Of a DNA stretch of 64,000 nt, positions 1 through 64,000 are shown one piece after another (the stretch's first letter is position 1; every line of letters starts with the position of its first letter). This DNA comes from Armatimonadota bacterium. GTDB taxonomy: Bacteria; Armatimonadota; Fimbriimonadia; Fimbriimonadales; Fimbriimonadaceae. The notes below the pieces were generated by a model. The model ran no database searches. It was given only the letters and a program-made list of their open reading frames with translations, and was not told the DNA's origin. The position numbers and the translations under genes are program-made. The stretch is taken from contig JAIUNY010000008.1 in the NCBI GenBank assembly GCA_020161505.1, forward strand, positions 62,001 through 126,000, given 5' to 3'.

Positions 1-2
1 TC

Positions 3-437
3 TACGTGCTCGATGATGCCCACTGGCTCGGCGAACTCACCGATGAGATCCTTGGCAAGGCTCTCCACCTTTTCTCCATCCGAGACGTCAAACCGCGCTG
101 GAAGCTCGGCTACAACGGCCTCTGGTCGCACAAGCTCTTCCGCGCGCCGAATGCCCCCGCGGGCGTTCGCATCGACTACTGGATCACCGAATACACCGGC
201 GATGAAGTCTCGATCACCATCGAAAATGAAAAGGGCTTGGTGATGAAGAAACTCGGCGGTGGCAACGCCCCGGGCTACAACCGAGTCACCTGGAACCTGG
301 AGCCGGATGAGTGGCACCGCCTCGCGGATCAAAGCGAAGAGATGTTCATGAACACCTTCCACTGCCGCCCAGGTGTCTACAAAGTCAAGCTCAAAATGGG
401 TGATCACTCAGCCGAGGGGACGTTCACGATTCGATAA
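3..437 (+). CDS. BNR/sortilin-like glycosyl hydrolase, C-terminal fragment
   Basis: Only the last ~144 codons are present; the reading frame is open to the left edge. The visible part is a beta-rich C-terminal domain with a segment on 'ITIENEKG..KKL', then a GYNRVTWNL-type turn and 'RPGVYKVKLKMG', ending in TFTIR. This arrangement (a propensity/FlgD-like Ig domain for 'extra' residues) is typical of the end of large secreted VPS10/BNR-repeat glycosyl hydrolases. The catalytic or propeller part lies outside the window, so the family is inferred from the tail alone. It is convergent with the SIR2-type gene; a shared hairpin covers both stop codons. Confidence 0.55.
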   Translation, partial: YVLDDAHWLGELTDEILGKALHLFSIRDVKPRWKLGYNGLWSHKLFRAPNAPAGVRIDYWITEYTGDEVSITIENEKGLVMKKLGGGNAPGYNRVTWNLEPDEWHRLADQSEEMFMNTFHCRPGVYKVKLKMGDHSAEGTFTIR

Positions 438-463
438 ATAGAATGTGTTGATACCTATTTATC
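433..463. terminator. Hairpin overlapping two convergent stop codons
   Basis: A perfect 9-bp inverted repeat (GATAAATAG at 433-441, CTATTTATC at 455-463) with a 13-nt loop. It contains the TAA of the plus-strand gene and reaches the TGA of the minus-strand gene. It is AT-rich and symmetrical, so it could end transcription in both directions. There is no long T tract, so strength is uncertain. Confidence 0.5.
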
Positions 464-3400
464 AAGGAAACCGAAAAATCCTCATTGCTTGCGTGCGAAT
501 TTCTTCCTCGTAAGCTGTAATAACTTCACTTGGTAGCCATTTCCTCATGTGTTCGCAGTCCAAACCTTCGCTGCGATCCTGTCGGATACGAGTCAGCTGA
601 TCTAGGGCGTCCATTCCGACTTGCCGCATTCGTTCCAGTCTATCAGACGCCCACTCGGTCGTCTCGGTCGTCTGGCTTATCCGCTTCTCCAGGAAAATGT
701 ACGCGTCAATGTATGCTTCCAGGATAGTGGCAAAGCGGTAACCATCAATACGAATAATCTTCGACGCCATAATCAGACACCTCTCAATTTCGGTATCAGC
801 TAGCGGCAATGCTGCTCCCGGACTTATCCATGGAAGCTCGGCTAGTTCTTTCGTCGGGTCAGCCCACAGGCTCAATGCCATCGTCCGCATCCTTCTTTCT
901 AGGTATACGCCAGACCATAATACGCTTCGCCGCCGCTCTTGCAAGAGCGGCGCAGCCCGATCAAGGTGTCTTTGAGCGTCAGCGCAAAGTGATCGCAGCC
1001 GATTGATTTCCTCGACGGGAGGGGAAAAGAGCCGCTTGTCTCCTCTACCCGACCAGAACGACTTAATCCAGCTACCGACCGGTACGAGGGGCGAACCATG
1101 ACCAAGGGTTACCGCAGTCGAAGAAGCGCGCGTAAGCGCATCCTCACCACGAAGAATTTCAACTACTGCGTAATCAGCCTGCGTCTTGATACCCAGCTCC
1201 TCACCAAGCAGACCCTCTGCTTCCTCGAGGTAGCCAAGCGGGGTCAGCCTGTCATCCCGAACAACTTGAGCAGCTACGATGCTCGTTTGCAAAAGTAACC
1301 TAGCATGAGTCAAGGTAACCGCCGACACGTCTAAGCTTTCCTCACTTGCCCGCGTGTACGCGTCATGGACGGATGCAATTCCATTCAGGGTCGCCTGCTC
1401 CGCCGCTTCTAGCGCAGTATGAACTTCGGGCGCATATCTCGGATACCCTAGTCGTACTAATCGCCCCAAGGCGCCTAGCTTCTGCAACCACAGCTCGGCC
1501 TCCAGCTCGTATGCTCTCGCTAGCTGTTGACAGTCATTTGTTTGCTTGGCAATCTCTATCGCGCTTTTGATCTGCTTCAAGGCTGGATCGAAACTGCGGG
1601 CAGCAATATGTAGCATGCCACACCACCTGTACCAGCGTGCGGTCGCGTGAGATGAACTCGGATTTATCTTTCCGGCTTCACGTTGTTTCTTATACTTCCG
1701 CTCTAGTTTGTCTACCGACTTAAGCGGCATATCGGACAGCCGCCTCAGAACAAACTGGCTATTAAAAGCCATGACATCATAGCCTCCCTCGCGTGCCAAA
1801 GCCCTCTTAGTCTCCATTGCGGCACTTCTAAAACGCTGAACAGCATGTGTTACCTCACTACTTGAACAACTATTGGATATGTCTTCAGCCTGCCGAATCA
1901 AACTATTAAGTTTCCGCATGTTACCGATCGCAACACCTTGCGTCTGAATGAGATAAGAATTCCTCATCAGGAGCGACGCCGCCTGTTTTAGTAAGCCGAT
2001 ATTTTCGTCTTCGCTTAAATCATCATCGGTTCGACAGGCTTTCAGAAGGTGGTATGCACCTTCGAGAACTCCAGATGGGCTCCGAGATGCCCGTGAGAGT
2101 CTCGTGTACCACTCTGCAAGCTGCTTGTGGACTCTTGCAATCCTCCCTTTTTCGACACACAAGTCTATATGCCTCCGCAGTTCAGTCCTCAGTTGCACAT
2201 GAATCCACATCGAACCCCCGGGCTTAAGTCGCAGGATATCATCTTCAACGTACTTCTCAATAAGTGCAAGTCGATCACATAATAGCTGGTCGGATGTTTC
2301 GCTAGTCCAGATCGAGGCAATTAACCTCGGTCTTTGCATAAGAATAAGACTAATCAAAAGTGATGACTCAGGACTATCCTCGTGGAGATACTCCATTGCA
2401 GTATTGATTCTCTGGCTCAGATTGGATTCCGCAAGTTGGAGTTGATAGTGATGAACGGCCAGGTTACTTACTTGCTGCCTCAGTCCACATGACTCAGATG
2501 CTATCACGATCACTCGCAGGGTGATTGATAATTCTAGCATGAGCTCATAGAATCCGCTATTGCATTTATCGACCCATCCGTTACCGCTAAGCTCGGAGTC
2601 GCTATTTGATCCCGGCGTCTCACGGCAATTTACAAACAGGCACCAGTTAGCCCCGGTGGAAGAAAGTAGACGGTTTACCTCAGCTGCACGATCGCCCATT
2701 GTGCCAGTTTTCGGCTGACCAGGGGGGTAGTCAAACTGTGTTCTACCGATAACGGCGGACGGTGTCCAATGGTCTATGCCAAGTTTGTAGTGAATCGCTT
2801 CCACGATTACTTCGAATAGGTGAACTGAATCTTCGATGTCGTTCATCTCGATCCAAAGACATTGAGTATTTGTGCTAGTCGAATATTCTTCGTGGACGAG
2901 GATGGCGATACTTGTGAGCCCACCCTCCTTTTCGCCTGCAGTCAGGATTGTTACGGCTTGCCCAGCACCGGTGAGCGTGCCGATGACTTCTTGGGAAACC
3001 TTTCGAATCTCTGCAGTCATCTTTGCAGGCGGCGGCATCGTTAGTCTAGCCGGTGAGGGGAAGATCGTCCCTAGGGTAGGGACTGTTTTTCGAACCACTT
3101 GATAAAGTTCCATCAAGAATAGTCCGAGATGAGATTGCTTCGTCAGATGTATTTGGCAGCCACTCTCTAACTCAGTCTGCAACTTTCTAATATCAGCGCA
3201 GTCCTGCGCACTATACGCCACCCAAAATATTGTGGTTCCAGGCTTTTGGCGACTCAGCTCCTTAAACATGGCGGATATCCGGCTGTCCCTAGCTGAGTAT
3301 CCCATCACAAGCAAGAAACGCCCCGTTCCCTCACCATCGAAGTAGCTGCAGAAGCATCTTCGATCTTGCTCGCTAGGTGTAGAGTCTACGGAGTAGTCTG

Positions 3401-4451
3401 CCCGTATTGAGGATCGTCCACCGTGAAGCTTTACGATGGAACGGACTCCTCTCAATGCATCCGGGTCGGGCAGTGAAGAGTTTGTCCCTACTTCAAAGGT
3501 TGTCAGTGGTCGCCCGGCATTTTGGAACGCAAGTTCTGTTAAATCATCGAAGTTCGGCGTCAGAATTAAGTTTATTCGAAGTACGTTTGCGAGCGCTGCA
3601 AGCATTTGGTGTGGCAAGGCAGGCTTCTTTCCGGTGTAGAGTTTCCGAAAGCAAGAATCATAGACTTCACTTTTCGGAGCACCCATTTCCGTCTCGCCTG
3701 ATCTGGATTTTCGATTTACTCGCGCCAGAACCTGCAGAGCGGATCTCCAGTCATGCAGTGATCCCCAAGCTTCCTGAAGGAGTGCGAAATCCATGAGTCT
3801 AGCGTTAAGGCTGGGACAAGCCTCAGCGTATTGGCGGCACACAGTGCTCGCTTTCTGGGTATTATGCGCCAAAAGGTCAGGTAGGCCAGACTCGAGGGCG
3901 TCGGGGCATGTCTGCCGCAATATCGCAAGGAGCCTACATTGGACTACGAGATACCTAGTGTCTATAAACTCGCCAATTTCCAATGAGGCGACGTAGGTTC
4001 CGAATACTAGTCGGTGAACAGGGTCTCTCAGGTCGAGTTCCTTCCCGAGAATCGTTAATACTTCTCGTTTCAGCTGTCTGAATGAATTAAGAACTGATTC
4101 GGCCCGATCATCCCACGCTTTGTCGGCCAAGATCACTCTGGGAACATTTTGAATGAACCTGCCTTCAGCACTGGTACCTAGAGGTGGATCCACTAGATCG
4201 GGCCACTGATCGACTCCAGGTATCCATCGTTCTTCCAAACTATTGAGGACTTTGGTGTCGATTCCAAATGTCAAACAGATGCAACGCGCAAGGTAGTGTC
4301 TCAGTTCCTTTAAAATTGGAACTCCCGCGGCTACGGAGAAGCCTGCCCCTAGAAGCGGCACAAAACTAGCTCCAAGCTCCAGCTCCCTTTGAATCTCTCG
4401 TATGAACTGTAGCCCGTCGAGCAGACCGAAGTCTTCATCTTCCCTAATCAT
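462..4451 (-). CDS. SIR2-domain STAND-like NTPase, putative anti-phage effector
   Basis: A protein of 1329 residues from the ATG at 4451; an in-frame TTG at 4511 would add 20. The N-terminal ~400 residues are SIR2-like: GAGFS at 35-39, LTPNFDD near 295, KLHGG near 338 and GYSARDSR near 383. This family cleaves NAD+. A STAND-like NTPase core follows, with a degenerate P-loop (AGEKEGGLTS near 504) and a hydrophobic WCLFVN strand near 602 as a possible Walker B. Next come a winged-helix-like stretch and a long helical, TPR-like C-terminus, the usual sensor position. The order effector-STAND-repeat sensor matches Avs-type and related SIR2-STAND defence proteins. A+T content and codon use differ visibly from the neighbours, suggesting transfer. 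No partner gene is adjacent. Defence function is inferred. Confidence 0.72.
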   Translation of the reverse strand: MIREDEDFGLLDGLQFIREIQRELELGASFVPLLGAGFSVAAGVPILKELRHYLARCICLTFGIDTKVLNSLEERWIPGVDQWPDLVDPPLGTSAEGRFIQNVPRVILADKAWDDRAESVLNSFRQLKREVLTILGKELDLRDPVHRLVFGTYVASLEIGEFIDTRYLVVQCRLLAILRQTCPDALESGLPDLLAHNTQKASTVCRQYAEACPSLNARLMDFALLQEAWGSLHDWRSALQVLARVNRKSRSGETEMGAPKSEVYDSCFRKLYTGKKPALPHQMLAALANVLRINLILTPNFDDLTELAFQNAGRPLTTFEVGTNSSLPDPDALRGVRSIVKLHGGRSSIRADYSVDSTPSEQDRRCFCSYFDGEGTGRFLLVMGYSARDSRISAMFKELSRQKPGTTIFWVAYSAQDCADIRKLQTELESGCQIHLTKQSHLGLFLMELYQVVRKTVPTLGTIFPSPARLTMPPPAKMTAEIRKVSQEVIGTLTGAGQAVTILTAGEKEGGLTSIAILVHEEYSTSTNTQCLWIEMNDIEDSVHLFEVIVEAIHYKLGIDHWTPSAVIGRTQFDYPPGQPKTGTMGDRAAEVNRLLSSTGANWCLFVNCRETPGSNSDSELSGNGWVDKCNSGFYELMLELSITLRVIVIASESCGLRQQVSNLAVHHYQLQLAESNLSQRINTAMEYLHEDSPESSLLISLILMQRPRLIASIWTSETSDQLLCDRLALIEKYVEDDILRLKPGGSMWIHVQLRTELRRHIDLCVEKGRIARVHKQLAEWYTRLSRASRSPSGVLEGAYHLLKACRTDDDLSEDENIGLLKQAASLLMRNSYLIQTQGVAIGNMRKLNSLIRQAEDISNSCSSSEVTHAVQRFRSAAMETKRALAREGGYDVMAFNSQFVLRRLSDMPLKSVDKLERKYKKQREAGKINPSSSHATARWYRWCGMLHIAARSFDPALKQIKSAIEIAKQTNDCQQLARAYELEAELWLQKLGALGRLVRLGYPRYAPEVHTALEAAEQATLNGIASVHDAYTRASEESLDVSAVTLTHARLLLQTSIVAAQVVRDDRLTPLGYLEEAEGLLGEELGIKTQADYAVVEILRGEDALTRASSTAVTLGHGSPLVPVGSWIKSFWSGRGDKRLFSPPVEEINRLRSLCADAQRHLDRAAPLLQERRRSVLWSGVYLERRMRTMALSLWADPTKELAELPWISPGAALPLADTEIERCLIMASKIIRIDGYRFATILEAYIDAYIFLEKRISQTTETTEWASDRLERMRQVGMDALDQLTRIRQDRSEGLDCEHMRKWLPSEVITAYEEEIRTQAMRIFRFP

Positions 4452-4542
4452 TCCGGGGAGATTATGTCCTCCGAGAGCTGATTGTTGAAAACGGCGATTA
4501 GAAAATACCAAAAACCCAGTAGAGTTGCGAGGCGACCTAAGT

Positions 4543-5388
4543 TCAGTCGATCACATCGACCTGAACCGGAGGAACGAGGCCGATCCGGGCACCTTCGCTC
4601 AGAAGCAGCCGAATCGCCTTGACCCCATCCTCGCCCATGTCTCGAGTGCGCTCGTTCACGTACATCCCGACAAAGGTGTCGCTCGTATCCACATCCATTC
4701 CGCGAGCGAATTGGAGCGCGTACTCCAGCGCCTTGTCGCGATTGTTCAGGCTCGCCTCGATGCTCTCGCGCATGCAGCGGCTGACATCGACGCAAATCTC
4801 TTCGCCGAGATCCTTGCGCACCACGTTCACGCCGAGCGGCAGCGGAAGTCCGCCCGTCTTAGCCTTCCACCACTTGCCCATGTTGGCAAGTTCCACCAAG
4901 CCTTCGCGCTCGTACGTCAGCTGACCTTCGTGGATGATCAGGCCCGCGCGGTATTTCTTCGACTGAATCGCCGGAATGATCTCATCAAACGGGACAACTT
5001 CGAACTTCGGCTTCACGCCCTCGCCAAACTGATCCTCGAACCACAGGTTGAGTTGCAAAAACGCGCTCGTCAGGGTGCCTGGAACCGCAATCACCGTTTC
5101 CTTCAGATCTTCCGGCGAAATGTTCTCCTCGCTCACAATCATCGGGCCGTAGTCTTCGCCGAAGCTCCCACCGTGGCGGAGAAGCGCATACTTGTCGGCG
5201 ACATAAGCGAAGGCATGCACGCTGACCGCGCTAGACTCAAGCTTCCCTTCCCGTGCCCACTCATTCAGCGTCTGGATGTCGCGCAGGATGTGCTCAAACT
5301 CGTGGTCGCTTTCCACCGCGCCGTTGGCAAGTCCCCAAAACATGAAGGCGTCATCAGAATCGGGCGAGTGACCAAGCCGAATTTTCAT
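4543..5388 (-). CDS. mqnD: 1,4-dihydroxy-6-naphthoate synthase MqnD
   Basis: 281 residues, the normal length for MqnD/MqnA-type periplasmic-binding-fold enzymes. The N-terminus 'IRLGHSPDSDDAFMFWGL' is the MqnD signature, followed by 'FAYVADKYALLRHGGSFGE', 'IAVPGTLTSAFLQLNLW' and 'AGLIIHEGQLTYE'. MqnD converts cyclic dehypoxanthine futalosine to 1,4-dihydroxy-6-naphthoate, the last specific step of the cytosolic futalosine route to menaquinone. No other mqn gene lies nearby, so the pathway is dispersed. The start is the ATG at 5388; no clear Shine-Dalgarno sequence is visible, and a TAGATT box lies 10 nt upstream. It lies 91 bp upstream of the SIR2 gene on the same strand. Confidence 0.92.
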   Translation of the reverse strand: MKIRLGHSPDSDDAFMFWGLANGAVESDHEFEHILRDIQTLNEWAREGKLESSAVSVHAFAYVADKYALLRHGGSFGEDYGPMIVSEENISPEDLKETVIAVPGTLTSAFLQLNLWFEDQFGEGVKPKFEVVPFDEIIPAIQSKKYRAGLIIHEGQLTYEREGLVELANMGKWWKAKTGGLPLPLGVNVVRKDLGEEICVDVSRCMRESIEASLNNRDKALEYALQFARGMDVDTSDTFVGMYVNERTRDMGEDGVKAIRLLLSEGARIGLVPPVQVDVID

Positions 5389-5450
5389 AGATGATTGAAA
5401 TCTACCCAGTTGCCCACGGGGTCCCTGGGGGTTTTGATCGCACGCAAAGC

Positions 5451-5475
5451 GGCCCCCGGAACCAACCCGGGGGCC
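5451..5475 (-). terminator. GC-rich hairpin after first PEP-CTERM gene
   Basis: A perfect 9-bp stem (5451-5459 with 5467-5475) and a 7-nt loop, 23 nt past the stop codon of the gene ending at 5499. On the minus strand the loop reads GTTGGTT, and only a short TTT follows. It resembles the hairpin at 10444-10472, after the other PEP-CTERM gene, in spacing and loop sequence. Confidence 0.5.
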
Positions 5476-5498
5476 AATTCTCCGCCGCGGCGAGAGGC

Positions 5499-6161
5499 TT
5501 ACGCCTTGCGTCGCTTGCGCGCGACCAGAGCCAGCGCGGCCAGCCCGGCCATCGTGAACGGCTCAGGAACCGCTTCCATCTGCACGTCGTCAAGGCCAGC
5601 GTAGTTGCTCCAGCCCGGATTCCCCTGCGTCGGAACGCCGTTCAGGAACTCCACCCGAGTCGTCGCATTTTGCGCGAAGAACGTGTAAGTGAACTGCTCC
5701 CAGCCAACTGTGCCCACCGTAACCGTATTGGAGTTGGTGTAGGTATTGACCAGGGTGCTGTCGACGAAGAGTCGAACCGCCGCCGGGGTTTGGTACCGAT
5801 TGTCCCCCGATTGGCCCTGTGCGCGGCCCACCCAGAAGCTCAGGCTGTATTCCTGGCCCACCGTAGTCGCGACATCCTGCCAAACACCATTCGAGAGGCC
5901 CGTATTCCCCGCACCAGTGATGTCCAGAGCTTGAACAGCTTCCTGCGAGTTGAAAACAATCGGCGGTGCTTCGGAATAGGTGTTCTTGATGACCAGAACA
6001 TCATTGCCGACAACGTTCCATGCCCCCGCCATGTTGCCGCCCGTCACTTGGATAAACGTGTTGGGATTAGCGATAGGGACTTCAAATCCACCATCGGCAA
6101 TCAGGTTTGCTTGTGCGGAGACGGCAAGGAACGCCGCTCCCCCTAGGATAACTCTCTTCAT
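5499..6161 (-). CDS. PEP-CTERM sorting-domain exported protein
   Basis: 220 residues from the ATG at 6161, chosen because a strong purine-rich site (GGAGAGGAG) precedes it; the frame stays open further upstream but without support. The N-terminus is a signal peptide (KRVILGGAAFLAVSAQA). The mature part begins LIADGGFEVP, as in DUF642-like carbohydrate-binding galactose-fold proteins. The last ~25 residues are VPEP, a hydrophobic helix and RKRRKA: a PEP-CTERM signal recognised and cut by an exosortase. The product is therefore probably a surface or exopolysaccharide-associated protein. No exosortase is in the window. DUF642 affinity is a guess; the sorting signal is clear. Confidence 0.82.
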   Translation of the reverse strand: MKRVILGGAAFLAVSAQANLIADGGFEVPIANPNTFIQVTGGNMAGAWNVVGNDVLVIKNTYSEAPPIVFNSQEAVQALDITGAGNTGLSNGVWQDVATTVGQEYSLSFWVGRAQGQSGDNRYQTPAAVRLFVDSTLVNTYTNSNTVTVGTVGWEQFTYTFFAQNATTRVEFLNGVPTQGNPGWSNYAGLDDVQMEAVPEPFTMAGLAALALVARKRRKA

Positions 6162-6311
6162 TTGTGCTCCTCTCCAGCGAAAACCGCTGAAATACGCACA
6201 AAGTATAGCTATCCGAACGTTAAGGATGCGGCGCGGCCCAGGAAAGCAGGCAAATATGCCAGGTGCCAACCCACACGCACCCCGAAATGCCGCGACACCC
6301 CTGCGCTCGAA

Positions 6312-7949
6312 TTAGTGGAGACCACTCACCTGACCATCCGCGTCCACCGACATATCTACCGCCGCCGGTCGCTTGCCCAACCCCGGCATCAGCATGATGT
6401 CCCCCGCGATCGCCACCACGAACCCTGCACCAATCGAAGGGCGGAAATCGCTAAACTCCACCATGAATCCAGTCGGCGCGTTCTTCAGCGAACCCTGATC
6501 GCTCAAGCTCGATTGAGTCTTCGCCACGCAAACCGGCATCGTATCCAGACCCTGCTTTTCGAGCCAGGCAAGCCGTCGCGTGGCATGAGCCGTGAGTCGG
6601 ATTCCGTCACCACCGTAGACCTTCGTCACAATCGTCTGCAACTTCTCCCGGATCGGAGCATCTGCCGCGTAAAGACGCGAAACTTCGGTACCGCGAGGCA
6701 GTCCCGCGACAACCTCCGCGAGAGCCTCGCAGCCCGCGCCGCCGCCATTCCAGGGATCAGCGACCACCGCCATCACACCTGCCGCCTGACTCAGGCCACG
6801 CAAGGCATCAAGTTCGGCGTCCGTGTCGTCTTTGAATTTGTTCACCGCCACCACCACCGGAACGCCGTACTGCTTCAAGTGATTAAGGTGGCGTTCAACA
6901 TTCGCAAACCCAGCCGCCAAGTCGCCGTCGCCATGATGACGAACCGCGCGCACCGTGACCACCAGAACCACCGCATCAGGCGATTGCCCGATCTCCGGAC
7001 GAACCAGGTGCATGAACTTTTCCGCTCCCAGATCACTGGCAAAACCTGCTTCTGTCACCACCCAATCGCACAGCCCCAACGCGCATTGAGTGGCCACGAC
7101 ACTGCTGCATCCGTGGGCGATATTCGCAAAGGGTCCGCCATGAACAAAAGCCGGCCCGCCTTCCCGCGTCTGAACCAGATTCGGTCGCCAGGCATCCCTC
7201 AAGAGCATAGCCATCGCGCCATCCGCTTCCACATCCTTGGCGTGAATCGGGGTGCGACTCCGATTCATCCCCACCATGATCCGCCCCAGCCGCGTCTGCA
7301 AATCTGGAAGAGAGTTCGCCAAGCAAAGCGTCGCCATCACCTCGCTTGCCGGAGTGATCACAAAGCTACTTTCCCGGGCGACGCCATGGGCCCCCGCGCC
7401 CAGTCCAATCACGATCTGCCGCAGAGCACGGTCGTTCATGTCCACCGTGCGAGGCCACGTCACCCAGGCCGGATCCATGTCGAGCTTGTTGCCGTGGTGC
7501 AGATGAGAATCCACCATCGCGCTCAGCAAGTTATGAGCAGCTGAAATCGCAGGAAAATCCCCGGTGAAAAAGAGATTGATGTCCTCCATCGGAAGAACTT
7601 GGCTGTATCCTCCCCCAGTTGCGCCCCCCTTGATCCCGAAGACCGGGCCAAGCGCCGGCTCCCGAACCGCAGGCATCGCCGCGAGTCCCAGCCGACGGAG
7701 ACCCTGCGCAAGTCCCACCGTGACCGTCGTCTTCCCTTCGCCTGCGGGTGTCGGAGTGATCGCGGTGACCAAAACCAAGCGTCCACGATCCGCCTTTTGA
7801 AGGCGCTGAATCGCCGAAAAAGTCAGCTTCGCCTTCGTCCGACCGTACGGGTCAATTTCATCTGGGGCGAGCCCCGCGCGATCCGCGATCTCACTGATCG
7901 GGAGGAGTTCAGATTCTTGGGCGATCGAGAGATTGGTAGGGGAAGCCAC
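6312..7949 (-). CDS. fhs: Formate--tetrahydrofolate ligase
   Basis: 545 residues, close to the usual ~555. It makes 10-formyl-THF from formate, THF and ATP in the cytosol for one-carbon metabolism. The P-loop TPTPAGEGKTT sits near residue 67, followed by the family signatures VREPALGPVFGIKGGATGGG, MEDINLFFTGDF and AAHNLLSAMVD, and later 'VTEAGFASDLGAEKF'. The chosen start is GTG at 7949 (ASPTNLS). No convincing Shine-Dalgarno site precedes it. It lies downstream of the malic enzyme gene on the same strand, 72 bp away, with no terminator between them, so co-transcription is possible. Nothing looks truncated. Confidence 0.95.
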   Translation of the reverse strand: MASPTNLSIAQESELLPISEIADRAGLAPDEIDPYGRTKAKLTFSAIQRLQKADRGRLVLVTAITPTPAGEGKTTVTVGLAQGLRRLGLAAMPAVREPALGPVFGIKGGATGGGYSQVLPMEDINLFFTGDFPAISAAHNLLSAMVDSHLHHGNKLDMDPAWVTWPRTVDMNDRALRQIVIGLGAGAHGVARESSFVITPASEVMATLCLANSLPDLQTRLGRIMVGMNRSRTPIHAKDVEADGAMAMLLRDAWRPNLVQTREGGPAFVHGGPFANIAHGCSSVVATQCALGLCDWVVTEAGFASDLGAEKFMHLVRPEIGQSPDAVVLVVTVRAVRHHGDGDLAAGFANVERHLNHLKQYGVPVVVAVNKFKDDTDAELDALRGLSQAAGVMAVVADPWNGGGAGCEALAEVVAGLPRGTEVSRLYAADAPIREKLQTIVTKVYGGDGIRLTAHATRRLAWLEKQGLDTMPVCVAKTQSSLSDQGSLKNAPTGFMVEFSDFRPSIGAGFVVAIAGDIMLMPGLGKRPAAVDMSVDADGQVSGLH

Positions 7950-8021
7950 GGCGTCAATGTCCGTGGTTCAGATTATCCGTTTCCCGAAAGGTCCCTGGGT
8001 CAAAGCTGACGCCCATCGGGG

Positions 8022-9242
8022 TCACGAATGCCACAGATGACTCCCGGCCGCCACGTCCTCTTCCCAGGCCTGAGCCACCGCCGCCGCAACAATCGGCACC
8101 ACCGACCGATCCAGCGGATCAGGGATCACCATGTCAACCCTCGGATCAGACAAACATGCCGAGAGCGCATGGGCGGCTGAGATCTTCATGTGCTCCGTAA
8201 TCCGACTCGCTCCAGCGTCAAGAGCCCCTCGGAAAATCCCCGGAAATGCCAAAACATTGTTGACCTGATTCGGAAAATCGCTCCGACCCGTACAAACCAC
8301 CGAAGCGCCACCCAATCGCGCTTCATCAGGAAGGATCTCCGGATCAGGGTTCGCGAGCGCAAAGACGATCGGAGCAGCATTCATCAACCGGATGTCGGCA
8401 GCCGTCAAAAGATTCGCCACCGAAACTCCGATGAACACATCCGCGCCCACCAGAGCGTCTCGCAAAGACCCGCTTCGATCAGACCGATTCGTGAAGCTCA
8501 AGAGCGCGCGCTTCTCATCGTTGAGTTTGTCGAATCGCCCGCGACTGATGATCCCTTGGCTGTCGCACATCAGGATCTCCTTCACAGGAATGCACACCGT
8601 CGGATCCTGACCGATGCAGCGCAAGAGCTTCGCAATGCTCGTCCCCGCCGCGCCCGCTCCGTTCAGCACCACGGTCAAATCGTCCGGCTCTTTCCCCGTG
8701 AGCTTGCAGGCGTTCAAGAGGGCCGCGAGCACGACAATCGCCGTCCCATGCTGGTCATCATGGAACACGGGAATACCGATCGCCTGCAACGCGCGCTCGA
8801 TGGCAAAGCACTGAGGGGCCGCAATATCCTCCAGATTAATCCCACCAAAAGTCGGCGCAATCGCCTTCACCGTCGCGATGATCTCCTCCGGCTTCTGCGT
8901 TCCTAGAACGATGGGAACTCCATCAATGCCGGCAAACTCCTTGAACAGAGCCGCCTTCCCTTCCATGACCGGGAGAGCCCCATAAGGGCCGATATTGCCC
9001 AGCCCAAGCACCGCCGAACCATCGCTGACAATCGCCACGCTGTTCCCTTTGAAGCTCATCGCCATCGCCGCCTCGGGATGCGCCGCCAGATGCTCGCTCA
9101 CTGCCGCAACCCCCGGAGTGTAGGCGAGGCTTAAATCATCCCGCGATTCCAGCCCGACTTTGACCTGGATGCCCAGCTTTCCCCGATGCTCCCGATGCAA
9201 AGCCAGGGATCGTTCGCCGAATGAAGAACCAGTATCGGACAT
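8022..9242 (-). CDS. NAD(P)-dependent malic enzyme
   Basis: 406 residues from the ATG at 9242; an upstream TTG at 9272 would overlap the preceding stop. It oxidatively decarboxylates malate to pyruvate. Typical bacterial small-form features are SLAYTPGVA near residue 45, the NAD-proximal SDGSAVLGLGNIGP, catalytic 'VMEGKAALFKEFAGIDG', metal-binding 'NLEDIAAPQCF' and 'PVFHDDQHGTAIV', and a Rossmann GAGAAG in 'VVLNGAGAAGTSIA'. It lacks the C-terminal phosphotransacetylase domain found in MaeB. It sits 26 bp after the PLP ammonia-lyase gene, suggesting one transcript that feeds pyruvate and 2-oxoacid metabolism. NAD versus NADP preference cannot be read from the sequence. Confidence 0.93.
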   Translation of the reverse strand: MSDTGSSFGERSLALHREHRGKLGIQVKVGLESRDDLSLAYTPGVAAVSEHLAAHPEAAMAMSFKGNSVAIVSDGSAVLGLGNIGPYGALPVMEGKAALFKEFAGIDGVPIVLGTQKPEEIIATVKAIAPTFGGINLEDIAAPQCFAIERALQAIGIPVFHDDQHGTAIVVLAALLNACKLTGKEPDDLTVVLNGAGAAGTSIAKLLRCIGQDPTVCIPVKEILMCDSQGIISRGRFDKLNDEKRALLSFTNRSDRSGSLRDALVGADVFIGVSVANLLTAADIRLMNAAPIVFALANPDPEILPDEARLGGASVVCTGRSDFPNQVNNVLAFPGIFRGALDAGASRITEHMKISAAHALSACLSDPRVDMVIPDPLDRSVVPIVAAAVAQAWEEDVAAGSHLWHS

Positions 9243-9268
9243 GCCGTTCACCTTACCCGCCTGACCTC

Positions 9269-10237
9269 TCAATCAAGCCCCGATCCACCCGTCCAGAGCG
9301 ACGCCAGGCGACTGAGATCCACATTTCCGCCGCTCACCACAACCCCGACTCGCTTGCCACGGACATCCACTTTGCCTTCCCACGCCGCCGCCAGCGAAAG
9401 GCAACCGGTTGGTTCAACGAGAACTTTCATGCGCTCCGCATAAAACTTCGTGCACTCCACGAGCGTGGAATCCGCCACGGTCACCACATCATCGACATGA
9501 GCCTGAATATGCGCGAAAGTCAGGGCACTTGCACTTGGGGTTCTCGCACCATCCGCAATCGTGATCGGATCCTTCACCGTCTCGATCTTCCCAGAGCGGA
9601 ATGATCGAGCAATGTCGTCACCCGCCTCCGGCTCCACGCCAATGACCTGACAAGCTGGCAAGAGAGTCTTGGCCGAGACGGCAGAACCGCTCAGCAATCC
9701 TCCTCCACCCAGGCAGACGAGAAGCATATCGAGTTCGCCACTCTCCAAAATCAACTCCCGAACCGCTGTGCCTGCCCCCGCGATGATATGAGGATGGTCG
9801 TAAGGCGGAACCAGGGTCAACCCCCGTTCCTCCGCCAACCGACTCCCCAGAGCCTCCCGCGTCGTCTCGTCGCGGTCGTACAGAATGACCTCGCCTCCGT
9901 AGCCCTCCGTGGCGGCCCGCTTTACGGCGGGAGCATCATTGGGCATCACCACAACCACGGGCGAGCCGAGGAGTTTTCCCGCCAACGCAAGCGCCTGGGC
10001 ATGGTTCCCGCTCGAATAGGTCAGCACGCCATTTCGCCGCTGATCCTCGGTCAGTTGGAGCATCGCATTCATCGCCCCTCGAAACTTGAACGAACCGGAT
10101 CTCTGGAAGCTCTCAGCCTTCACAAAGAACTGCGCATCGAACTTCGCATTGAGCTGACTCGAGGCGAGCACCGGGGTTTGATGGGCGTAAGGGGCGATGC
10201 GCCGGGCGGCGTCTTCGATGTCGGAAAATTGAACCAT
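9269..10237 (-). CDS. PLP-dependent threonine/serine ammonia-lyase family protein
   Basis: 322 residues, the single-domain fold type II length, without the regulatory ACT domain of IlvA. The PLP lysine lies in SGSFKFRGA near residue 52, cofactor-binding SSGNHAQ near 79, and the glycine loop CLGGGGLLSG near 178. 'HQTPVLASSQLN' at the N-terminus is characteristic of catabolic threonine dehydratase, threo-3-hydroxyaspartate ammonia-lyase and serine racemase. These cannot be separated by reading alone. The likely reaction is deamination of serine or threonine to a 2-oxoacid. It is the first gene of a run with malic enzyme and fhs. A GATACT box lies 10 nt before the ATG. Confidence 0.88.
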   Translation of the reverse strand: MVQFSDIEDAARRIAPYAHQTPVLASSQLNAKFDAQFFVKAESFQRSGSFKFRGAMNAMLQLTEDQRRNGVLTYSSGNHAQALALAGKLLGSPVVVVMPNDAPAVKRAATEGYGGEVILYDRDETTREALGSRLAEERGLTLVPPYDHPHIIAGAGTAVRELILESGELDMLLVCLGGGGLLSGSAVSAKTLLPACQVIGVEPEAGDDIARSFRSGKIETVKDPITIADGARTPSASALTFAHIQAHVDDVVTVADSTLVECTKFYAERMKVLVEPTGCLSLAAAWEGKVDVRGKRVGVVVSGGNVDLSRLASLWTGGSGLD

Positions 10238-10266
10238 CCCGCCCGGCAGTATCCCCTATCGCGAAG

Positions 10267-10425
10267 TCACTCTTCGGCCTGGGTGACCGTACCGTCCGAC
10301 ACACCGGCTTTCTCGTCGGCTTCCGGCGGGGCCTGAGTCGGCGCTCCCGCTCCGCACCCGGCAAGCGAGACGACGAAGGCGAAAGCGAGGGCAATAGCAA
10401 AGGTTCGAGTCAGGAAAGAATTCAT
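10267..10425 (-). CDS. Small lipoprotein, 52 residues
   Basis: The product starts MNSFLTRTFAIALAFAFVVS and reaches a canonical lipobox LAGC near residue 22-25. The short mature part is rich in Ala, Pro, Glu and Asp (QAPPEADEKAGVSDGTV). It is a lipid-anchored, acidic, probably disordered peptide of unknown role. The ATG at 10425 is preceded by a weak GAGAA. It lies between the second PEP-CTERM gene and the ammonia-lyase gene, all on the minus strand. The upstream hairpin probably separates it from the former. Such small entericidin-like lipoproteins are common and poorly conserved. Confidence 0.65.
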   Translation of the reverse strand: MNSFLTRTFAIALAFAFVVSLAGCGAGAPTQAPPEADEKAGVSDGTVTQAEE

Positions 10426-10443
10426 GGTGTTCTCAATCGGGAA

Positions 10444-10472
10444 GACCGGAGGCGCACCAAGCGCCCCCGGTC
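10444..10472 (-). terminator. GC-rich hairpin after second PEP-CTERM gene
   Basis: A 12-bp stem with one mismatch (10444-10455 with 10461-10472) and the 5-nt loop TTGGT on the minus strand, 22 nt beyond the stop codon at 10495. Only TTCCC follows, so it is either a weak intrinsic terminator or an mRNA 3' end stabiliser. Confidence 0.5.
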
Positions 10473-10494
10473 GAAGCATGGTGGGGGTAGAAGA

Positions 10495-11334
10495 CTAGGC
10501 TTTCTTTCGCTTGCGCGCGATCCACGCACCCAGCGCGAGAAGGCTCATTGTCATCGGCTCCGGAACCGCCGTTGGAGCACCTGCTTGGGCTCCTCCGAAG
10601 TCTCGGACTTCACTCGCCGTCAGGTAACGATCAAAGACCATCACGTTGTTCACGTACCACACATCGCGAACCTCCCGATCTTCATCGGCAAAGAACCAGA
10701 AGCTCGATCCCAAAGCATAGCGACCATCCAATCCGAAATTGCTCGGGCTCTGAACCGTGTTCTGCAGAACACCGTTCACATAGCTCTTGTAAGCGCGGTC
10801 ATCACCGGTCGCGGTGTTGCTCTGGTCAATCGTCAGCACGATGCGCGTCCACACATCATTGGTAAAGAGTGTGGAGTTACCCGGATCTGTGTAGTTGCCC
10901 GAGATTCCCAACCCATTCGCGGTATTGATGAACCAATCCCCGTCATTCTCGCCCGATCCAGCATCGACCGTGCCCGTAGCCGCGTGGCTCGAACCGGATT
11001 GAAGGAGGCTCTGCCACCCCGTTCCCGGCATCCGAACATCCATCAGGATCGAGTAGACGTTCGTACGAGTTCCCCCGCCGTTTGCGCCAATCGGGTTCAC
11101 AAGGCCAAGCCAAGGATCCGCCGGTTGCCCACCAAGGAAATCTCCCTTCGTGAGTTTGGCCACCGTCGCTGCCTCGCCATTGATCGTGTCTGCCTCGAAA
11201 GCAATGTTACCGTTGGAAGTCAGGCTGGTGCCTCCTCCGAGCTCGTTGTAGTTGCTGTCAAAAGTCCATGTCCAGGTCGCCGCCTGGGATGCCCCAGCGA
11301 AAGCGATTGCCGCGAAAATCAGGCTGTTACGCAT
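10495..11334 (-). CDS. PEP-CTERM LamG-like exported protein
   Basis: 279 residues from the ATG at 11334, selected for the GAGGAAAAA site ahead of it; a TTG at 11349 is in frame. It has a signal peptide ending near SQA-A. The body has the concanavalin A/LamG pattern: 'WTWTFDSNYNELGGGT', 'YSILMDVRMPGTGWQSLLQS', 'WTRIVLTIDQS', 'KSYVNGVLQNTV' and 'WYVNNVMVFDRYLTASEVRDFGG'. It ends VPEPMTMSLLALGAWIARKRKKA, an exosortase sorting signal. LamG proteins usually bind glycans, so a surface or matrix role is likely. It is a separate transcription unit, divergent from the SPFH gene across ~236 bp. Confidence 0.83.
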   Translation of the reverse strand: MRNSLIFAAIAFAGASQAATWTWTFDSNYNELGGGTSLTSNGNIAFEADTINGEAATVAKLTKGDFLGGQPADPWLGLVNPIGANGGGTRTNVYSILMDVRMPGTGWQSLLQSGSSHAATGTVDAGSGENDGDWFINTANGLGISGNYTDPGNSTLFTNDVWTRIVLTIDQSNTATGDDRAYKSYVNGVLQNTVQSPSNFGLDGRYALGSSFWFFADEDREVRDVWYVNNVMVFDRYLTASEVRDFGGAQAGAPTAVPEPMTMSLLALGAWIARKRKKA

Positions 11335-11519
11335 TTGTTTTTTCCTCAATCAGAAACCAGGGCCCCGAAAATCGAAGCACCAACACCCCAGATTCTAGGG
11401 AGCGCAAGTTAAGCCAGGGTCAAGTAAAATTAAGGGGGCGATAAGGTTCGGTTGACCCAGTGGAAATACCAGGTACCGCCCGATCCCCCCAACCGCAACC
11501 AACATCACCCATTTCCACG

Positions 11520-11525
11520 TATACT
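11520..11525 (+). promoter_or_regulatory. Candidate -10 box for the SPFH gene
   Basis: TATACT, 46 nt before the ATG at 11571, in the divergent region 11335-11570. No good -35 hexamer lies 16-18 nt upstream. Nothing else was recognised in this intergenic stretch. Confidence 0.35.
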
Positions 11526-11570
11526 CACTGCCAATCCACCGGCTTTTCCGGTACGAGGCTTTGAACCGAA

Positions 11571-12680
11571 ATGGGCATCTGGGACAAGATCAAAGGCGAA
11601 TTCATCGACATCATCGAGTGGACGGACGACACCACCGACACGATGGTCTACCGCTTCGAGCGGCATAACAACGAGATCAAATACGGCGCAAAGCTCACCG
11701 TCCGCGAGTCGCAAGTCGCCGTCTTTGTGGACGAAGGCCAATTCGCCGACGTTTTCCAGCCAGGCATGTTCACCCTGGAAACCGCCAACCTCCCCATTCT
11801 CTCCACTCTCAAGGGTTGGAAGTACGGCTTCAACTCTCCCTTCAAGAGCGAGGTCTATTTCGTCAACACCAAGCGGTTTAACAACCTCAAATGGGGCACG
11901 ATGAACCCGATCATGATGCGCGATGCTGACTTCGGCATGGTGCGCGTCCGAGCCTTCGGCACCTATGCCATGAGGGTCAAGGACGCCAAGGTCTTCCTGA
12001 AAGAAGTCGTCGGCACCAACTGGCAGTTCACCACCGAGGAAATCAGCGACCAAGTGCGCAACCAAATCGTCAGCGGATTCGCCGAAGCCGTTGCCAAAGC
12101 CGCTCTTCCCGTCCTCGATCTCTACAGCCACTACGACACAATGGGCGACAATCTGGCCGAGCTGATGCAAGCCAAGATGGACGCTATCGGCATCGAACTC
12201 CTCGATTTGGTCGTCGAGAACGTCAGTGTTCCGCCCGAAGTGGAGCAAGCCATCGACACCCGCAGCAAGATGGGAGCCGTGGGAAATCTGGACAACTTCA
12301 TGAAGTTCCAGGCTGGCGAAGCCATGGTGAAGGGAGCCGAGAATCCCAGCGGAGCAGGTGCCATCGGCGCGCAGATGGCTGCCGGCATGATGATGGGCCA
12401 GCAAGTCAGCCAATCGATGCAGCAACCCGCCTCTCCTCCTGCCGCTCCTTCGGCGGCGACCCCACCTCCGGTTCCCCAGGCTCCGCAGTATCACGTCGCG
12501 ATCGGAGGTCAACAACACGGACCCTTCACCCTCGATGTCCTTCAACAAATGACCGGCGATGGACGCCTCAGCCGAGAAACCCTCGTCTGGACAACCGGCA
12601 TGGCAGGTTGGGAGAAAGCCGAAACCGTCCTGTCGACCCTCTTCGCCGCAGTCCCCCCGCCGATTCCACCGGCGGAGTAA
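11571..12680 (+). CDS. SPFH domain protein with C-terminal GYF_2 domain
   Basis: 369 residues. Residues ~20-260 form an SPFH (band 7) domain of the virion-core/YdjI type, with 'EFIDIIEWTDDTTDTMVYRFERHNNEIKYGAKLTVRE' split by short turns, 'PGMFTLETANLPIL', and 'MDAIGIELLDLVVENVSVPPEVEQAID'. Then come a Met/Gln/Gly-rich helix, a Pro-rich linker, and a GYF_2 module (YHVAIGGQQHGPF..L...G.L...TLVWTTGMAGW). SPFH proteins form ring- or cage-like membrane-associated oligomers. The next gene, 27 bp downstream, is the zinc-ribbon partner with which this subfamily is often found. The ATG at 11571 starts a conserved MGIWDKIKGEF. Exact function is unknown. Confidence 0.82.
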   Translation: MGIWDKIKGEFIDIIEWTDDTTDTMVYRFERHNNEIKYGAKLTVRESQVAVFVDEGQFADVFQPGMFTLETANLPILSTLKGWKYGFNSPFKSEVYFVNTKRFNNLKWGTMNPIMMRDADFGMVRVRAFGTYAMRVKDAKVFLKEVVGTNWQFTTEEISDQVRNQIVSGFAEAVAKAALPVLDLYSHYDTMGDNLAELMQAKMDAIGIELLDLVVENVSVPPEVEQAIDTRSKMGAVGNLDNFMKFQAGEAMVKGAENPSGAGAIGAQMAAGMMMGQQVSQSMQQPASPPAAPSAATPPPVPQAPQYHVAIGGQQHGPFTLDVLQQMTGDGRLSRETLVWTTGMAGWEKAETVLSTLFAAVPPPIPPAE

Positions 12681-12707
12681 CAGCCACGACGGAACGCTGC
12701 ACTAAAG

Positions 12708-13784
12708 ATGGCTGAACAGCGATATCCGTGCGAGCAGTGCGGGGCGCAACTCACTTTTGCGCCCGGCACGAAATCGCTTTCTTGCTCCTACTGCGGGCAT
12801 GTCCAAGACATCCCTGCGTCCATGGACGACATCGAGGAGCTCGATTTTCAGCTCTACCTCACCCAGCACGCCCCTCCGACGATGATTGAGCCGAAGCGGG
12901 TTCTGCACTGCAACCAGTGCGCCGCCGAGTTCACCTGGCCGGAGAATCAGGAGTCAGGGGCTTGTCCCTTCTGCGGAAGCAATGTCGTGGTTCCCACTAA
13001 CCCCGAGCAGCGGATCGAACCCCGCAGCGTCCTGCCCTTCGCCGTTGATCTTCGAGCCGCAAAAACAAACTTCCAAGCCTGGATCGGTAGCCGATTCTGG
13101 GCCCCCAACAACCTGAAAGCCCTCGCTCTCGCCGAGAACGGGATCAAGGGCTGCTACATCCCCTACTGGACGTACGACACCGTCACCACCACCGCATACG
13201 TAGGACAACGCGGCGAAAACTACTACGAAACCGAGTCATACACCGACTCGAACGGCAACCGACAAACCCGCCAAGTGATGAAGACCCGCTGGTATCCCGC
13301 CTCCGGGATCGTCGTGGTGCCTTTCGATGATGTCCTGGTTCTCGCTAGTCAACACCTGCCTCCGCGCTATGCCCAAGCCATGTCCTCGTGGAATCTCACC
13401 GAACTGGCCCCCTATCGCGGCGAGTTCCTCAGCGGATTTGTGGCGATGCGCTACGATGTCCCCCTCGACTCGGGGTTTGAAACCGCAAAGCAAATCATGT
13501 CCGGCCCCATCCACAGTGCCATCTGCCGAGACATCGGCGGCGATCAACAGCGGGTGATCCAGCAACGCACTCAATACGACCAAATCACCTTCAAGCACAT
13601 CCTGCTCCCCATCTGGAGCGGAGCCTACCGATATGGCGGAAAATCCTGGAGTTACCTCGTGAATGGTCAAACCGGCGAAGTTCGAGGCGAAGCCCCCGTG
13701 AGCCCGTGGAAGGTCGCGATTGCCGTCATTCTCGCCCTCATCGTCATTGGGCTGATCATCTTCCTCACCAGCCAGAACCAGTAA
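12708..13784 (+). CDS. Double zinc-ribbon membrane protein, SPFH partner
   Basis: 358 residues. Two zinc ribbons are visible at the N-terminus: CEQCG...CSYCG (residues ~6-27) and CNQC...CPFCG (~66-87). A central domain of ~200 residues contains 'GCYIPYWTYDTVTTTAYVGQRG' and 'TRWYPASGIVVVPFDDVLVLAS'. A single membrane helix lies at the C-terminus (VAIAVILALIVIGLIIFL), followed by a short polar tail. This is the TFIIB-type zinc-ribbon protein commonly encoded next to SPFH/YdjI genes, proposed to work with them at membranes. The 27-bp gap to the SPFH gene indicates an operon. No enzymatic motif was seen. Confidence 0.78.
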   Translation: MAEQRYPCEQCGAQLTFAPGTKSLSCSYCGHVQDIPASMDDIEELDFQLYLTQHAPPTMIEPKRVLHCNQCAAEFTWPENQESGACPFCGSNVVVPTNPEQRIEPRSVLPFAVDLRAAKTNFQAWIGSRFWAPNNLKALALAENGIKGCYIPYWTYDTVTTTAYVGQRGENYYETESYTDSNGNRQTRQVMKTRWYPASGIVVVPFDDVLVLASQHLPPRYAQAMSSWNLTELAPYRGEFLSGFVAMRYDVPLDSGFETAKQIMSGPIHSAICRDIGGDQQRVIQQRTQYDQITFKHILLPIWSGAYRYGGKSWSYLVNGQTGEVRGEAPVSPWKVAIAVILALIVIGLIIFLTSQNQ

Positions 13785-13792
13785 GCGAACAG

Positions 13793-13818
13793 TCTCCCTT
13801 TCAAAATGAAAGTGGAGA
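13793..13818 (+). terminator. Hairpin after SPFH/zinc-ribbon operon
   Basis: TCTCCCTTTC and GAAAGTGGAGA form a 10-bp stem with one bulged T and a 5-nt loop, 9 nt past the stop. There is no T tract. The remaining 13819-13943 has only a 12-bp palindrome (13901-13912), nothing coding. Confidence 0.4.
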
Positions 13819-13943
13819 CCCAGACATGGTTAAGGGGAGAGCAAACACCACGCTGGAATCTCCAACAAAACTTTACCAGAGTTTCAGTACAAGCGCAAGG
13901 TGTCCCGGGACACAGGGACATCCTTTCGTATTTCATGCTGATT

Positions 13944-15005
13944 TTAACTTCGCGTTGCCCGGAACACGGCATCAAAGAACTCGGGCCGTGCCTGAGATAT
14001 TTTCAAGTTGGTCTCATCAGGATGCACACGATGAGCCAAAAGAACCCCCCAAATTCGGTGCTCGGGATCAATCCAAAGGCACGTGCCGGTGTACCCAGTG
14101 TGCCCATAACTTGCCGTGCTGAACAAACTCCCCGCCGACGATCCTGTCGGAGACTTCGTGTCCCACCCCAGAGCGCGACTGGAAAGATCGCTCCCTTTGG
14201 CGATCCACTCCGCTTTGTGCGACCCGATGAACCCACGACCTTCATCCCACGCCCGCGCATACTCCGCCACCCCAGCCAGCGTACTGAAGAGACCCGCGTT
14301 TCCACTCACCCCGCCCAATGCGTATGCAATGGGATCATGCACCGTTCCGCGTATAAACTCGCCATGACTCCACTCCTGCCCTCGTTCGGAGGCGAGCTTG
14401 CGTCTCCAGGCATCTGTTTTCCCCGTCGGCGGAATGCGCGGCAACATCCCCGGCGAGGGGCAGTAGTCAGCCCCGGACACACCCAGAGGCGCAAAAACCC
14501 GGAGCGCGACCCACTCCGGAAAAGGCATGCCGGTCGCCCGCTCCAAGATCGCCATCAAGGTCACAAATCCAAGGCAAGAGTATTCGCACTGAACACCGAC
14601 AGCCGTCGCAGGGTTCGCGGAGAGAATCCGTGCCCGAGCTTCTTGGGAAACGGAAATCTTCCCCGCGATCCCTGAGTCATAGGCCCGCAGCCCGCTCTCG
14701 TGACGCAAAAGGTGCCGAATCGTCGCATCCGACAGCTTGGTCTCGGGAATCCACTTGCTCACGGGATCATCCAGACTCAAAATCCCCGCATCCACCGAGA
14801 CAAGAACTGCCGGAGTCGTCGCCATCACTTTGGTGACGCTTGCAAGATCCCACACCGTCTCCCCATCCACGGCGCGCGAACTTGGATCATAAGTGAATCG
14901 ACCAACATGATCCATGACCACCGAGGCCCCAGAACCATACGCGAAGGAAGCCCCCGGAAAGGCTCCCTCCGCGATCCACTTTTCAACTACACCACGCGGC
15001 GTCAT
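13944..15005 (-). CDS. Beta-lactamase-fold serine hydrolase
   Basis: 353 residues from the ATG at 15005; a GTG at 15020 would overlap the upstream stop. It belongs to the class C beta-lactamase/D-alanyl-D-alanine carboxypeptidase-like family. The nucleophile motif is SVTK in 'DLASVTKVMATTPAVL' near residue 60. The second catalytic motif is the Tyr of CEYSCLGFVTL near 140 (YxN is replaced by YSC). The third is 'YGHTGYTGT' (HTG) near 305. Other family marks are 'LLRHESGL' and 'GLFSTLAGVAEYAR'. No signal peptide was recognised. It lies 4 nt after the GH20-like gene, so it is probably co-transcribed; a role in amino-sugar or peptidoglycan ester/amide cleavage is possible but unproven. Confidence 0.83.
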   Translation of the reverse strand: MTPRGVVEKWIAEGAFPGASFAYGSGASVVMDHVGRFTYDPSSRAVDGETVWDLASVTKVMATTPAVLVSVDAGILSLDDPVSKWIPETKLSDATIRHLLRHESGLRAYDSGIAGKISVSQEARARILSANPATAVGVQCEYSCLGFVTLMAILERATGMPFPEWVALRVFAPLGVSGADYCPSPGMLPRIPPTGKTDAWRRKLASERGQEWSHGEFIRGTVHDPIAYALGGVSGNAGLFSTLAGVAEYARAWDEGRGFIGSHKAEWIAKGSDLSSRALGWDTKSPTGSSAGSLFSTASYGHTGYTGTCLWIDPEHRIWGVLLAHRVHPDETNLKISQARPEFFDAVFRATRS

Positions 15006-15009
15006 TCCG

Positions 15010-17559
15010 TCAGAATACACTCACGCCGTGCACCCGCGTACCGGCGGCTGACTGAATCGACGTGATCGTCACAGATTCAATCATCTTCCGAGGGAAGCTC
15101 AAGCGCACCCCACTGAGCCCATCCATCCGAGCCGAAGCAATCGTGGCGCGATCATCCGTCACGCTCCGAAGATGCGTCCCGTACCGCAGGGTCTCTTTCA
15201 CCGATGAGCCATCCGCAAAGTGAACCACCACTTCGACCACCGGAACCACCTCGTTCACCCGAGCCAGGCAGTCCAGCGCGAGGGCCAGATTCGCCGCTTC
15301 TTGTCCGACCGGAATCTTGACCGCATCCGGGGCCCCGAATGAAGCGTTCGTGGTGCTGCCAAACAGCTGAATCGGATCAAAGAGCCGGAACCCGAGCGTG
15401 CCGATCTTGAGCGGCTTGCCTCGCAGACCCTGGGGCAACACCGCATCGCCGGGGAGCGGAGCCACCGCGCTCCGACCACCAAAGTAAAGCCGCTGGAGCA
15501 ACGCCGCCGGATCGTAGCCAATCTTGTTCGGCATGTCGGTGCGCCCGCTCCAGGCATATTCCGCCATCAGGATGTAGGCATGGAACTGATCCCACGCCCG
15601 AACCATGTTGGCCTCGCTGCTCTCGTACCCGGCCCATGTGGACTGGAGAACGCCCGCGTTGTTCCGAATCGCCGACAGCGTGAAGCCTCGAATATTGCCT
15701 GGGCGATTCCACGTGGTGGCAATCGGCTTCATCCCAATCGAGTTCCAGAGCTTGAGCGACTTGTCAAACACATCAGGATTCGGGTCGTCCTTGTAATGCC
15801 AATCTCCGATGAGATTCCCCTTTTGCAACACGCTCCGCCGCTCCTTGGCAATCGCCGGAGAATCCCCATGCTGCGCATCAACCGCCTCGTCCTTGGCGAG
15901 CATCATGTCGCTCCAGAACATCGACTTCACGTTGTGCTTCTTGGCGATGTCAAGTAGTTCCGGAACACTCACCTTCCAGAGCCTGGTTTCAAGCCCGGGA
16001 TCATTCGGCATTCCACGCATCCCGATTTCATCGAGACCAAAGTGAACCGTCGTGGGATTGAACTCCCCAATGATCTCGGCCCACAGATCACGGAACACGG
16101 CTCGGGTTTTCGCCTTGCGCGGATCAATCGTGTAAGGGATCTTCGGATTGATCGCCATGTCGAGGTTCTTGTCATTCTCAAAAAACCACTCCATGTGCCC
16201 CAGACTCTGAACCAGAGGAATAAACTCAAAACCAAGAGAGCGATACTGCCCCACGAGAGCCTTCAGATCCTTTTTGCTCATCGTGATCGAGGTTTCGATC
16301 CCCGGCAAGGTGTCCCAATCCGTGCGCTCGCACTGCAGCACGATCTTGTTCAGCTTCATCAAAGCGAGAACCCGGCGCAAGAGCTTGCCCTGGAACTGCA
16401 AGGCCGTTGGGCCAACAAACTTGTGGATCCCTCGCCAGGTCGTACTCGGCCAGTCCCGAATCTCGCCCCGCTCGACCACCAAACGCCCTTTCTGCGGACG
16501 AGTCAGCAAGGCGAGTGTGCGCAGAGCGTATCGAACCCCATCACGATCCGCCGCTTGAACCATTGCCCCGGAATCGGTCACGTTCAGCACATAGCCACCT
16601 GCCGGAAGCCCATTGATTCCAAGTGTCGCTTTCACCGCGAAAGCCTTGCCCACCGATGAATCAGGTTGCCACTCCCAAGTCTCTTGCAAAAACTCGTTGA
16701 ACCAAGCCGGTTCCGCTTCAAGCCCCGCAGGCAGATCGAGAGTAAACCCAGCGTGGGCGTCGGTGAACCCCGGGCGCGGAGTTCGCTGCTTGGGCTGCGG
16801 AGCCAGAGGCAAAGGACGACTATCCGGCCCAAGGGCCTCCAAGATATCAACTGTCTCCGTGGCGACCGGCTGCGGAACTCCTGGCTCGTGGGGTTTCGGA
16901 TCAATCGTGACCGAGTACTCGAAGGTCATCGCCTCCTGAGGCTCAAGTTCAACATCGGTGTATCCAAGCCAAAACAGTTCCTTGTCAACCGCCCACTCCA
17001 CCGCGTGATTCCGCGCGTCCATCACATTGATCGGGCGCTGGGCGCGAATGGTGACCTTCGCACTCGGAGCATCGAAAACCACCTCACGAGCCGGTTTGCC
17101 AAACACTCTTTCTTCAAAGCTCGAACCCGCTCGAATCGGATTCTTCAAACTCGGAGCCTGTGCGCCATCAAGCCTCAACGTGCCATCGGCGAGCAACGGA
17201 GCCCAGAGCCTCCCCACCGCAAATTCAAGCATCGCCGGCTTCTCACCTCGCCATCGGAACGAGGCCGTCGCATCAAACCCATCTTCTCTCGGTCGAAAAA
17301 CCTGGGTGCCTCCGACCAGCCCATCATCGCTGTTCATCACCACGACGATCGAGCCGTTCTCACCAGGTCGCACATCGATCGGTTTCCACGCCGAACTGAA
17401 GTAGCCTCGCTTCCAGCCCCGTTCGTAGTACTGGAATCCGCTCCCCTCAATCAGTGCCGTATCGGCAACCTTCATCTCCAAACCTCGGAACGGAGCGTAA
17501 GTCACAGCGACCGACGGCTTCCCAGCGAGCACCATCGTCGCGGCAAGAGTGCCAAGCAT
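15010..17559 (-). CDS. GH20-like beta-N-acetylhexosaminidase, exported
   Basis: 849 residues. A short signal-like N-terminus (MLGTLAATMVLAGKPSVA) is followed by ~250 residues of beta-sandwich, then a GH20 N-terminal-like domain with 'YALRTLALLTRP'. The TIM barrel starts at 'IRDWPSTTWRGIHKFVGP'. The catalytic pair Asp-Glu lies in HFGLDEIG near residue 508, as in GH20 substrate-assisted enzymes. Other barrel marks are 'FEFIPLVQSLGHMEWFF' and 'WNRPGNIRGFTLSAIRNN'. The likely reaction is release of terminal HexNAc, but divergent GH20-like proteins with other specificities exist. It is followed after 4 nt by the serine hydrolase. A -10 box sits 6 nt before the start codon, so the mRNA may be leaderless. 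Confidence 0.75.
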   Translation of the reverse strand: MLGTLAATMVLAGKPSVAVTYAPFRGLEMKVADTALIEGSGFQYYERGWKRGYFSSAWKPIDVRPGENGSIVVVMNSDDGLVGGTQVFRPREDGFDATASFRWRGEKPAMLEFAVGRLWAPLLADGTLRLDGAQAPSLKNPIRAGSSFEERVFGKPAREVVFDAPSAKVTIRAQRPINVMDARNHAVEWAVDKELFWLGYTDVELEPQEAMTFEYSVTIDPKPHEPGVPQPVATETVDILEALGPDSRPLPLAPQPKQRTPRPGFTDAHAGFTLDLPAGLEAEPAWFNEFLQETWEWQPDSSVGKAFAVKATLGINGLPAGGYVLNVTDSGAMVQAADRDGVRYALRTLALLTRPQKGRLVVERGEIRDWPSTTWRGIHKFVGPTALQFQGKLLRRVLALMKLNKIVLQCERTDWDTLPGIETSITMSKKDLKALVGQYRSLGFEFIPLVQSLGHMEWFFENDKNLDMAINPKIPYTIDPRKAKTRAVFRDLWAEIIGEFNPTTVHFGLDEIGMRGMPNDPGLETRLWKVSVPELLDIAKKHNVKSMFWSDMMLAKDEAVDAQHGDSPAIAKERRSVLQKGNLIGDWHYKDDPNPDVFDKSLKLWNSIGMKPIATTWNRPGNIRGFTLSAIRNNAGVLQSTWAGYESSEANMVRAWDQFHAYILMAEYAWSGRTDMPNKIGYDPAALLQRLYFGGRSAVAPLPGDAVLPQGLRGKPLKIGTLGFRLFDPIQLFGSTTNASFGAPDAVKIPVGQEAANLALALDCLARVNEVVPVVEVVVHFADGSSVKETLRYGTHLRSVTDDRATIASARMDGLSGVRLSFPRKMIESVTITSIQSAAGTRVHGVSVF

Positions 17560-17565
17560 CCTGTG

Positions 17566-17571
17566 ATTCTA
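17566..17571 (-). promoter_or_regulatory. -10 box for a possibly leaderless GH20 mRNA
   Basis: TAGAAT on the minus strand, 6 nt before the ATG at 17559. Transcription would begin at or next to the start codon. The -35 region is poor. Confidence 0.5.
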
Positions 17572-17617
17572 CTAAAACTGTTGCGTGACACTTCGTCCGC
17601 TGGGGCCACGGACGAGG

Positions 17618-18352
17618 CTATCTTTGCTCCACTCTGTGCATCACCGGGTAAGAATCCCGGCTCAGTAGCTCTTTCCCGTCCCGCGTCACCCGAAAAGTCT
17701 CGACCTCATGCCCAAATTTCCCCGGGTTCCGCAAGCGCTGAGAATCCCCCGCGACGGTAATCGTGAGGGGCTGTCTTTGATTGAGCACACGCTGCACGAT
17801 CCGGGGCTGATCCCCACGCGCATCGCGCGAAAGAATCGCGATTCTGAGCGTATTCCCCGAAATCGCGGCAGAAATCGTCACCGGCACACGTCGCGGGTTC
17901 CTGAACTTGAGGTCGATATTCGGGAAAGCCACCGCCGCATCGCGACCAGGCGCAATGTAATCCGGGGCGTGATGATGCGGATGCCGCTCGACAAACCCCA
18001 TGCTCGAGAGCATCGCGGCATTGTAAAGCGTGGAGCTGGTCTGGCACACCCCTCCGCCCCACTGATCCACGAGATTCCCGCCGAAACTCACGGGCGCCCG
18101 TCGAAACCCGCGATCTCGACTCCACGGACCCGCAACCTTATTGAAGCTGAACGTCTCTCCCGGCGCGATGACAATCCCATCCAGCCGCTTGACCGCAAGC
18201 AAGGCGTTGTGCCTCTGGTTCGCGGTTCTCCCCTGGAGCGAGGTCACGTATTCGCCAATCACCGTCTCCGGGGATTGCCTGGTCGCCGCAACCAGACCCC
18301 AACCGAGCCCCATCACGGCAACGCATCCCAGCCCCAGCGACCAGAGCCTCAT
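17618..18352 (-). CDS. VanW family exported protein
   Basis: 244 residues with an N-terminal signal/anchor helix (LWSLGLGCVAVMGLGWGLVAAT). The VanW domain is clear: 'RTANQRHNALLAVKRLDGIVIAPGETFSFN', 'GFRRAPV', and 'GGGVCQTSSTLYNAAMLSS' with the invariant Cys-Gln, then 'ERHPHHHAPDYIAPGRDAAVAFPNIDLKFRN'. VanW domains occur in cell-envelope proteins and some glycopeptide-resistance clusters, but their biochemistry is unknown. Its ATG overlaps the TGA of the alpha-2-macroglobulin gene (ATGA, 18349-18352), so translation is coupled. It is the last gene of the three-gene membrane/A2M/VanW operon. A cell-wall role is inferred from the context. Confidence 0.88.
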   Translation of the reverse strand: MRLWSLGLGCVAVMGLGWGLVAATRQSPETVIGEYVTSLQGRTANQRHNALLAVKRLDGIVIAPGETFSFNKVAGPWSRDRGFRRAPVSFGGNLVDQWGGGVCQTSSTLYNAAMLSSMGFVERHPHHHAPDYIAPGRDAAVAFPNIDLKFRNPRRVPVTISAAISGNTLRIAILSRDARGDQPRIVQRVLNQRQPLTITVAGDSQRLRNPGKFGHEVETFRVTRDGKELLSRDSYPVMHRVEQR

Positions 18353-21300
18353 GGACGAACCTCCAACCGCATTTGCGACGATGTCGCCAGGATGTCGCGC
18401 TGGTACATCGGATAAGCACGGGCCGGAAGCGCCGTTCCAACCCCCGTAGCCTCTGCCCGGACGGCGTACTCCACCACACTCTCCCCCTCCGGCAGACTGT
18501 CCATGAAGAAAGTGGCCTTGTCATCAAAGAACGTGCTGTTCGACCACCAATTCATCCAGTCATAACCCGGCTCCGGCTGATCAGCATCCACGATCCTCAT
18601 ATTCGAAGGCAGAGGATCTTCCACGGCAACATAGCTCATCGCGGCATCAGTCTTGATCGTCAACCGCACCCGGAAAACCTCGCCCGACCGGAACGAAGTC
18701 CGAGAACTCTTTCCGACTTGATACCGCAACGATCCATCCTCCAAACGGACGCTCTCCATTGGGAAGTACTCTCGTTTGAGACTGAACCCTCCCGGCTTCC
18801 GAACCGGCTTGCTTTCCGTCGCGAAAACGTGCTGCTCGCCTTCCAAGTTGGCATAAGCAGTCCCGATCCCCTCGAATCGCAGAGACACGATGTTCTTCCC
18901 GGGCTTCAATTCCTCCCAAGGTACCGAGACCTCAACGCCCAAGCCCAGCGGAGCCATCTCGTGCTTGCCGATCTCTCGCCCGTTCAGACTCACGCGCACC
19001 GAACCCTGAGCCGACTCAGACTGCGCCAACGTTGCCACCGCGAGCTGGGCCCGAATCGCCATGTGCGTCCGCCAAGTATCTCCCCATCCATTCCCCAGCC
19101 TCTGCTGGCTCAGGCTTTGGCGAAGCTTGGGAATCCAAGCGGATTCCGGCTCCATCACGACCAACGTTTCGATCGCCGCCGCCGTATCGAGCGGATCGCC
19201 GTAGCTCACCGATTCCGGGCCGACCAGAGCATCGCTCTTCATCGCCGCAAACATCTTCTGCGCCAGACGGCTCGCCTTCGGATCCCGGCTCAAGCGAAGC
19301 CCCAGCGCGATCTCCGCCCGGCTCTTCGTCGAGAGCCCCGGCTTCTGACTCGCGAGTTCCAGAGCCTTCACCGCATTCGGGCTCGCTTCCCGTCTCAGGA
19401 GGGCCAAAGCGAGACCAACCTTACTGGAATAACCCTCCTGCTCCGGCTTTTCGAGCATTTGACGCGATGCACGCAAGGCCTCATCCGTCAGATCGACAGG
19501 AACCTTCACGCCCGCAGTTTCCGCAACGCGCAGTCCCTCAAGAACCATCGCCGTCATCTCGGGGAGAGGCTCGCCGTATTCAAACCAACCCCAACCAAAC
19601 GAGCCCTTGAGCATCCGAATGCGGGCCAGACTCTGCGCCGTCACTTCATCAATCTTCGCGTCCAAGGCCGGATCACTCATCCCCCGCTCACGCATGTAAG
19701 ACCGAACCAAAACCGCAGGAACGAACCGGCTCATCGTCTGCTCCACGCATCCATAGGGATAATCCACCAGACCCGGCAGAAGCGACGGCAGCCCCGCCTC
19801 CAAGCTCGGAACGAGGTTCAACGTGTAAGCGCCCTGCAGAGCCTTTTCATCTCGATTGATCTCCAAATCAACCGTCTTGCCCGGCTCCAGAGATCGCGAA
19901 TAGGCCGTCGGAACCCGCTCCGCTCGAGGCGCAAGGGGAATTGTCATCTCGAGCGCATCCCGATACGATCCACTCTCGACCGAGAACCTCACCATCCCCG
20001 ACCCAACCGACGCAACCAGCTCTCGACTCACCGTCCGAGTCGAGTTGGCCGGGATAGACACGGTCTCGCTGCCACCCCCTTTCGCCGTCAGCCCCGAACC
20101 GAATTCCCAAGCCACCTTCACCTGCAGATCCTGTTCGGTGGAGTTCGCAATCGATGCGGTCACAACCTGCGTGTCGTTCTGAACCATATACGACGGCAGG
20201 CTGAGCCGGGCCATCAGTTCCTTCTCCGCCACAACCGAAGTTTTCGCCTTTCCGACACGAGTCAAGCGATCCGCTCCCGTCGCGGTGAGTCGCCACTTTG
20301 TGAGGTTATCCGGCAGCTTCAGACGAACCGTCGCCCGACCAGCATCATCCGTTCGGATCGCCGGGTTCCAGAAGGCCGTATCCCGGAAGTCTTTGCGGAT
20401 CTCGCTCTTTACATCCCCCTTTCCTTCCCCATCCAGATAGATGTCCGGGAAACTGTACGACGTGACGACCTCACTGTATCCGCGAGGATAGAAAGTGTCG
20501 AGAGGATCGTCTGTGTCCTCCATCACCTGATAGATGCCTTCGTCCACCACGCCGAGTGAGACATCTGCTGCCACCCCCGTATTGATCTCGACATCAATCA
20601 TCTCACCAGGCTGAGCCTCGCTGGAAGAGGGTGTCAGCGTGATCGGCAGAGTTTGCGGCTCCAGGCCGATCCGCAACGTTCGAGATGATTCGTGAAACTC
20701 ACGGCCGAAAATCCGCGACGCGGTGACCAGCACATTCGGTGCATACCGCGCCTGGAGAGGCAACCGAACCAGGGCCTCGCCCGTACTCAGATCCACGAGT
20801 TGGTGCTGGAAGAGCTTCTCGCCTTCAATCGTGAGAAGGGCCATTCCACCAGGAGCCGCACTCCGCACCAGCAGCTCCGCTGTGCCGGATTGGTCATACC
20901 GGCGTCGATCCGGAATGATCTGCAGATCAGCGCGCCGCGCCTGCTCCTCATCCGCTCCACCGCCGACCCAAATGTAGGCTTGGGACGCCACCTCATTGCC
21001 TCGCGGATCTTTGAACCCCACTCGCGCGATGTAGCTGCCCGATTTCTTCGGAGCCAACTCAATCGACGCCTTCCCCTCCGAATCCAAGCGAACCGTCTGC
21101 TTCGACTCCGGCACCTCCACGCTCGAAACATCGGCATAGATTTCGCGAATCAACTCCACTTGAACCTCGCCATTGGCTCTGGTTCCGTTCGAGTCAATCG
21201 CCAAAGTCGCGGACTGACCCGGGCCTTTCAAGTTGTACCGATCAAATTCAGCGAAGATCTCGCCCTCGCCCCGACGAAGCATCACGTTCCCCTTGCCCGA

Positions 21301-22977
21301 AAAATACCGACCACTCGGATCGCTCACCGAAGCTTCCAGGGTCAGGCGCGAATCGCTGTATTCCTGCCCAATCGAAACTCCCGGGCCGGTCGTCGCAAAA
21401 CTGATCACCGCCTCTCCTTTCTCGTTCGTCCGCGACTGGAAGGATTTCACATAGTCGCCAGGCCAACTCCCGTCATCACCCCAGTATTCGTCCGCATCAT
21501 CATCAAAAGGCGATCCCGAATAAGCCCAGGATTCCGAGAGATTCGCCTCGATATCCGCTCCCACCACGGGCTCTCCTGTGAAAGTAGTCGCCGAGACGCG
21601 GAACATCACGCGGTCGCCTTTGGCATAGCTTTCGCGCACCGGCTCGACCTTCACCTCAAAGTAGGGTTTTCGATATTCGGAGACCGCAAAGCTCTCAACT
21701 TCCTCTGCTCCCGCGTACTGAATCTCAATGCTCGCGTAGCCTGGCCCGGCATCCTTAACCGTCCGAATTTCGCCGCTGAGAACGCCCCACTCGTCCACCG
21801 CTTTCGATTCCGTCGCGACCACATCTCCGAGGGTGTTCCGAACCAGAACCGTCGCGGTTCCCGCAACCGGAATGCGGTAGCGCCCCTCCTCTCGGAGTCG
21901 AATCGTCGCCTTGTACTGAATCGTGTCCCCAGGTCGGTAGACCGGGCGGTCGGAGACCACATCAATCACCGGGGTGTCGCGTCGGCTGCCGCTGTTCCAG
22001 AAAGAAGCCACCGCGCGCGAGTCACCCTGTTGGGCAACCACCATCACAGATCCCCCTTCTGGAGTGGAGATGCCGCTCAGAGAAACAATGCCCTCATCGT
22101 TGGTCTGCCCGACGGACTGTCTCCCCGATGGCGTGACGATACTCACTGCCGCATTCGCAATCGGGAGTCCCGACTCCAAGTGAGAGAGAAACGCAACGCC
22201 CTCTCCCCGCGCCACTTTCGTGATCATCCCGATCTCGGTGACCATGAAGTAGGCGAATGACCGAAACTCTTTGTTCGATACCTCGACCAGATAGATTCCG
22301 GGAGGATAGTCGCCGAGCTTGTGTTCCTCAACAAAAACACCTTCGATATCCTTCTGCGTGAGGGCTCTTTCTTCCTTGGCCACCTCCACGAGACCAGAGG
22401 TTTCGGCGGGGTTCGCTCGGTTCCGAGCTGACACCAGAGACGACAAAGCCGTATCAATGCCTCGGGAGTTCTGGACGAGGTCATCGCTCACCTTGGAAAC
22501 ACGAAAGTTGAGGGAATCTGCATCCGACAGCCCTTCGACCTGAACTTGCACTTCTTGCTCCGGCAGGAACACCCGATCAGAAATCCGCATCGAGAGATAA
22601 GGCGTAGACCGAATGGCCGTCTCGGTGACGGTTGTCTCCTTTCCTTCCCGAATCATCACCACCTTCCCCTCCAGCCGGTGGACCTTGCCGTAAGCCGAAA
22701 CGCGATAGGTTCCGGCGGGCAGAGGCTTCAGTTCAAACGCACCGATTTCGTCGGTGCGGGTTGTCCACTCTGCCTTCCCTTCGTAAAGGTCGTTGTCGTA
22801 TCGCAAGAACACAACATCCGCATTCGGAAGTCCTCTCTGATTGCTCGGCATCAGGATCTTCCCCTTCACCGATCCAATCGGAACCTCCGCCGTGATGCCG
22901 GCGGTCATCAGGCCGAGCGCGACCAGAGTCGCGAGTAAGAGGCTGAGAATTCCTCCTGATTTCCACAGATTACGCAT
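18349..22977 (-). CDS. Bacterial alpha-2-macroglobulin
   Basis: 1542 residues from the ATG at 22977, preceded by GAGGTGG. The N-terminus is a signal/anchor helix (GGILSLLLATLVALGLMTAG), followed by a carboxypeptidase-regulatory-like beta domain ('GSVKGKILMPSNQRGLPNADVVFL'). Macroglobulin domains follow, including MG2 'VYRPGDTIQYKATIRL', then the A2M core 'FWNPAIRTDDAGRATVRLKLPDNLTKWRLTATG'. The thioester motif GCVEQ lies near residue 1070 in a terpenoid-cyclase-like helical domain. A C-terminal domain resembles receptor-binding/DUF11 folds. Such proteins trap attacking proteases in the envelope through the Cys-Gln thioester. Unlike proteobacterial A2M, it is not beside a PBP1C gene; it is coupled with VanW and a polytopic membrane protein. 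Confidence 0.93.
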   Translation of the reverse strand: MRNLWKSGGILSLLLATLVALGLMTAGITAEVPIGSVKGKILMPSNQRGLPNADVVFLRYDNDLYEGKAEWTTRTDEIGAFELKPLPAGTYRVSAYGKVHRLEGKVVMIREGKETTVTETAIRSTPYLSMRISDRVFLPEQEVQVQVEGLSDADSLNFRVSKVSDDLVQNSRGIDTALSSLVSARNRANPAETSGLVEVAKEERALTQKDIEGVFVEEHKLGDYPPGIYLVEVSNKEFRSFAYFMVTEIGMITKVARGEGVAFLSHLESGLPIANAAVSIVTPSGRQSVGQTNDEGIVSLSGISTPEGGSVMVVAQQGDSRAVASFWNSGSRRDTPVIDVVSDRPVYRPGDTIQYKATIRLREEGRYRIPVAGTATVLVRNTLGDVVATESKAVDEWGVLSGEIRTVKDAGPGYASIEIQYAGAEEVESFAVSEYRKPYFEVKVEPVRESYAKGDRVMFRVSATTFTGEPVVGADIEANLSESWAYSGSPFDDDADEYWGDDGSWPGDYVKSFQSRTNEKGEAVISFATTGPGVSIGQEYSDSRLTLEASVSDPSGRYFSGKGNVMLRRGEGEIFAEFDRYNLKGPGQSATLAIDSNGTRANGEVQVELIREIYADVSSVEVPESKQTVRLDSEGKASIELAPKKSGSYIARVGFKDPRGNEVASQAYIWVGGGADEEQARRADLQIIPDRRRYDQSGTAELLVRSAAPGGMALLTIEGEKLFQHQLVDLSTGEALVRLPLQARYAPNVLVTASRIFGREFHESSRTLRIGLEPQTLPITLTPSSSEAQPGEMIDVEINTGVAADVSLGVVDEGIYQVMEDTDDPLDTFYPRGYSEVVTSYSFPDIYLDGEGKGDVKSEIRKDFRDTAFWNPAIRTDDAGRATVRLKLPDNLTKWRLTATGADRLTRVGKAKTSVVAEKELMARLSLPSYMVQNDTQVVTASIANSTEQDLQVKVAWEFGSGLTAKGGGSETVSIPANSTRTVSRELVASVGSGMVRFSVESGSYRDALEMTIPLAPRAERVPTAYSRSLEPGKTVDLEINRDEKALQGAYTLNLVPSLEAGLPSLLPGLVDYPYGCVEQTMSRFVPAVLVRSYMRERGMSDPALDAKIDEVTAQSLARIRMLKGSFGWGWFEYGEPLPEMTAMVLEGLRVAETAGVKVPVDLTDEALRASRQMLEKPEQEGYSSKVGLALALLRREASPNAVKALELASQKPGLSTKSRAEIALGLRLSRDPKASRLAQKMFAAMKSDALVGPESVSYGDPLDTAAAIETLVVMEPESAWIPKLRQSLSQQRLGNGWGDTWRTHMAIRAQLAVATLAQSESAQGSVRVSLNGREIGKHEMAPLGLGVEVSVPWEELKPGKNIVSLRFEGIGTAYANLEGEQHVFATESKPVRKPGGFSLKREYFPMESVRLEDGSLRYQVGKSSRTSFRSGEVFRVRLTIKTDAAMSYVAVEDPLPSNMRIVDADQPEPGYDWMNWWSNSTFFDDKATFFMDSLPEGESVVEYAVRAEATGVGTALPARAYPMYQRDILATSSQMRLEVRP

Positions 22978-24361
22978 GATTGGCCACCTCGTCCTTGGTC
23001 GAGGACCGCTTCTCCCTGGTCGCGAACAGGGCAAGGAAAACAAGCACCGCCATCACTCCCGCGACAAGCAGGAAGGCCGAGGTCTTCTCCTGACGAGATG
23101 CCTCGAAGAACTCAGAGGCCCGCCCGTAAAGCGCACCGACGACGCCAATCAGGCCGAGCGACACAATCGTGGCGGCAATCGAACCGGGTCGGGCAAGCGA
23201 AGAAATCCAGGCTCCGAGTCCGAGGCCCACCATCAGGCCAACTCCACCCTTGACCCCCAGGAACATCAGTCCAAACAGCACAACCGCCCCTAGTGCCAGC
23301 GCGAGGACGCCTCCGAGAAGCTGCCCAAGCCGACCACGACTCTGCAACACGTGCCAGCACTCCAAACCCACCAGAATCGCGCCCACGCCTAGCATCACGC
23401 CGATCAGCGCATAGTGCTGACCAATGTCAAACGCCCGCGTGACATCGGGAAAAGCAATTCTCAGAGTACGGAAGCCGAGCAAGCCAACAAGCGGCCCCAG
23501 AACAAGCAGCAGGTCAAACCGTCCCAGAATCACCCAGGCCAGCCCGGCTGACGCCAGCACCACGGAAAGCCCGAAGCTTTGGGCAATCGAGAAAGCGTAT
23601 GTCGCCAACCCCAGCGTGATCATTCCGCCCAGGATCGGGCCAAGGGCGCGACGATCCCCGGTTGGCCAAGCCCACGCGAGAATCCCCGCCAACGCCACCC
23701 CCGCAGTCGAGAGAATCAGAACCTGCCCCTCATCGGTGCTCGACCCACTCACCAGGAACGCCCCGACAGGAATCGCCAAGCATCCGAGGGCTTGAGCGAG
23801 AATCGGGTGATTCTTGGTGCCGACTTTCGCCCAAATGGCCGCAATCAACATGCCCAAAACGGCGGTTCCCCCAACGATCGTGCCCACCTGTCCTTTAAGC
23901 GATCCAAATTGCTCGGTTGTCCAGGCGTTCGCCAGAGCGACCGAGGCTGCCGCGAGACAGAATCCCGAAACTTGCTTGAGTAGATTCGGGCGATCCTCGG
24001 CGGATCCGCCGAGCAGAATCCCTGCTGCAGCGCTCGCGGAGAGAAACATGACGTGGAAAGCATGAAGCTTGGGTTCAGGCTGCATCGTGACAAGGGCACT
24101 CCCAGAAGCCACCCCCACAGCGGCGGAACCGAAAAAGGAACGAGGGCTCACAAAAGCAATCCCCGCAAGCAGGAGACCGCCGAACACGGCAAGATCGGCT
24201 CCTGGAGCAAGGCCACTCTGAGTCACCAAGATTCCTGCTCCGACAAGAAGGCCAAGCACGCCCCCAACCAGTCGCTCCCACGACTTGGTTTCGCCTGAAT
24301 CACGCTCCAACCAGACCAAAACGAGAGCGGCGACAAGATATGCGTATGGCAAGAAGCCCAT
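22970..24361 (-). CDS. Polytopic membrane protein upstream of A2M
   Basis: 463 residues from the ATG at 24361 (GGTGG ahead); the frame is open 17 codons further. Nearly the whole protein is hydrophobic: I count about 12-14 membrane helices separated by short loops, some with Gly-rich stretches ('LGVKGGVGLMVGLGLGAWISSL'). A charged cytoplasmic tail (TREKRSSTKDEVANHA) ends it. No transporter signature was recognised. The stop codon overlaps the A2M start by 8 nt, which points to coupled translation and a joint role at the membrane. It could be a sensor, a channel or an assembly factor for the A2M; I do not recognise the family. Confidence 0.75.
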   Translation of the reverse strand: MGFLPYAYLVAALVLVWLERDSGETKSWERLVGGVLGLLVGAGILVTQSGLAPGADLAVFGGLLLAGIAFVSPRSFFGSAAVGVASGSALVTMQPEPKLHAFHVMFLSASAAAGILLGGSAEDRPNLLKQVSGFCLAAASVALANAWTTEQFGSLKGQVGTIVGGTAVLGMLIAAIWAKVGTKNHPILAQALGCLAIPVGAFLVSGSSTDEGQVLILSTAGVALAGILAWAWPTGDRRALGPILGGMITLGLATYAFSIAQSFGLSVVLASAGLAWVILGRFDLLLVLGPLVGLLGFRTLRIAFPDVTRAFDIGQHYALIGVMLGVGAILVGLECWHVLQSRGRLGQLLGGVLALALGAVVLFGLMFLGVKGGVGLMVGLGLGAWISSLARPGSIAATIVSLGLIGVVGALYGRASEFFEASRQEKTSAFLLVAGVMAVLVFLALFATREKRSSTKDEVANHA

Positions 24362-24479
24362 TTGAATCCACCAGCACCCCTCCCCAGAGTGCGCGTTACA
24401 GAATTGACGCACGAAACGGCGGCATCGTATTGCCTGAAAGGACAGAAATTTTGAACTCTCCAGGAAGTGCGAAAAATCC

Positions 24480-24509
24480 TTGCGTGGGAACGGTATGACT
24501 GGCTAGACT
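24480..24509 (+). promoter_or_regulatory. Sigma70-type promoter, leaderless GH109 mRNA
   Basis: TTGCGT (24480-24485), an 18-nt spacer, then TAGACT (24504-24509), which ends 6 nt before the ATG at 24516. No Shine-Dalgarno sequence can fit, so the mRNA is probably leaderless. Confidence 0.65.
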
Positions 24510-24515
24510 GCAACC

Positions 24516-25901
24516 ATGAAGCGTCGTGACTTCCTTGCCATGACTGGTGCCGCGAGCCTCTCGTCGATTGCCTCCAAACTTGCTGCCGCTCCGGTCGCCG
24601 ATTCCAAGCCCAGCCCGAAGGCCCCGCGTCGGAAAGGAAAATCGGTCGCCGGTCTCACCGTCCCGCCGATGGACAAGATCCGGGTCGGATTCATCGGGGT
24701 CGGAGCTCGCGGATCCGGTCACGTCGAACAGATGCTGGTGCTCGAAGGTGTTGAAGTCAAAGCCATCTGCGACCTCTACGAAGACTGGGCGAAAAACTCC
24801 GCGAAGAAAGTCGTGGAAGCCGGTCAACCAGAACCAACTCTCTACATCGGCGATCCTCTTGCATTCAAGAAAATGCACGACCGCGACGACATCGACATCG
24901 TCGTGATCTCCACCCCCTGGGAGTGGCATGTCCCGATGGCCGTCGATGCCATGAAGAAAGGCAAGCACGTCTTCCTTGAGGTTCCTGCCGCCCTCACCGT
25001 CGATGAGTGCTGGGAACTTGTCGATACCGCCGAAGCCACGCAGCGTCACTGCATGATGATGGAAAACGTCAACTACGGGCGCGAAGAGTTGATGGTCTTG
25101 AACCTCTGTCGCCAAGGCATCCTCGGCGAACTTCTCCACGGCGAAGCGGCCTACATCCACGATCTGCGCGAGCAAATGCATGAGGTCGAGCGAGGAACAG
25201 GCAGCTGGCGCACCTACCACTACATGAAGACGAATGGGAACCTCTATCCCACCCACGGCCTCGGCCCCGTCGCTCAGTACATGAACATCAACCGGGGTGA
25301 CCGTCTGGACACCCTGTCTTCAATGAGCACCAATTCGCGAGTGCGAGCGATGTACGCCAAGGAGAAATTCCCGCCCGATCACAAGTGGAACAAGGGGCGA
25401 TTTGTTTGTGGCGACCTGAACACCACCATCGCGCGCACCGTTCTCGGCAAGACTCTGATGATCCAGTGGGATGAACAACTTCCCCGACCGTACACCCGAC
25501 ACAACCTCGTTCAAGGCACCAGGGGCGTTTGGGGAGGATTCCCGGGGCGCACCGTGATCGAAGGCCGCACCGAGTCGACCCACAGTTGGACGCAAGGCGA
25601 CAAGCTCAAAGCGATCTACGATGAGTTCGATCACCCGCTCTTCCGCAAGCAAGGAGAGCTGGCGGTGAAGATGGGCGGACACGGCGGAATGGACTTCCTC
25701 ATGCTCTGGCGGATCGTCTACTGCCTGCGCAACGGCGAACCACTCGACCAAGATGTTTACGACGCCGCGACCTGGAGCGTGATCACTCCGCTTAGTGCCT
25801 GGTCGGTCGCTCATCGTGGCGAAATGATTGAAGTTCCGGACTTCACCCGGGGCGAGTGGAAGACCATGAAACCGCTCGGAATCGTCGACCCCAAGGTGTA
25901 A
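24516..25901 (+). CDS. Tat-exported GH109-like alpha-N-acetylgalactosaminidase (Gfo/Idh/MocA fold)
   Basis: 461 residues. The N-terminus MKRRDFLAMTGAASLSS is a Tat signal. A Rossmann domain starts at 'IRVGFIGVGARGSGHVEQML' near residue 53, followed by 'VKAICDLYEDWA' and 'VVISTPWEWHVPMAVDAMKKGKHV'. The segments 'MMMENVNYGREELMVLNLCRQG', 'NGNLYPTHGLGPVAQYMNINRGDR' and 'MGGHGGMDFLMLWR' match GH109. That family hydrolyses alpha-GalNAc by a redox mechanism with tightly bound NAD+. Some homologues are plain oxidoreductases, so the substrate is not proven. It is a monocistronic unit: a promoter lies immediately upstream and a strong hairpin follows. Together with the GH20-like gene it suggests use of HexNAc-containing glycans. 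Confidence 0.85.
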   Translation: MKRRDFLAMTGAASLSSIASKLAAAPVADSKPSPKAPRRKGKSVAGLTVPPMDKIRVGFIGVGARGSGHVEQMLVLEGVEVKAICDLYEDWAKNSAKKVVEAGQPEPTLYIGDPLAFKKMHDRDDIDIVVISTPWEWHVPMAVDAMKKGKHVFLEVPAALTVDECWELVDTAEATQRHCMMMENVNYGREELMVLNLCRQGILGELLHGEAAYIHDLREQMHEVERGTGSWRTYHYMKTNGNLYPTHGLGPVAQYMNINRGDRLDTLSSMSTNSRVRAMYAKEKFPPDHKWNKGRFVCGDLNTTIARTVLGKTLMIQWDEQLPRPYTRHNLVQGTRGVWGGFPGRTVIEGRTESTHSWTQGDKLKAIYDEFDHPLFRKQGELAVKMGGHGGMDFLMLWRIVYCLRNGEPLDQDVYDAATWSVITPLSAWSVAHRGEMIEVPDFTRGEWKTMKPLGIVDPKV

Positions 25902-25934
25902 AGTGCCCCTGATCTAGGGCGAATCTGGAGCGAT

Positions 25935-25966
25935 TTGGGGCCGTTTTTGAAGAAAAACGGCCCCAA
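25935..25966. terminator. Strong bidirectional intrinsic terminator
   Basis: A perfect 14-bp stem (25935-25948 with 25953-25966) and a GAAG loop. Each arm carries five T or A residues, giving a U-rich descending arm in either direction. It lies between the convergent GH109 and DUF1501 genes. Confidence 0.85.
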
Positions 25967-25978
25967 CTTCGGTGCTTC

Positions 25979-27295
25979 TTAGGTGCTTTTGGGGCCGAAA
26001 ACGCCCAATTCGCGGTACCTGAGGCTCGGAAATACATCGGAAAGCGAAGGAGTTTCCAGCCTTTTGATGAGCAACTCTCCGAGGATATTCCGATAGTCTG
26101 TGGTGATCTGCAGATCGCCCGGCCCGGTCAGTTTGTCAGGGATAAGCCCTGGCCAGTCGGCGTAGACCTTCCCGCCTTTCACCCCACCTCCGAGCAGCAA
26201 CATCACCGACCCGGATCCGTGATCGGTACCGAGACCACTATTCTCGTAGACCCGTCGCCCAAACTCCGTCTGGACGCATACGGTGACTCGAGACATCTCG
26301 CCACCCATGTCTTTCTCGAACGCCGCCATGCTCTCGGCGAGATCGCGAACCAGACCGAAGAGCCAGCCATCGACGGTGCCTTGAGTCACGTGAGTGTCCC
26401 AACCGGTGCCATCAAGGCAGGCGATTTCCAGGCCGATATCCTGCTTGATCAAGAAGGCCGTTTCCTTGAACGCCCGCCCCATGGGGGTGTCGGGATAGCT
26501 CGCGCCTGCTTCGGGAGCGTACTTTGCGGGATCAACTTTGCGGAGCCGATCCACGACTTCCATCGTCTCTCTCCCCGCTCGAGAAACGGGGTCATCGCCC
26601 CGGCTGTAGAGCTTGCGAAGCGTGTCACGCTGAGCTTCCTCCATTTCCAGCTTGTACTGGGTGATGCTCTCGATGGCGAGGGCTTGGGTCGCTCCAGCAA
26701 GGCTGTCCGGCATGATGCTGCTGAGGGCCACAGCGCGGAGCGGGCTTTCCGAGTCTCCGGTTGCGTTAAGGTGCCGGGCCAGCCAGCCTCCGCTTCCTTC
26801 GTCGCCTCCCGTATTCAACCCGCGCTCCATCGTAGCCATGGCCTCGAAGTGAGAGTGAGTTGTGTCCCGCGATCCCACGGCATGGATGATTCCCATCCGA
26901 CCATCTCTGAACGCCCCGAGCAGAGGCAGAAGAGCCGGGCTGAGGCCAAAGAAGCCGTCGAGGTCACTGAGACGGCTTGTCTCGCTTCCGCCGGATTTGG
27001 GGCTCTTCAGAGCGAGGCTTGGGCGGAGTTTGTAGTATTCGTCCTCACCGTAAGGCGCGACAAGATTTAACCCGTCAGCCCCTCCGCGCAGGAAGACGCT
27101 GACGAGTACGTTCCGGTTCGTTTTGTCTTTCCGCACCACGGTTTTTGCGAGTGCCGATTTCGGTGACGCCCACCAGATCGAGCCGAGAGCCAAAGCACTC
27201 GCGGCGACCAAGGCTTGACGCCGCGTGGTGAGATCAGGCGAGGTGCGATCGAGACCGCCTTCGCCGTCACAGTACGTCCAGTTCTTCATCGCCAT
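25979..27295 (-). CDS. DUF1501 family Tat-exported protein
   Basis: 438 residues from the ATG at 27295 (GGAG 5 nt ahead); a second ATG at 27289 overlaps the preceding stop as ATGA. Near residue 25 a twin-arginine signal (TTRRQALVAASALALGS) is seen. The alkaline-phosphatase-like DUF1501 body shows 'LVSVFLRGGADGLNLVAPYGEDEYY', 'GIIHAVGSRDTTHSHFEAMATMERG', 'DGTGWDTHVTQG' and 'VTVCVQTEFGRRVYENSGLGTDHGSGSVMLLLGGGV'. The catalytic function is unknown; sulfatase-like activity has been proposed. It is almost always encoded after a DUF1800 gene, as here, and the two probably act together outside the cytoplasm. Confidence 0.9.
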   Translation of the reverse strand: MAMKNWTYCDGEGGLDRTSPDLTTRRQALVAASALALGSIWWASPKSALAKTVVRKDKTNRNVLVSVFLRGGADGLNLVAPYGEDEYYKLRPSLALKSPKSGGSETSRLSDLDGFFGLSPALLPLLGAFRDGRMGIIHAVGSRDTTHSHFEAMATMERGLNTGGDEGSGGWLARHLNATGDSESPLRAVALSSIMPDSLAGATQALAIESITQYKLEMEEAQRDTLRKLYSRGDDPVSRAGRETMEVVDRLRKVDPAKYAPEAGASYPDTPMGRAFKETAFLIKQDIGLEIACLDGTGWDTHVTQGTVDGWLFGLVRDLAESMAAFEKDMGGEMSRVTVCVQTEFGRRVYENSGLGTDHGSGSVMLLLGGGVKGGKVYADWPGLIPDKLTGPGDLQITTDYRNILGELLIKRLETPSLSDVFPSLRYRELGVFGPKST

Positions 27296-28707
27296 TGCAT
27301 CTCCGGTGCGGAAAGAGCGAGGGCGACTTGCGCCGCCAGTTCGTGAGAGTCGAGGAGATTGGCCACCTCGTTGCCTGCCGACACGGCGTGGTGCGTCGCC
27401 GCGATGTATCCCGCATGGCCCACAAGCTCCGATGTGAGCTTTGGGAGATCGACGGATGTTCCCTGGAGTCGGTTGTGCGCCAGGGCATCGGCGAACTTCC
27501 ACCGACCCATGAGCGAACCTGTCCACGCGGGAGCTTCGACGGGATAGCCATCGGGCATTGGCCATTGGTACAGAGGCTGCCCCATCGCCGAGAGGGCATC
27601 TTGAACCGGCTTGGCCGCATCCGTGCTCGCGTCCAAAGCTCGCATCGCCGAGACCATGTAGTCGAAGGGTCGCTTCATCACTGGGCCGGATTCCGCAGGG
27701 AACGCGCCGTGGATCACCGTCATCACTGCGGGAATGTCGCCTTCGGTATCGAGGAAGGTCTTCTCGATCTTCGCAAGCACTTTCGGGGAGACATCGTCGC
27801 CGAGGAAGAACCGCCCCAGCTTCCCGCCGACATGCTTTGCCGTCGCGGGGTGTCGCGAGACGAGTGAGACCACCCTTTCGCCATCGCGCACGCCTCCTCC
27901 AGCGGGGATTCGGGTTCCCAGCACGATCTTCTCGCCGTCATCATGCAGATCTTCGCGGAAGAGGAAGCGGCCCTTGGCGCGCAGGAGTCCCCGCTCTTCG
28001 GTCCAGCCGGTGAAGCAGCGAGCGACTTCCATCACGTCTTGCTGGGTGTAGCCGCCCTCCACGCCGAGGGTATGGAGTTCCAAAAGCTCGCGCGCGTAGT
28101 TTTCGTTTGGTGTCGTCTCATTGCTGTTCTGCTGGTCCAGATAAACCAGCATCGCGGTCGACTTCGCCGAGGCCATCACCATCTGAGGGAACTTGCCGAG
28201 GGCATGAGCACGCGAGACTTCCTTTTCGTCTTGCGGCTTGCGGAAGGTGGCAATTCCCTTTCGCGCGTTGATGTTGAAGTGGTTAGTCCAAAAATCCACC
28301 ATCCGCTCGCGCAGTTGCCAGGGACTGTAGGTCGCGCGCAAGATCGCGGCTTGCTGCATCTGGAAGAGCACGACCTCCTCTTTGAAATCGCGCAACTCGT
28401 AGGCACTCAGGTGCTGAGTCTCCATCCGCGAGATCATCCATGTCAGGTGATCTGGCTCTTCGTCCGTGGGTTTGAGTTGAACCTGCCACCACTGTTCGGG
28501 GCCAAGATCGCGAAACTGGGCGAGGCCTTGTCGACTCGGGCCAAAGCCGAATCGGTTGAGCGTGGCGACCGCCAGGTCATCCTCGCGGATGGGGAGAGGC
28601 ATCGGAGCCCTTTCGAGGTTCCGGGCCGTCTCCGCCACGCGAGAGCACCCGACGAGAAGGCCAGCTCCGGCCAAAGCGGCCAGTGCTTCTCGTCGGGAAA
28701 GAGTCAT
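27286..28707 (-). CDS. DUF1800 family exported lipoprotein
   Basis: 473 residues from the ATG at 28707, which overlaps the upstream stop (ATGA) and has GGAG ahead. The N-terminus has an RR-containing hydrophobic signal with a lipobox-like LLVGC near residue 16-20. DUF1800 marks: 'LNRFGFGPSRQGLAQF', 'ERMVDFWTNHFNI', 'NENYARELLELHTLGVEGGYTQQDVMEVARCFTGW' and 'HPATAKHVGGKLGRFF'. The function is unknown. The family pairs with DUF1501 in many Planctomycetota and Armatimonadota. The ORF runs without a break into the DUF1501 start, so this is a translationally coupled three-gene operon with the small membrane protein at 28704-29225. Confidence 0.9.
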   Translation of the reverse strand: MTLSRREALAALAGAGLLVGCSRVAETARNLERAPMPLPIREDDLAVATLNRFGFGPSRQGLAQFRDLGPEQWWQVQLKPTDEEPDHLTWMISRMETQHLSAYELRDFKEEVVLFQMQQAAILRATYSPWQLRERMVDFWTNHFNINARKGIATFRKPQDEKEVSRAHALGKFPQMVMASAKSTAMLVYLDQQNSNETTPNENYARELLELHTLGVEGGYTQQDVMEVARCFTGWTEERGLLRAKGRFLFREDLHDDGEKIVLGTRIPAGGGVRDGERVVSLVSRHPATAKHVGGKLGRFFLGDDVSPKVLAKIEKTFLDTEGDIPAVMTVIHGAFPAESGPVMKRPFDYMVSAMRALDASTDAAKPVQDALSAMGQPLYQWPMPDGYPVEAPAWTGSLMGRWKFADALAHNRLQGTSVDLPKLTSELVGHAGYIAATHHAVSAGNEVANLLDSHELAAQVALALSAPEMQWR

Positions 28708-29225
28708 GGCTGGGTTTCTCCTGCAAACGGAGCACTCGGGGTGCTGCGGCCAAAGAATCCGCTGCTCAGGGCGCCAATCGAGGCGAGCAGCGCCAGAGGG
28801 GCAATGAAGAACCAGCCAAAGAACGGGATATTTGCCGCACCGACAATGAGGGCCGCCGCTCGGGTGATGGAGCCATAGACACTCAGCCCAGAACCGGTCT
28901 CGTGCACACGCTCGGAGACCCATCGCACCAATCCGCTCGCTCCCAGTGCGCCCAATCCCAGGAAGATGAACGCGAAAACGAGGGCCAAGAACTTGACGAT
29001 CGGGTTCGGAATGTTTGCGAGAACCAGGATCGCCAGGATCGACGGAACCGTGATCATGGCCCCGCGGCCGATGACCTTCCAAGGACTCGTTTCCAGGGAG
29101 CGGGCCACCTTGGCGGCACGCACCGGATACAGGAGAGTCGCGACCACCATCGTGGCCCAAATTGAGATGCTGGTGGCCAGCAAGATGCCGAAGATCAGAA
29201 CAACGTCGCCGATAGTTGTGAACAT
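28704..29225 (-). CDS. Four-helix membrane protein of DUF1800/DUF1501 operon
   Basis: 173 residues from the ATG at 29225, selected for its very strong GGAGGAAACC site. Four hydrophobic helices are visible: 'GDVVLIFGILLATSISIWATMVVATLLY', 'MITVPSILAILVLANI', 'FLALVFAFIFLGLGALGASGLV' and 'PFFGWFFIAPLALLASIGALSSGFF'. No known domain was recognised. The TGA overlaps the next ATG, coupling it to the DUF1800 gene. It may anchor or assist export of the two larger proteins. It is divergent from the DUF4382-like lipoprotein gene. Confidence 0.72.
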   Translation of the reverse strand: MFTTIGDVVLIFGILLATSISIWATMVVATLLYPVRAAKVARSLETSPWKVIGRGAMITVPSILAILVLANIPNPIVKFLALVFAFIFLGLGALGASGLVRWVSERVHETGSGLSVYGSITRAAALIVGAANIPFFGWFFIAPLALLASIGALSSGFFGRSTPSAPFAGETQP

Positions 29226-29315
29226 GGTTTCCTCCGTCATCGCCACTATAGGCAACGTCTGGGCGATCACCAAATGAGACGGTGAGGATGAGTCGGACGA
29301 CCCGGGCCAGAAGGG

Positions 29316-29321
29316 TATATT
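29316..29321 (+). promoter_or_regulatory. Candidate -10 box for the repeat lipoprotein gene
   Basis: TATATT about 130 nt upstream of the ATG at 29452, just ahead of the nested inverted repeats. The -35 region is weak. Confidence 0.35.
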
Positions 29322-29325
29322 TTTA

Positions 29326-29395
29326 GTGATCGATACGACGTAAGTCCCGAACGAAATCGTGAGGTTCGTACGTCTATCACATGAAGTTGTTCATG
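29326..29395 (+). promoter_or_regulatory. Nested inverted repeats in the lipoprotein leader
   Basis: Outer arms GTGAT (29326-29330) and ATCAC (29376-29380) enclose GACGTA/TACGTC (29337-29342, 29369-29374) and CGAAC/GTTCG (29348-29352, 29364-29368). Directly after them, CATGAA-GTTG-TTCATG (29380-29395) forms a second perfect hairpin. No known riboswitch was recognised. It could be an RNA element or operator pairs controlling the gene at 29452. Confidence 0.45.
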
Positions 29396-29451
29396 CAAGT
29401 AATTTTGCCGGGGTTTGAACCGACAGAACAGGTGTGGGCAAGGAAAATACA

Positions 29452-31131
29452 ATGAAGCGCATCGCATGGATTACAGCCGCTGTAGGGCTGTTTCTGCTTC
29501 TCTTAACGGGATGCGGTGGTGGCGGATCAGGCTCTGGTGGCGGAAGCACCGGAGTCTCGTTCTTTATCACCGACAACCTCTCAACGAACTTCGATCACGT
29601 CTACGTCACGATCCACGAAGTGGAGTTGGAATACGCGGGCGGATCGACCAAGGTCTTTGAATCCGACGCTGGTACCACGGTTGACCTTCGCGCCCTCAAC
29701 AACGGCTCGAATCTCTTCAGCCTTCTCGGCGTGAGTTCAGTGCCCAACAACACCTTCACGGGGGCCCGAGTGAGCGTGGCCAACACGGCAAGCATCATCG
29801 CGACAGGTCAGACAAACGCGACCCAGTATCCATTTCTTCCCTCTCTGGTTGGCGGAAATGGTCGGGCACGGCTGAACGTCACCTTCCCGGCTCCTATCAC
29901 TCTTTCGACCGGATCGAACATCGTGCTTGATTTCGATCTGAGCCAGTGGACGATCAACGGTTCTGGACAGATTGTGCCGGTGGTCTTGCTTCACAACGGC
30001 AGTGGCGTCGATGATCTGAATCGGCAGACGGATGAGGATTTCAAGGGCACGATTTCGGCGCTGGAAGGTTCGGCTCCGACTCAGGCTTTCACTTTGAACA
30101 TGCCTCTGGGCCGTACGCTACGGGTCAGCACCACTGCTGACACGACCGTTCTGAACGACAACGGAGCTCCCAACGCGGTTCTCGCGAATGGTCAGACCGT
30201 TGAGGTCTACGGTAAGTTCTCCCTCGCGGCAGGACGCATTGTGGCTCGGCTCGTGAAGATCGAGGATGGTCAAGGTGCGGGAGGCGATGATAAGGTCAAG
30301 GGCCCGACGCGGAACGGAAACGCTGCGACTGGCACCTTGGAGATCAAGGCGGTCGACGTGCGCGGGTTCCTTCCGACCAACCTCTGGGTGAACGTGACCT
30401 CGAATACCAACACGGCCTATTTCAACGATGCTGGCCGCTCGATTCCGAAGGCCGCGTTCTTTGAAGCCATTGGGCTGGGTGCCAAGGCGGAAGCCGAAGG
30501 TGCCTACAACGACGACACCAACACCCTTCTTGCCCGCAAGTTGAAACTTGAGGATTTCGAGGGAGACGACGGAGCGGAAATCAAAGGCACGGCCAGTGAA
30601 AAGAATGCGCAAGCAGGCACTTTCCGGGTGACGCTTACGGAATGGTCGGGATTCAATGGAGCCCCCGGTGTGGTGGTTCCTGTCGAGACTGGCCCAAATA
30701 CCACCTATCGCAACAACGACGGAGCGACGCTCACGAAGACGCAGTTCTTTGAGCAGCTGACCAACGGCGGTGGGGTGAAGGTGGAAGGCTACATCGAGAA
30801 CGGTGTGATGAAAGCCAAGAAAGCTCAGCTTCGCACGAACGTCGGTGGCGGCGGAGGTCAGGCTGAAGCTAAGGGCACGGCATCGGGGGCAAACTCGACC
30901 GCTCGCACCTACACGCTTCGCCTGAGTAGCTGGTTCGGCTTCAACGGATCTCTGAACCAGGATGTCGCGGTGACGATGACGGAAAACGCCACTTATCGAA
31001 ACGATAACGGCGAGTCCATCACGAAGAATGCCTTCTTTGAGTTGATCGCGAATGGCGCGATTGTCGAGGTCGAAGGCACCTATTCCAACGGAGCCTTCAC
31101 GGGTGTGAAGGCGAAGATCGACGACGACTAG
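29452..31131 (+). CDS. DUF4382/DUF5666-repeat lipoprotein
   Basis: 559 residues from the ATG at 29452, preceded by AAGGAAAA. The signal peptide ends in lipobox LTGC followed by a Gly/Ser-rich linker (GGGGSGSGGGS). Residues ~35-190 match DUF4382: 'GVSFFITDNLSTNFDHVYVTIHEVEL', then 'VDLRALNNGSNLFSLLGV'. Four tandem units of ~85-95 residues follow, each DUF5666-like with 'GT.....TL.....NTTY.NDNG..I.K..FFE....G..VEVEG.Y..G...A.K.KL'; these are OB-like beta modules. The protein is probably anchored on the outer face of a membrane. Function is unknown. A clear intrinsic terminator follows it. Confidence 0.82.
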   Translation: MKRIAWITAAVGLFLLLLTGCGGGGSGSGGGSTGVSFFITDNLSTNFDHVYVTIHEVELEYAGGSTKVFESDAGTTVDLRALNNGSNLFSLLGVSSVPNNTFTGARVSVANTASIIATGQTNATQYPFLPSLVGGNGRARLNVTFPAPITLSTGSNIVLDFDLSQWTINGSGQIVPVVLLHNGSGVDDLNRQTDEDFKGTISALEGSAPTQAFTLNMPLGRTLRVSTTADTTVLNDNGAPNAVLANGQTVEVYGKFSLAAGRIVARLVKIEDGQGAGGDDKVKGPTRNGNAATGTLEIKAVDVRGFLPTNLWVNVTSNTNTAYFNDAGRSIPKAAFFEAIGLGAKAEAEGAYNDDTNTLLARKLKLEDFEGDDGAEIKGTASEKNAQAGTFRVTLTEWSGFNGAPGVVVPVETGPNTTYRNNDGATLTKTQFFEQLTNGGGVKVEGYIENGVMKAKKAQLRTNVGGGGGQAEAKGTASGANSTARTYTLRLSSWFGFNGSLNQDVAVTMTENATYRNDNGESITKNAFFELIANGAIVEVEGTYSNGAFTGVKAKIDDD

Positions 31132-31154
31132 GGGGATTCTCCCCCCAAGAGATG

Positions 31155-31188
31155 AAGCCTCCTGGTGCGACCACCAGGAGGCTTTTTT
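31155..31188 (+). terminator. Intrinsic terminator after repeat lipoprotein
   Basis: A 13-bp perfect stem (31155-31167 with 31172-31184), loop CGAC, followed by TTTT: a textbook Rho-independent terminator 23 nt after the stop. Confidence 0.9.
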
Positions 31189-31201
31189 CGTATGCATCAC
31201 T

Positions 31202-31966
31202 ATGCTGGCAACTCTCCTGCTGACAACAATGATGACTCTTCCCGTCAATGGCAAATCGGTGGACTACAAGGACGGCGACACGGTGCTGGAAGGCTATCTC
31301 GCGAAGCCGGACAAGGATGTGGTTGCTCCGGCCGTCTTGGTGATTCACCAGTGGGGTGGGCTGGGTGAATACGAGAAGCGGCGCGCCGACATGCTGGCCC
31401 AGATGGGCTACGTGGCCTTTGCGGTGGACGTTTACGGCAAAGGCGTGCGGCCGACCGGTCAGGCTCGTGGGCAGATGGCGGGCAAGTACAAGGGAGATCG
31501 TCCTCTGTTTCGTCAGCGGTTGACGGCTGCCCTGGACTACGTCCGGGGCGTTCCCGGCGTGGATAAGTCGCGGGTGGCTGCCATTGGATATTGCTTCGGC
31601 GGAACCGGGGCGCTGGAGCTGGCTCGATCGGGGGCAGATATTCTAGGAGCCGTGAGCTTCCATGGAGGCCTCGATGGAGCCAATCCCGAGACGGCGAGCC
31701 AAATCAAAGCCAAGGTGTTGGTGCTTCATGGCGCGGATGATCCGTTTGTTCCTGCGAAAGATATCACCGCCTTTATGGAAGAGATGAGGGCGGGCAAGGT
31801 CGATTGGTCTATGGTGAGCTATGGCAATGCAGTGCACAGCTTCACGGAGGTGGAGGCGGGCAATGACAATTCTCGCGGCGCGGCTTATAACGCTGAGGCG
31901 GATAGGCGGAGCTGGGAGGCCATGCAGGACTTCTTGGCGGAGATCTTTCGGAAGAGTGCGCGCTAG
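31202..31966 (+). CDS. Dienelactone hydrolase family protein
   Basis: 254 residues, alpha/beta-hydrolase fold. The nucleophile is Cys in GYCFGG near residue 122, with the acid in 'LHGADDPFVPAKD' and His in 'NAVHSFTEVEAG', the dienelactone hydrolase triad. 'VLVIHQWGGLGEYEKRRADMLAQMGYVAFAVDVYGKG' is family-typical. A short N-terminal hydrophobic stretch (MLATLLLTTMMTLPVNG) may be a signal peptide, so it may act outside the cytoplasm. Most members of this broad family hydrolyse esters or lactones of unknown identity. It stands alone between two terminators. Confidence 0.88.
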   Translation: MLATLLLTTMMTLPVNGKSVDYKDGDTVLEGYLAKPDKDVVAPAVLVIHQWGGLGEYEKRRADMLAQMGYVAFAVDVYGKGVRPTGQARGQMAGKYKGDRPLFRQRLTAALDYVRGVPGVDKSRVAAIGYCFGGTGALELARSGADILGAVSFHGGLDGANPETASQIKAKVLVLHGADDPFVPAKDITAFMEEMRAGKVDWSMVSYGNAVHSFTEVEAGNDNSRGAAYNAEADRRSWEAMQDFLAEIFRKSAR

Positions 31967-31986
31967 GTTGCGCTCGACCCAGACAT

Positions 31987-32025
31987 AAGAATGGCCCGGA
32001 GTTTCCTCCGGGCCATTCTTGTTTT
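31987..32025. terminator. Intrinsic terminator, convergent pair
   Basis: A 15-bp perfect stem (31987-32001 with 32006-32020), loop TTTC, followed by GTTTTT on the plus strand. It ends the dienelactone hydrolase transcript and, by symmetry, may also end the hppA transcript arriving on the minus strand. Confidence 0.88.
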
Positions 32026-32043
32026 TCGCTTGAGCGTCTCCGC

Positions 32044-35000
32044 TTAGGCGTCGGTTTTCTTGTCGCCATCAACCAGGTCTTCGACCTTGTCTTTGACGTC
32101 TTCCACGGTCTCAGCGACTTGCGCCTTTGCCTGTTCGACGAGGCTCGGTTGCTTATCAACCGGGGCTTCTTCGTTGAGGCCGTCGCTCATGCTGCCGCGC
32201 TTGGACCACCAGATTGCGACCAGGAGGGCCGCAGCGGCGACCAGGGTGATCGTGATCAGGGTGCTCTGTGCCCACGGTCGGATGACCTGAGGTGCGATGA
32301 GCAGGGCGACCAGGTTCATGACCTTGATCAGCGGGTTGAGCGCCGGGCCTGCCGTATCCTTGAACGGGTCACCCACTGTGTCGCAGACAACCGCAGCCTT
32401 GTGAGCTTCGGTGCCCTTGCCACCGTGGAGGCCGTCTTCGATCAGCTTCTTAGCGTTGTCCCACATGCCGCCAGAGTTGGCGAGGAGGACAGCCATGAGC
32501 TGACCGGAGAGGATCGTACCGGCGAGGAATCCGCCCAGAGCCTGAGCGCCAACCAGGTTGTACTGCGATCCGTCGATCGTCACCAGCGGTTTGCCGATGG
32601 CAAATCCGAAGGCCACGAGAACCGGGAACGCAATCGCGAGGATGCCGGGGCCGAGGAGCTCGGTCTGAGCCGCCTTGGTCACGATCTGCACGCAGCTTGC
32701 GTAGTCCGGCTTGCTGGTGCCTGCCATGATGCCCGGATCGTTTCGGAACTGGGCACGCACGTTGTTGATCAGCTGGAATGCCGCACGGCCGACCGCGTTG
32801 ATCGAGAACGCGCTGAACAGGTACGGAGCCGCACCACCAATGAGGAGTCCGAGGAAGATCTCGGGAACCTCAAGGCGCATGCCGATGGCGGTGAGCTTGC
32901 CTTCTTCGACGTAAGCGTGGAAGAGGGCGACTGCCGCGACCACTGCGGTGGCAATCGCAAAGCCCTTGGTGAGAGCCTTGGTGGTGTTGCCAGCAGCGTC
33001 GAGGAGCTGGACTCGTCGTGCGCCGTCCTCATTTTCTTCGCCTGCACCCGACATTTCGAACACGCCTTGGGCGTTGTCGCTGATCGGGCCGAAGGTATCC
33101 ATGGCAAGGATGAAGCCGGTGGTGGTCAGAAGACCGAGACCGACGAGGGCGATGCCATAGAAGCTCAGCAGGTATCCGCCGTATTCAGCCGGCGGGAAGA
33201 TGAGGAGGGGGCCGATGAGACAGGCCACGATGGCGAACACCGAGAACACCGAGGATTCCTTGCCGTAGGCAAAGCCCGTGATGATCATCGGCGCGGGGCC
33301 AGCCGTCGCAAGTTGACCGAGTTCCTTGACAGGGCGCTTGTGGAGCCCCACGTAGTAGTCGGTCAGCCATTCGAAGACGAAGGCCATGATGATGCCGAAC
33401 AGCACGCAAGCGGCGAATCGCCAGAACTCGGCGACCTTATTCTTGACGTAGGCGAACTCGGCTTGGAGGGCCGGAGGTTGATTTCCAGCTTCGGCCGGAT
33501 TAGCGGCTTGCTTCTCAGAGAAAGCCTTGAGCTTTTCCGGGGTGTCTCGGTAGGCCACCGGGCCAGATTGGACGGTGGAGAGGTCGAGGGTCTTGCGATC
33601 CACCGCGACGCCCGCGATCAGATCGCCGGACGGGTTCGTGTAGAACGTGACCGGGTACTCCGCTTTCACGTTGTACTTGGTGTCCGGGGTGTTCTTCGAA
33701 GCCTCGTCGAGCTGCTTCATGAAGTCAGCTTTGTCGATCGGGCCGAAGCTGAAGGACTGCGTTTGCGGTTCTCCTGCTGCGGGCTTGCCGTCGGCGCCGA
33801 CCGGGCTTCGGACAGCTTCGATCGTGAAGACCTTGATCTCTTTGCCTTGGTAGGCTTCCTTAAAGGTCTTGAAGTTCGGCGTTGCCGCACCTTGGGCCGG
33901 GTTGGCCGTATCGGGAGCAGCGTAGCGAAGGATTTGAAGATCCGGGTTGTTGAAGTTAACCGCCCGATAGGCATCCAGGTTCGGCAAAGCCGGAAGACCG
34001 CGCTCGCCCGCCATCATGGTTTGCTGAACTTGGAACTGCAGCTGATCTGCCGGAAGGCCAAGGGCCACGACGGATGAATCCTTCGTGACATCTTCTGCCT
34101 TCACTTGGTAGAGCTCGATGCCATCCTTCGCCGCCAGCTTTCGCTGGGCTTTCAGGATGACTTCGGCATCGCTGCGTTGGAACTCCGCCGCCGAGACGAG
34201 CTCGCTCGTCTTGACAGTGCCCTTAGAATCGGCACCGCCCAGCATGTACCACGCCAGACCAACCGTCGCCACGGCGGCGATTGCCGCCGAGCTGTAGAAG
34301 CCACGTCGAATCGCCTTGAGCGGGTCGAACGTGATGTTCTCTTCGCCGCGCACCATGAAGATGCCGACGATGGAGGCGAGGATGCCCACGCCGCGAGCCA
34401 TCATCGCGAAGAGGATGAGCTTCATCCAGATTTCGGTCGGGAAGATCGCCGCAGTTGCGGCACCGAGCACGATGGCCGCCACGAGGGTGACTTCGTAGGA
34501 TTCGAAGACGTCTGCGGCCATACCGGCGCAATCACCGACGTTGTCGCCCACGTTGTCGGCGATGACCGCCGGGTTGCGTGGGTCGTCTTCGGGAATGCCC
34601 GCTTCGACCTTACCAACAAGGTCCGCACCAACGTCCGCTGCCTTGGTGAAGATGCCACCGCCGACCCGCATGAAGAGGGCGGCGAGCGATCCACCGAAGC
34701 CGAAGCCAACGAGGAGCTTGGTTGCGTTCTCGGGGAAGCCGAGGAAGATGATGATGGCACCGAGCAGGCCCATACCGACCGTGACCAAGCCAGCAACCGC
34801 GCCAGATCGGAAGGCGATCTCAAGCGCTGTCTTGTAGCTGGTCAGAGCCGAGTGAGCGACTCGCATGTTGCCGCTGACCGCTGCGTACATGCCGACATAG
34901 CCAGCAATATACGAAGCTGCCACACCACCGACAAACGCGACTGCGGTGTAGATCGCGAGAGGCGTGCCGTAGCTTCCTTGGTACATGAAGAAGAGGCCGA

Positions 35001-35355
35001 CCGAGATGATCGCGACAAAGACGCCCATCATCTGGACTTGCTGGCGCAGATAAGCAAGGGCGCCGGCACGGATTGCTCCGCCGACTTCCTGCATCTTCTC
35101 GCTGCCTGGGGACTGACTCTTCACCCAAGACCAGAAGAACGCCGCAAATGCGAGGGCCACCACGCCAAAGCCCAGCGAGATGAACAAGTAGATCTTGTCC
35201 TGTTGGCTGAACTCCAACTTGATGTTGGCCTCTCCCCCCGCCGCGAAGGCGAAGGTCGGGAATAAGAGAAACGCGAATAACGTCATCAAAAGGGCAAAGC
35301 ACCGCTTCCCGAACGGTAGCTTCTTGTCCCTCTGGACGGTTTGAGGTAAGTACAT
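32044..35355 (-). CDS. hppA: Membrane-bound K+-independent H+-pyrophosphatase with a large insertion
   Basis: 1103 residues from the ATG at 35355, against ~650-800 for typical family members. It pumps H+ using PPi. Core motifs: 'DLVGKVEAGIPEDDPRNPAVIADNVGDNVGD' (split near residues 240-260), 'GPISDNAQGVFEMSG', and the C-terminal 'HKAAVVCDTVGDPFKDTAGPALNPLIKVMNL'. 'GNTTKALTKG' near 788 carries Lys at the position that marks K+-independent enzymes (Ala in K+-dependent ones). A signal-like N-terminus is present (MTLFAFLLFPTFAFA). Residues ~372-640 are a hydrophilic insertion between two membrane helices, with no recognised domain. A charged C-terminal tail is also unusual. GGAGG lies 13 nt before the start, rather far. 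Confidence 0.93.
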   Translation of the reverse strand: MYLPQTVQRDKKLPFGKRCFALLMTLFAFLLFPTFAFAAGGEANIKLEFSQQDKIYLFISLGFGVVALAFAAFFWSWVKSQSPGSEKMQEVGGAIRAGALAYLRQQVQMMGVFVAIISVGLFFMYQGSYGTPLAIYTAVAFVGGVAASYIAGYVGMYAAVSGNMRVAHSALTSYKTALEIAFRSGAVAGLVTVGMGLLGAIIIFLGFPENATKLLVGFGFGGSLAALFMRVGGGIFTKAADVGADLVGKVEAGIPEDDPRNPAVIADNVGDNVGDCAGMAADVFESYEVTLVAAIVLGAATAAIFPTEIWMKLILFAMMARGVGILASIVGIFMVRGEENITFDPLKAIRRGFYSSAAIAAVATVGLAWYMLGGADSKGTVKTSELVSAAEFQRSDAEVILKAQRKLAAKDGIELYQVKAEDVTKDSSVVALGLPADQLQFQVQQTMMAGERGLPALPNLDAYRAVNFNNPDLQILRYAAPDTANPAQGAATPNFKTFKEAYQGKEIKVFTIEAVRSPVGADGKPAAGEPQTQSFSFGPIDKADFMKQLDEASKNTPDTKYNVKAEYPVTFYTNPSGDLIAGVAVDRKTLDLSTVQSGPVAYRDTPEKLKAFSEKQAANPAEAGNQPPALQAEFAYVKNKVAEFWRFAACVLFGIIMAFVFEWLTDYYVGLHKRPVKELGQLATAGPAPMIITGFAYGKESSVFSVFAIVACLIGPLLIFPPAEYGGYLLSFYGIALVGLGLLTTTGFILAMDTFGPISDNAQGVFEMSGAGEENEDGARRVQLLDAAGNTTKALTKGFAIATAVVAAVALFHAYVEEGKLTAIGMRLEVPEIFLGLLIGGAAPYLFSAFSINAVGRAAFQLINNVRAQFRNDPGIMAGTSKPDYASCVQIVTKAAQTELLGPGILAIAFPVLVAFGFAIGKPLVTIDGSQYNLVGAQALGGFLAGTILSGQLMAVLLANSGGMWDNAKKLIEDGLHGGKGTEAHKAAVVCDTVGDPFKDTAGPALNPLIKVMNLVALLIAPQVIRPWAQSTLITITLVAAAALLVAIWWSKRGSMSDGLNEEAPVDKQPSLVEQAKAQVAETVEDVKDKVEDLVDGDKKTDA

Positions 35356-35504
35356 CTTCGAGAGGTTTCCTCCGAACACCCACGCTGTGCACCCCTTGTC
35401 AGAAGCGCACGCGCACACGGCTTAACCTTACCCGTTCGGGCCGGGAGAATCCCAGGCTGGAAGGTGTACCAGGACAATTCCCTGCCAATTTTGCGGGGTT
35501 GCGT

Positions 35505-36791
35505 TTACTGTTCGACCCGGATGTAGTTCTCGACTTTTGCCACACACGGAAGCCGTGAGACTTCCTCAAGCGCGGTGAGGAAGTTTGCCTCGCGGCAGAC
35601 GTGAGTCAGGAAGGCGATCTCGCCCTTCCCTCCGACCTTTGTGCGCATTTCCATGGCCGCGAGGCCGACACTTCGCCGTCCAAAGGCGGTCGTGATCTCG
35701 CCGAGGGTTCCTGGGCGGTCTTCGACCTCAAATCGCAGATAGTAGCGGGTCTCCAGTTCGGAGATACTCGTTGTGGCCAGCCCTGTGCCGTAGGGGATCG
35801 CGCTGCCCGAGCCTCCGATGATAATGTTCCTCATCACGTCGATGAGGTCGCCGACGACCGCGCTCGCGGTGGGATGAGCCCCGGCTCCGCGTCCTGAGAA
35901 CATCAGGTCTCCGACAAAATCGCCATGGAGCCACACGGCGTTGTAGACGTCCCGGACACTCGCAATCTGGTGCCCGAGGGGGATCATGGTCGGGTGAACC
36001 CGGACGAGAACTTGGTCATCGGCGGTTTCCTCGCAGATCCCCAGCAGCTTGATTTTGTATCCAAACTGCTTCGCGTACTTCATGTCCGAAGCGCTGACTT
36101 TGCGGATCCCCTCGCGGTGAACCTTGTCGAGGGGCACTTGCTTGCCGAACGCAATGGCGGCGAGGATGCTGATTTTGTACATCGTGTCGAACCCATCGAC
36201 ATCGTTTGTTGGATCAGCCTCTGCGTATCCCTTTGCCTGGGCTTCCGCCAGGGCGTCGGAGAAGTCCGCTCCGTTCTCCTCCATTTGAGTGAGGATGTAG
36301 TTCGTCGTCCCGTTGAGGATGCCCATCAGCTTGATGACATCGTTGCCCGCAAGCTGGTGCTTCAAGGGCTGGACGACGGGGATTCCCCCTCCAACAGCCG
36401 CTTCAAAGTGCAGATCGAGTTCGAGTTCTCGGGCTTTGGTGATGAGCCGGGAGCCGTGTTTGGCGATCAGTTCCTTGTTGGCCGTGACAACATGCTTGCC
36501 GAGGCTCAAGGCGAGCTCGACCATTTCGCCAGCGGGGGATTCTCCACCCATCAACTCGCAAATCACGTCGATATTGGGGTCGCGTACGACGGCCTCGAGA
36601 TCGGTCGTGAACATCGTTGCGGGGAGGGTGCGGGGTTTGGACGCATCCTTGATCCCGATCTTGATGACTTCTCCCCGTGCGCCGGTTTTGCGCGCGATTT
36701 CGTCGGCGTTGTCGGTCAGCATCCGGTAGGTGCCTTCACCGACCGTGCCGAAACCGAGCAAGCCGACTCGGACAGTTTTGAGATCAGCCAA
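35505..36791 (-). CDS. hom: Homoserine dehydrogenase
   Basis: 428 residues, the normal size for the three-domain monofunctional enzyme. It reduces aspartate semialdehyde to homoserine for threonine and methionine synthesis. The Rossmann motif is GLLGFGTVGEG near residue 10. Catalytic and substrate residues are in 'GKHVVTANKELIAKHG', 'EAAVGGGIPVVQPLKHQLAGN' and 'GILNGTTNYILTQM', then 'AKGYAEADPTNDVDGFDTMYKI'. A C-terminal ACT domain (residues ~348-428, 'YYLRFEVEDRPGTLGEITTAFGRR') suggests feedback control by threonine. Its start overlaps the accB stop by 8 nt, so it is translated as the second gene of an accB-hom unit. This linkage is unusual. Confidence 0.95.
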   Translation of the reverse strand: MADLKTVRVGLLGFGTVGEGTYRMLTDNADEIARKTGARGEVIKIGIKDASKPRTLPATMFTTDLEAVVRDPNIDVICELMGGESPAGEMVELALSLGKHVVTANKELIAKHGSRLITKARELELDLHFEAAVGGGIPVVQPLKHQLAGNDVIKLMGILNGTTNYILTQMEENGADFSDALAEAQAKGYAEADPTNDVDGFDTMYKISILAAIAFGKQVPLDKVHREGIRKVSASDMKYAKQFGYKIKLLGICEETADDQVLVRVHPTMIPLGHQIASVRDVYNAVWLHGDFVGDLMFSGRGAGAHPTASAVVGDLIDVMRNIIIGGSGSAIPYGTGLATTSISELETRYYLRFEVEDRPGTLGEITTAFGRRSVGLAAMEMRTKVGGKGEIAFLTHVCREANFLTALEEVSRLPCVAKVENYIRVEQ

Positions 36792-37239
36792 TGTAGATCA
36801 GAGGATCGCCGGGCTGAACCAGCTGGGCGTTCTCCACCGCCACCTTCGTCACTGTGCCGCTCGTGGGCGCGGTGATTTCGTTAAATACTTTCATCGCCTC
36901 GATGAGGCCGACCACTTGACCGGCCTGGACCACGTCGCCTTCTTTGGCAAACGCTGGTGCACCGGGGCTTGAGGATGAGTAGTAGATTCCCGCCATCGGG
37001 CTCGTCACGGGGATTCCGGAGGGAGCGGCTGGCGCAGATGGCTTGGGTTTGCTTCTGACGGCTGTGGCGGTGGGAGTGTCCGCCGCCGCACTGGCCACGG
37101 CGATGGCACCAACTCCGGGGCGGTCGACTTGGGTGGCTAGTTCCACCGTTCCGTCGGAGGTCTTCCACTTTGCTTTTTCGAGACCAAACTCGTCCATGAT
37201 CGCGGCGAGTTCGTCGACTCTGCCTTTCAGGCCACTCAT
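36784..37239 (-). CDS. accB: Acetyl-CoA carboxylase biotin carboxyl carrier protein
   Basis: 151 residues. The N-terminal helix 'LKGRVDELAAIMDEFGLEKAKWKTSDGTVELATQ' is typical of AccB. An Ala/Pro-rich linker follows, then the biotinyl domain with 'SPMAGIYYSSSSPGAPAFAKEGDVVQAG' and the biotinylation motif EAMKV (Lys near 118). It carries CO2 between AccC and AccAD for malonyl-CoA formation. accC is not adjacent; hom follows with an 8-nt overlap instead. TATAAT lies 7 nt before the ATG at 37239, so the message is probably leaderless. Confidence 0.94.
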   Translation of the reverse strand: MSGLKGRVDELAAIMDEFGLEKAKWKTSDGTVELATQVDRPGVGAIAVASAAADTPTATAVRSKPKPSAPAAPSGIPVTSPMAGIYYSSSSPGAPAFAKEGDVVQAGQVVGLIEAMKVFNEITAPTSGTVTKVAVENAQLVQPGDPLIYIG

Positions 37240-37246
37240 GCAGGAG

Positions 37247-37252
37247 ATTATA
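37247..37252 (-). promoter_or_regulatory. -10 box for a leaderless accB mRNA
   Basis: A perfect TATAAT on the minus strand, 7 nt before the accB ATG. The -35 region is not consensus. There is no room for a ribosome binding site. Confidence 0.6.
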
Positions 37253-37399
37253 GAGGATGCGAAGAGAGAGGTTGCGCCCGAAGTCCGCAGAATCCCGGAA
37301 GAGCAAAATGAAAAATCCTGGCAAACGGACGAGTAAAGGATTCCGAACAGTTAGCCGTACTTAACGATACGATTGCGGTTGCAATCAGACATCGACTCA

Positions 37400-37600
37400 G
37401 AAAGTTGTGGCGGGACAAGGGTCCCAGACCCGGGAAATCGTGAGAACTTCCGAGGCAAACTACCCGTCACACAAGCGTGCTGTGAACCAGTGGGGGCGGA
37501 TGCGGGCATTTGCTCTCCCCTTGGCCCGACTGAAGCTCCCACTGGCTCCTGCACATTGACGAAGGTTCTTCCCTCCTGGTGAAGAACCTTCTTTTCTTTT
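37400..37600 (+). ncRNA. Probable structured small RNA with intrinsic terminator
   Basis: This ~500-bp region (37240-37741) holds no convincing gene but is structured on the plus strand. TTGTG.CGGG (37405-37414) pairs with CCCG...CACAA (37463-37474), enclosing two hairpins: GGGTC-CCA-GACCC (37419-37431) and GGAA/TTCC (37433-37451). A second domain pairs CCAGTGGG (37487-37494) with CCCACTGG (37538-37545) and contains CGGGC/GCCCG (37503-37507, 37524-37528). An 11-bp terminator hairpin with a U tract (37561-37600) follows. Both flanking genes are on the minus strand, so it is not a leader of a plus-strand gene nearby. It does not match RNase P, SRP or tmRNA signatures I know; 6S RNA cannot be excluded. 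The 5' end is approximate. Confidence 0.5.
37561..37600 (+). terminator. Intrinsic terminator of the small RNA
   Basis: GAAGGTTCTTC (37561-37571) and GAAGAACCTTC (37581-37591) form a perfect 11-bp stem with a 9-nt loop, followed by TTTTCTTTT. The T tract exists only on the plus strand, which sets the direction. Confidence 0.85.
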
Positions 37601-37741
37601 GGCCACGCAATTTGAGGACTCGCCTTTACCGTGAGTGGCCCAGCGCACTGACGACAATCCCTCTCCTTCCCGGAAATCCGGGCTTCTCGGATTCGCTCCG
37701 CGCTCGCAAACTGTTTTCCATTTCGAGGAAACACTCCGAAC

Positions 37742-38461
37742 TCATGGTCGGCGATAGACTCTCTCTCCCAAAAGAGTATCGGGGTTGATCGAGTCTGGGA
37801 GGGATGCCACGTCGGGGAGCCATGCGACCTCGATATCGTGATCCTCCGTTGGTTCGATGTTTTCCCAGTACCAGAGCAAGGAGTCACCGTTCTTTTTGTG
37901 GGGCGCAGGCGTGCAGGTGTAAAGCATCCCGCTGGGGAACCCCGAGCAATCCATCTCCACTCGAATTGACTTGATTGGGCCTTTCCAGGTGCTCGCGGTG
38001 CGTACGATGTACTGGAAGAAGTTTCGTGGAGTGGTGTCGGAACCGTGATCGCTGATGTAGCGATTCTTGACTGTTCTGGTCTGTCCTTTCCCGAATTCGA
38101 CGTACTTCAGCCACCAGATCCGATACCCGAACTCTTGGGCATCCTTGTCTTCGATCTTCTCCGCCAATGCCTTCACCGGCTTGCCGTCGACCCACGACTC
38201 AAACTTTTTGAACCACGTCTTTCGCCCGTCTTCGAGATAGGCGTCGTACCCTTCTTCAGGGAAGCCCATGAGGGCAGTGCGCTTCCTCCCGAGATTTGTG
38301 AATTTGTACTCGGTGGTCACTTCGCAGGATGGAACTTTCCCTTTGATGCTGGCGGAAACCATTTGAATCTCGGTGGCGTCCGTCATCGGCTTGGGATTCC
38401 CCGACCTGGCGGAGAAGGAGGTGTCGTTGAGCAGCAGGCACGCGGCGAGGGTGGAGAGCAT
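37742..38461 (-). CDS. Exported protein resembling DUF4424
   Basis: 239 residues with a short signal peptide (MLSTLAACLLLNDTSFSA). The body shows 'IQMVSASIKGKVPSCEVTTEYKFTNLG', 'ALMGFPE', 'WFKKFESWVDGKPVKAL' and 'YVEFGKGQTRTVKNRYISDHG', then 'YIVRTASTWKGPIKSIRVEMDCSGFP' and 'WENIEPTEDHDIEVAWLP'. This beta-sandwich pattern of a mixed-charge interface plus WxNxEPxED is typical of DUF4424-like secreted proteins; function is unknown. It is divergent from the acetyltransferase gene with only 50 bp between the start codons. TAGACT lies 6 nt before the ATG, so the mRNA is probably leaderless. Confidence 0.7.
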   Translation of the reverse strand: MLSTLAACLLLNDTSFSARSGNPKPMTDATEIQMVSASIKGKVPSCEVTTEYKFTNLGRKRTALMGFPEEGYDAYLEDGRKTWFKKFESWVDGKPVKALAEKIEDKDAQEFGYRIWWLKYVEFGKGQTRTVKNRYISDHGSDTTPRNFFQYIVRTASTWKGPIKSIRVEMDCSGFPSGMLYTCTPAPHKKNGDSLLWYWENIEPTEDHDIEVAWLPDVASLPDSINPDTLLGERVYRRP

Positions 38462-38467
38462 GAGGCT

Positions 38468-38473
38468 AGTCTA
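38468..38473 (-). promoter_or_regulatory. -10 box for a leaderless DUF4424-like mRNA
   Basis: TAGACT on the minus strand, 6 nt before the ATG at 38461, within the 50-bp divergent gap shared with the acetyltransferase gene. Confidence 0.5.
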
Positions 38474-38511
38474 TCTCGGAATTCTGCGGAGAATCGTGCA
38501 AAATCCTGGGA

Positions 38512-39141
38512 GTGAACGACACCTTCCGCATGGCTCCGCTCGAATTCGAGGACGGGGCGCTTCGACTCGAGCCTCTCGATCAAGATCATGCGGCGGGATA
38601 TCTACGTGCCTTGCTTCCTGATCCGGATACCTTTCGGTGGTTCACGGAGATTCCACGGAGTCACGACATGCCGGGCGTTCTGGAATACATTGATCGACGA
38701 ACCCGCGATGGCTATCACGCTCTGGCGATCTTGGTGGAGGGAGTCTTTGTTGGGTCAAGCTCTTTTTTCGACGTTCGACCCGCTGATTTTGCGGTGGAGA
38801 TCGGGCACACCTGGTTTACCAAGGATTTTCGAGGCACCGCGTTGAATCCAAGAGTGAAATCGGCGATGATGGGCCACGCGGTTGACCAGTGCGGGGCGAT
38901 CCGTGTTCAGCTCAAAACGGATGCGCGCAATCTGGCCAGCCAGAGGGCAATGGAGAAGATCGGGCTGGTGCGGGAGGGCACCTTGCGGCACAACATCATC
39001 ATGCCAGATGGAGCGTTTCGGGACACGGTGTACTACAGCATGATCCGCGACGAGTGGCCAGCGATGAAAGAGCGCTTGGCGGGGCAGGCGGAGATGAAGG
39101 AACCGATCGAGAGCGCTCTTGCGCGCTTCCTTAGCAAGTAG
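38512..39141 (+). CDS. GNAT acetyltransferase, RimJ/RimL type
   Basis: 209 residues from GTG at 38512; an ATG at 38530 is the alternative start. The Acetyltransf_3 pattern is clear: 'LRLEPLDQDHAAGYLRALLPDP', 'VGSSSFFDVRPADFAVEIGHTWFTKDFRGTALNP' (acetyl-CoA loop) and 'RVQLKTDARNLASQRAMEKIGLVREGTLRH' with the RNxxSxxAMEKxG signature, then 'DTVYYSMIRDEWP'. Members acetylate the N-terminus of ribosomal proteins or small amines; the substrate is unknown. A CAAAAT box 7 nt before the GTG hints at a leaderless start. The final helix ends just before the rpsB leader. Confidence 0.85.
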   Translation: MNDTFRMAPLEFEDGALRLEPLDQDHAAGYLRALLPDPDTFRWFTEIPRSHDMPGVLEYIDRRTRDGYHALAILVEGVFVGSSSFFDVRPADFAVEIGHTWFTKDFRGTALNPRVKSAMMGHAVDQCGAIRVQLKTDARNLASQRAMEKIGLVREGTLRHNIIMPDGAFRDTVYYSMIRDEWPAMKERLAGQAEMKEPIESALARFLSK

Positions 39142-39342
39142 TCCCGATCTGGCCGGGTTTTCCACCGTCTCCAGGCTTGCCCTGGTATCCTCTTCCCTGC
39201 TTCACGGAGCTTGCTTCGGGAGCAAATTCGCACGGAGGTGTGCGCCCCTGGGTTCCCTGCTCTTCTCGCCGAAAGCGAAATGAGTAGAGATCGGGCGGCC
39301 TGAGTCACATCCTCCGGAGGCACAACCCACAAGGAAAAGAAT
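39142..39342 (+). promoter_or_regulatory. rpsB leader region
   Basis: A 201-nt gap between the acetyltransferase stop and the rpsB start. It contains at least one small hairpin (CGCAC/GTGCG around 39230-39246) and would be long enough for autogenous control by S2, but no known rpsB leader motif was recognised. The Shine-Dalgarno AAGGAAAAG sits just before the rpsB ATG. Confidence 0.35.
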
Positions 39343-40269
39343 ATGCCTGAACTCAGTATGAAAGACCTGCTTGAAGCAGGCGTTCACTTTGGTCACCAGA
39401 CCCGACGATGGAATCCGAAGATGAAGCGCTATATCTATGGCGCACGCAACGGAATCTATATCGTTGACCTCCACCAAACCATCAAGCTCTTCCAAGACGC
39501 TCTCGACTACGTGCAAAGCGTGGTTCAAGATGGCGGTACCGTGCTCTTCGTTGGGACGAAGAAGCAAGCTCAGTCTGCGGTGAAGGAAGCTGCCCAGAAG
39601 TCCGGTCAGTACTTTGTCACCGACCGATGGCTCGGTGGCATGCTGACGAACTGGGAGACGATCAGCCAACGAATTCTTCGCCTCAAGGAACTGGATCGCA
39701 TGCAAGAAGAGGGTTACCTCGCTCGCTTGCCGAAGAAGGAAGCCCTGAAGCGCATGGAAGAGCGCGATAAGCTCCAACGCTACTTCGAAGGAATCCGCGA
39801 CCTGGATGAAATGCCGCGCGTGATGTTCGTGGTTGACCTGAACAAGGAATCCATCGCCGTCAAGGAAGCCAAGACCCTGGGCATCCCCATCGTCGCGATT
39901 GTCGACACGAACTGCGACCCGGATCTTGCCGATTACGTGATCCCGGGCAACGACGACGCGATCCGCGCGATCCGCTTGGTTACCGAGAAGTTCGCCGAGG
40001 CGATTCTTGAAGTCAAGCCGCTCAGCACCGCCATCACCGAGGGTGAGGAAGGCGAAGAGAAGGCCGCTGTCGAAGGTGACGAGGAAGTCGTCCACTTCGG
40101 CGAGGTCGAGCAAGAGTTCCTCAAGTCATTTGAGGAAGCCAACAAGGCCCAGGCCGCCGCGACGACTCCCGCTGAGGAAGCGTCGAACGTCGAGGAACCC
40201 GCTGCTGAAGTCGCCGCCGAAGCGCCTGCTGAGGCCGCTCCCGAAGCAGCAGCGACCGAAGGAAACTAA
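39343..40269 (+). CDS. rpsB: 30S ribosomal protein S2
   Basis: 308 residues. S2 signatures are complete: '[38 protein letters not shown]', '[18 protein letters not shown]', '[16 protein letters not shown]', '[37 protein letters not shown]' and '[15 protein letters not shown]'. The normal S2 core is ~230-250 residues; here a ~60-residue acidic, Glu/Ala/Pro-rich tail follows (to EAAATEGN), which is an extension seen in several phyla and probably disordered. It is the first gene of the rpsB-tsf-pyrH-frr-uppS run; tsf starts 4 nt later. Confidence 0.98.
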
Positions 40270-40273
40270 CAAA

Positions 40274-41116
40274 ATGGCAATCTCAGCAGCAGATGTAAAG
40301 AAACTCCGTGAACTCACGGACGCGCCGATGATGGACTGCAAGAAAGCCCTCGAAGAAGCAGATGGCGACTTCGACAAGGCTGTGCAAATCCTTCGGGAAA
40401 AGGGTGCCTCCGCGAGTGCCAAGAAGGCCGGTCGAGCCACCAAGGAAGGCATCGCCCGAATTGTGCTCAGCGCAGATCGTAAGACTGGCGCGGGCATCAT
40501 CGTCGAGTGTGAAACCGACTTTGTGAGCCGCAACGATGACTTCAAGGCGATGGTCAACAAGCTGGTCGAAGGCATGCTCGCCGCCGGTAAGGCAGGCGGA
40601 GATGTCGTCGTGGACGGTCAATCTGTCTCCGATCACATCACCGAAGCCGTGGGCAAGATCCGCGAGAACATCCAAGTTCGCGCCGCCGAGTTCTTCACGG
40701 CGAGCGAAGGGCAACTTGCGGCTTACAACCACCACGACGGCAAATGGGCGAGCGTTGTCACCTACACCGGTGACAACGCCGACGCCGCCGAAAAGGTCGC
40801 GATTCAAGTCGTGGCTTACAAGCCGGAGTATCTGAAGAAGGAAGATGTTCCTGCTGACCTCATCGCCGCAGAGCTCGCAACCCAAACGAAGCGCGCTCTC
40901 GACGAAGGTAAGCCGGAAGAAGTCGCCAAGAACATTGCTCAAGGCCGCGTGAACAAGGAGTTCTACCAAGCCACCGTCCTGCTGGAGCAACTGATCTACA
41001 CGGACAACAAGACCAAGGTGACGGAATTCTTGAAGCAGAACAACGGTGGCGATGTCACCGCTTACACGCTCCTCGCCGTCGGCCAAAACGCCGGTAGCGA
41101 AGAAGCCGAAGCCTAA
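40274..41116 (+). CDS. tsf: Elongation factor Ts
   Basis: 280 residues from the ATG at 40274. The frame continues upstream inside rpsB, but MAISAADVKKLRELTDAPMM is the family start. 'TDAPMMDCKKALEEADGDFDKA' and 'LREKGASASAKKAGRATKEG' form the N-terminal UBA-like domain; 'VECETDFVSRNDDFKAMV' and 'IQVVAYKPEYLKKEDVPADLI' mark the core. It recycles EF-Tu by exchanging GDP for GTP. The TDFV motif that inserts into EF-Tu is intact. The gap to rpsB is 4 nt and to pyrH 17 nt. Confidence 0.97.
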   Translation: MAISAADVKKLRELTDAPMMDCKKALEEADGDFDKAVQILREKGASASAKKAGRATKEGIARIVLSADRKTGAGIIVECETDFVSRNDDFKAMVNKLVEGMLAAGKAGGDVVVDGQSVSDHITEAVGKIRENIQVRAAEFFTASEGQLAAYNHHDGKWASVVTYTGDNADAAEKVAIQVVAYKPEYLKKEDVPADLIAAELATQTKRALDEGKPEEVAKNIAQGRVNKEFYQATVLLEQLIYTDNKTKVTEFLKQNNGGDVTAYTLLAVGQNAGSEEAEA

Positions 41117-41133
41117 GTCAAACAGAGAAAACG

Positions 41134-41859
41134 ATGATCGAGGGTGTTAAATTCAAACGAGTCCTGCTGAAAATCAGCGGGGAGATGCTCGGAGGCAAGC
41201 AAGGCTTTGGCCTCGAAACCGACACCCTCGATTACATCGCCAATGAAATCAAAGCCGTCCACGAACTTGGCGTCGGAGTAGCCGTCGTCGTCGGGGGCGG
41301 CAATTTCATTCGTGGATCCGCATTTAGTGAAACGGGAGGCATCGACCGCACCGTCGCTGACCACATGGGGATGATGGGCACGATCATGAATGGTCTCGCC
41401 CTGCAATCTGCGGTCGAAAAGGCCGGGATCGCGACCCGAGTTCAGAGTGCACTCACGGTCAGCGAAGTCGCTGAGCCCTTCATCCGCCGCCGCGCGATTC
41501 GGCACCTTGAGAAGGGTCGTGTTGTCGTGTTCGCTGCGGGTACCGGCAACCCCTATTTCACCACCGATACCGCCGCCGTGCTCCGAGCTTTGGAAATTGA
41601 TGCGGACGCCCTCCTGAAGGCCACCAAGGTCGATGGCGTCTACAACAAAGATCCCCGGAAGCACTCGGACGCCGTCAAGTACGACACCGTCACTTTCAGC
41701 GAGGCGATCGACAAGCGCCTGGCCGTGATGGATCAAACCGCTTTTACCATGTGCCGCGAACACGGGCTTCCCGTGGTCGTGCTCGACCTTCTCCGCCCCG
41801 GTGGAATGGCCCGCGTTGTGAAGGGCGAACCGGAAGGCACACTCGTCCATGGAGGATAA
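41134..41859 (+). CDS. pyrH: Uridylate kinase
   Basis: 241 residues, the usual PyrH length. It phosphorylates UMP to UDP using ATP. The amino-acid-kinase fold signatures are 'RVLLKISGEMLGG', 'VAVVVGGGNFIRGS', 'DRTVADHMGMMGTIMNGLALQ', 'GRVVVFAAGTGNPYFTTDTAAVLRA' and 'VDGVYNKDPRKHSDA'. Bacterial PyrH is hexameric and GTP-activated. It sits between tsf and frr in the conserved order, with frr starting 7 nt later. Confidence 0.97.
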   Translation: MIEGVKFKRVLLKISGEMLGGKQGFGLETDTLDYIANEIKAVHELGVGVAVVVGGGNFIRGSAFSETGGIDRTVADHMGMMGTIMNGLALQSAVEKAGIATRVQSALTVSEVAEPFIRRRAIRHLEKGRVVVFAAGTGNPYFTTDTAAVLRALEIDADALLKATKVDGVYNKDPRKHSDAVKYDTVTFSEAIDKRLAVMDQTAFTMCREHGLPVVVLDLLRPGGMARVVKGEPEGTLVHGG

Positions 41860-41866
41860 TTGAACC

Positions 41867-42421
41867 ATGCATCCTGTTCTCGAAGAAGCTGATCGAAAAA
41901 TGAAGCACGCCGTCGAAGTGACGGTTCACGATTTTGGCCACATCCGCACCGGCCGTGCGAATCCTGCCGTGCTCGAACCGATCATGGTGAGTTACTACGG
42001 AGTCGACACCCCGATCAACCAGTGCGCGACCATCAGCATTCCGGAGCCGCGCCAGCTTGCGATAACTCCGTACGACAAGTCGATGTTCGGCCCGATTGAA
42101 AAGGCCATTCTCGCGAGCGACCTCGGCATCACGCCGAACAACGATGGCATTGCCATTCGCCTGAACTTCCCTCAGATGAACGAAGAGCGACGCAAGGAAA
42201 TGGCCAAGCAAGTGGCTCATCGAGCTGAGGAAGGCTGCGTGGCGATTCGCAACGTTCGACACCACGCGATCAACTCTCTCCGCGACCTTGAGAAGAATAA
42301 GGAGATCACGGAAGACGAGCTGAAGTCGATGGAAAAGAAGGTGCAAGAGCTCACCGACAAGCACATCGCAGAAACTCACGCGGCGCAGAAGAAGAAAGAA
42401 GCCGAAGTCATGGAAATCTGA
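41867..42421 (+). CDS. frr: Ribosome recycling factor
   Basis: 184 residues, the standard size. Domain I helices contain 'FGHIRTGRANPAVLEPIMVSYYGVDTPINQCATI', 'PEPRQLAITPYDKSMFGPIEKAILASDLGITPNNDG', 'IRLNFPQMNEERRKEMAKQV' and 'AIRNVRHHAINSLRDLEKNKEITEDELKSMEKKVQELTD'. It releases the 70S ribosome after termination, together with EF-G. The tail ends KKKEAEVMEI. It forms part of the rpsB-to-uppS run. Confidence 0.97.
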   Translation: MHPVLEEADRKMKHAVEVTVHDFGHIRTGRANPAVLEPIMVSYYGVDTPINQCATISIPEPRQLAITPYDKSMFGPIEKAILASDLGITPNNDGIAIRLNFPQMNEERRKEMAKQVAHRAEEGCVAIRNVRHHAINSLRDLEKNKEITEDELKSMEKKVQELTDKHIAETHAAQKKKEAEVMEI

Positions 42422-42444
42422 GCCTTTGGGGCTCTGAAATCGAG

Positions 42445-43194
42445 ATGGCCGCGCCTGCTCAGAACACGATTCGCGAACGAGCCCTTGCACGAGGGATCGA
42501 CTTGGATCGTCTTCCGAAGCACGTGGCCATTATCATGGATGGCAACGGCCGCTTTGCCCAAAAGCAAGGATTGATGCGCCTGTGGGGGCATCGTCAGGGG
42601 TACCGGACCCTCAAGGACGTGCTCTTGAGTGCGGCGAACCTGGGGGTCGAGTTTCTCACGGTCTATGCCTTCTCCGCTGAGAACTGGCGTCGCCCGGAAG
42701 AGGAAGTCGGCGGGCTCATGACACTCATCGAGGAAGCCGCCCGCCACGAACTCCGAGGCCTTACGGAAAACAATGTCCGTGCTCAGGTAATCGGTCGCAT
42801 CCACGAGGTTCCTTCGACCCTTCGTAACGCTCTGGAGGAGATGACCTCCTCGACTTCGCACAACACGGGAATCACCTTTACTTTGGCGATCAACTATGGT
42901 GGGCGAGCGGAGATTGTGGATGCCGTTCGGTCACTGATTGAAGAAGGGGTCTCGGCGGAGTCGATAAATGAGGAGATGATCAGCGAGAGGATGTACGCGC
43001 CTTCTCTGCCTGATCCCGACCTGATGATCCGCACGGCGGGCGAGCTTCGCTGGAGCAACTATCTCATCTGGCAGTCGGCCTACACTGAGCTTTTCGTCAC
43101 CGATACGACTTGGCCAGAGTTCGGTGAAGAAGAACTCCTCGCGGGGATTGCGCAATATCAAAAGCGCACCCGCAAGTTCGGCGGCCTCGCCTGA
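42445..43194 (+). CDS. uppS: Isoprenyl transferase (undecaprenyl diphosphate synthase)
   Basis: 249 residues. Conserved family regions are present: 'HVAIIMDGNGRFAQKQG' (catalytic Asp and P-loop), 'GHRQGYRTLKDVL', 'VEFLTVYAFSAENWRRPEEEV', 'GITFTLAINYGGRAEIVDAVR' and 'PDPDLMIRTAGELRWSNYLIWQSAYTELFVTDTTWPEF'. It adds cis-isoprene units to farnesyl diphosphate, making the lipid carrier for peptidoglycan. It lies 23 nt after frr. An MFS exporter follows 31 nt later in the same direction and may be co-transcribed. Confidence 0.96.
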   Translation: MAAPAQNTIRERALARGIDLDRLPKHVAIIMDGNGRFAQKQGLMRLWGHRQGYRTLKDVLLSAANLGVEFLTVYAFSAENWRRPEEEVGGLMTLIEEAARHELRGLTENNVRAQVIGRIHEVPSTLRNALEEMTSSTSHNTGITFTLAINYGGRAEIVDAVRSLIEEGVSAESINEEMISERMYAPSLPDPDLMIRTAGELRWSNYLIWQSAYTELFVTDTTWPEFGEEELLAGIAQYQKRTRKFGGLA

Positions 43195-43225
43195 TTTCCG
43201 GGTTAACTGGGGGGCATGATCGCCC

Positions 43226-44455
43226 ATGAGTGATGCGGCGCCCCGACGTTGGAAGACCGGATTCACCTCCCTACGTCACCGAAACTACCGACTCTACTGG
43301 TTCGGACAGGCGGTGTCGATCACCGGGCAGTGGATGCAGGCGACAGCGCAGGGGTGGCTGGTGCTTCAACTTACCAATCGCCCCCTGGAAGTTGGATTGG
43401 TCACGGCACTCCAGTTCACGCCGACCCTGCTGCTCGCCATCTTTGGTGGGACGATTGCTGACCGATTCGACCGCCACAAGGTCGTGCGGATCACCCAGAC
43501 CCTGGCGATGACCCAGGCAATTCTCTACGCGATTCTTGTGTCCACTGGGACGATCACGCTGCCCTGGGTGTTCGCTCTGGCCCTCGGGCTTGGGCTGGTG
43601 AATGCGGTGGATACCCCCGTCCGCCAGTCGTTCGTCGTCCAACTGGTGCCGAGGGAGGAGATCCCGAATGCGGTTGCGCTGAACTCTCTGATTGTCAATG
43701 TTGGGCGGATCATCGGCCCGGCCGTGGCGGGGATCATCATTGCCCAGGCCGGAATGGCTCCTGCTTTCTGGCTGAACGCGGCGAGCTTTATCGCGGTGAT
43801 TGGGGCACTTGTCCTCATGGATCGGGCGTTGATGTCAGCCCCACCGGAGAAATCGCAAGAGAGCGTGTGGGCGGGAATCAAAGAAGCCGTGAACTACGCG
43901 AGAGGTCACGCGACGGTTCGGCTGGTGCTTGTCGTGATGTTCTTCTTTGGTGCGTTCGGCTACAACTTCAACACGCTGATCCCTCTGATTGGCAAATTCG
44001 TCCTGCATGTCGATCCGGTGCAGTTCGGGGGATTCACGTCAGCGATGGGGGTTGGCTCGTTGCTCGGCGCCCTCACCGCGACGGCGCTGCCCGGCCCGAA
44101 TCCCGTCAGGTTGCTGAAAGCGGGCGCAGCCTTTGCAGGGCTGCTGGCGACGCTGGCCTTGGTCAACATTCTTCCCGTCGCGTACGTGGTTCTGGCCCTT
44201 TTGGGGGCGGCGGCCGTGCTCTTTTCTACTGCGGCGAACACCCTGGTTCAGACCTCGGTGGAGGATCACATGCGGGGGCGAACGCTGAGTCTGTACTGGA
44301 TGTGTTTCAGCGGAACGACCCCCATCGGGGCGACGTTTGTCGGGGTGGTTTCCACTCTCGCCGGAGTCAGAAGCACGGTGATCGCGGCGGGACTGCTCTG
44401 CGCTATCGGGGTGATTCTCGGGATTCTGATGCGCCGCCAAACCGCCAAGCCCTGA
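43226..44455 (+). CDS. MFS transporter, MFS_3/EntS type
   Basis: 409 residues with about 11-12 membrane helices. The N-terminal signature 'RHRNYRLYWFGQAVSITGQWMQATAQGWLVLQLT' and the loop motif 'IFGGTIADRFDRHKVV' are typical of the MFS_3 drug/siderophore exporter family. 'ALALGLGLVNAVDTPVRQSFVVQLVPREEIPNAVALNSLIVN' is also characteristic. The substrate cannot be inferred. It probably exports a small molecule from the inner membrane. It follows uppS closely, without an obvious terminator in between. Confidence 0.88.
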   Translation: MSDAAPRRWKTGFTSLRHRNYRLYWFGQAVSITGQWMQATAQGWLVLQLTNRPLEVGLVTALQFTPTLLLAIFGGTIADRFDRHKVVRITQTLAMTQAILYAILVSTGTITLPWVFALALGLGLVNAVDTPVRQSFVVQLVPREEIPNAVALNSLIVNVGRIIGPAVAGIIIAQAGMAPAFWLNAASFIAVIGALVLMDRALMSAPPEKSQESVWAGIKEAVNYARGHATVRLVLVVMFFFGAFGYNFNTLIPLIGKFVLHVDPVQFGGFTSAMGVGSLLGALTATALPGPNPVRLLKAGAAFAGLLATLALVNILPVAYVVLALLGAAAVLFSTAANTLVQTSVEDHMRGRTLSLYWMCFSGTTPIGATFVGVVSTLAGVRSTVIAAGLLCAIGVILGILMRRQTAKP

Positions 44456-44485
44456 ACGAAAAGAGTGCCGAGCCCCTTGACTCGA

Positions 44486-44509
44486 CACCCGACAAGTCTG
44501 CGTCGGGTG
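44486..44509 (+). terminator. Hairpin after MFS gene
   Basis: An 8-bp perfect stem (44486-44493 with 44502-44509) and an 8-nt loop, 31 nt past the MFS stop. There is no T tract. The rest of the 255-nt gap to 44710 shows no gene. Confidence 0.4.
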
Positions 44510-44652
44510 GATCGATCCCATAAAAACCACTAGCCCTCACAACCAATGCTTCAAATCGAGACCCGCACAGAGGCTTGCTGTTCCGAAAGGTACCAGGTGT
44601 TTCGCTTCACTGTAAAGAGATTCCTTCGGAAATTGAAGGGTTGTTATAGACA

Positions 44653-44687
44653 ATCAGCGGCCAAAGAACTTGTCCTCAGCCGCTGAT
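44653..44687 (-). terminator. Hairpin beyond the PA14/DUF1080 gene
   Basis: A 9-bp perfect stem (44653-44661 with 44679-44687) and a 17-nt loop, 24 nt past the stop at 44711. No U tract follows on the minus strand, so it is only a candidate terminator. Confidence 0.35.
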
Positions 44688-44710
44688 GTCTTGGAATGTT
44701 CGACGCGAAC

Positions 44711-47700
44711 CTACAGGCGCTTGACCCGAATGTTTCGGTACATCACCTTGTTTCCATGGTCTTGGAAGACGATATACCCTTCCTTGTTCCGGGCAAAGCC
44801 CGCCATGTCTCGGAACTTGGACGCTTTGATGAGATCCCAGAACTGCGTGGGGTTCATGTCGATCCGCACCAGCCGGACTCCGTTCAGATAGTGCTCCAGG
44901 ATTCCCTTGGAGATCACGATCCGACCTTCGTTCCACTCGCCGACGGGACGGGTGTAGTCATACTCGGCGGCGACCAGGTCGTAGAGCGATCCGGAAGCCT
45001 GCGAGGGCGTGATGATTCCCTCGTGGGAGGCATTGTCGAGCACTTGGTATTCCGGCCCGGTTTCCCAGCTATTGCCCCGATCTTCGCTGCTGCGATAGAT
45101 CACGCCGCTGTTTCCTCCCGGAGTCACTTTCCAAAGGAAGCGCAGATCAAAGTCGGCGTACATCTCCTTCGTTCGGAGGTCGCCTCCTTGCTTGCCAGGA
45201 GTGAAGACCAGGTCTCCTCCTTCGATCCCCCATCCGCTTGGCACCACGTTTTGACGGAAGCCCATGAAGTTACTCAGGTTCGTGCCGTCGAAGAGTGGCT
45301 TGAACCCGTCACGGAACTCGGTAGGAGTCATGACGCCGGAAAGCCGGGATCGAGTCGGGGCAACCTTGCCCTCTGCCTTGGGGAGCTTGTTGAGGGTGTA
45401 CCAGGCTTCGGTGCTCCAGAGCACTTCGCCATCGCCACTTCGCATCGAAGGATGGCAGCGCAGGTAAACCACGGTGCCTTCCTTGAGCCCAGGAACTTCG
45501 AGGAACGCACTCTTGCGATCCTTGCTCACGCTGACGCTCTTCACGGTGAGCGCGGCCTCATCGACCTTCGGCCCGCCGTATTCGACGGTTGGGACGTAGC
45601 GCCAGTGGCTTACGGAATAGTCGAGCGGGAGTTCGCCTTGCTCCGTACCCAGGGGCTCTGTGAAGTTGACCTGCAGACCATTGCTCTTCACCTGAACCGA
45701 GAGCATCTCGAAGGTGGACGCGCCGTTGTAGGTGAGCCGCTGGAGGCCATAGCTGGCCTTGCCGGTTTGACCCCAGTTTCCGCTGGAACCGATTCCACCG
45801 ACATAGATTTCACCCTTGGGCGAGAGCAGGACGCGGTTGATGCCCGCTTCAAGCCCTTGCGTCCAGCGGAAGACGACGCCCTGCGTGACCCCATCGATCC
45901 GCTCAACAAACACGCGCTTCAGTCCACCATGGGTGACGTCGCCATGCGCCATTTGACCCTTGTAGGGGCCCATGGTGAGAGGGATGATTCCGCTCGGACT
46001 GTTGCCGATTTCGTTCTGGGGAAGCCAGACGACCGGGGGATCTTCCTTCTTGTTCTTGGTTCCGACCGGATCTACCGATCGGTTGCCGTAGAACGCGCCC
46101 TCGCGCACGAGCATGATCTTGCTGCTCGGCAACCAGTCGCCCTGATTGTCGCTGATGTAGAGATCACCAAGGGAACCGACGCCAATGCCGTTCGGGGTGC
46201 GAAGGCCGCTGACGATGAACCGGTAGGTGCCGGTTTTGGCGTCGATTTCCACCGTGCGCCCCCGATCCGGATTTTGCGGTGAGGTGCTGGCTCCTCCCGG
46301 ATTGATCGCGGTGGCGAGGTTGCCATAGAACTTGCCGTTGCGATACTCGAGTCCGAACGCGAACTCGTGGAAGTTGCTCGTCACACCCCAGCCATTGGCC
46401 ACGCACCGATAGGTGTCAGTGATGCCATCGCCGTTGTTGTCTACGAGCTCCGTGAGTTCTTGCTTCTGGAGCACGTACGTGCGTCCATTAACGACCTTCA
46501 ATCCCAGAGGTTCGGCGAGGCCTGCGGCAATTCGCGTGACCTTGATCTGTTCGCGCGGGCCGTGAATTCCGCTGAGGCGGTAGACCGCTCCATCGGGATC
46601 CCAGGTGCAGACGAGGAGATCGCCATTCGGGGCGAAATCCATGCCGCCGACCCGAGGTTGGAAGCTATCGGGGCGCACCGTTTCGAGCTTGAAGCTCGGG
46701 TGGACTGCTTCGAGCGGTGATTTATCGCCTGGGCGGGTTCGTTGTTGACCAAAGATCTGCTTCTTACCGGGAGCCGTGACCCGCACCTCGCCTGCTGGGG
46801 TTGTGAAGGCACTGGCCGGAACCAGTTCGAACGAACTACTTCCCTTGCGCCATCGCAAGCGGAGAGCCGCATCGCCTTCATTCTCAAAGTAGTCAATCGC
46901 GATCTTGTTCTCGCCCTTGTTGAGCTTGATCTTGCCGGTTTTGACCGGACTCTCGCCGTGGAGACCATCGTTGTCGATCACGGTCGTGCCGTTGATGACC
47001 AGTTTGGAGCCATCGTCGCTCCCCAGAGAGAACTCGTATTCGCCATCCTCCGGAGCCACGATGAATCCCGTGACCTGAACAAAGAAGTGATCGGTGAAAG
47101 CACCAAATCCATCGTTGCCGAGGTTGAGTTGTGGCACGACCACGCTGTAGTTCGGGGTTTGACCCGGCACGAGACGGGGGAGCTTGTCGAAGGGGCCGCC
47201 GATCCAGTAAAGGCGAAGGCTGAGACCGGGGACGCGCTCGGAGGCGGTGTCTTGCTGGGGAACCGGCTTAGGTTGCGGGTTGTCTTCCATCGGAGAGAAC
47301 ACCACGCCCGAATTCGATTCGCCCTGGCGCTTCCAGAACATGTTGACGCTCGTGGATTGCCCTGCGACCACATCAATTTCGTAGGTCGCCAGGCCGCTGC
47401 CTCCGCGGGTTCGATCCTTCTCACCCGAGATCACATCGGGCATCGCGACAAAGCTCATCCGGCTTTGCAGAGTCCAATCCTTGGGCAGGCCGACGGGCAC
47501 AAAGGTGCGGCTCAGACCGACAAGATCGCCGAGAATGGGGTCGGTCGGAGCATATTCCGGGGTCTCAAACACGGAAGCAAACTTTCCTCCGCCGAGCGGC
47601 ACCTTCCATTCAAAGGTCACCTGATTCTGCTTGATCGTGTAGCCGCCGTAAGTCAAGGAGATCGGGGCATACGCGCCAGTGCCCTTCTTGACGAACCATG

Positions 47701-48034
47701 TCGTCTTGCTCACGTCGTTCTTCACGTAAGGCTTGCCCACGCTCGTCGGCTGAGGGCCGTGAACCGTGGTGTAGACCGCGCCGTCGAACTTGACGCCGCC
47801 TGTCCAGACTTGGTAGAGCCCACAGGCGGTGGCATCGTAAGCCACTGTGAGGTTTTTGTGGAGCATCGCGGTGGCCATGCGCGCGTTCTGATCCAGCACA
47901 GATCGGAACACCCAGATATCCCTCGGGCGCTGGGCGGCCTGGGAAGCCGGAACGGTTAAGGAGAGCGGAGCAATCGTCCCCGGAGCCGACCCCACCGACC
48001 CCAAGGCAAACGACGCGACAAGACTCGCAATCAT
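44711..48034 (-). CDS. Giant exported PA14/sorbosone-dehydrogenase-like/DUF1080 protein
   Basis: 1107 residues from the ATG at 48034. After a signal peptide (IASLVASFALGSVGSAPG) come: a beta-rich domain with many Cys-free strands (~25-260); a PA14 domain ('LRLYWIGGPFDKLP', 'EDGEYEFSLGSDDGSKLVINGTTVIDNDGLH', 'ENKIAIDYFENEGDAALRLRW', ~265-430); a glucose/sorbosone dehydrogenase-like propeller with 'GGMDFAPNGDLLVCTWDPDGAVYRLSG' and 'GIGVGSLGDLYISDNQGDWLP'; and a C-terminal DUF1080 domain ('FKPLFDGTNLSNFMGF', 'NSGVIYRSSEDRGNSWETGPEYQVLDN', 'GRIVISKGILEHYLNGV'). This order is common in Planctomycetota and related bacteria for extracellular glycan binding and degradation. No cytochrome c motif was found. 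A TAGCCT box lies 7 nt before the ATG. Confidence 0.85.
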   Translation of the reverse strand: MIASLVASFALGSVGSAPGTIAPLSLTVPASQAAQRPRDIWVFRSVLDQNARMATAMLHKNLTVAYDATACGLYQVWTGGVKFDGAVYTTVHGPQPTSVGKPYVKNDVSKTTWFVKKGTGAYAPISLTYGGYTIKQNQVTFEWKVPLGGGKFASVFETPEYAPTDPILGDLVGLSRTFVPVGLPKDWTLQSRMSFVAMPDVISGEKDRTRGGSGLATYEIDVVAGQSTSVNMFWKRQGESNSGVVFSPMEDNPQPKPVPQQDTASERVPGLSLRLYWIGGPFDKLPRLVPGQTPNYSVVVPQLNLGNDGFGAFTDHFFVQVTGFIVAPEDGEYEFSLGSDDGSKLVINGTTVIDNDGLHGESPVKTGKIKLNKGENKIAIDYFENEGDAALRLRWRKGSSSFELVPASAFTTPAGEVRVTAPGKKQIFGQQRTRPGDKSPLEAVHPSFKLETVRPDSFQPRVGGMDFAPNGDLLVCTWDPDGAVYRLSGIHGPREQIKVTRIAAGLAEPLGLKVVNGRTYVLQKQELTELVDNNGDGITDTYRCVANGWGVTSNFHEFAFGLEYRNGKFYGNLATAINPGGASTSPQNPDRGRTVEIDAKTGTYRFIVSGLRTPNGIGVGSLGDLYISDNQGDWLPSSKIMLVREGAFYGNRSVDPVGTKNKKEDPPVVWLPQNEIGNSPSGIIPLTMGPYKGQMAHGDVTHGGLKRVFVERIDGVTQGVVFRWTQGLEAGINRVLLSPKGEIYVGGIGSSGNWGQTGKASYGLQRLTYNGASTFEMLSVQVKSNGLQVNFTEPLGTEQGELPLDYSVSHWRYVPTVEYGGPKVDEAALTVKSVSVSKDRKSAFLEVPGLKEGTVVYLRCHPSMRSGDGEVLWSTEAWYTLNKLPKAEGKVAPTRSRLSGVMTPTEFRDGFKPLFDGTNLSNFMGFRQNVVPSGWGIEGGDLVFTPGKQGGDLRTKEMYADFDLRFLWKVTPGGNSGVIYRSSEDRGNSWETGPEYQVLDNASHEGIITPSQASGSLYDLVAAEYDYTRPVGEWNEGRIVISKGILEHYLNGVRLVRIDMNPTQFWDLIKASKFRDMAGFARNKEGYIVFQDHGNKVMYRNIRVKRL

Positions 48035-48077
48035 GCGTGCAAGGCTACCCCTGGATTTACTGGGAATTGCCCCTTTT

Positions 48078-48093
48078 TGGCACGATTCTTGCA
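48078..48093 (+). promoter_or_regulatory. Sigma54 (RpoN) promoter
   Basis: TGGCACG-ATTC-TTGCA: both the GG and GC elements and the 10-nt distance between them match the RpoN -24/-12 consensus fully. It points to the gene starting at 48199; transcription would start near 48104. This is the clearest sigma54-type promoter in the window. Confidence 0.82.
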
Positions 48094-48163
48094 CGGCTTC
48101 CTCTCCAGAAATCCTGGAAGTTTTGCCCGGGAGGAACCACCAAAAACGTCCAAAAACAGATCA

Positions 48164-48193
48164 TACGAGGCACTGGACCTCGTACAGGAGGGG
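48164..48193 (+). promoter_or_regulatory. Leader hairpin and CsrA-like GGA sites before the ribosome binding site
   Basis: TACGAGG (48164-48170) and CCTCGTA (48178-48184) form a perfect 7-bp hairpin whose loop is CACTGGA. Immediately after it, the ribosome binding site lies in ACAGGAGGGG. A GGA in a hairpin loop plus a second overlapping the Shine-Dalgarno is the classical CsrA/RsmA binding arrangement. Further GGA copies lie at about 48115-48133. This is inferred; CsrA itself is not in the window. Confidence 0.5.
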
Positions 48194-48198
48194 CACCA

Positions 48199-48954
48199 AT
48201 GATGGATCCGAGACTTAACTCGAACAATAAAGCAGGAAGCGAATACCACCTTTCACCCCAACCCGTGTCGCCGGAACCACCCCCGGAGACGCGTCAAGTC
48301 ACGTCAACTTCATCCACCCGTAACGAAACCGCGCAACAGCGTCCTGGACAGAACGCTCAGCAGCTCAGCGAACGACTCAAAGCATCGGCCGTGAAGGTCG
48401 AGACCGCCCGAGCCGCCTTGGGCCAGATGTCGGATCTCGTCGACAGTGTGATCGAAGGGATGCGACGGAATGCCGCGTCGTCTTCTGGTGGAAGAGCCAA
48501 TGAACGGCTCATGGAATCCGCCTTCGCGACGGCCCAAGACATCGTTGAGCATGCCCGCTCCGATGGTCAATATCTCCTTGGCCCGGGGCGGGCGGCCCCG
48601 TACCGGAGCCAGGCCGTCGATGGCAAGACTCTCGCCGCACTGGGAGCCTATCAGAGGAATCAGAGTGCCTACGGCAGCTCCGCGGAGCAAGCCGATCCCC
48701 CGCTGGTTCGACACGCGCTGCAGTCCACTCGCGCTTTTGTCTCTGGCCCTGAAGGGGTTTTGGAGACTCTGCGCCAGATGGCCGAACATGGCCCGCACGA
48801 GGGCCCCGGTGCTGAGAAGGCGCTGCACGAAGCCAAGCAGACTCTGAAAGGCCTCACGAATATGCTCGGCGATGCCCGGGTACGGGAGATCGATCAGCCG
48901 CTTCAAGAGATGCAGCAGCCCCGAGGCACGACGCCGTTTGACCTCAAGATCTGA
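48199..48954 (+). CDS. Putative flagellin/FlgL-like or secreted filament-associated protein
   Basis: 251 residues from the ATG at 48199, 5 nt after AGGAGGGG; an ATG at 48202 is an equal alternative. No signal peptide or membrane helix. The N-terminal ~50 residues are Pro/Gln/Ser-rich and probably disordered. Residues ~60-140 are helical: 'AQQLSERLKASAVKVETARAALGQMSDLVDSVIEGM' (split here), then '...DIVEHARSDGQYLLGPG'. This resembles the D1 helices of flagellin/FlgL ('..AL..M.DLV..V......A......NGQYLL') but is weak. A second helical region ends in DLKI. The sigma54 promoter and CsrA-like leader favour a flagellar or pilus-related role. Otherwise I do not recognise it. Its 3' end overlaps coaX (convergent) by 11 bp. 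Confidence 0.5.
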   Translation: MMDPRLNSNNKAGSEYHLSPQPVSPEPPPETRQVTSTSSTRNETAQQRPGQNAQQLSERLKASAVKVETARAALGQMSDLVDSVIEGMRRNAASSSGGRANERLMESAFATAQDIVEHARSDGQYLLGPGRAAPYRSQAVDGKTLAALGAYQRNQSAYGSSAEQADPPLVRHALQSTRAFVSGPEGVLETLRQMAEHGPHEGPGAEKALHEAKQTLKGLTNMLGDARVREIDQPLQEMQQPRGTTPFDLKI

Positions 48955-49708
48955 GACGGTCGTACGCGATGCGAAGCCCATCCATCGTGAGCATGGCTTC
49001 GTATCGGTCGATCTTCTCGCAGAGATCAACAAACACCTTGCCGAGTCCGCCGGTTGCCAACACCTTTGGCTGATCGGCGAACTCGGCGGAGAGTTTGGTG
49101 ATGAGGGTATCGACCGCGCCGGCGTAGCCCAGCACGACGCCTGACTGGAGCGCGCCGACCGTATCCTTACCAATCGCTTGAGCAGGAGCTTCTATGGCAA
49201 CCGCGGGGAGCTTTGCCGTGCGTCCGACCAGGCTGCTCAGACTCACGAGAATCCCCGGCATGATGGAGCCACCCAGGTAGGTGCCGTCACTTCCAATGCA
49301 GTCGAACGTCGTGGCGGTTCCGAAGTCCACCACGATCGCGGGGAGTTCTTGGGCGTTAGCCACTGCCAGAGCGTTCGCGATTCGATCTGCGCCGACGGCA
49401 TTGACCGGTCGGTAATCCACGGAAATGCCGACACTCGCACCGTCTCGCAGGAAAAGAGCCTCCTGCTTCAGATACTTGCTGGAGAATCGCACCCAATTGG
49501 CCTCCACCGGAGGAACCACGCTCGCGATCATCACCCCGGTCGCCTCAAACGGAATCCCCGCCATCTGAGCAAGGGGCCAGAGAGAGGCGGCGATTTCGTC
49601 TTCGGTACGAGGCGCGTCGGTTTCCTGACGCCAATGCGCGATCCACGATGAGCCATCGTGGATCGCAACCACGGTTTGCGTATTCCCGACGTCAATCGCC
49701 CAGAGCAT
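48944..49708 (-). CDS. coaX: Type III pantothenate kinase
   Basis: 254 residues. CoaX starts the CoA pathway by phosphorylating pantothenate; it uses an ASKHA fold and needs a monovalent cation. Visible motifs are 'LWAIDVGNTQTVVAIHDG' (phosphate-1, residues 2-19), 'NAVGADRIANALAV' with the catalytic Asp, 'IVVDFGTATTFDCI' (phosphate-2) and 'GGSIMPGILVSLSSL'. It overlaps the glmM stop by 17 nt, so it is in a grpE-glmM-coaX run. It has no CoaA homologue nearby. Confidence 0.95.
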   Translation of the reverse strand: MLWAIDVGNTQTVVAIHDGSSWIAHWRQETDAPRTEDEIAASLWPLAQMAGIPFEATGVMIASVVPPVEANWVRFSSKYLKQEALFLRDGASVGISVDYRPVNAVGADRIANALAVANAQELPAIVVDFGTATTFDCIGSDGTYLGGSIMPGILVSLSSLVGRTAKLPAVAIEAPAQAIGKDTVGALQSGVVLGYAGAVDTLITKLSAEFADQPKVLATGGLGKVFVDLCEKIDRYEAMLTMDGLRIAYDRLRS

Positions 49709-51074
49709 GAGTTAAGTCTACTCGGCTGTAGATGGTTCCGCCGAGCTCGCCGAGCACGACTCCGACGAGGGTGTCCGTCACTTCGTCGCGCAGGGCCATC
49801 TCGTCGGCTTCCACCATGACACGCAGAATCGGCTGGGTGCCGCTGGCGCGCAGGTTGACTCGGCCTCGTGAGCCCAGGGATTCTTCGGCGGATTTCACCG
49901 CAGATTGAATCGCCTCATTCAGATTCCAGCCGTCCTTGCGAGCCACCTCCAGATTCACGAGGACTTGGGGCCAGTTCTCGAAATCACCGTAGAAGTCCAC
50001 CGCTGGGCGTCCTTCTCGCTTGAGAATTCTCGCGATTTGAAGAGCTGTGACAAGGCCGTCACCCGTCGGGCCGTGTTCGGGGAAGATGATGTGGCCGCTC
50101 TGCTCGCCGCCGACGCGCCCTCCGATTTCCCGGAGCTTGGCACTCACGTATTTGTCGCCGACATCGGTGCGATGCACCCAGATGCCTTGCGACTGCATGT
50201 AGGCCTCAAACCCGCCGTTGCTCATCACCGTACCGACAACCGCCGCAGGATCGAGTCCGCCATGCTTGGCCCAGTGCGCGCACCAGATTGCCATGGTTCG
50301 GTCGCCGTTGATGAGCCGACCTTCGCTGTCCGAGAAGACTGCGCGGTCGGCATCGCCATCGTAAGCCACGCCGAGATCAGCCTTGTGAACCTGGGTCAGA
50401 TCTTGAATCGTGCCGGGTTTGGTCGCGCCGCCCTCTTCGTTGATGTTCATCCCATCCGGGCTGGTGCCCGTCGAGATGACCTTTGCCCCGAGTCGCTCGA
50501 ACACGCGGATGCCGAGCTCGTAAGCTGCTCCGTGGGCGGCGTCGATCGCCACGGTGAGCCCGTCCAGCTTCTCCGGAACCAGGCTGAGGAGCCAGTCTTC
50601 GTAGAGGCTGATCTCTTCGCGGGGAGTCGTCAGGAGGCCAACACTGCCGCCGGTTGGTCGAGACTCCAGCGTCGCTCCCAGGTGCGATTCGATGAACTCC
50701 TCACCTTCGGCGGAGATCTTGGTTCCCTCGCTGGTCATCAGCTTGATCCCGTTGTCGGGAGCGGGGTTGTGGCTGGCCGAGATCACCGCGCCGAGGCCGT
50801 ATTCCTGATGCCGAGCGACCCAGCTGATGCAGCCCGTCGGCACGATGCCCAGGCTGACCGCATCGACCCCGACACTGCAGAAACCTGCTGCCAGAGCCGC
50901 ACCCAGCATCGCGCCAGATCGCCGAGTATCACGACCCTGCACGACGCGATTCGGGATATCGGGCTGAGCGATCAGCCAGCGTCCCGCCGCTTGACCAATC
51001 TGGAACGCCAGTTCCGGGGAGAGTTTTTCATTGGCGACTCCTCGAACGCCATCGGTGCCAAAGAGTTTGCCCAT
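49692..51074 (-). CDS. glmM: Phosphoglucosamine mutase
   Basis: 460 residues, the typical length. It converts GlcN-6-P to GlcN-1-P on the way to UDP-GlcNAc. The N-terminal 'LFGTDGVRGVANEKLSPELAFQIGQAAG' is followed by the active-site serine in 'AVISASHNPAPDNGIKLM' near residue 103. Metal-binding 'AYDGDADRAVFSD' lies near 245, and the substrate loop 'GGEQSGHIIF' near 330. The phosphate-binding 'RASGTQPILRVMVEA' lies near 405. It is 6 nt after grpE and overlaps coaX. The overlap with a cell-wall precursor pathway fits constitutive expression. Confidence 0.96.
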   Translation of the reverse strand: MGKLFGTDGVRGVANEKLSPELAFQIGQAAGRWLIAQPDIPNRVVQGRDTRRSGAMLGAALAAGFCSVGVDAVSLGIVPTGCISWVARHQEYGLGAVISASHNPAPDNGIKLMTSEGTKISAEGEEFIESHLGATLESRPTGGSVGLLTTPREEISLYEDWLLSLVPEKLDGLTVAIDAAHGAAYELGIRVFERLGAKVISTGTSPDGMNINEEGGATKPGTIQDLTQVHKADLGVAYDGDADRAVFSDSEGRLINGDRTMAIWCAHWAKHGGLDPAAVVGTVMSNGGFEAYMQSQGIWVHRTDVGDKYVSAKLREIGGRVGGEQSGHIIFPEHGPTGDGLVTALQIARILKREGRPAVDFYGDFENWPQVLVNLEVARKDGWNLNEAIQSAVKSAEESLGSRGRVNLRASGTQPILRVMVEADEMALRDEVTDTLVGVVLGELGGTIYSRVDLTHALGD

Positions 51075-51080
51075 AGTGGT

Positions 51081-51662
51081 TTATTCCGGCTGTTTGCTCA
51101 CGCGGACGCGAGCGGGCCGGAGGACGCGGTCGTGGATGATGTAGCCTGCCTCGATTTCGTCGAGCACAGTTTCGTCGGGGTGTTCGTCGGTTTCGTGGGT
51201 AACGATTGCCTCGTGAACTTCGGGGTTGAAAACTTGTCCAACGGATTCGACCTTCTTCACGCCAACCGATTCCAACGCCTTGCGGATTTGAGATTCGATG
51301 GATCGAACGCCGTCCAAAATCGCTTCTGCGCTCGCGCCGGCTTCGGCGGCCTTGATGCTGCGCGTGAAGTTGTCCAGCGCGACCACGAGCTCTCGAGCCA
51401 GAGGCTCCGCCGCGTACTTACGATCCTGCTCCATTTGGGTGCGCAGACGACGCTGAATCGTCTGAGCTTCTGCCATCGCGCGAAGCATCTGATCCTTCTG
51501 GGATTCGAGCTCCATCTGGAGGGCCGCAATCATCGTGTCGCGATCATCGAGCACCGGGGGGATTTCGGTGCTGGGAGTGGTGTCTTCGGGAGTCATCGCG
51601 TCTGCCGTGGCTTGGTTGACAGGCGCATCGGCGGACGCCGAAGGAGTGCCATTCTCATTCAT
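51081..51662 (-). CDS. grpE: Nucleotide exchange factor GrpE
   Basis: 193 residues. A Thr/Pro/Asp-rich N-terminal stretch is followed by a long coiled coil ('DRDTMIAALQMELESQKDQMLRAMAEAQTIQRRLRTQME'), then the GrpE core 'AAEPLARELVVALDNFTRSI', 'KALESVGVKKVESVGQVFNPEVHEAIVTHETDEHPDETVLDEIEAGYIIHDRVLRPARVRVSKQ'. It releases ADP from DnaK. dnaK and dnaJ are not beside it, so it has moved away from the usual heat-shock operon and heads the grpE-glmM-coaX run. TAGAAT lies 12 nt upstream of the ATG. Confidence 0.95.
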   Translation of the reverse strand: MNENGTPSASADAPVNQATADAMTPEDTTPSTEIPPVLDDRDTMIAALQMELESQKDQMLRAMAEAQTIQRRLRTQMEQDRKYAAEPLARELVVALDNFTRSIKAAEAGASAEAILDGVRSIESQIRKALESVGVKKVESVGQVFNPEVHEAIVTHETDEHPDETVLDEIEAGYIIHDRVLRPARVRVSKQPE

Positions 51663-51674
51663 AGGGGTTCCGCT

Positions 51675-51714
51675 ATTCTACCGGCTGGCCCGGTTTCGGG
51701 CTGGGAAACCGGGC
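51675..51714 (-). promoter_or_regulatory. grpE promoter box and adjoining hairpin
   Basis: TAGAAT (51680-51675, minus strand) lies 12 nt before the grpE ATG, a likely -10. Just upstream, a perfect 10-bp hairpin (51688-51697 with 51705-51714) occupies the spacer/-35 area; it may be an operator or the end of the upstream M24 transcript. It does not resemble CIRCE. Confidence 0.4.
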
Positions 51715-51783
51715 TCAGGATCGTGTTGGCTGGAAAATGTAAATTTTTAGAGAATCCACGAAGTCGCGATCAGAAATCAGGGC

Positions 51784-52959
51784 TCACAGGAGCGGCATGG
51801 ACTCCTGCGGAGGAATCAACCACTCCGCGCCATCGGCCCTCACGACGACCATCTCTTCCAGGCCCAGATATCCGCGATTCGGCACCGTGATCCCCAGCTC
51901 AATCGTGTAGACCTCGCCTTCTTCCACGGGGATCATCGGGGTGTTCCCATACCGCTCCCACTTCGGCCCGAGAATCGCGCCGCCATCATGCGCCACGCGG
52001 CCAACCTGGTGCCCCAGGGCGTGCATGTACTCGGGATATCCATCCGCGATGAGGGAAGCCCTCGCCGCCGCATCGACTTCCCAACCCTGGACTCCCGGCT
52101 TGAGAAGGGCAAAACCGGCTCGAATCGCGCGCTTGACACTCTCCAGAGCATGGGTGACGTCCTCGGGCACGGAATCTCCCACAAACCAACACCTCTGGAT
52201 ATCGCTGGAGTAACCGTTTTTGGTCAAGCCGAGGTCGATGTGGAAGATGTGCCCGGGCTGAATTGTGATCGTGTCGCTGGGAATCCCGTGGCCGATCATC
52301 GAATCGGGGCCGGAATTGACGATCGGATCGCCGTGGGGATCCCATGAGAACCCCAGGCCTCGCTCCTTGGCCAACGCGTGAACGTGGTTGTAGACCGCGC
52401 GCTCCGTCACTCCGATCTTAGCAAAGGAAGCGATGTCGCCGAACATCGTTACCGTTTCCGACAAAGCCTCACGGATTCGCGCGAGTTCCTCGCTCGACTT
52501 GATCCCTCTCAGGGCCATGACGGTTCGTTCCGCCGAGACAAGCTCGTATGGAAGCCCGTCGAGGATCTTGGTGAGGACAACAAACATCCCGTGAGTCAAG
52601 CCATCGGCCATCACGTCGCTCTCGCTCATGTTCACGGCAATCTTTCCGCCGCTGGGGAGGAGCTTCGCCAGTTCTTCTCGAAGAACCGGGGCGATGTCTT
52701 GGACGTAGGGCACAACTCGATCCCAGTCGCCGCTGGCGATGAGAGGATCTGCATCGTAGTTCCCCACCACCGCAACCTTGTCGCCCGTCGCGCTCACCAT
52801 CAGGGCGCTTTGCCAGGTCAGACCGCCATCGAGGATCAGAGGCAAGGCGGGATCGCCCGCTGCGCTCGTCTCGCGGACGAAAGTCAGCCAGAGATCTGCG
52901 CCCGATCGAGGAACCAGAGCCACTGCTTGCGCTAGCTTTTCGCGGGTAAGAGAAGACAT
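51784..52959 (-). CDS. M24 family metallopeptidase (Xaa-Pro aminopeptidase-like)
   Basis: 391 residues: an N-terminal creatinase-like domain (~1-150) and a C-terminal pita-bread domain. Metal ligands: Asp in 'HIDLGLTKNGYSSDIQRCWFV' (two Asp, near 245 and 256), His in 'YMHALGHQVGRVAHDGG' near 315, Glu in 'VEEGEVYTIELGI' near 348 and Glu in 'GYLGLEEMVVV' near 373. It probably removes N-terminal residues before proline or cleaves related dipeptides. The substrate preference is open. It is a single gene upstream of the grpE run, with a CAGAAT box 5 nt before the start. Confidence 0.9.
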   Translation of the reverse strand: MSSLTREKLAQAVALVPRSGADLWLTFVRETSAAGDPALPLILDGGLTWQSALMVSATGDKVAVVGNYDADPLIASGDWDRVVPYVQDIAPVLREELAKLLPSGGKIAVNMSESDVMADGLTHGMFVVLTKILDGLPYELVSAERTVMALRGIKSSEELARIREALSETVTMFGDIASFAKIGVTERAVYNHVHALAKERGLGFSWDPHGDPIVNSGPDSMIGHGIPSDTITIQPGHIFHIDLGLTKNGYSSDIQRCWFVGDSVPEDVTHALESVKRAIRAGFALLKPGVQGWEVDAAARASLIADGYPEYMHALGHQVGRVAHDGGAILGPKWERYGNTPMIPVEEGEVYTIELGITVPNRGYLGLEEMVVVRADGAEWLIPPQESMPLL

Positions 52960-53012
52960 GGCTCATTCTGCGAGATTTGTGCGCCCTGGAACCTCCTTCG
53001 TGTGACTTGAGT

Positions 53013-53018
53013 TACAAT
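53013..53018 (+). promoter_or_regulatory. -10 box of the metal-handling cluster
   Basis: TACAAT, 16 nt before the ATG at 53035. No consensus -35 lies upstream, so activation by a regulator is possible. Confidence 0.4.
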
Positions 53019-53034
53019 AGTTGAACGCAGTTCC

Positions 53035-53433
53035 ATGCGCCGTCTGATTCCGACCCGGCTGGCCCTTTGGGGGCTTCTTGGCATCTTGTTCGCGATGCCC
53101 GGGATCGCTCAGGCCTGGAGATCGTGCCAAGAATTCCACAAGGCCACGGCATCAAGTTGCTGTGAGCAACCGGTGGATGCCTGTGGGTGCGAGGCAGGAA
53201 TCCAAGATTCCTGTGCTTGTCTCGCCGCTCCCGATTCATCCGGCGACCAACCGATCATCCTGGCCGCGAGTCCGGCATCCGTGGTGGTTCTCGCTCTGCT
53301 CGAATCGCCCATCGAATTCCCTGAGCGGGAAGTGCAGGCGAGTCCTCGCTTGCCCCTTCCCTGCCGCTCCACCCGCGCCCCGCCCGACATCGGGCCGTCT
53401 CCTGATTCCCCACGCGGCCCTCCGGCTGTCTGA
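53035..53433 (+). CDS. Small Cys-rich exported protein of the metal cluster
   Basis: 132 residues with a signal peptide (LALWGLLGILFAMPGIAQA, cleavage near 26). The mature N-terminus is rich in Cys: C at 'SCQEF', 'SSCCEQPVDACGCEAG', 'DSCACLA', some 9 cysteines in ~45 residues, which could bind metal or form disulfides. A Pro-rich C-terminus follows. I do not recognise a family. It is followed by a YHS-type metal protein and a TlpA-like thioredoxin in the same direction, which suggests copper or another soft metal. The ATG is the only good start after the TACAAT box. Confidence 0.65.
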   Translation: MRRLIPTRLALWGLLGILFAMPGIAQAWRSCQEFHKATASSCCEQPVDACGCEAGIQDSCACLAAPDSSGDQPIILAASPASVVVLALLESPIEFPEREVQASPRLPLPCRSTRAPPDIGPSPDSPRGPPAV

Positions 53434-53489
53434 TCACATCTTTCGCTTGCCAGATCACCCCTCTGGCCCGACCGTGATCCGACCTTTCG

Positions 53490-54725
53490 ATGAAAAAATT
53501 CACCCTATTGAGCCTCGCTCTCCTGGCCTTGAGTGCCGTGTCCTTTGCCGACACGACGAAGACCGACCCTGAAACCGTGTGCCCTGTCATGGGTAACCCG
53601 ACTTCTGCCTCTAGTATTTCCGTCTTTTACGGAAGTCTCTTGGTACGATTCTGCTGCGACGGATGCGATGACGAGTTCCTTGCCTCGCCGACGACTTTCC
53701 TCGAGAAAGCTGCCGAAGGCAAAGCCCCCGTCGCGGACTTCCTCTTCGACCCCGTGAGCCACGCGCGTCTCGAAATTGCCGACGCCGCAGAGGTCATCAC
53801 CCTTCGCGGAATTCGGTACCCGTTTGCCAGCAAAGAGAACGCGGAGGCCTTCCGTGAGTTCCCCGGCACGTACATCGCGATGCCGGGCAAAGAGTCGCTC
53901 AAGTGTCCGGTGATGAAGAATACGGTGGAGAACCCCGCCCAGGCGAGCGGCTATGCCGACTACAACGGCGTTCGCTACTACTTCTGCTGCGCCGGATGCG
54001 ACGCCATGTTCAAGGCCGAACCGGCGAAGTATGTCGCGGAGGTCGCAAGTGCGATTCGTCCCGTCGGAGGAGGTAAAGCTCCGGCGAAACAAACCCATGC
54101 GATGGCTCCGACGTGTGCCGGTTGCGCCGGCGAGGCGCGCCTGATGACGGGCGACGGGCTGGCCGCGAAATGGATGTTTGGCTATCGCTATGTGGGAACG
54201 CCAGAGGTCGCACCTCGGCATCGCTTTACCTTGGATTACGCCGTGACTCCTCGACTGACCTTCGGCATTGAGCGCAGCGGAAGCGACTCGCGAACCCACC
54301 CGGTCATCCCCGCGAGTGAGAACTTCTTCGACTGGCTCCGTACGAGTGACGGTGACGCTCTCGTGATGCCGCGCGCGACCTGGTTCGCATCTCCGCAAGG
54401 CAAGAATCATCCGAGCGTCGTCTTCGGCATGGCGAGCGATCGCTTGAGTACTCCGCACGGCCAGGCGTTCTTTGTCACCTTTGCCAAAACGGTTCCAGGT
54501 TCGAGCGTGACCCCGTTTGTGAGCGTGAAGACGAATACCTACGAAGGCAAAACGGTCGCCCCCTTCGGTGTGAACTTCGGGTTTGGCAACGACCATGTGC
54601 TGCAAGTCATCAACGACGGCGACTACACCCACTGGCTCTTCACCCGGATGTTCGACAAAACCGCCGTGAGCCTGCTCTACGCCAAGACGCAATACTGGGG
54701 ATTCAGCGTCTCCATGGGGTTCTGA
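53490..54725 (+). CDS. Triple YHS/TRASH metal-binding exported protein with beta-barrel-like tail
   Basis: 411 residues with a signal peptide (KKFTLLSLALLALSAVSFA). Three YHS-like units follow: 'CPVMGNP...VRFCCDGCDDEF' (~30-65), a Cys-poor 'DPVSHARLEIADAAEV...FASKENAEAF' unit (~85-120), and 'CPVMKNTVENP..YYFCCAGCDAMF' (~137-180), then a 'CAGCAG' motif near 207. YHS/TRASH domains bind Cu+ or other heavy metals. From ~225 to the end the sequence alternates as amphipathic strands ('HRFTLDYAVTPRLTFGIERSG', 'FGVNFGFGNDHVLQVINDG') and ends in F, like an outer-membrane beta-barrel. That would be an unusual fusion. The stop overlaps the thioredoxin start (TGATG). Confidence 0.75.
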   Translation: MKKFTLLSLALLALSAVSFADTTKTDPETVCPVMGNPTSASSISVFYGSLLVRFCCDGCDDEFLASPTTFLEKAAEGKAPVADFLFDPVSHARLEIADAAEVITLRGIRYPFASKENAEAFREFPGTYIAMPGKESLKCPVMKNTVENPAQASGYADYNGVRYYFCCAGCDAMFKAEPAKYVAEVASAIRPVGGGKAPAKQTHAMAPTCAGCAGEARLMTGDGLAAKWMFGYRYVGTPEVAPRHRFTLDYAVTPRLTFGIERSGSDSRTHPVIPASENFFDWLRTSDGDALVMPRATWFASPQGKNHPSVVFGMASDRLSTPHGQAFFVTFAKTVPGSSVTPFVSVKTNTYEGKTVAPFGVNFGFGNDHVLQVINDGDYTHWLFTRMFDKTAVSLLYAKTQYWGFSVSMGF

Positions 54726-55204
54726 TGCTGACTTCCCTCGTTTCGATTCTCGTGCTGGGGGAGGCCCCTCCGGCACGAGTTGTTTTGAAAGCGGGCGACA
54801 AGGCCCCGGAACTGGGTGTGATGGACACGAAGGGTGTCACTTGGAAGCTGAATTCGCTCAAGCAAGACAAGGTGTATCTGGTCGAGTTCTGGGCGACTTG
54901 GTGTACGACCTGCAAGAAGATTGCGCCGACGGTCGAGGCGTTTGTTCGGGAAAAGCGCGGCGACAAGTTCGAGATGCTGGCGGTGAGCGTCGATGATGAT
55001 TTGGCCGAGCTCCGGAAAGAACTGCGCACGAAGAAACCGGAATGGCCCGTGCTCATGGATCCGGACTTTTCGATGATGAATCGGTGGGGGGTCGTGGGGG
55101 TTCCTCGGCTGTTCTTTGTGCGAAATGGGGTCATTCTCTGGGAGCGCGAAGGCGAAGTTTCGGCAGAAGACCTGCGCGCGGCGTGGTCGAAAATGGGTTT
55201 GTGA
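54725..55204 (+). CDS. TlpA/ResA-like thioredoxin
   Basis: 159 residues. A short hydrophobic N-terminus (MLTSLVSILVLGEAPPA) precedes the thioredoxin fold. The redox site is 'VEFWATWCTTCKKIAPTVEAF' (CTTC, near residues 58-61). The cis-Pro loop 'GVVGVPRLFFVRNG' lies near 125. 'KAGDKAPELGVMDTKGVTWKLNSLK' is the AhpC/TSA-like TlpA start. It probably acts outside the cytoplasm, reducing or oxidising the Cys pairs of the two upstream proteins. The ATG overlaps the preceding TGA, so the genes are coupled. Confidence 0.88.
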   Translation: MLTSLVSILVLGEAPPARVVLKAGDKAPELGVMDTKGVTWKLNSLKQDKVYLVEFWATWCTTCKKIAPTVEAFVREKRGDKFEMLAVSVDDDLAELRKELRTKKPEWPVLMDPDFSMMNRWGVVGVPRLFFVRNGVILWEREGEVSAEDLRAAWSKMGL

Positions 55205-55232
55205 CGGTCGTGAAGCTTTCTTGATCAGGGCC

Positions 55233-55261
55233 TTGCATTTTGTAGTAGACGTGTGTATACT
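55233..55261 (+). promoter_or_regulatory. Strong sigma70-type nrdA promoter
   Basis: TTGCAT (55233-55238), a 17-nt spacer and TATACT (55256-55261). It is one of the best-matching promoters in the window. Transcription would start near 55268, leaving a ~364-nt leader before nrdA. I found no NrdR-box pair in the promoter. Confidence 0.78.
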
Positions 55262-55267
55262 TTTGGA

Positions 55268-55631
55268 TATCGGGGCCCAGGTTCAAATCGGGCTGACGCA
55301 CAGGAGTTGTCCCCAGGGAGTGGAAAGAAGTGGTGGCAAACCGGTTTGAAGAATTTTCTAAAAAAGTGCGCCATCTTGTGTATGGTCTCCGTCTGGAACA
55401 CAGGATGTTGGGGTCGGTAAGAATACTAGGCCCCAAGATCTTGGCCTGAAAAGGCCGTGGTTGACATTCGGTTCCGCTGCAACGGAAGGCGCAGGATCGG
55501 ACGCCCCGACTCTCCGGGCAGGAGAGGCTCGCGGGCTCTCCTCCGCCGTTCCGAGCGAGGCATTGGCGCCTCCAGGTGAGCAGCGTGCCGAATGACCGCC
55601 ACAACATGAACGACAAAAGGACTTTGTAACG
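55268..55631 (+). promoter_or_regulatory. Long structured nrdA leader
   Basis: About 364 nt without a convincing ORF. Successive hairpins are visible: TTGGGG/CCCCAA around 55409-55436, GGCC-TGAAAA-GGCC around 55445-55459, TTCCG/CGGAA around 55472-55490, GGAGAG/CTCTCC around 55522-55546, and GAGGC/GCCTC around 55556-55575. This is much longer than normal for this genome, where leaders are short. It may be a regulatory RNA. It does not show the cobalamin (B12) box expected if AdoCbl controlled it. Confidence 0.45.
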
Positions 55632-58600
55632 ATGAGCACAAGCAACACGATCCGCGACCTGGAACTCAAGAGGTACGCCTTGATGTCCACTGCCGAACGC
55701 CCCCGACTCGATTGGGGCTCGGAGATCGCGCGCACCCTCACCATGGACAAGGAAATCCGCCTTGTCGGTGGTCAAGGCGAGCGCGATTTCCAAGTCGGCA
55801 TGGTCGGGGATATTGTCGGGGATGCGATGGCCGCCGTGTTGCTCGCCCAAGGCCAGGATGATCTCGACACCGCCGAGAATCGCAAGTTCGCTGGGCGCAT
55901 CGCCCGTGACGTTGTCGATCGACTCGGCACCCTTGGCGGCGACCGCCTGACGATCAGTGAATACGACCTCTCCGTGCTCATCGAGGCTGTTCTGATCGAA
56001 GCAGGTGCTTTTGATATTGCCAAGTCGCTGGTCAGCCAGCGCTCCCGCTTGCCAAAGTCCGAAACCCCCACCTCGGTGATCAAGATGATCCGCCGAAACA
56101 ACCAGGTGGTTCCCTGGAATCTCGACAAGATCGAGATCGCCGTGCGTAAGGCCTTCCTCAGTCAAGGTCTGAACAGCGAACCCGCAGTGGAGATCGCCGA
56201 AGCCGTCGGCGAAAAGGTGCGCAACGCAGGCAATGCCTACGTCGGCATCGAAACCGTGCAGGATCTGGTTCAGGAAGAGCTGATGCGACGCGGCCACTTC
56301 AAGGTCGCTGAGGGGTACATCACATACCGAGCCCAGCGCGCGATGATGCGTCTCTCCGAGAAATCGAACCCGGCGAACGATCAGTTCGAAATGGTCTCGG
56401 TGGTCGACGAAGCGGGCAACAGCATCTTCTGGGATGGCGAAGATCTGCGACGCCGGATCGACTTTGCTCTTATCGGCCTCAACATCTCGATGAGCCGGGA
56501 CAAGATCGAGGTTGAACTCCGCCGCTCGATCACCAGCGACATCCCTCTACGTGACCTGCGCAAGCTCATCGTGATGAACGCGAAGACCCTGATGGAGCGC
56601 GATGCCGACTTCCGATTCTTCGCCGCGCGCATCCTCCTCACCTATGTCTATGAGGAAGTCCTTGGGTGGGACATCGTGCGCGATGGCATTGAGCAGCTCA
56701 AGTCGTTCCACGCCCGCGCCTTCACGCGGTATATCAACCGAGCGATTGAGATCGACCGCCTGGCCGAAGACATGCGAGGATTCGACCTCGCGAAGCTCGC
56801 GGCGGCTCTCGACCCGACGGCTGACCTCGATTTCGACTTCCTCGGCGTCCAAACCTTGTACGATCGCTACCTCATCACCGACAAAACGGTGAAGCCGGCC
56901 GTGCGCCTCGAAACGCCTCAGATGTTCTGGATGCGCGTTTCCATGGGTCTCTTCCGCCTCGAAGAGAACCGCGAGGATCGGGCGATTGAGCTTTACACCC
57001 TCTACAAGAGCCGACGATTCTGCAGCAGCACCCCGACCCTGTTTAACAGCGGAACCCTGCGCAGCCAACTCAGCTCGTGCTACCTCTACAAGGTCGATGA
57101 CAGCATCGAAAGCATCATGCTGCGCGGCATCGCGGAAAACGCGTTCCTCAGCAAGTGGGCGGGTGGACTCGGCGGAAGCTGGACGAGCGTCCGCGGGACG
57201 GGCGGATACATCCAAGGCACGAACGGCGAGAGCCAGGGCGTCATTCCCTTCCTTAAGATGCACAACGACCAGCTCGTCGCGGTGAACCAAGGCGGGAAGC
57301 GAGCCGGATCGGGCTGTGCCTACCTGGAAAGCTGGCACAACGACATCTTCGACTTCCTCGAACTCCGTCGCAACACGGGCGACGAGCGACGCCGTACCCA
57401 CGACATGAACACCGCGAACTGGATTCCGGATCTGTTCATGAAGCGGATGGAGGCTCGCGAGCACTGGACGCTCTTCCGCGCCAACGAAACCCCGGATCTT
57501 CACGATCTCTACGGCGAAGCGTTCGAAAAGCGCTACACGGAGTACGAAGCCAAGGCCGAACGGGGCGAGCTCTGGGGCCGCAAGATCGAGGCACTTGAGC
57601 TCTGGAAGGCGATGCTCAAGATGCTGTTCGAAACCGGACACCCCTGGATCACCTTCAAGGATCCCTGCAACCTGCGCAGTCCGCAAGACCATGTGGGCGT
57701 GATCCACAGCAGCAATCTGTGCACGGAAATCACCCTCAACACCAGCGCGGATGAGACAGCGGTCTGCAACCTCGGCAGCATCCTGATCGACAATCACCTC
57801 TTGCCGACTGGCGAAATCGACCACGCCAAGCTCCGCGAAACCGTGCGGATCGCAGTGCGCGCGCTGGATAACGTGATCGACATCAACTTCTATCCCACCG
57901 ATGCGGCGAAGAACTCCAACATCAAGCACCGACCAATCGGTCTGGGCGTGATGGGTCTGCACTTCGCTCTCTTCCAAAAGGGCATCGACTTCGCGAGCGA
58001 GGAAGCGGTGGACTTCAGCGATGAAATGATGGAAGCGATTGCCTTCTACGCATACGAGGCGAGCAGCGATCTCGCCGCCGAACGAGGAACCTACAGCACC
58101 TATAAAGGCTCCAAGTGGGATCGTGGATTGCTCCCGCAGGACACCTTGGAGATTCTAGAGCGCGAGCGAGGAGTCCCCGTCGAGGTTCCCAGAGGCGGCA
58201 AGCTGGACTGGGCTCCGGTGCGCGAGAAGATCGCCAAGCAGGGAATGCGCAACAGCAACGTCCTCGCGATTGCTCCCACCGCAACCATCGCGAACATCAT
58301 GGGCACCAGCCCGTGCATCGAGCCGATGTACAAGAACCTCTACGTCAAGAGCAACCTCAGCGGCGACTTCGTGGTCGTCAACCCGTTCCTGGTCGAGGAT
58401 CTCAAGGCAAGGGGGCTCTGGACGCCGGAAATCATCGATCAGGTGAAGTATTTCGATGGCGAACTGGCCGATATCGAAGGCATCCCCGAGGATCTCAAGG
58501 TCAAGTACCTGACCGCCTTTGCCATCAATTATGAGTTCATCATCAACGCAGGGGCGCGACGGCAGAAGTGGATCGACCAGAGCCAGTCTCTGAACCTGTT

Positions 58601-58946
58601 CCTGGGTCAAGCGGATCTCAAAACGCTGAGCCACATGTATCGCCACGCTTGGCGCACCGGCCTCAAGACCACCTACTACCTGCGAACGCTGGGTGCTTCG
58701 AACATCGAAAAGGCTACGGTTGCGGTGAAGAAGCAGGTGCGAGAAGGCGTCGCCAACACGGGTGGATCGATGGCGGTGGTCAGCGAAGTCGTCGGAACCG
58801 CTCCGGTGGCGGAAGAAAATGCCCCGGTCAGCGGTGGACTCTTCGCCGAAGAAGCCGCCCCGGTCAAGACCTTCACCGCTGAAGAGAAAATGTCCTGCTC
58901 CATCCAGGCCATGCTCAACGGCGAGGAGTGCGAAGCCTGCCAGTAG
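55632..58946 (+). CDS. nrdA: Class I ribonucleoside-diphosphate reductase alpha subunit
   Basis: 1104 residues, longer than E. coli NrdA (761). The extra N-terminus holds two ATP-cone domains: 'TSVIKMIRRNNQVVPWNLDKIEIAVRKAFL' (near 147, split) and 'FEMVSVVDEAGNSIFWDGEDLRRRIDFAL' (near 251). The barrel carries the redox Cys in 'SQLSSCYLYKVDD' (near 483), the radical Cys and Glu in 'SSNLCTEITLNTS' (near 696), the second redox Cys in 'AVCNLGSILID', and the tyrosine pair 'TTYYLRTLGAS' near 1014. The C-terminal 'GEECEACQ' provides the shuttling cysteines. It needs a beta subunit; nrdB is not adjacent. Start at 55632 with AAAGGA ahead. Confidence 0.95.
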   Translation: MSTSNTIRDLELKRYALMSTAERPRLDWGSEIARTLTMDKEIRLVGGQGERDFQVGMVGDIVGDAMAAVLLAQGQDDLDTAENRKFAGRIARDVVDRLGTLGGDRLTISEYDLSVLIEAVLIEAGAFDIAKSLVSQRSRLPKSETPTSVIKMIRRNNQVVPWNLDKIEIAVRKAFLSQGLNSEPAVEIAEAVGEKVRNAGNAYVGIETVQDLVQEELMRRGHFKVAEGYITYRAQRAMMRLSEKSNPANDQFEMVSVVDEAGNSIFWDGEDLRRRIDFALIGLNISMSRDKIEVELRRSITSDIPLRDLRKLIVMNAKTLMERDADFRFFAARILLTYVYEEVLGWDIVRDGIEQLKSFHARAFTRYINRAIEIDRLAEDMRGFDLAKLAAALDPTADLDFDFLGVQTLYDRYLITDKTVKPAVRLETPQMFWMRVSMGLFRLEENREDRAIELYTLYKSRRFCSSTPTLFNSGTLRSQLSSCYLYKVDDSIESIMLRGIAENAFLSKWAGGLGGSWTSVRGTGGYIQGTNGESQGVIPFLKMHNDQLVAVNQGGKRAGSGCAYLESWHNDIFDFLELRRNTGDERRRTHDMNTANWIPDLFMKRMEAREHWTLFRANETPDLHDLYGEAFEKRYTEYEAKAERGELWGRKIEALELWKAMLKMLFETGHPWITFKDPCNLRSPQDHVGVIHSSNLCTEITLNTSADETAVCNLGSILIDNHLLPTGEIDHAKLRETVRIAVRALDNVIDINFYPTDAAKNSNIKHRPIGLGVMGLHFALFQKGIDFASEEAVDFSDEMMEAIAFYAYEASSDLAAERGTYSTYKGSKWDRGLLPQDTLEILERERGVPVEVPRGGKLDWAPVREKIAKQGMRNSNVLAIAPTATIANIMGTSPCIEPMYKNLYVKSNLSGDFVVVNPFLVEDLKARGLWTPEIIDQVKYFDGELADIEGIPEDLKVKYLTAFAINYEFIINAGARRQKWIDQSQSLNLFLGQADLKTLSHMYRHAWRTGLKTTYYLRTLGASNIEKATVAVKKQVREGVANTGGSMAVVSEVVGTAPVAEENAPVSGGLFAEEAAPVKTFTAEEKMSCSIQAMLNGEECEACQ

Positions 58947-58965
58947 GCGGAGCGTAACTTCAAAC

Positions 58966-59010
58966 CAAGAACCCCTCGGTACCCGGATCGGGCCGAGGGG
59001 TTCCTTGTTT
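58966..59010. terminator. Intrinsic terminator after nrdA
   Basis: A 10-bp perfect stem (58970-58979 with 58993-59002) extended by an inner CCCG/CGGG stem and by a CAAG/CTTG outer pair; TTGTTT follows. It can also stop the prepilin-like gene arriving on the minus strand. Confidence 0.8.
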
Positions 59011-59026
59011 CTGCACTAAGGGGCGA

Positions 59027-59788
59027 TCAGTCGCAAGCCCAGTACCAGGTTCCGTCTGTTGGGTGGGGATCTCCCGACTTGGCTCCGCTGGGATGAACCA
59101 CGGTGTTGTCAAACTGCCCGGCTCCGGTGAGGAACTTGGCGTGGCCGTCGGCGAAGATCAGCGAGCCCCCGCGCGAGGACCAGCGACCGTAGAAGTCGTT
59201 CGGGGCGTCGCAGTCGTAGCCGTAGCGGCTGCAGTCCGGCCGCTCATTCCCACTGGCGCGAGTGAAGAACGGGAGCATTTCCGCCCGCATCAGACGGCTG
59301 TTCGAAGGATCTTCGAGCATCGTCTCGGTGACCGTCCAGCTCTGAGTTGCCCCTGGGTCGCCTTGATAGCTCTTGCTGTACCCGGCCACCAGAGTGTGGA
59401 GGCACTTGGTGAAGCGATAGCTGCTGCCAAAGGCCGCCCAGTAGCTGCTCTTGCCAGTCTCGCGGTTGGTGTAGGGGCCCCCAACATCCAGCGGGCTGCG
59501 GAAGATGTCTTTGTTCTTCGTGTACGGCAGAATCAGCATCTCGACCCCTTCGTGCCCGGGTTGGAACGGAGCGGGATCGGTCTGATACGCCATGAAGATG
59601 GGCATCGTGTCGTCGTAATCGCTGATGTAGATCTTGCTCGCAATGGCCACCTGCCGCGCATTGCTGAGGCAAGCGGTGTTCTTGGCGGCTTCCTTGGCCT
59701 GGGCAAAGACCGGGAAAAGGATGGCGGCCAAAATCGCGATGATGGCGATGACGACGAGGAGTTCGATGAGCGTAAATGCTTTTCTCAT
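59027..59788 (-). CDS. DUF1559-type prepilin-like exported protein
   Basis: 253 residues from the ATG at 59788 (GGAGAACC ahead). The N-terminal prepilin signal [18 protein letters not shown] is followed by '[23 protein letters not shown]', the exact DUF1559/type IV pilin-like hallmark of Armatimonadota. A C-terminal '[18 protein letters not shown]' is the H-x9-DG-type motif. Cleavage by a prepilin peptidase after the short leader is expected. Function is unknown; members may form pseudopili or surface proteins. A TPP riboswitch and its promoter lie directly upstream on the same strand, with only a hairpin in between, which is odd for such a gene. Confidence 0.88.
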
Positions 59789-59808
59789 AGGTTCTCCGGC
59801 TGTCGGCG

Positions 59809-59847
59809 GCGAAGCACTGCTGCGCGGATGCTTAGCAGTGCGTTCGC
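59809..59847 (-). promoter_or_regulatory. Hairpin between TPP riboswitch and prepilin gene (expression platform)
   Basis: A 13-bp stem with one bulge (59809-59821 with 59834-59847) and a 12-nt loop. It lies 34 nt past the aptamer and ~20 nt before the prepilin ATG. No U tract follows, so a translational or anti-terminator role is more likely than simple termination. Confidence 0.55.
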
Positions 59848-59880
59848 CTCGCGGGAGACCCGTGAGATGCGGTGCACTTG

Positions 59881-59974
59881 ATCGCATTCCCTACGCCAGC
59901 ATGACCTGGATCAGGTTCGAGGGGATCGTGCGGTCCATTCCGCATCATCTCAGCCCATTCGGGCACCCCCAGCG
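59881..59974 (-). promoter_or_regulatory. TPP riboswitch (THI element)
   Basis: On the minus strand the sequence carries the canonical TPP aptamer: GGGGGTGC then a GCCC/GGGC hairpin, CTGAGAT, then a P3-type hairpin (GATGCGG/CCGCAC), CCTGATCCAGGTCATGCTGG and CGTAGGGA. These are the invariant pyrimidine- and diphosphate-sensing parts, with none missing. Such RNAs control thiamine synthesis or transport genes when bound by thiamin diphosphate. Here the first gene downstream is the prepilin-like gene at 59788. No thi gene was found within the window. Confidence 0.92.
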
Positions 59975-60003
59975 AGCAGGCTCGTCGCTTGAGCTCTGAC
60001 CTT

Positions 60004-60032
60004 AGGATACGCGAGGATGGGGTGAAGGTCAC
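60004..60032 (-). promoter_or_regulatory. Promoter of the TPP riboswitch transcript
   Basis: On the minus strand GTGACC (60032-60027), a 17-nt spacer and TATCCT (60009-60004). The start of transcription would lie near 59997, about 23 nt before the aptamer, so the riboswitch has its own promoter and is not part of the upstream cluster. Confidence 0.55.
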
Positions 60033-60081
60033 GGGGGTCTTGGGACTTCGAGTCAACCGGGCCGCCCCTGCCTCGCGAAGG

Positions 60082-60486
60082 TTATTTTCTTGAAATGGTA
60101 ACAGTCTCCCGTTGCTTGTTTTGAGTCACGAACTTGATTTCGCCTGCGGGGCACTCCTTGCGAAAAGTACTCTCTTGCCACTCCATCATGAGATGCATCT
60201 CCCCGGAGCTTGTAAATGGCGTACCAGGAAACGACACGATAGAGCAGGTGACTACGCACCCATCCTGGGAGATGCTCGGCACCGAAAAGGCGTTCGCGCC
60301 CGGCAAGGGAGTGCCTATCTGAAGTGTCAACTCGCCACTACTGCTCCGCGTGACAACCGATCCCGCAGGTAGGGGGTGTTTGGTCGGAAGTCCGAAATTC
60401 CATCCCGCGCCAAAGCCAACCACGTACGCTGCGAACGCGACTGCGATGAGCAAGAGCCCGAAAACCAATCTTTTGTAACTACTCAT
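60082..60486 (-). CDS. Membrane-anchored hypothetical protein, last of the small-gene cluster
   Basis: 134 residues. One N-terminal helix (LVFGLLLIAVAFAAYVVGFGAGWNFG) anchors it, with the rest probably outside. The C-terminal part contains 'TLQIGTPLPGANAFSVPSISQDGCVVTCSIVSFPG', two cysteines that may form a disulfide, and 'EMHLMMEWQESTFRKECPAGEIKFVTQ'. No family was recognised. The start overlaps the stop of the preceding gene by 8 nt (coupling). Its stop lies 50 nt before the riboswitch promoter. Confidence 0.6.
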   Translation of the reverse strand: MSSYKRLVFGLLLIAVAFAAYVVGFGAGWNFGLPTKHPLPAGSVVTRSSSGELTLQIGTPLPGANAFSVPSISQDGCVVTCSIVSFPGTPFTSSGEMHLMMEWQESTFRKECPAGEIKFVTQNKQRETVTISRK

Positions 60487-60976
60487 TCCGTTCCTTACTT
60501 CTTAGAAAGCCATGCCGATCCGCCACGGCAAGATCTTCTCTCACCTTTTCTGACGACTCACTCCACCGGACGATAAACAGGTGCGGCCACACTGATTCGT
60601 ACGCATGAATCCGGCCGTCCGAGCCCGGCCAGACAAACCACATTCGCCCGATGTCGAGCGGATTTTGAAACCACACCCGGAGATCGCGCCTCAGGTGCCA
60701 AGCGGTGGCCTCGTGGATCGTTCGCTCCAATCCGCCGGGATATCGCCACAACAGCGGCTGAATGAACCAGACCGCAGACTCGAAGCGCCCGAGTCTGCAA
60801 CTCGGCGCTGCGGGAATCACCCATCGAAGCGGAAGCCCGATAAGGTCTCTGAGCGGCGCGCCGAGCAACAGAAAGAGAATCGTTCCCAGGAGGAAGCCTT
60901 CCCACCCAAACCGCATCGCGGGAATCAGGATCAGGAATGACAGAAGAGAATATGCCACAAGCTGGACGAGATTCAC
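60479..60976 (-). CDS. Two-helix membrane hypothetical protein
   Basis: 165 residues. The N-terminus forms two adjacent helices ('LVQLVAYSLLSFLILIPAMRFGWEGFLLGTILFLLLGAPL', split by a short turn). The remaining ~110 residues are soluble and rich in Trp, Arg and Phe ('WHLRRDLRVWFQNPLDIGRMWFVWPGSDG'). No domain was recognised. The ATG overlaps the TGA of the pentapeptide gene (ATGA), and its stop overlaps the next start by 8 nt. It sits in the middle of the coupled cluster. Confidence 0.6.
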   Translation of the reverse strand: MNLVQLVAYSLLSFLILIPAMRFGWEGFLLGTILFLLLGAPLRDLIGLPLRWVIPAAPSCRLGRFESAVWFIQPLLWRYPGGLERTIHEATAWHLRRDLRVWFQNPLDIGRMWFVWPGSDGRIHAYESVWPHLFIVRWSESSEKVREDLAVADRHGFLRSKERNE

Positions 60977-61593
60977 TGCTGCTCATCTCCTGGAGAGCGT
61001 TCCGCGGTATCCAGCGGAGGCAGGGCGCGAATCGTGCCGTATTCGTCGTACCATTTGCCCTTTATGGCCAGTGACCTTGCAAAGATTTCCTGATCAGGGC
61101 TCTTCCCTTCTGGCGTCGACAATTCGACTTCCGCAGTGCCGTTGCGAATCAATGAGCGAACGTGCTGCTCGTTGGTGCCGCGAAAGCAGGTCACCAGGAG
61201 ACAGTTCTCGAACCAGGACTGATTAAATTGGCACCGATCAAAGCCCACATTCGCCAGCCGAGTATTGCGGATCGTGCAGTTGATGAACGTGCACTCCTCA
61301 AACTGCGTTGCGTATAGATCGCAATCGATGAAGTGACAGTTTTCGAAGGTGAGGCCGGCGAGCCACCAGTTGTCCCCTTGTCGCATCCGCTCGAATCGCC
61401 AGCCGACAAACTCGGCATTTCGCGTCGGGATGGTGATCGTGCACTCCTCGTAGTTGAGCCCGCAGAAGTCAATCGTGACCGGATTCGAGCTGGGGAGATC
61501 CCAGGGCTCAAACTCGCGACGGGTAGGTGACTCGAGATTGAAAGTCCTCGATTTTCCCAGCGAACGCCTCCATATCTTCAGCAGCCTTTCCAA
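60973..61593 (-). CDS. Pentapeptide-repeat-like protein
   Basis: 206 residues. About nine pentapeptide-like turns are visible between residues ~40 and ~135, e.g. 'DFCGLNYEECTIT', 'FENCHFIDCDLYATQFEECTFINCTIRNTRLANVGFDRCQFNQSWFENCLLV' (in parts), which form a right-handed quadrilateral beta-helix. N- and C-terminal ends are polar. Such proteins mimic DNA or act as scaffolds; the function here is open. No signal peptide was seen, so it may be cytoplasmic. Its ATG precedes a coupled gene (ATGA at its stop). A gap of 39 nt separates it from the 35-residue gene upstream. Confidence 0.78.
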   Translation of the reverse strand: MERLLKIWRRSLGKSRTFNLESPTRREFEPWDLPSSNPVTIDFCGLNYEECTITIPTRNAEFVGWRFERMRQGDNWWLAGLTFENCHFIDCDLYATQFEECTFINCTIRNTRLANVGFDRCQFNQSWFENCLLVTCFRGTNEQHVRSLIRNGTAEVELSTPEGKSPDQEIFARSLAIKGKWYDEYGTIRALPPLDTAERSPGDEQQ

Positions 61594-61632
61594 GCTTCGG
61601 ACGCTATGCCCCCTTCCAATCTCCCTTCCAAC

Positions 61633-61740
61633 TCATACCCCCCAGAAATGCTTCCAAATCCGATAGCCGACATAGAGCGACAGGCACGAGAGTGCGATGC
61701 GCGCGGGCCAGAAGTATGGAGTGTCTTCGAGGAAGTTCAT
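61633..61740 (-). CDS. 35-residue small membrane protein
   Basis: MNFLEDTPYFWPARIALSCL begins the peptide; a single membrane helix follows (about residues 13-28) with the charged end RIWKHFWGV. The ATG overlaps the stop of the ankyrin-like gene (ATGA) and has GGAGGG 12 nt ahead. This coupling and the compact arrangement support it as a real gene. No family was recognised. Confidence 0.5.
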   Translation of the reverse strand: MNFLEDTPYFWPARIALSCLSLYVGYRIWKHFWGV

Positions 61741-62039
61741 TTTGCCGTGCACCCTCCGTAGATGCCGATCATGTGGACGATGTCTTTGCGGTCGATCTTT
61801 TCCGCCGCATCGCACGCGGTTTCTCCCGAGGCCGAGCGGTACTGCGGGTTCGCCCCTCGGTCGAGGAGGTTGATTACCGCCGCTGAATCGCCCCGCTGGG
61901 CCGCTTCGTAGAGTGCCTTGTCGAGCAAATTGACCTGATACCCTTGTGCGAAGAGGAATCCGCCCAGAGCCAGCGCCACAAGGACGCACCCCGCGACGGT
62001 GAGTGCGCGGGCTCGTTGCAGCGGAAGCTTCGTCGTCAT
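61737..62039 (-). CDS. Membrane-anchored ankyrin-repeat protein
   Basis: 100 residues from the ATG at 62039, which overlaps the stop of the upstream gene (ATGA). A membrane helix lies at ~10-32 (ALTVAGCVLVALALGGFLFAQG). The remainder has one and a half ankyrin units: 'LYEAAQRGDSAAVINLLDRGANPQYRSASGETACDAAEKIDRKDIVHMI'. It ends CTAK. The coupled placement with the 35-residue gene downstream suggests they act together. It likely binds a partner; which one is unknown. Confidence 0.72.
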   Translation of the reverse strand: MTTKLPLQRARALTVAGCVLVALALGGFLFAQGYQVNLLDKALYEAAQRGDSAAVINLLDRGANPQYRSASGETACDAAEKIDRKDIVHMIGIYGGCTAK

Positions 62040-62842
62040 CTGCCCTCCCAAGACGCCCAACGGTCGTAAGTTTCCTTGATATATCCGGCTTCCTCTCGCC
62101 GCTTGTCGCGGGTGTTCAGCGGGTGGCCCTCTGGCAACAGTTGGAAGAATCGCGCCCAGAGTTCATACGACTTGTCGAGGAGATCGCGTCGACGAGGTGG
62201 CTTGTGAGCGAGAGAGTGGTAGACCATCCACAAATCCATCTGCCGCGTTGCATTCCGAAACTGCAGGTTTTCCTGCTTCTGAGCCAGCTTGACGAGCGCA
62301 TCTCGATCTGCAGCGGGCCGCAAGGAAGCCCACTTCAGGTAAGCAAGTTCCAACTCTGTATCCCCGGGCGACTTTTGGTAAAGCTTTTCGAGCACGCGAA
62401 AGTGCGTAAAGCTCTTGTCTGTGCCACTCTCGGAGCTGAAAATGGCGCGGGTGCGCACAAAGGCAAAAGATGGGATCGGAGTGACGTACTGATTTAACTG
62501 TGCGAAAAACCTTCCCACAATTGGCCCGTCGAATCGCGCCGAATCGCCCCGGAAATCTGAACTGAGAACCTCCATCCATGACAGTGCCCTCATCAACAAC
62601 AGCGAGTCGTCAGGAGAGGCGAGGTAGGCTTCCGCCGATTCTTCAAATTCCGAGTACACCTTGGGAATGTCGATGAATCCGTCTTTTCCGAAAGCCGGTC
62701 GAACCTCGTCCAGGATTTTTTGGTACGCGTCGTTTGCTGGTTCGAGGCTCAAATCCACCCAAGTCGGCAGAACGGGATCCTCAATCATGGGCGAAACCGT
62801 CAGCGCCGCGAGGATCGTGATGGCGATGATCACGCGTAGCAC
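62036..62842 (-). CDS. Exported alpha-helical hypothetical protein
   Basis: 268 residues. A signal peptide or anchor (LRVIIAITILAALTVSPMI) is followed by an all-helical body with pairs of helices such as 'PKVYSEFEESAEAYLASPDDSLLLMRALSWMEVLSS', 'HFRVLEKLYQKSPGDTELELAYLKWASLRPAADRDALVKLAQKQENLQ', typical of TPR-like folds. The C-terminus has several Trp and Arg residues (TYDRWASWEGR). No specific family was recognised. The start is ATG at 62842, overlapping the 44-residue gene by 13 nt. It is coupled to the ankyrin gene. Confidence 0.62.
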   Translation of the reverse strand: MLRVIIAITILAALTVSPMIEDPVLPTWVDLSLEPANDAYQKILDEVRPAFGKDGFIDIPKVYSEFEESAEAYLASPDDSLLLMRALSWMEVLSSDFRGDSARFDGPIVGRFFAQLNQYVTPIPSFAFVRTRAIFSSESGTDKSFTHFRVLEKLYQKSPGDTELELAYLKWASLRPAADRDALVKLAQKQENLQFRNATRQMDLWMVYHSLAHKPPRRRDLLDKSYELWARFFQLLPEGHPLNTRDKRREEAGYIKETYDRWASWEGR

Positions 62843-62964
62843 TCCTGGGCATGCAAGATGCGAACCACAAACTTTCGTGCGCCATCCCCGAACATTGCAA
62901 CAACAGCATACAACAGGTCTTCACTCGATTTGGTTGGAATTCTCTGGAACTCCCAGAAAATCAT
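62830..62964 (-). CDS. 44-residue hypothetical protein
   Basis: It begins MIFWEFQRIPTKSSEDLLYA and contains 'VVAMFGDGARKFVVRILHAQECYA'. The ATG at 62964 has an excellent ribosome site (GAGGAGAACC), the strongest in this cluster. It overlaps the next gene by 13 nt. There is no signal or clear membrane helix. It may be a small regulator or a partner of the larger proteins; no family was recognised. A TTG at 63090 would extend it by 42 residues but without support. Confidence 0.5.
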   Translation of the reverse strand: MIFWEFQRIPTKSSEDLLYAVVAMFGDGARKFVVRILHAQECYA

Positions 62965-63086
62965 GGTTCTCCTCGAATAGGATGCTCCCCGCAGCGCCAC
63001 GTCTAGCGTGCAGCTTCGTGGGCAGGCCGTGAAGCTTCCCGGCTTGGCGGGTGAAGCGCCCCGGTCGTAACCTGGAATTTGGTTCC

Positions 63087-63488
63087 TCAAGAAGAGTGCA
63101 GTCGAAGTTGGAGTTCGTAGCGTGTGCCAATGAAAACCGATACGCCCTCTTCCCTGCTCAAACGATATCCGCGCCCCGTTCCTGCTCCTGCATGCAGGAT
63201 CGGCTCTTTCAGCGAATATCCGAGTTTCTGAGCGACTCTACTGCTCTCCTCGATGTCGTATGGAGACAAGTCGGTCCCTGAAGCGGAGAGAGCCTCGCGT
63301 ACACGAGCCTCTTCCCGAAAATGGGCAGAATTTACTCGGTAAGACTCAAGGACAACGAATTGGAAAGTCTGGAACGCCCCGACGCTTAGCATCAGCGCCA
63401 ACACGAGGACGCCAAGAACGAGAAAGCGGTTCCTAAGATGCGAATTCGCCACTTCGACCTCGCGGCGAGGCTCAAGGGCATCCACCAA
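63087..63488 (-). CDS. Single-helix membrane hypothetical protein
   Basis: 133 residues. A cytoplasmic start (DALEPRREVEVANSHLRNR) precedes a membrane helix (FLVLGVLVLALMLSVGAFQTFQFVVL); the outside part is ~80 residues, with a mix of polar and charged residues ('ESSRVAQKLGYSLKEPILHAGAGTGRGYRLSREEG'). No family was recognised. It follows the anti-sigma-like gene by 6 nt, which puts it in the same unit. Confidence 0.58.
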   Translation of the reverse strand: MVDALEPRREVEVANSHLRNRFLVLGVLVLALMLSVGAFQTFQFVVLESYRVNSAHFREEARVREALSASGTDLSPYDIEESSRVAQKLGYSLKEPILHAGAGTGRGYRLSREEGVSVFIGTRYELQLRLHSS

Positions 63489-63494
63489 AACTCG

Positions 63495-64000
63495 TTATCG
63501 CGAAAGCATGCCGCGACCCATTTGGACGAGCTCTTCCGTGCTGCGCTCGCCCAGCAGAACCACGGTGTGGCCCGACACCACCCAGCTCACGCAGTTCATA
63601 TTGTTCAGCTTGCCGCTGGTGAATCCGGCGTGACCGGTCGGTTGATCGAGCCCCGCAATGCGATCCGCATCTTTAATCAGCACGAGAGCCAGACCGCCGA
63701 GGCCAACCGAGTCTCGCAATCCGAGCCGGACAAACGGACGCCCATCGACCAAGCCGCTGGCTTGGCTCGTCACCTGATACTCACGAAGATTCAGGTTCTT
63801 GGCGGCATCCAGGTCGGGGGCGGCCATGCGCATCGCAGTTCGCGAATCAGATGAGTTCGCAGAGAACGGATCAAGCAGGCTCGCGACCTGCGTGGAGTCC
63901 AGAGTCTTCGAGCCGACCGCGCGATTCGCCACGCCACCGGCAACGATGATCAGCATCAGGGCACCGCAGAGTGCCCAGGCGTACTTGCTCACGAAACTGG
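63495..64000 (-). CDS. Anti-sigma-factor-like protein, C-terminal part
   Basis: The frame is open at the right edge, so the beginning is missing; a GTG at 63992 is in frame but unlikely to be the true start. A membrane helix comes first (YAWALCGALMLIIVAGGVANRAVG). The C-terminal ~40 residues, 'GKLNNMNCVSWVVSGHTVVLLGERSTEELVQMGRGM' (split), resemble the last domain of membrane anti-sigma factors ('..WR.G...YAL.G....EEL..LA...'). If so, a zinc-finger anti-sigma domain and an ECF sigma gene should lie to the right of the window. This is an inference from pattern alone. Confidence 0.5.
   Translation of the reverse strand, partial: SFVSKYAWALCGALMLIIVAGGVANRAVGSKTLDSTQVASLLDPFSANSSDSRTAMRMAAPDLDAAKNLNLREYQVTSQASGLVDGRPFVRLGLRDSVGLGGLALVLIKDADRIAGLDQPTGHAGFTSGKLNNMNCVSWVVSGHTVVLLGERSTEELVQMGRGMLSR

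Follow-up and report, generated by a model that had tools for sequence, protein, structure and literature searches.

A predicted flagellin D1-like protein behind a putative sigma54 promoter in the family Fimbriimonadaceae (Armatimonadota)

Described flagellin relatives and the P0001 locus

Flagellin polymerises via its D0 domain, and the final residues of CD0 bind FliS (PMC5466977). HP1076 of Helicobacter pylori has a D1 fold, binds the face of FliS that is used by D1 and competes with flagellin; it is non-polymerising and RpoN-dependent (PMC7248283). In Campylobacter jejuni, an rpoN mutant expresses the orthologue of HP1076, Cj1650, at a reduced level (PMC3353397). For HP1076 against 5GY2, a DALI Z of 11.8 has been reported. 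Earlier work described HP1076 as a protein of H. pylori and its relatives only; it is little understood, since an hp1076-null strain had no defect in motility. FlgR of H. pylori has no DNA-binding domain and works without DNA binding (PMC3930126). Among the secreted non-structural flagellins, FlaC of Campylobacter keeps D0 and D1 (PMC5466977), and Vibrio FlaE and FlaF are close to full flagellins (53–75% identity among six proteins).

The gene considered here lies in a 64-kb window (G000:C30:62001–126000), the whole stretch of DNA that was analysed, from a genome of 3.14 Mb (99.9% complete). Its product, P0001, resembles HP1076 in a helical D1 fold without D0, which is predicted in this case and also has 5GY2 as its best match. 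Expression of HP1076 depends on sigma54, a sigma54 promoter is predicted for the P0001 gene, and FliS is encoded in the same genome in both cases. In contrast to HP1076, P0001 belongs to a different phylum, possesses a longer disordered N-terminus and is part of a family in which only some members have a sigma54 promoter; PDB searches detected no sequence relation between the two proteins. FliS binding is known for HP1076, whereas for P0001 it would follow by analogy. In its predicted fold and promoter, P0001 would thus work like HP1076, but it is not assigned to the HP1076 family. With FlaC and FlaE/FlaF it would share the character of a flagellin relative outside the filament, although it is predicted to retain D1 only. 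A second family with a sigma54 promoter and D1 alone in a distant phylum would turn the oddity of HP1076 into a comparative question, namely which partner recognises D1 and why a D1 mimic is paired with sigma54. It also supplies a testable role for a gene without a Pfam or NCBIfam family. The features of the locus are compiled in Table 1.

Table 1. Features of the P0001 gene and its upstream region (positions in the window)
Feature	Position	Strand	Basis or remark
Sigma54 (RpoN) promoter, TGGCACGATTCTTGCA	48078–48093	+	pattern TGGCAC-N5-TTGCA; zero mismatches
−24 element TGGCAC	48078–48083	+	sequence match
−12 element TTGCA	48089–48093	+	sequence match
Predicted 5′ leader	48104–48198	+	start inferred ~12 nt past the −12 element
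7-bp hairpin TACGAGG-CACTGGA-CCTCGTA, GGA in loop	48164–48184	+	candidate CsrA site
Shine–Dalgarno sequence AGGAGGGG	48186–48193	+	sequence
Flagellin-D1-like protein P0001, 251 aa, no D0	48199–48954	+	new family
Residues 1–48, disordered, poorly conserved N-terminus replacing flagellin ND0	48199–48342	+	pLDDT <50; alignment
Residues 49–124: long helix, second helix, short strand, matching flagellin ND1; conserved motifs Q..DL and N.RL..SA	48343–48570	+	
Residues 168–238, three helices matching CD1/HAP D1	48700–48912	+	model, structural alignment
C-terminal FDLKI	48937–48951	+	Asp 4 residues from the end invariant (19/19 aligned members)

The sigma54 promoter and the sigma54 machinery

The recognition of sigma54 promoters was based on GG at −24, GC at −12, exact spacing and closeness to TGGCAC-N5-TTGCW, all of which are found at 48078–48093. 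The site begins 121 nt upstream of the ATG at 48199, within a gap of 164 nt that separates divergent genes, and is the sole sigma54 site without mismatches in the window. The divergent neighbour is a PA14/3-keto-disaccharide hydrolase gene with a likely start at 48034 (44711–48034, − strand), whose product of ~1107 aa combines a PA14 domain with a C-terminal 3-keto-disaccharide hydrolase (DUF1080) domain. On its other side, the P0001 gene is convergent with the gene for a type III pantothenate kinase, with which it overlaps by 11 nt. An in-frame GTG at 48037 was dropped as a start codon, because it precedes the promoter and the start conserved in the family is the ATG after the Shine–Dalgarno sequence.

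By itself, the sigma54 consensus is not above chance genome-wide: four exact matches were found in the 3.14 Mb, compared to five for the reversed pattern. The other three matches were rejected as poorly placed; they are one within a predicted ORF, one facing a gene of opposite orientation and one ~360 nt upstream of a ribosomal-protein-like gene. One of the exact matches, at L127:6498–6513 (G000:C14:33497–33512, + strand), is flanked by two ORFs of opposite direction and has no evident gene downstream; it represents either a chance occurrence or an unannotated small RNA.

The promoter upstream of P0001, predicted from sequence, is accepted as real because of its position and conservation, not because of the consensus match. 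Sigma54-like sites (up to two mismatches allowed) were identified at a similar distance in three homologues from two other genera: TGGCACGCTTTCTGCA at −119 in G063, TGGCACGCTTTTTGCC at −124 in G052 (counted from the ATG of MEIHSGRR) and TGGCACGGTTTGTGCC at −124 in G053. The chance of three such sites among 20 homologues within a span of 20 nt, calculated from the local site rate, is P ~1.5e-5, a value that overstates independence since G052 and G053 belong to one genus. The full-consensus RpoN promoter proposed in an earlier note on this DNA is present as described, and its position is kept in these homologues. The upstream regions of 16 homologues displayed no clear sigma54 site. Sigma28-like sites upstream of other homologues were weak and scattered and were not adopted.

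The genome encodes rpoN and csrA, the two genes on whose presence the earlier note had made its reading depend. Its flagellar set comprises csrA, fliW, fliS, flgL and three flagellin genes; fliW and csrA are part of an operon flgK-flgL-fliW-csrA, in which csrA lies downstream of the other three genes. A single clear sigma54 activator was found, consisting of a receiver and a GAFTGA-containing AAA+ domain, with the chain stopping after the AAA lid. Neither an HTH nor a frameshift that could supply one was detected, and the protein thus resembles H. pylori FlgR, which is likewise devoid of a DNA-binding domain. The activator has a length of 399 aa and adjoins a GAF/PAS histidine kinase (L123:7961–9160 and 9184–10353; G000:C29, about 114–116 kb). 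No good sigma54 site was seen at the flagellar operons examined in this genome, and these operons therefore do not bear out a sigma54 regulon of flagellar genes.

Predicted fold and distribution of the P0001 family

No Pfam domain above the cut-off and no NCBIfam match was obtained for the P0001 ORF, in agreement with the earlier statement that the protein has no recognised domain. Flagellin_N and related Pfam models did not match any of 19 family members at E values up to 1. Weak Pfam matches to P5CR_dimer, apolipoprotein and YscX stayed below the cut-off, occurred in one member each and were discarded, as was the helical noise (keratin, gp86, GARP) that was all the PDB sequence searches returned; flagellin was not matched and HP1076 entries were not listed in these searches. 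Sequence alone would not establish homology to flagellin. A comparison of the family profile with the flagellins of the order aligned residues 63–134 of P0001 to residues 71–146 (ND1), and among 100 single-column shuffles none matched as well, whereas among 500 block shuffles five did. A four-row alignment of the family yielded five related loci.

The structure of P0001 was predicted with AlphaFold2 from an input of P0001 and four relatives. Confident helices cover residues 49–91, 97–118, 168–182, 187–197, and 202–238, and the stretches 1–48 and 131–163 are disordered. Foldseek by itself gave no match for the model at E <0.001, and a search of a viral structure library yielded none at E ≤0.001. 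After re-alignment of the model to PDB chains, the first 19 rows were flagellin and FlgL. The best match was 5gy2 (Z 14.1, 149 residues, 2.3 Å); FlgL (5ziy) reached Z 13.2 over 165 residues at 3.7 Å, and the first designed helical bundle had Z 12.2, against 14.1 for the best flagellin. In a second AlphaFold model, of a member with 33% identity, the structural elements follow one another as in the first and the top families are unchanged (Z 13.0), but the margin to the designed bundles is narrower (Z 12.2). The best 50 matches in each of the two structural comparisons include no HP1076 entry, but this does not show that such a match is absent. The register of the profile match appears to agree with the structural one, judged by residue numbers and once it is taken into account that the local flagellin is two residues longer at its N-terminus.

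The models support a flagellin/FlgL D1 domain fold for P0001, and the resemblance of its helices to flagellin D1 noticed earlier is borne out by both of them and, more weakly, by the profile comparison. Like flagellin (FliC/Hag) and FlgL (HAP3), P0001 is predicted to contain the D1 core with the helices in the same order. Unlike them, it has neither half of D0, whose places are taken by the disordered N-terminus and a short tail (the chain terminates directly after CD1), no Flagellin_N match and a location outside a flagellar operon, and the genome additionally encodes flagellins and FlgL of its own, distinct from P0001. As modelled, P0001 is consequently a D1 core only and neither a flagellin nor an FlgL proper, and the earlier designation as flagellin/FlgL-like applies to the predicted D1 fold but not to D0 or to Pfam family. 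We infer that the fold reflects descent from flagellin or a hook-associated protein.

Convergence would account for the D1 likeness in another way: P0001 would be a helical bundle unrelated to flagellin, tied by its sigma54 promoter to some other function. The scores of the designed bundles, the lack of a Pfam flagellin match in all 19 members and the absence of flagellar neighbours fit this explanation. However, profile and structural matches share their register, flagellin and FlgL come out on top for two members that are only 33% identical, FlgK, flagellin and FlgL score above all unrelated families available in the profile comparison (four only), and the family is confined to flagellin-bearing genomes. 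We consider convergence unlikely.

Relatives of P0001 were found in 21 genomes from seven genera, always as one copy and always within its own GTDB family, Fimbriimonadaceae; among 291 genomes of the phylum Armatimonadota, none was detected outside this family. By these searches, the P0001 family is regarded as new. It is present in 21 of 98 flagellin-bearing and in 0 of 15 flagellin-negative genomes of the order (P 0.036, kinship ignored), so that all 21 genomes with a P0001 homologue bear flagellin. Between three close pairs of homologues, dN/dS was 0.02–0.07, indicating purifying selection on the gene where tested. In 19 of 19 aligned members, an aspartate is found at a distance of exactly four residues from the C-terminal end, although the remainder of the tail is variable, and it looks like a docking motif; 17 of the 19 are free of cysteine. 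The neighbours of the homologues vary: much of the genus carries mutS and a glycosyltransferase-like gene there, and different genes are found elsewhere. Flagellar genes were not found beside the P0001 gene or its homologues.

Proposed role and the 5′ leader

Our best reading, to which we assign a little less than an even chance, is that of a sigma54-timed, non-polymerising D1 mimic that acts on FliS or flagellin traffic in the manner of HP1076. The gene would be transcribed by sigma54 RNA polymerase, probably triggered by the one clear NtrC-type activator without a DNA-binding domain, and would yield a soluble protein that corresponds to the flagellin/FlgL D1 core minus the D0 helices, which polymerise and are gripped by FliS. 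As both D0 halves are absent, P0001 should be unable to form filaments or to bind FliS as D0 does. The D1 mimic may instead dock on FliS or on another partner that recognises D1, for example FliW or flagellin, and thereby tune the chaperoning or export of flagellin. We infer the FliS binding, the identity of the acting activator and any effect on assembly. This reading is favoured by the promoter distance kept in four homologues of three genera (including P0001), the purifying selection, the restriction to flagellin-bearing genomes, the presence of rpoN, the activator without HTH, csrA, fliW, fliS, flgL and flagellin genes in the genome, the two models with flagellin and FlgL D1 as nearest solved structures, the profile match in structural register and the precedent of HP1076/Cj1650. 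The missing Pfam and PDB flagellin sequence matches, the lack of flagellar neighbours, the 16 homologues without a clear site, the flagellar operons without a good sigma54 site, the designed bundles that score close behind the flagellins and the hp1076-null mutant without a motility defect count against it.

Alternatively, P0001 could be a secreted, non-structural flagellin-like protein that uses its disordered N-terminus as a signal for flagellar type III export and acts extracellularly or on the filament surface like FlaC and FlaE/FlaF. A predicted flagellin-like D1 fold, a disordered and hydrophilic N-terminus, the rarity of cysteine (17/19 members without it) and the existence of secreted flagellin relatives are consistent with this. 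These precedents, however, keep D0 and depend on the binding of FliS to the C-terminal D0, whereas P0001 lacks both D0 halves, and its N-terminus is poorly conserved, leaving the export signal putative. Secretion seems rather unlikely to us.

Under the preferred reading of a FliS- or flagellin-directed mimic, sigma54-controlled, D1-only proteins of this kind might have arisen in two phyla (HP1076 in Campylobacterota and the P0001 family in Armatimonadota), each together with an activator without a DNA-binding domain. We regard this as doubtful; if true, it would suggest that the regulation of flagella includes a general step that has so far gone unrecognised.

The leader of the hag gene of Bacillus subtilis is controlled by CsrA. 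Like it, the predicted P0001 leader has a hairpin with GGA in the loop upstream of a Shine–Dalgarno sequence that contains GGA (AGGAGG core at 48186–48191), but it differs in its weak statistics, the lack of conservation in homologues and the sigma54 promoter. With strict Watson–Crick pairing, the hairpin ranks first among the GGA-loop stems of 40 window genes. A stem of 7 bp was, however, reached by 3.75% of dinucleotide shuffles (P 0.04), and with G-U pairs allowed, 6 of the 40 genes have such a stem. The stability of the whole leader is ordinary (z −0.28). None of the three sigma54-driven homologues keeps the hairpin, and the leaders of the three flagellin genes of the genome contain none of this kind. 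The GGA within the Shine–Dalgarno sequence is trivial. Of the CsrA-type leader proposed in the earlier note, the hairpin, the GGA in the Shine–Dalgarno sequence and the presence of csrA stand, whereas the statistics are weak and conservation is missing; CsrA control of the leader is possible but unproven, and offered as a suggestion. The promoter is the best supported element, followed by the protein fold and finally the leader, so the earlier preference for promoter and leader over the protein holds for the promoter only.

A further alternative, suggested by the leader idea of the earlier note, is that P0001 might serve as a decoy in the FliW–CsrA–flagellin switch, with the D1 mimic binding FliW and freeing CsrA and its own leader being under CsrA control. 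The joint location of fliW and csrA in the flgK-flgL-fliW-csrA operon and the two GGA motifs would suit such a role. We deem it quite improbable in view of the statistically weak, non-conserved hairpin and of C. jejuni, where the non-structural flagellin FlaC is not bound by FliW (PMC5466977). Elsewhere in the window, a TPP riboswitch at 59870–59980 (− strand) is the sole Rfam match above threshold.
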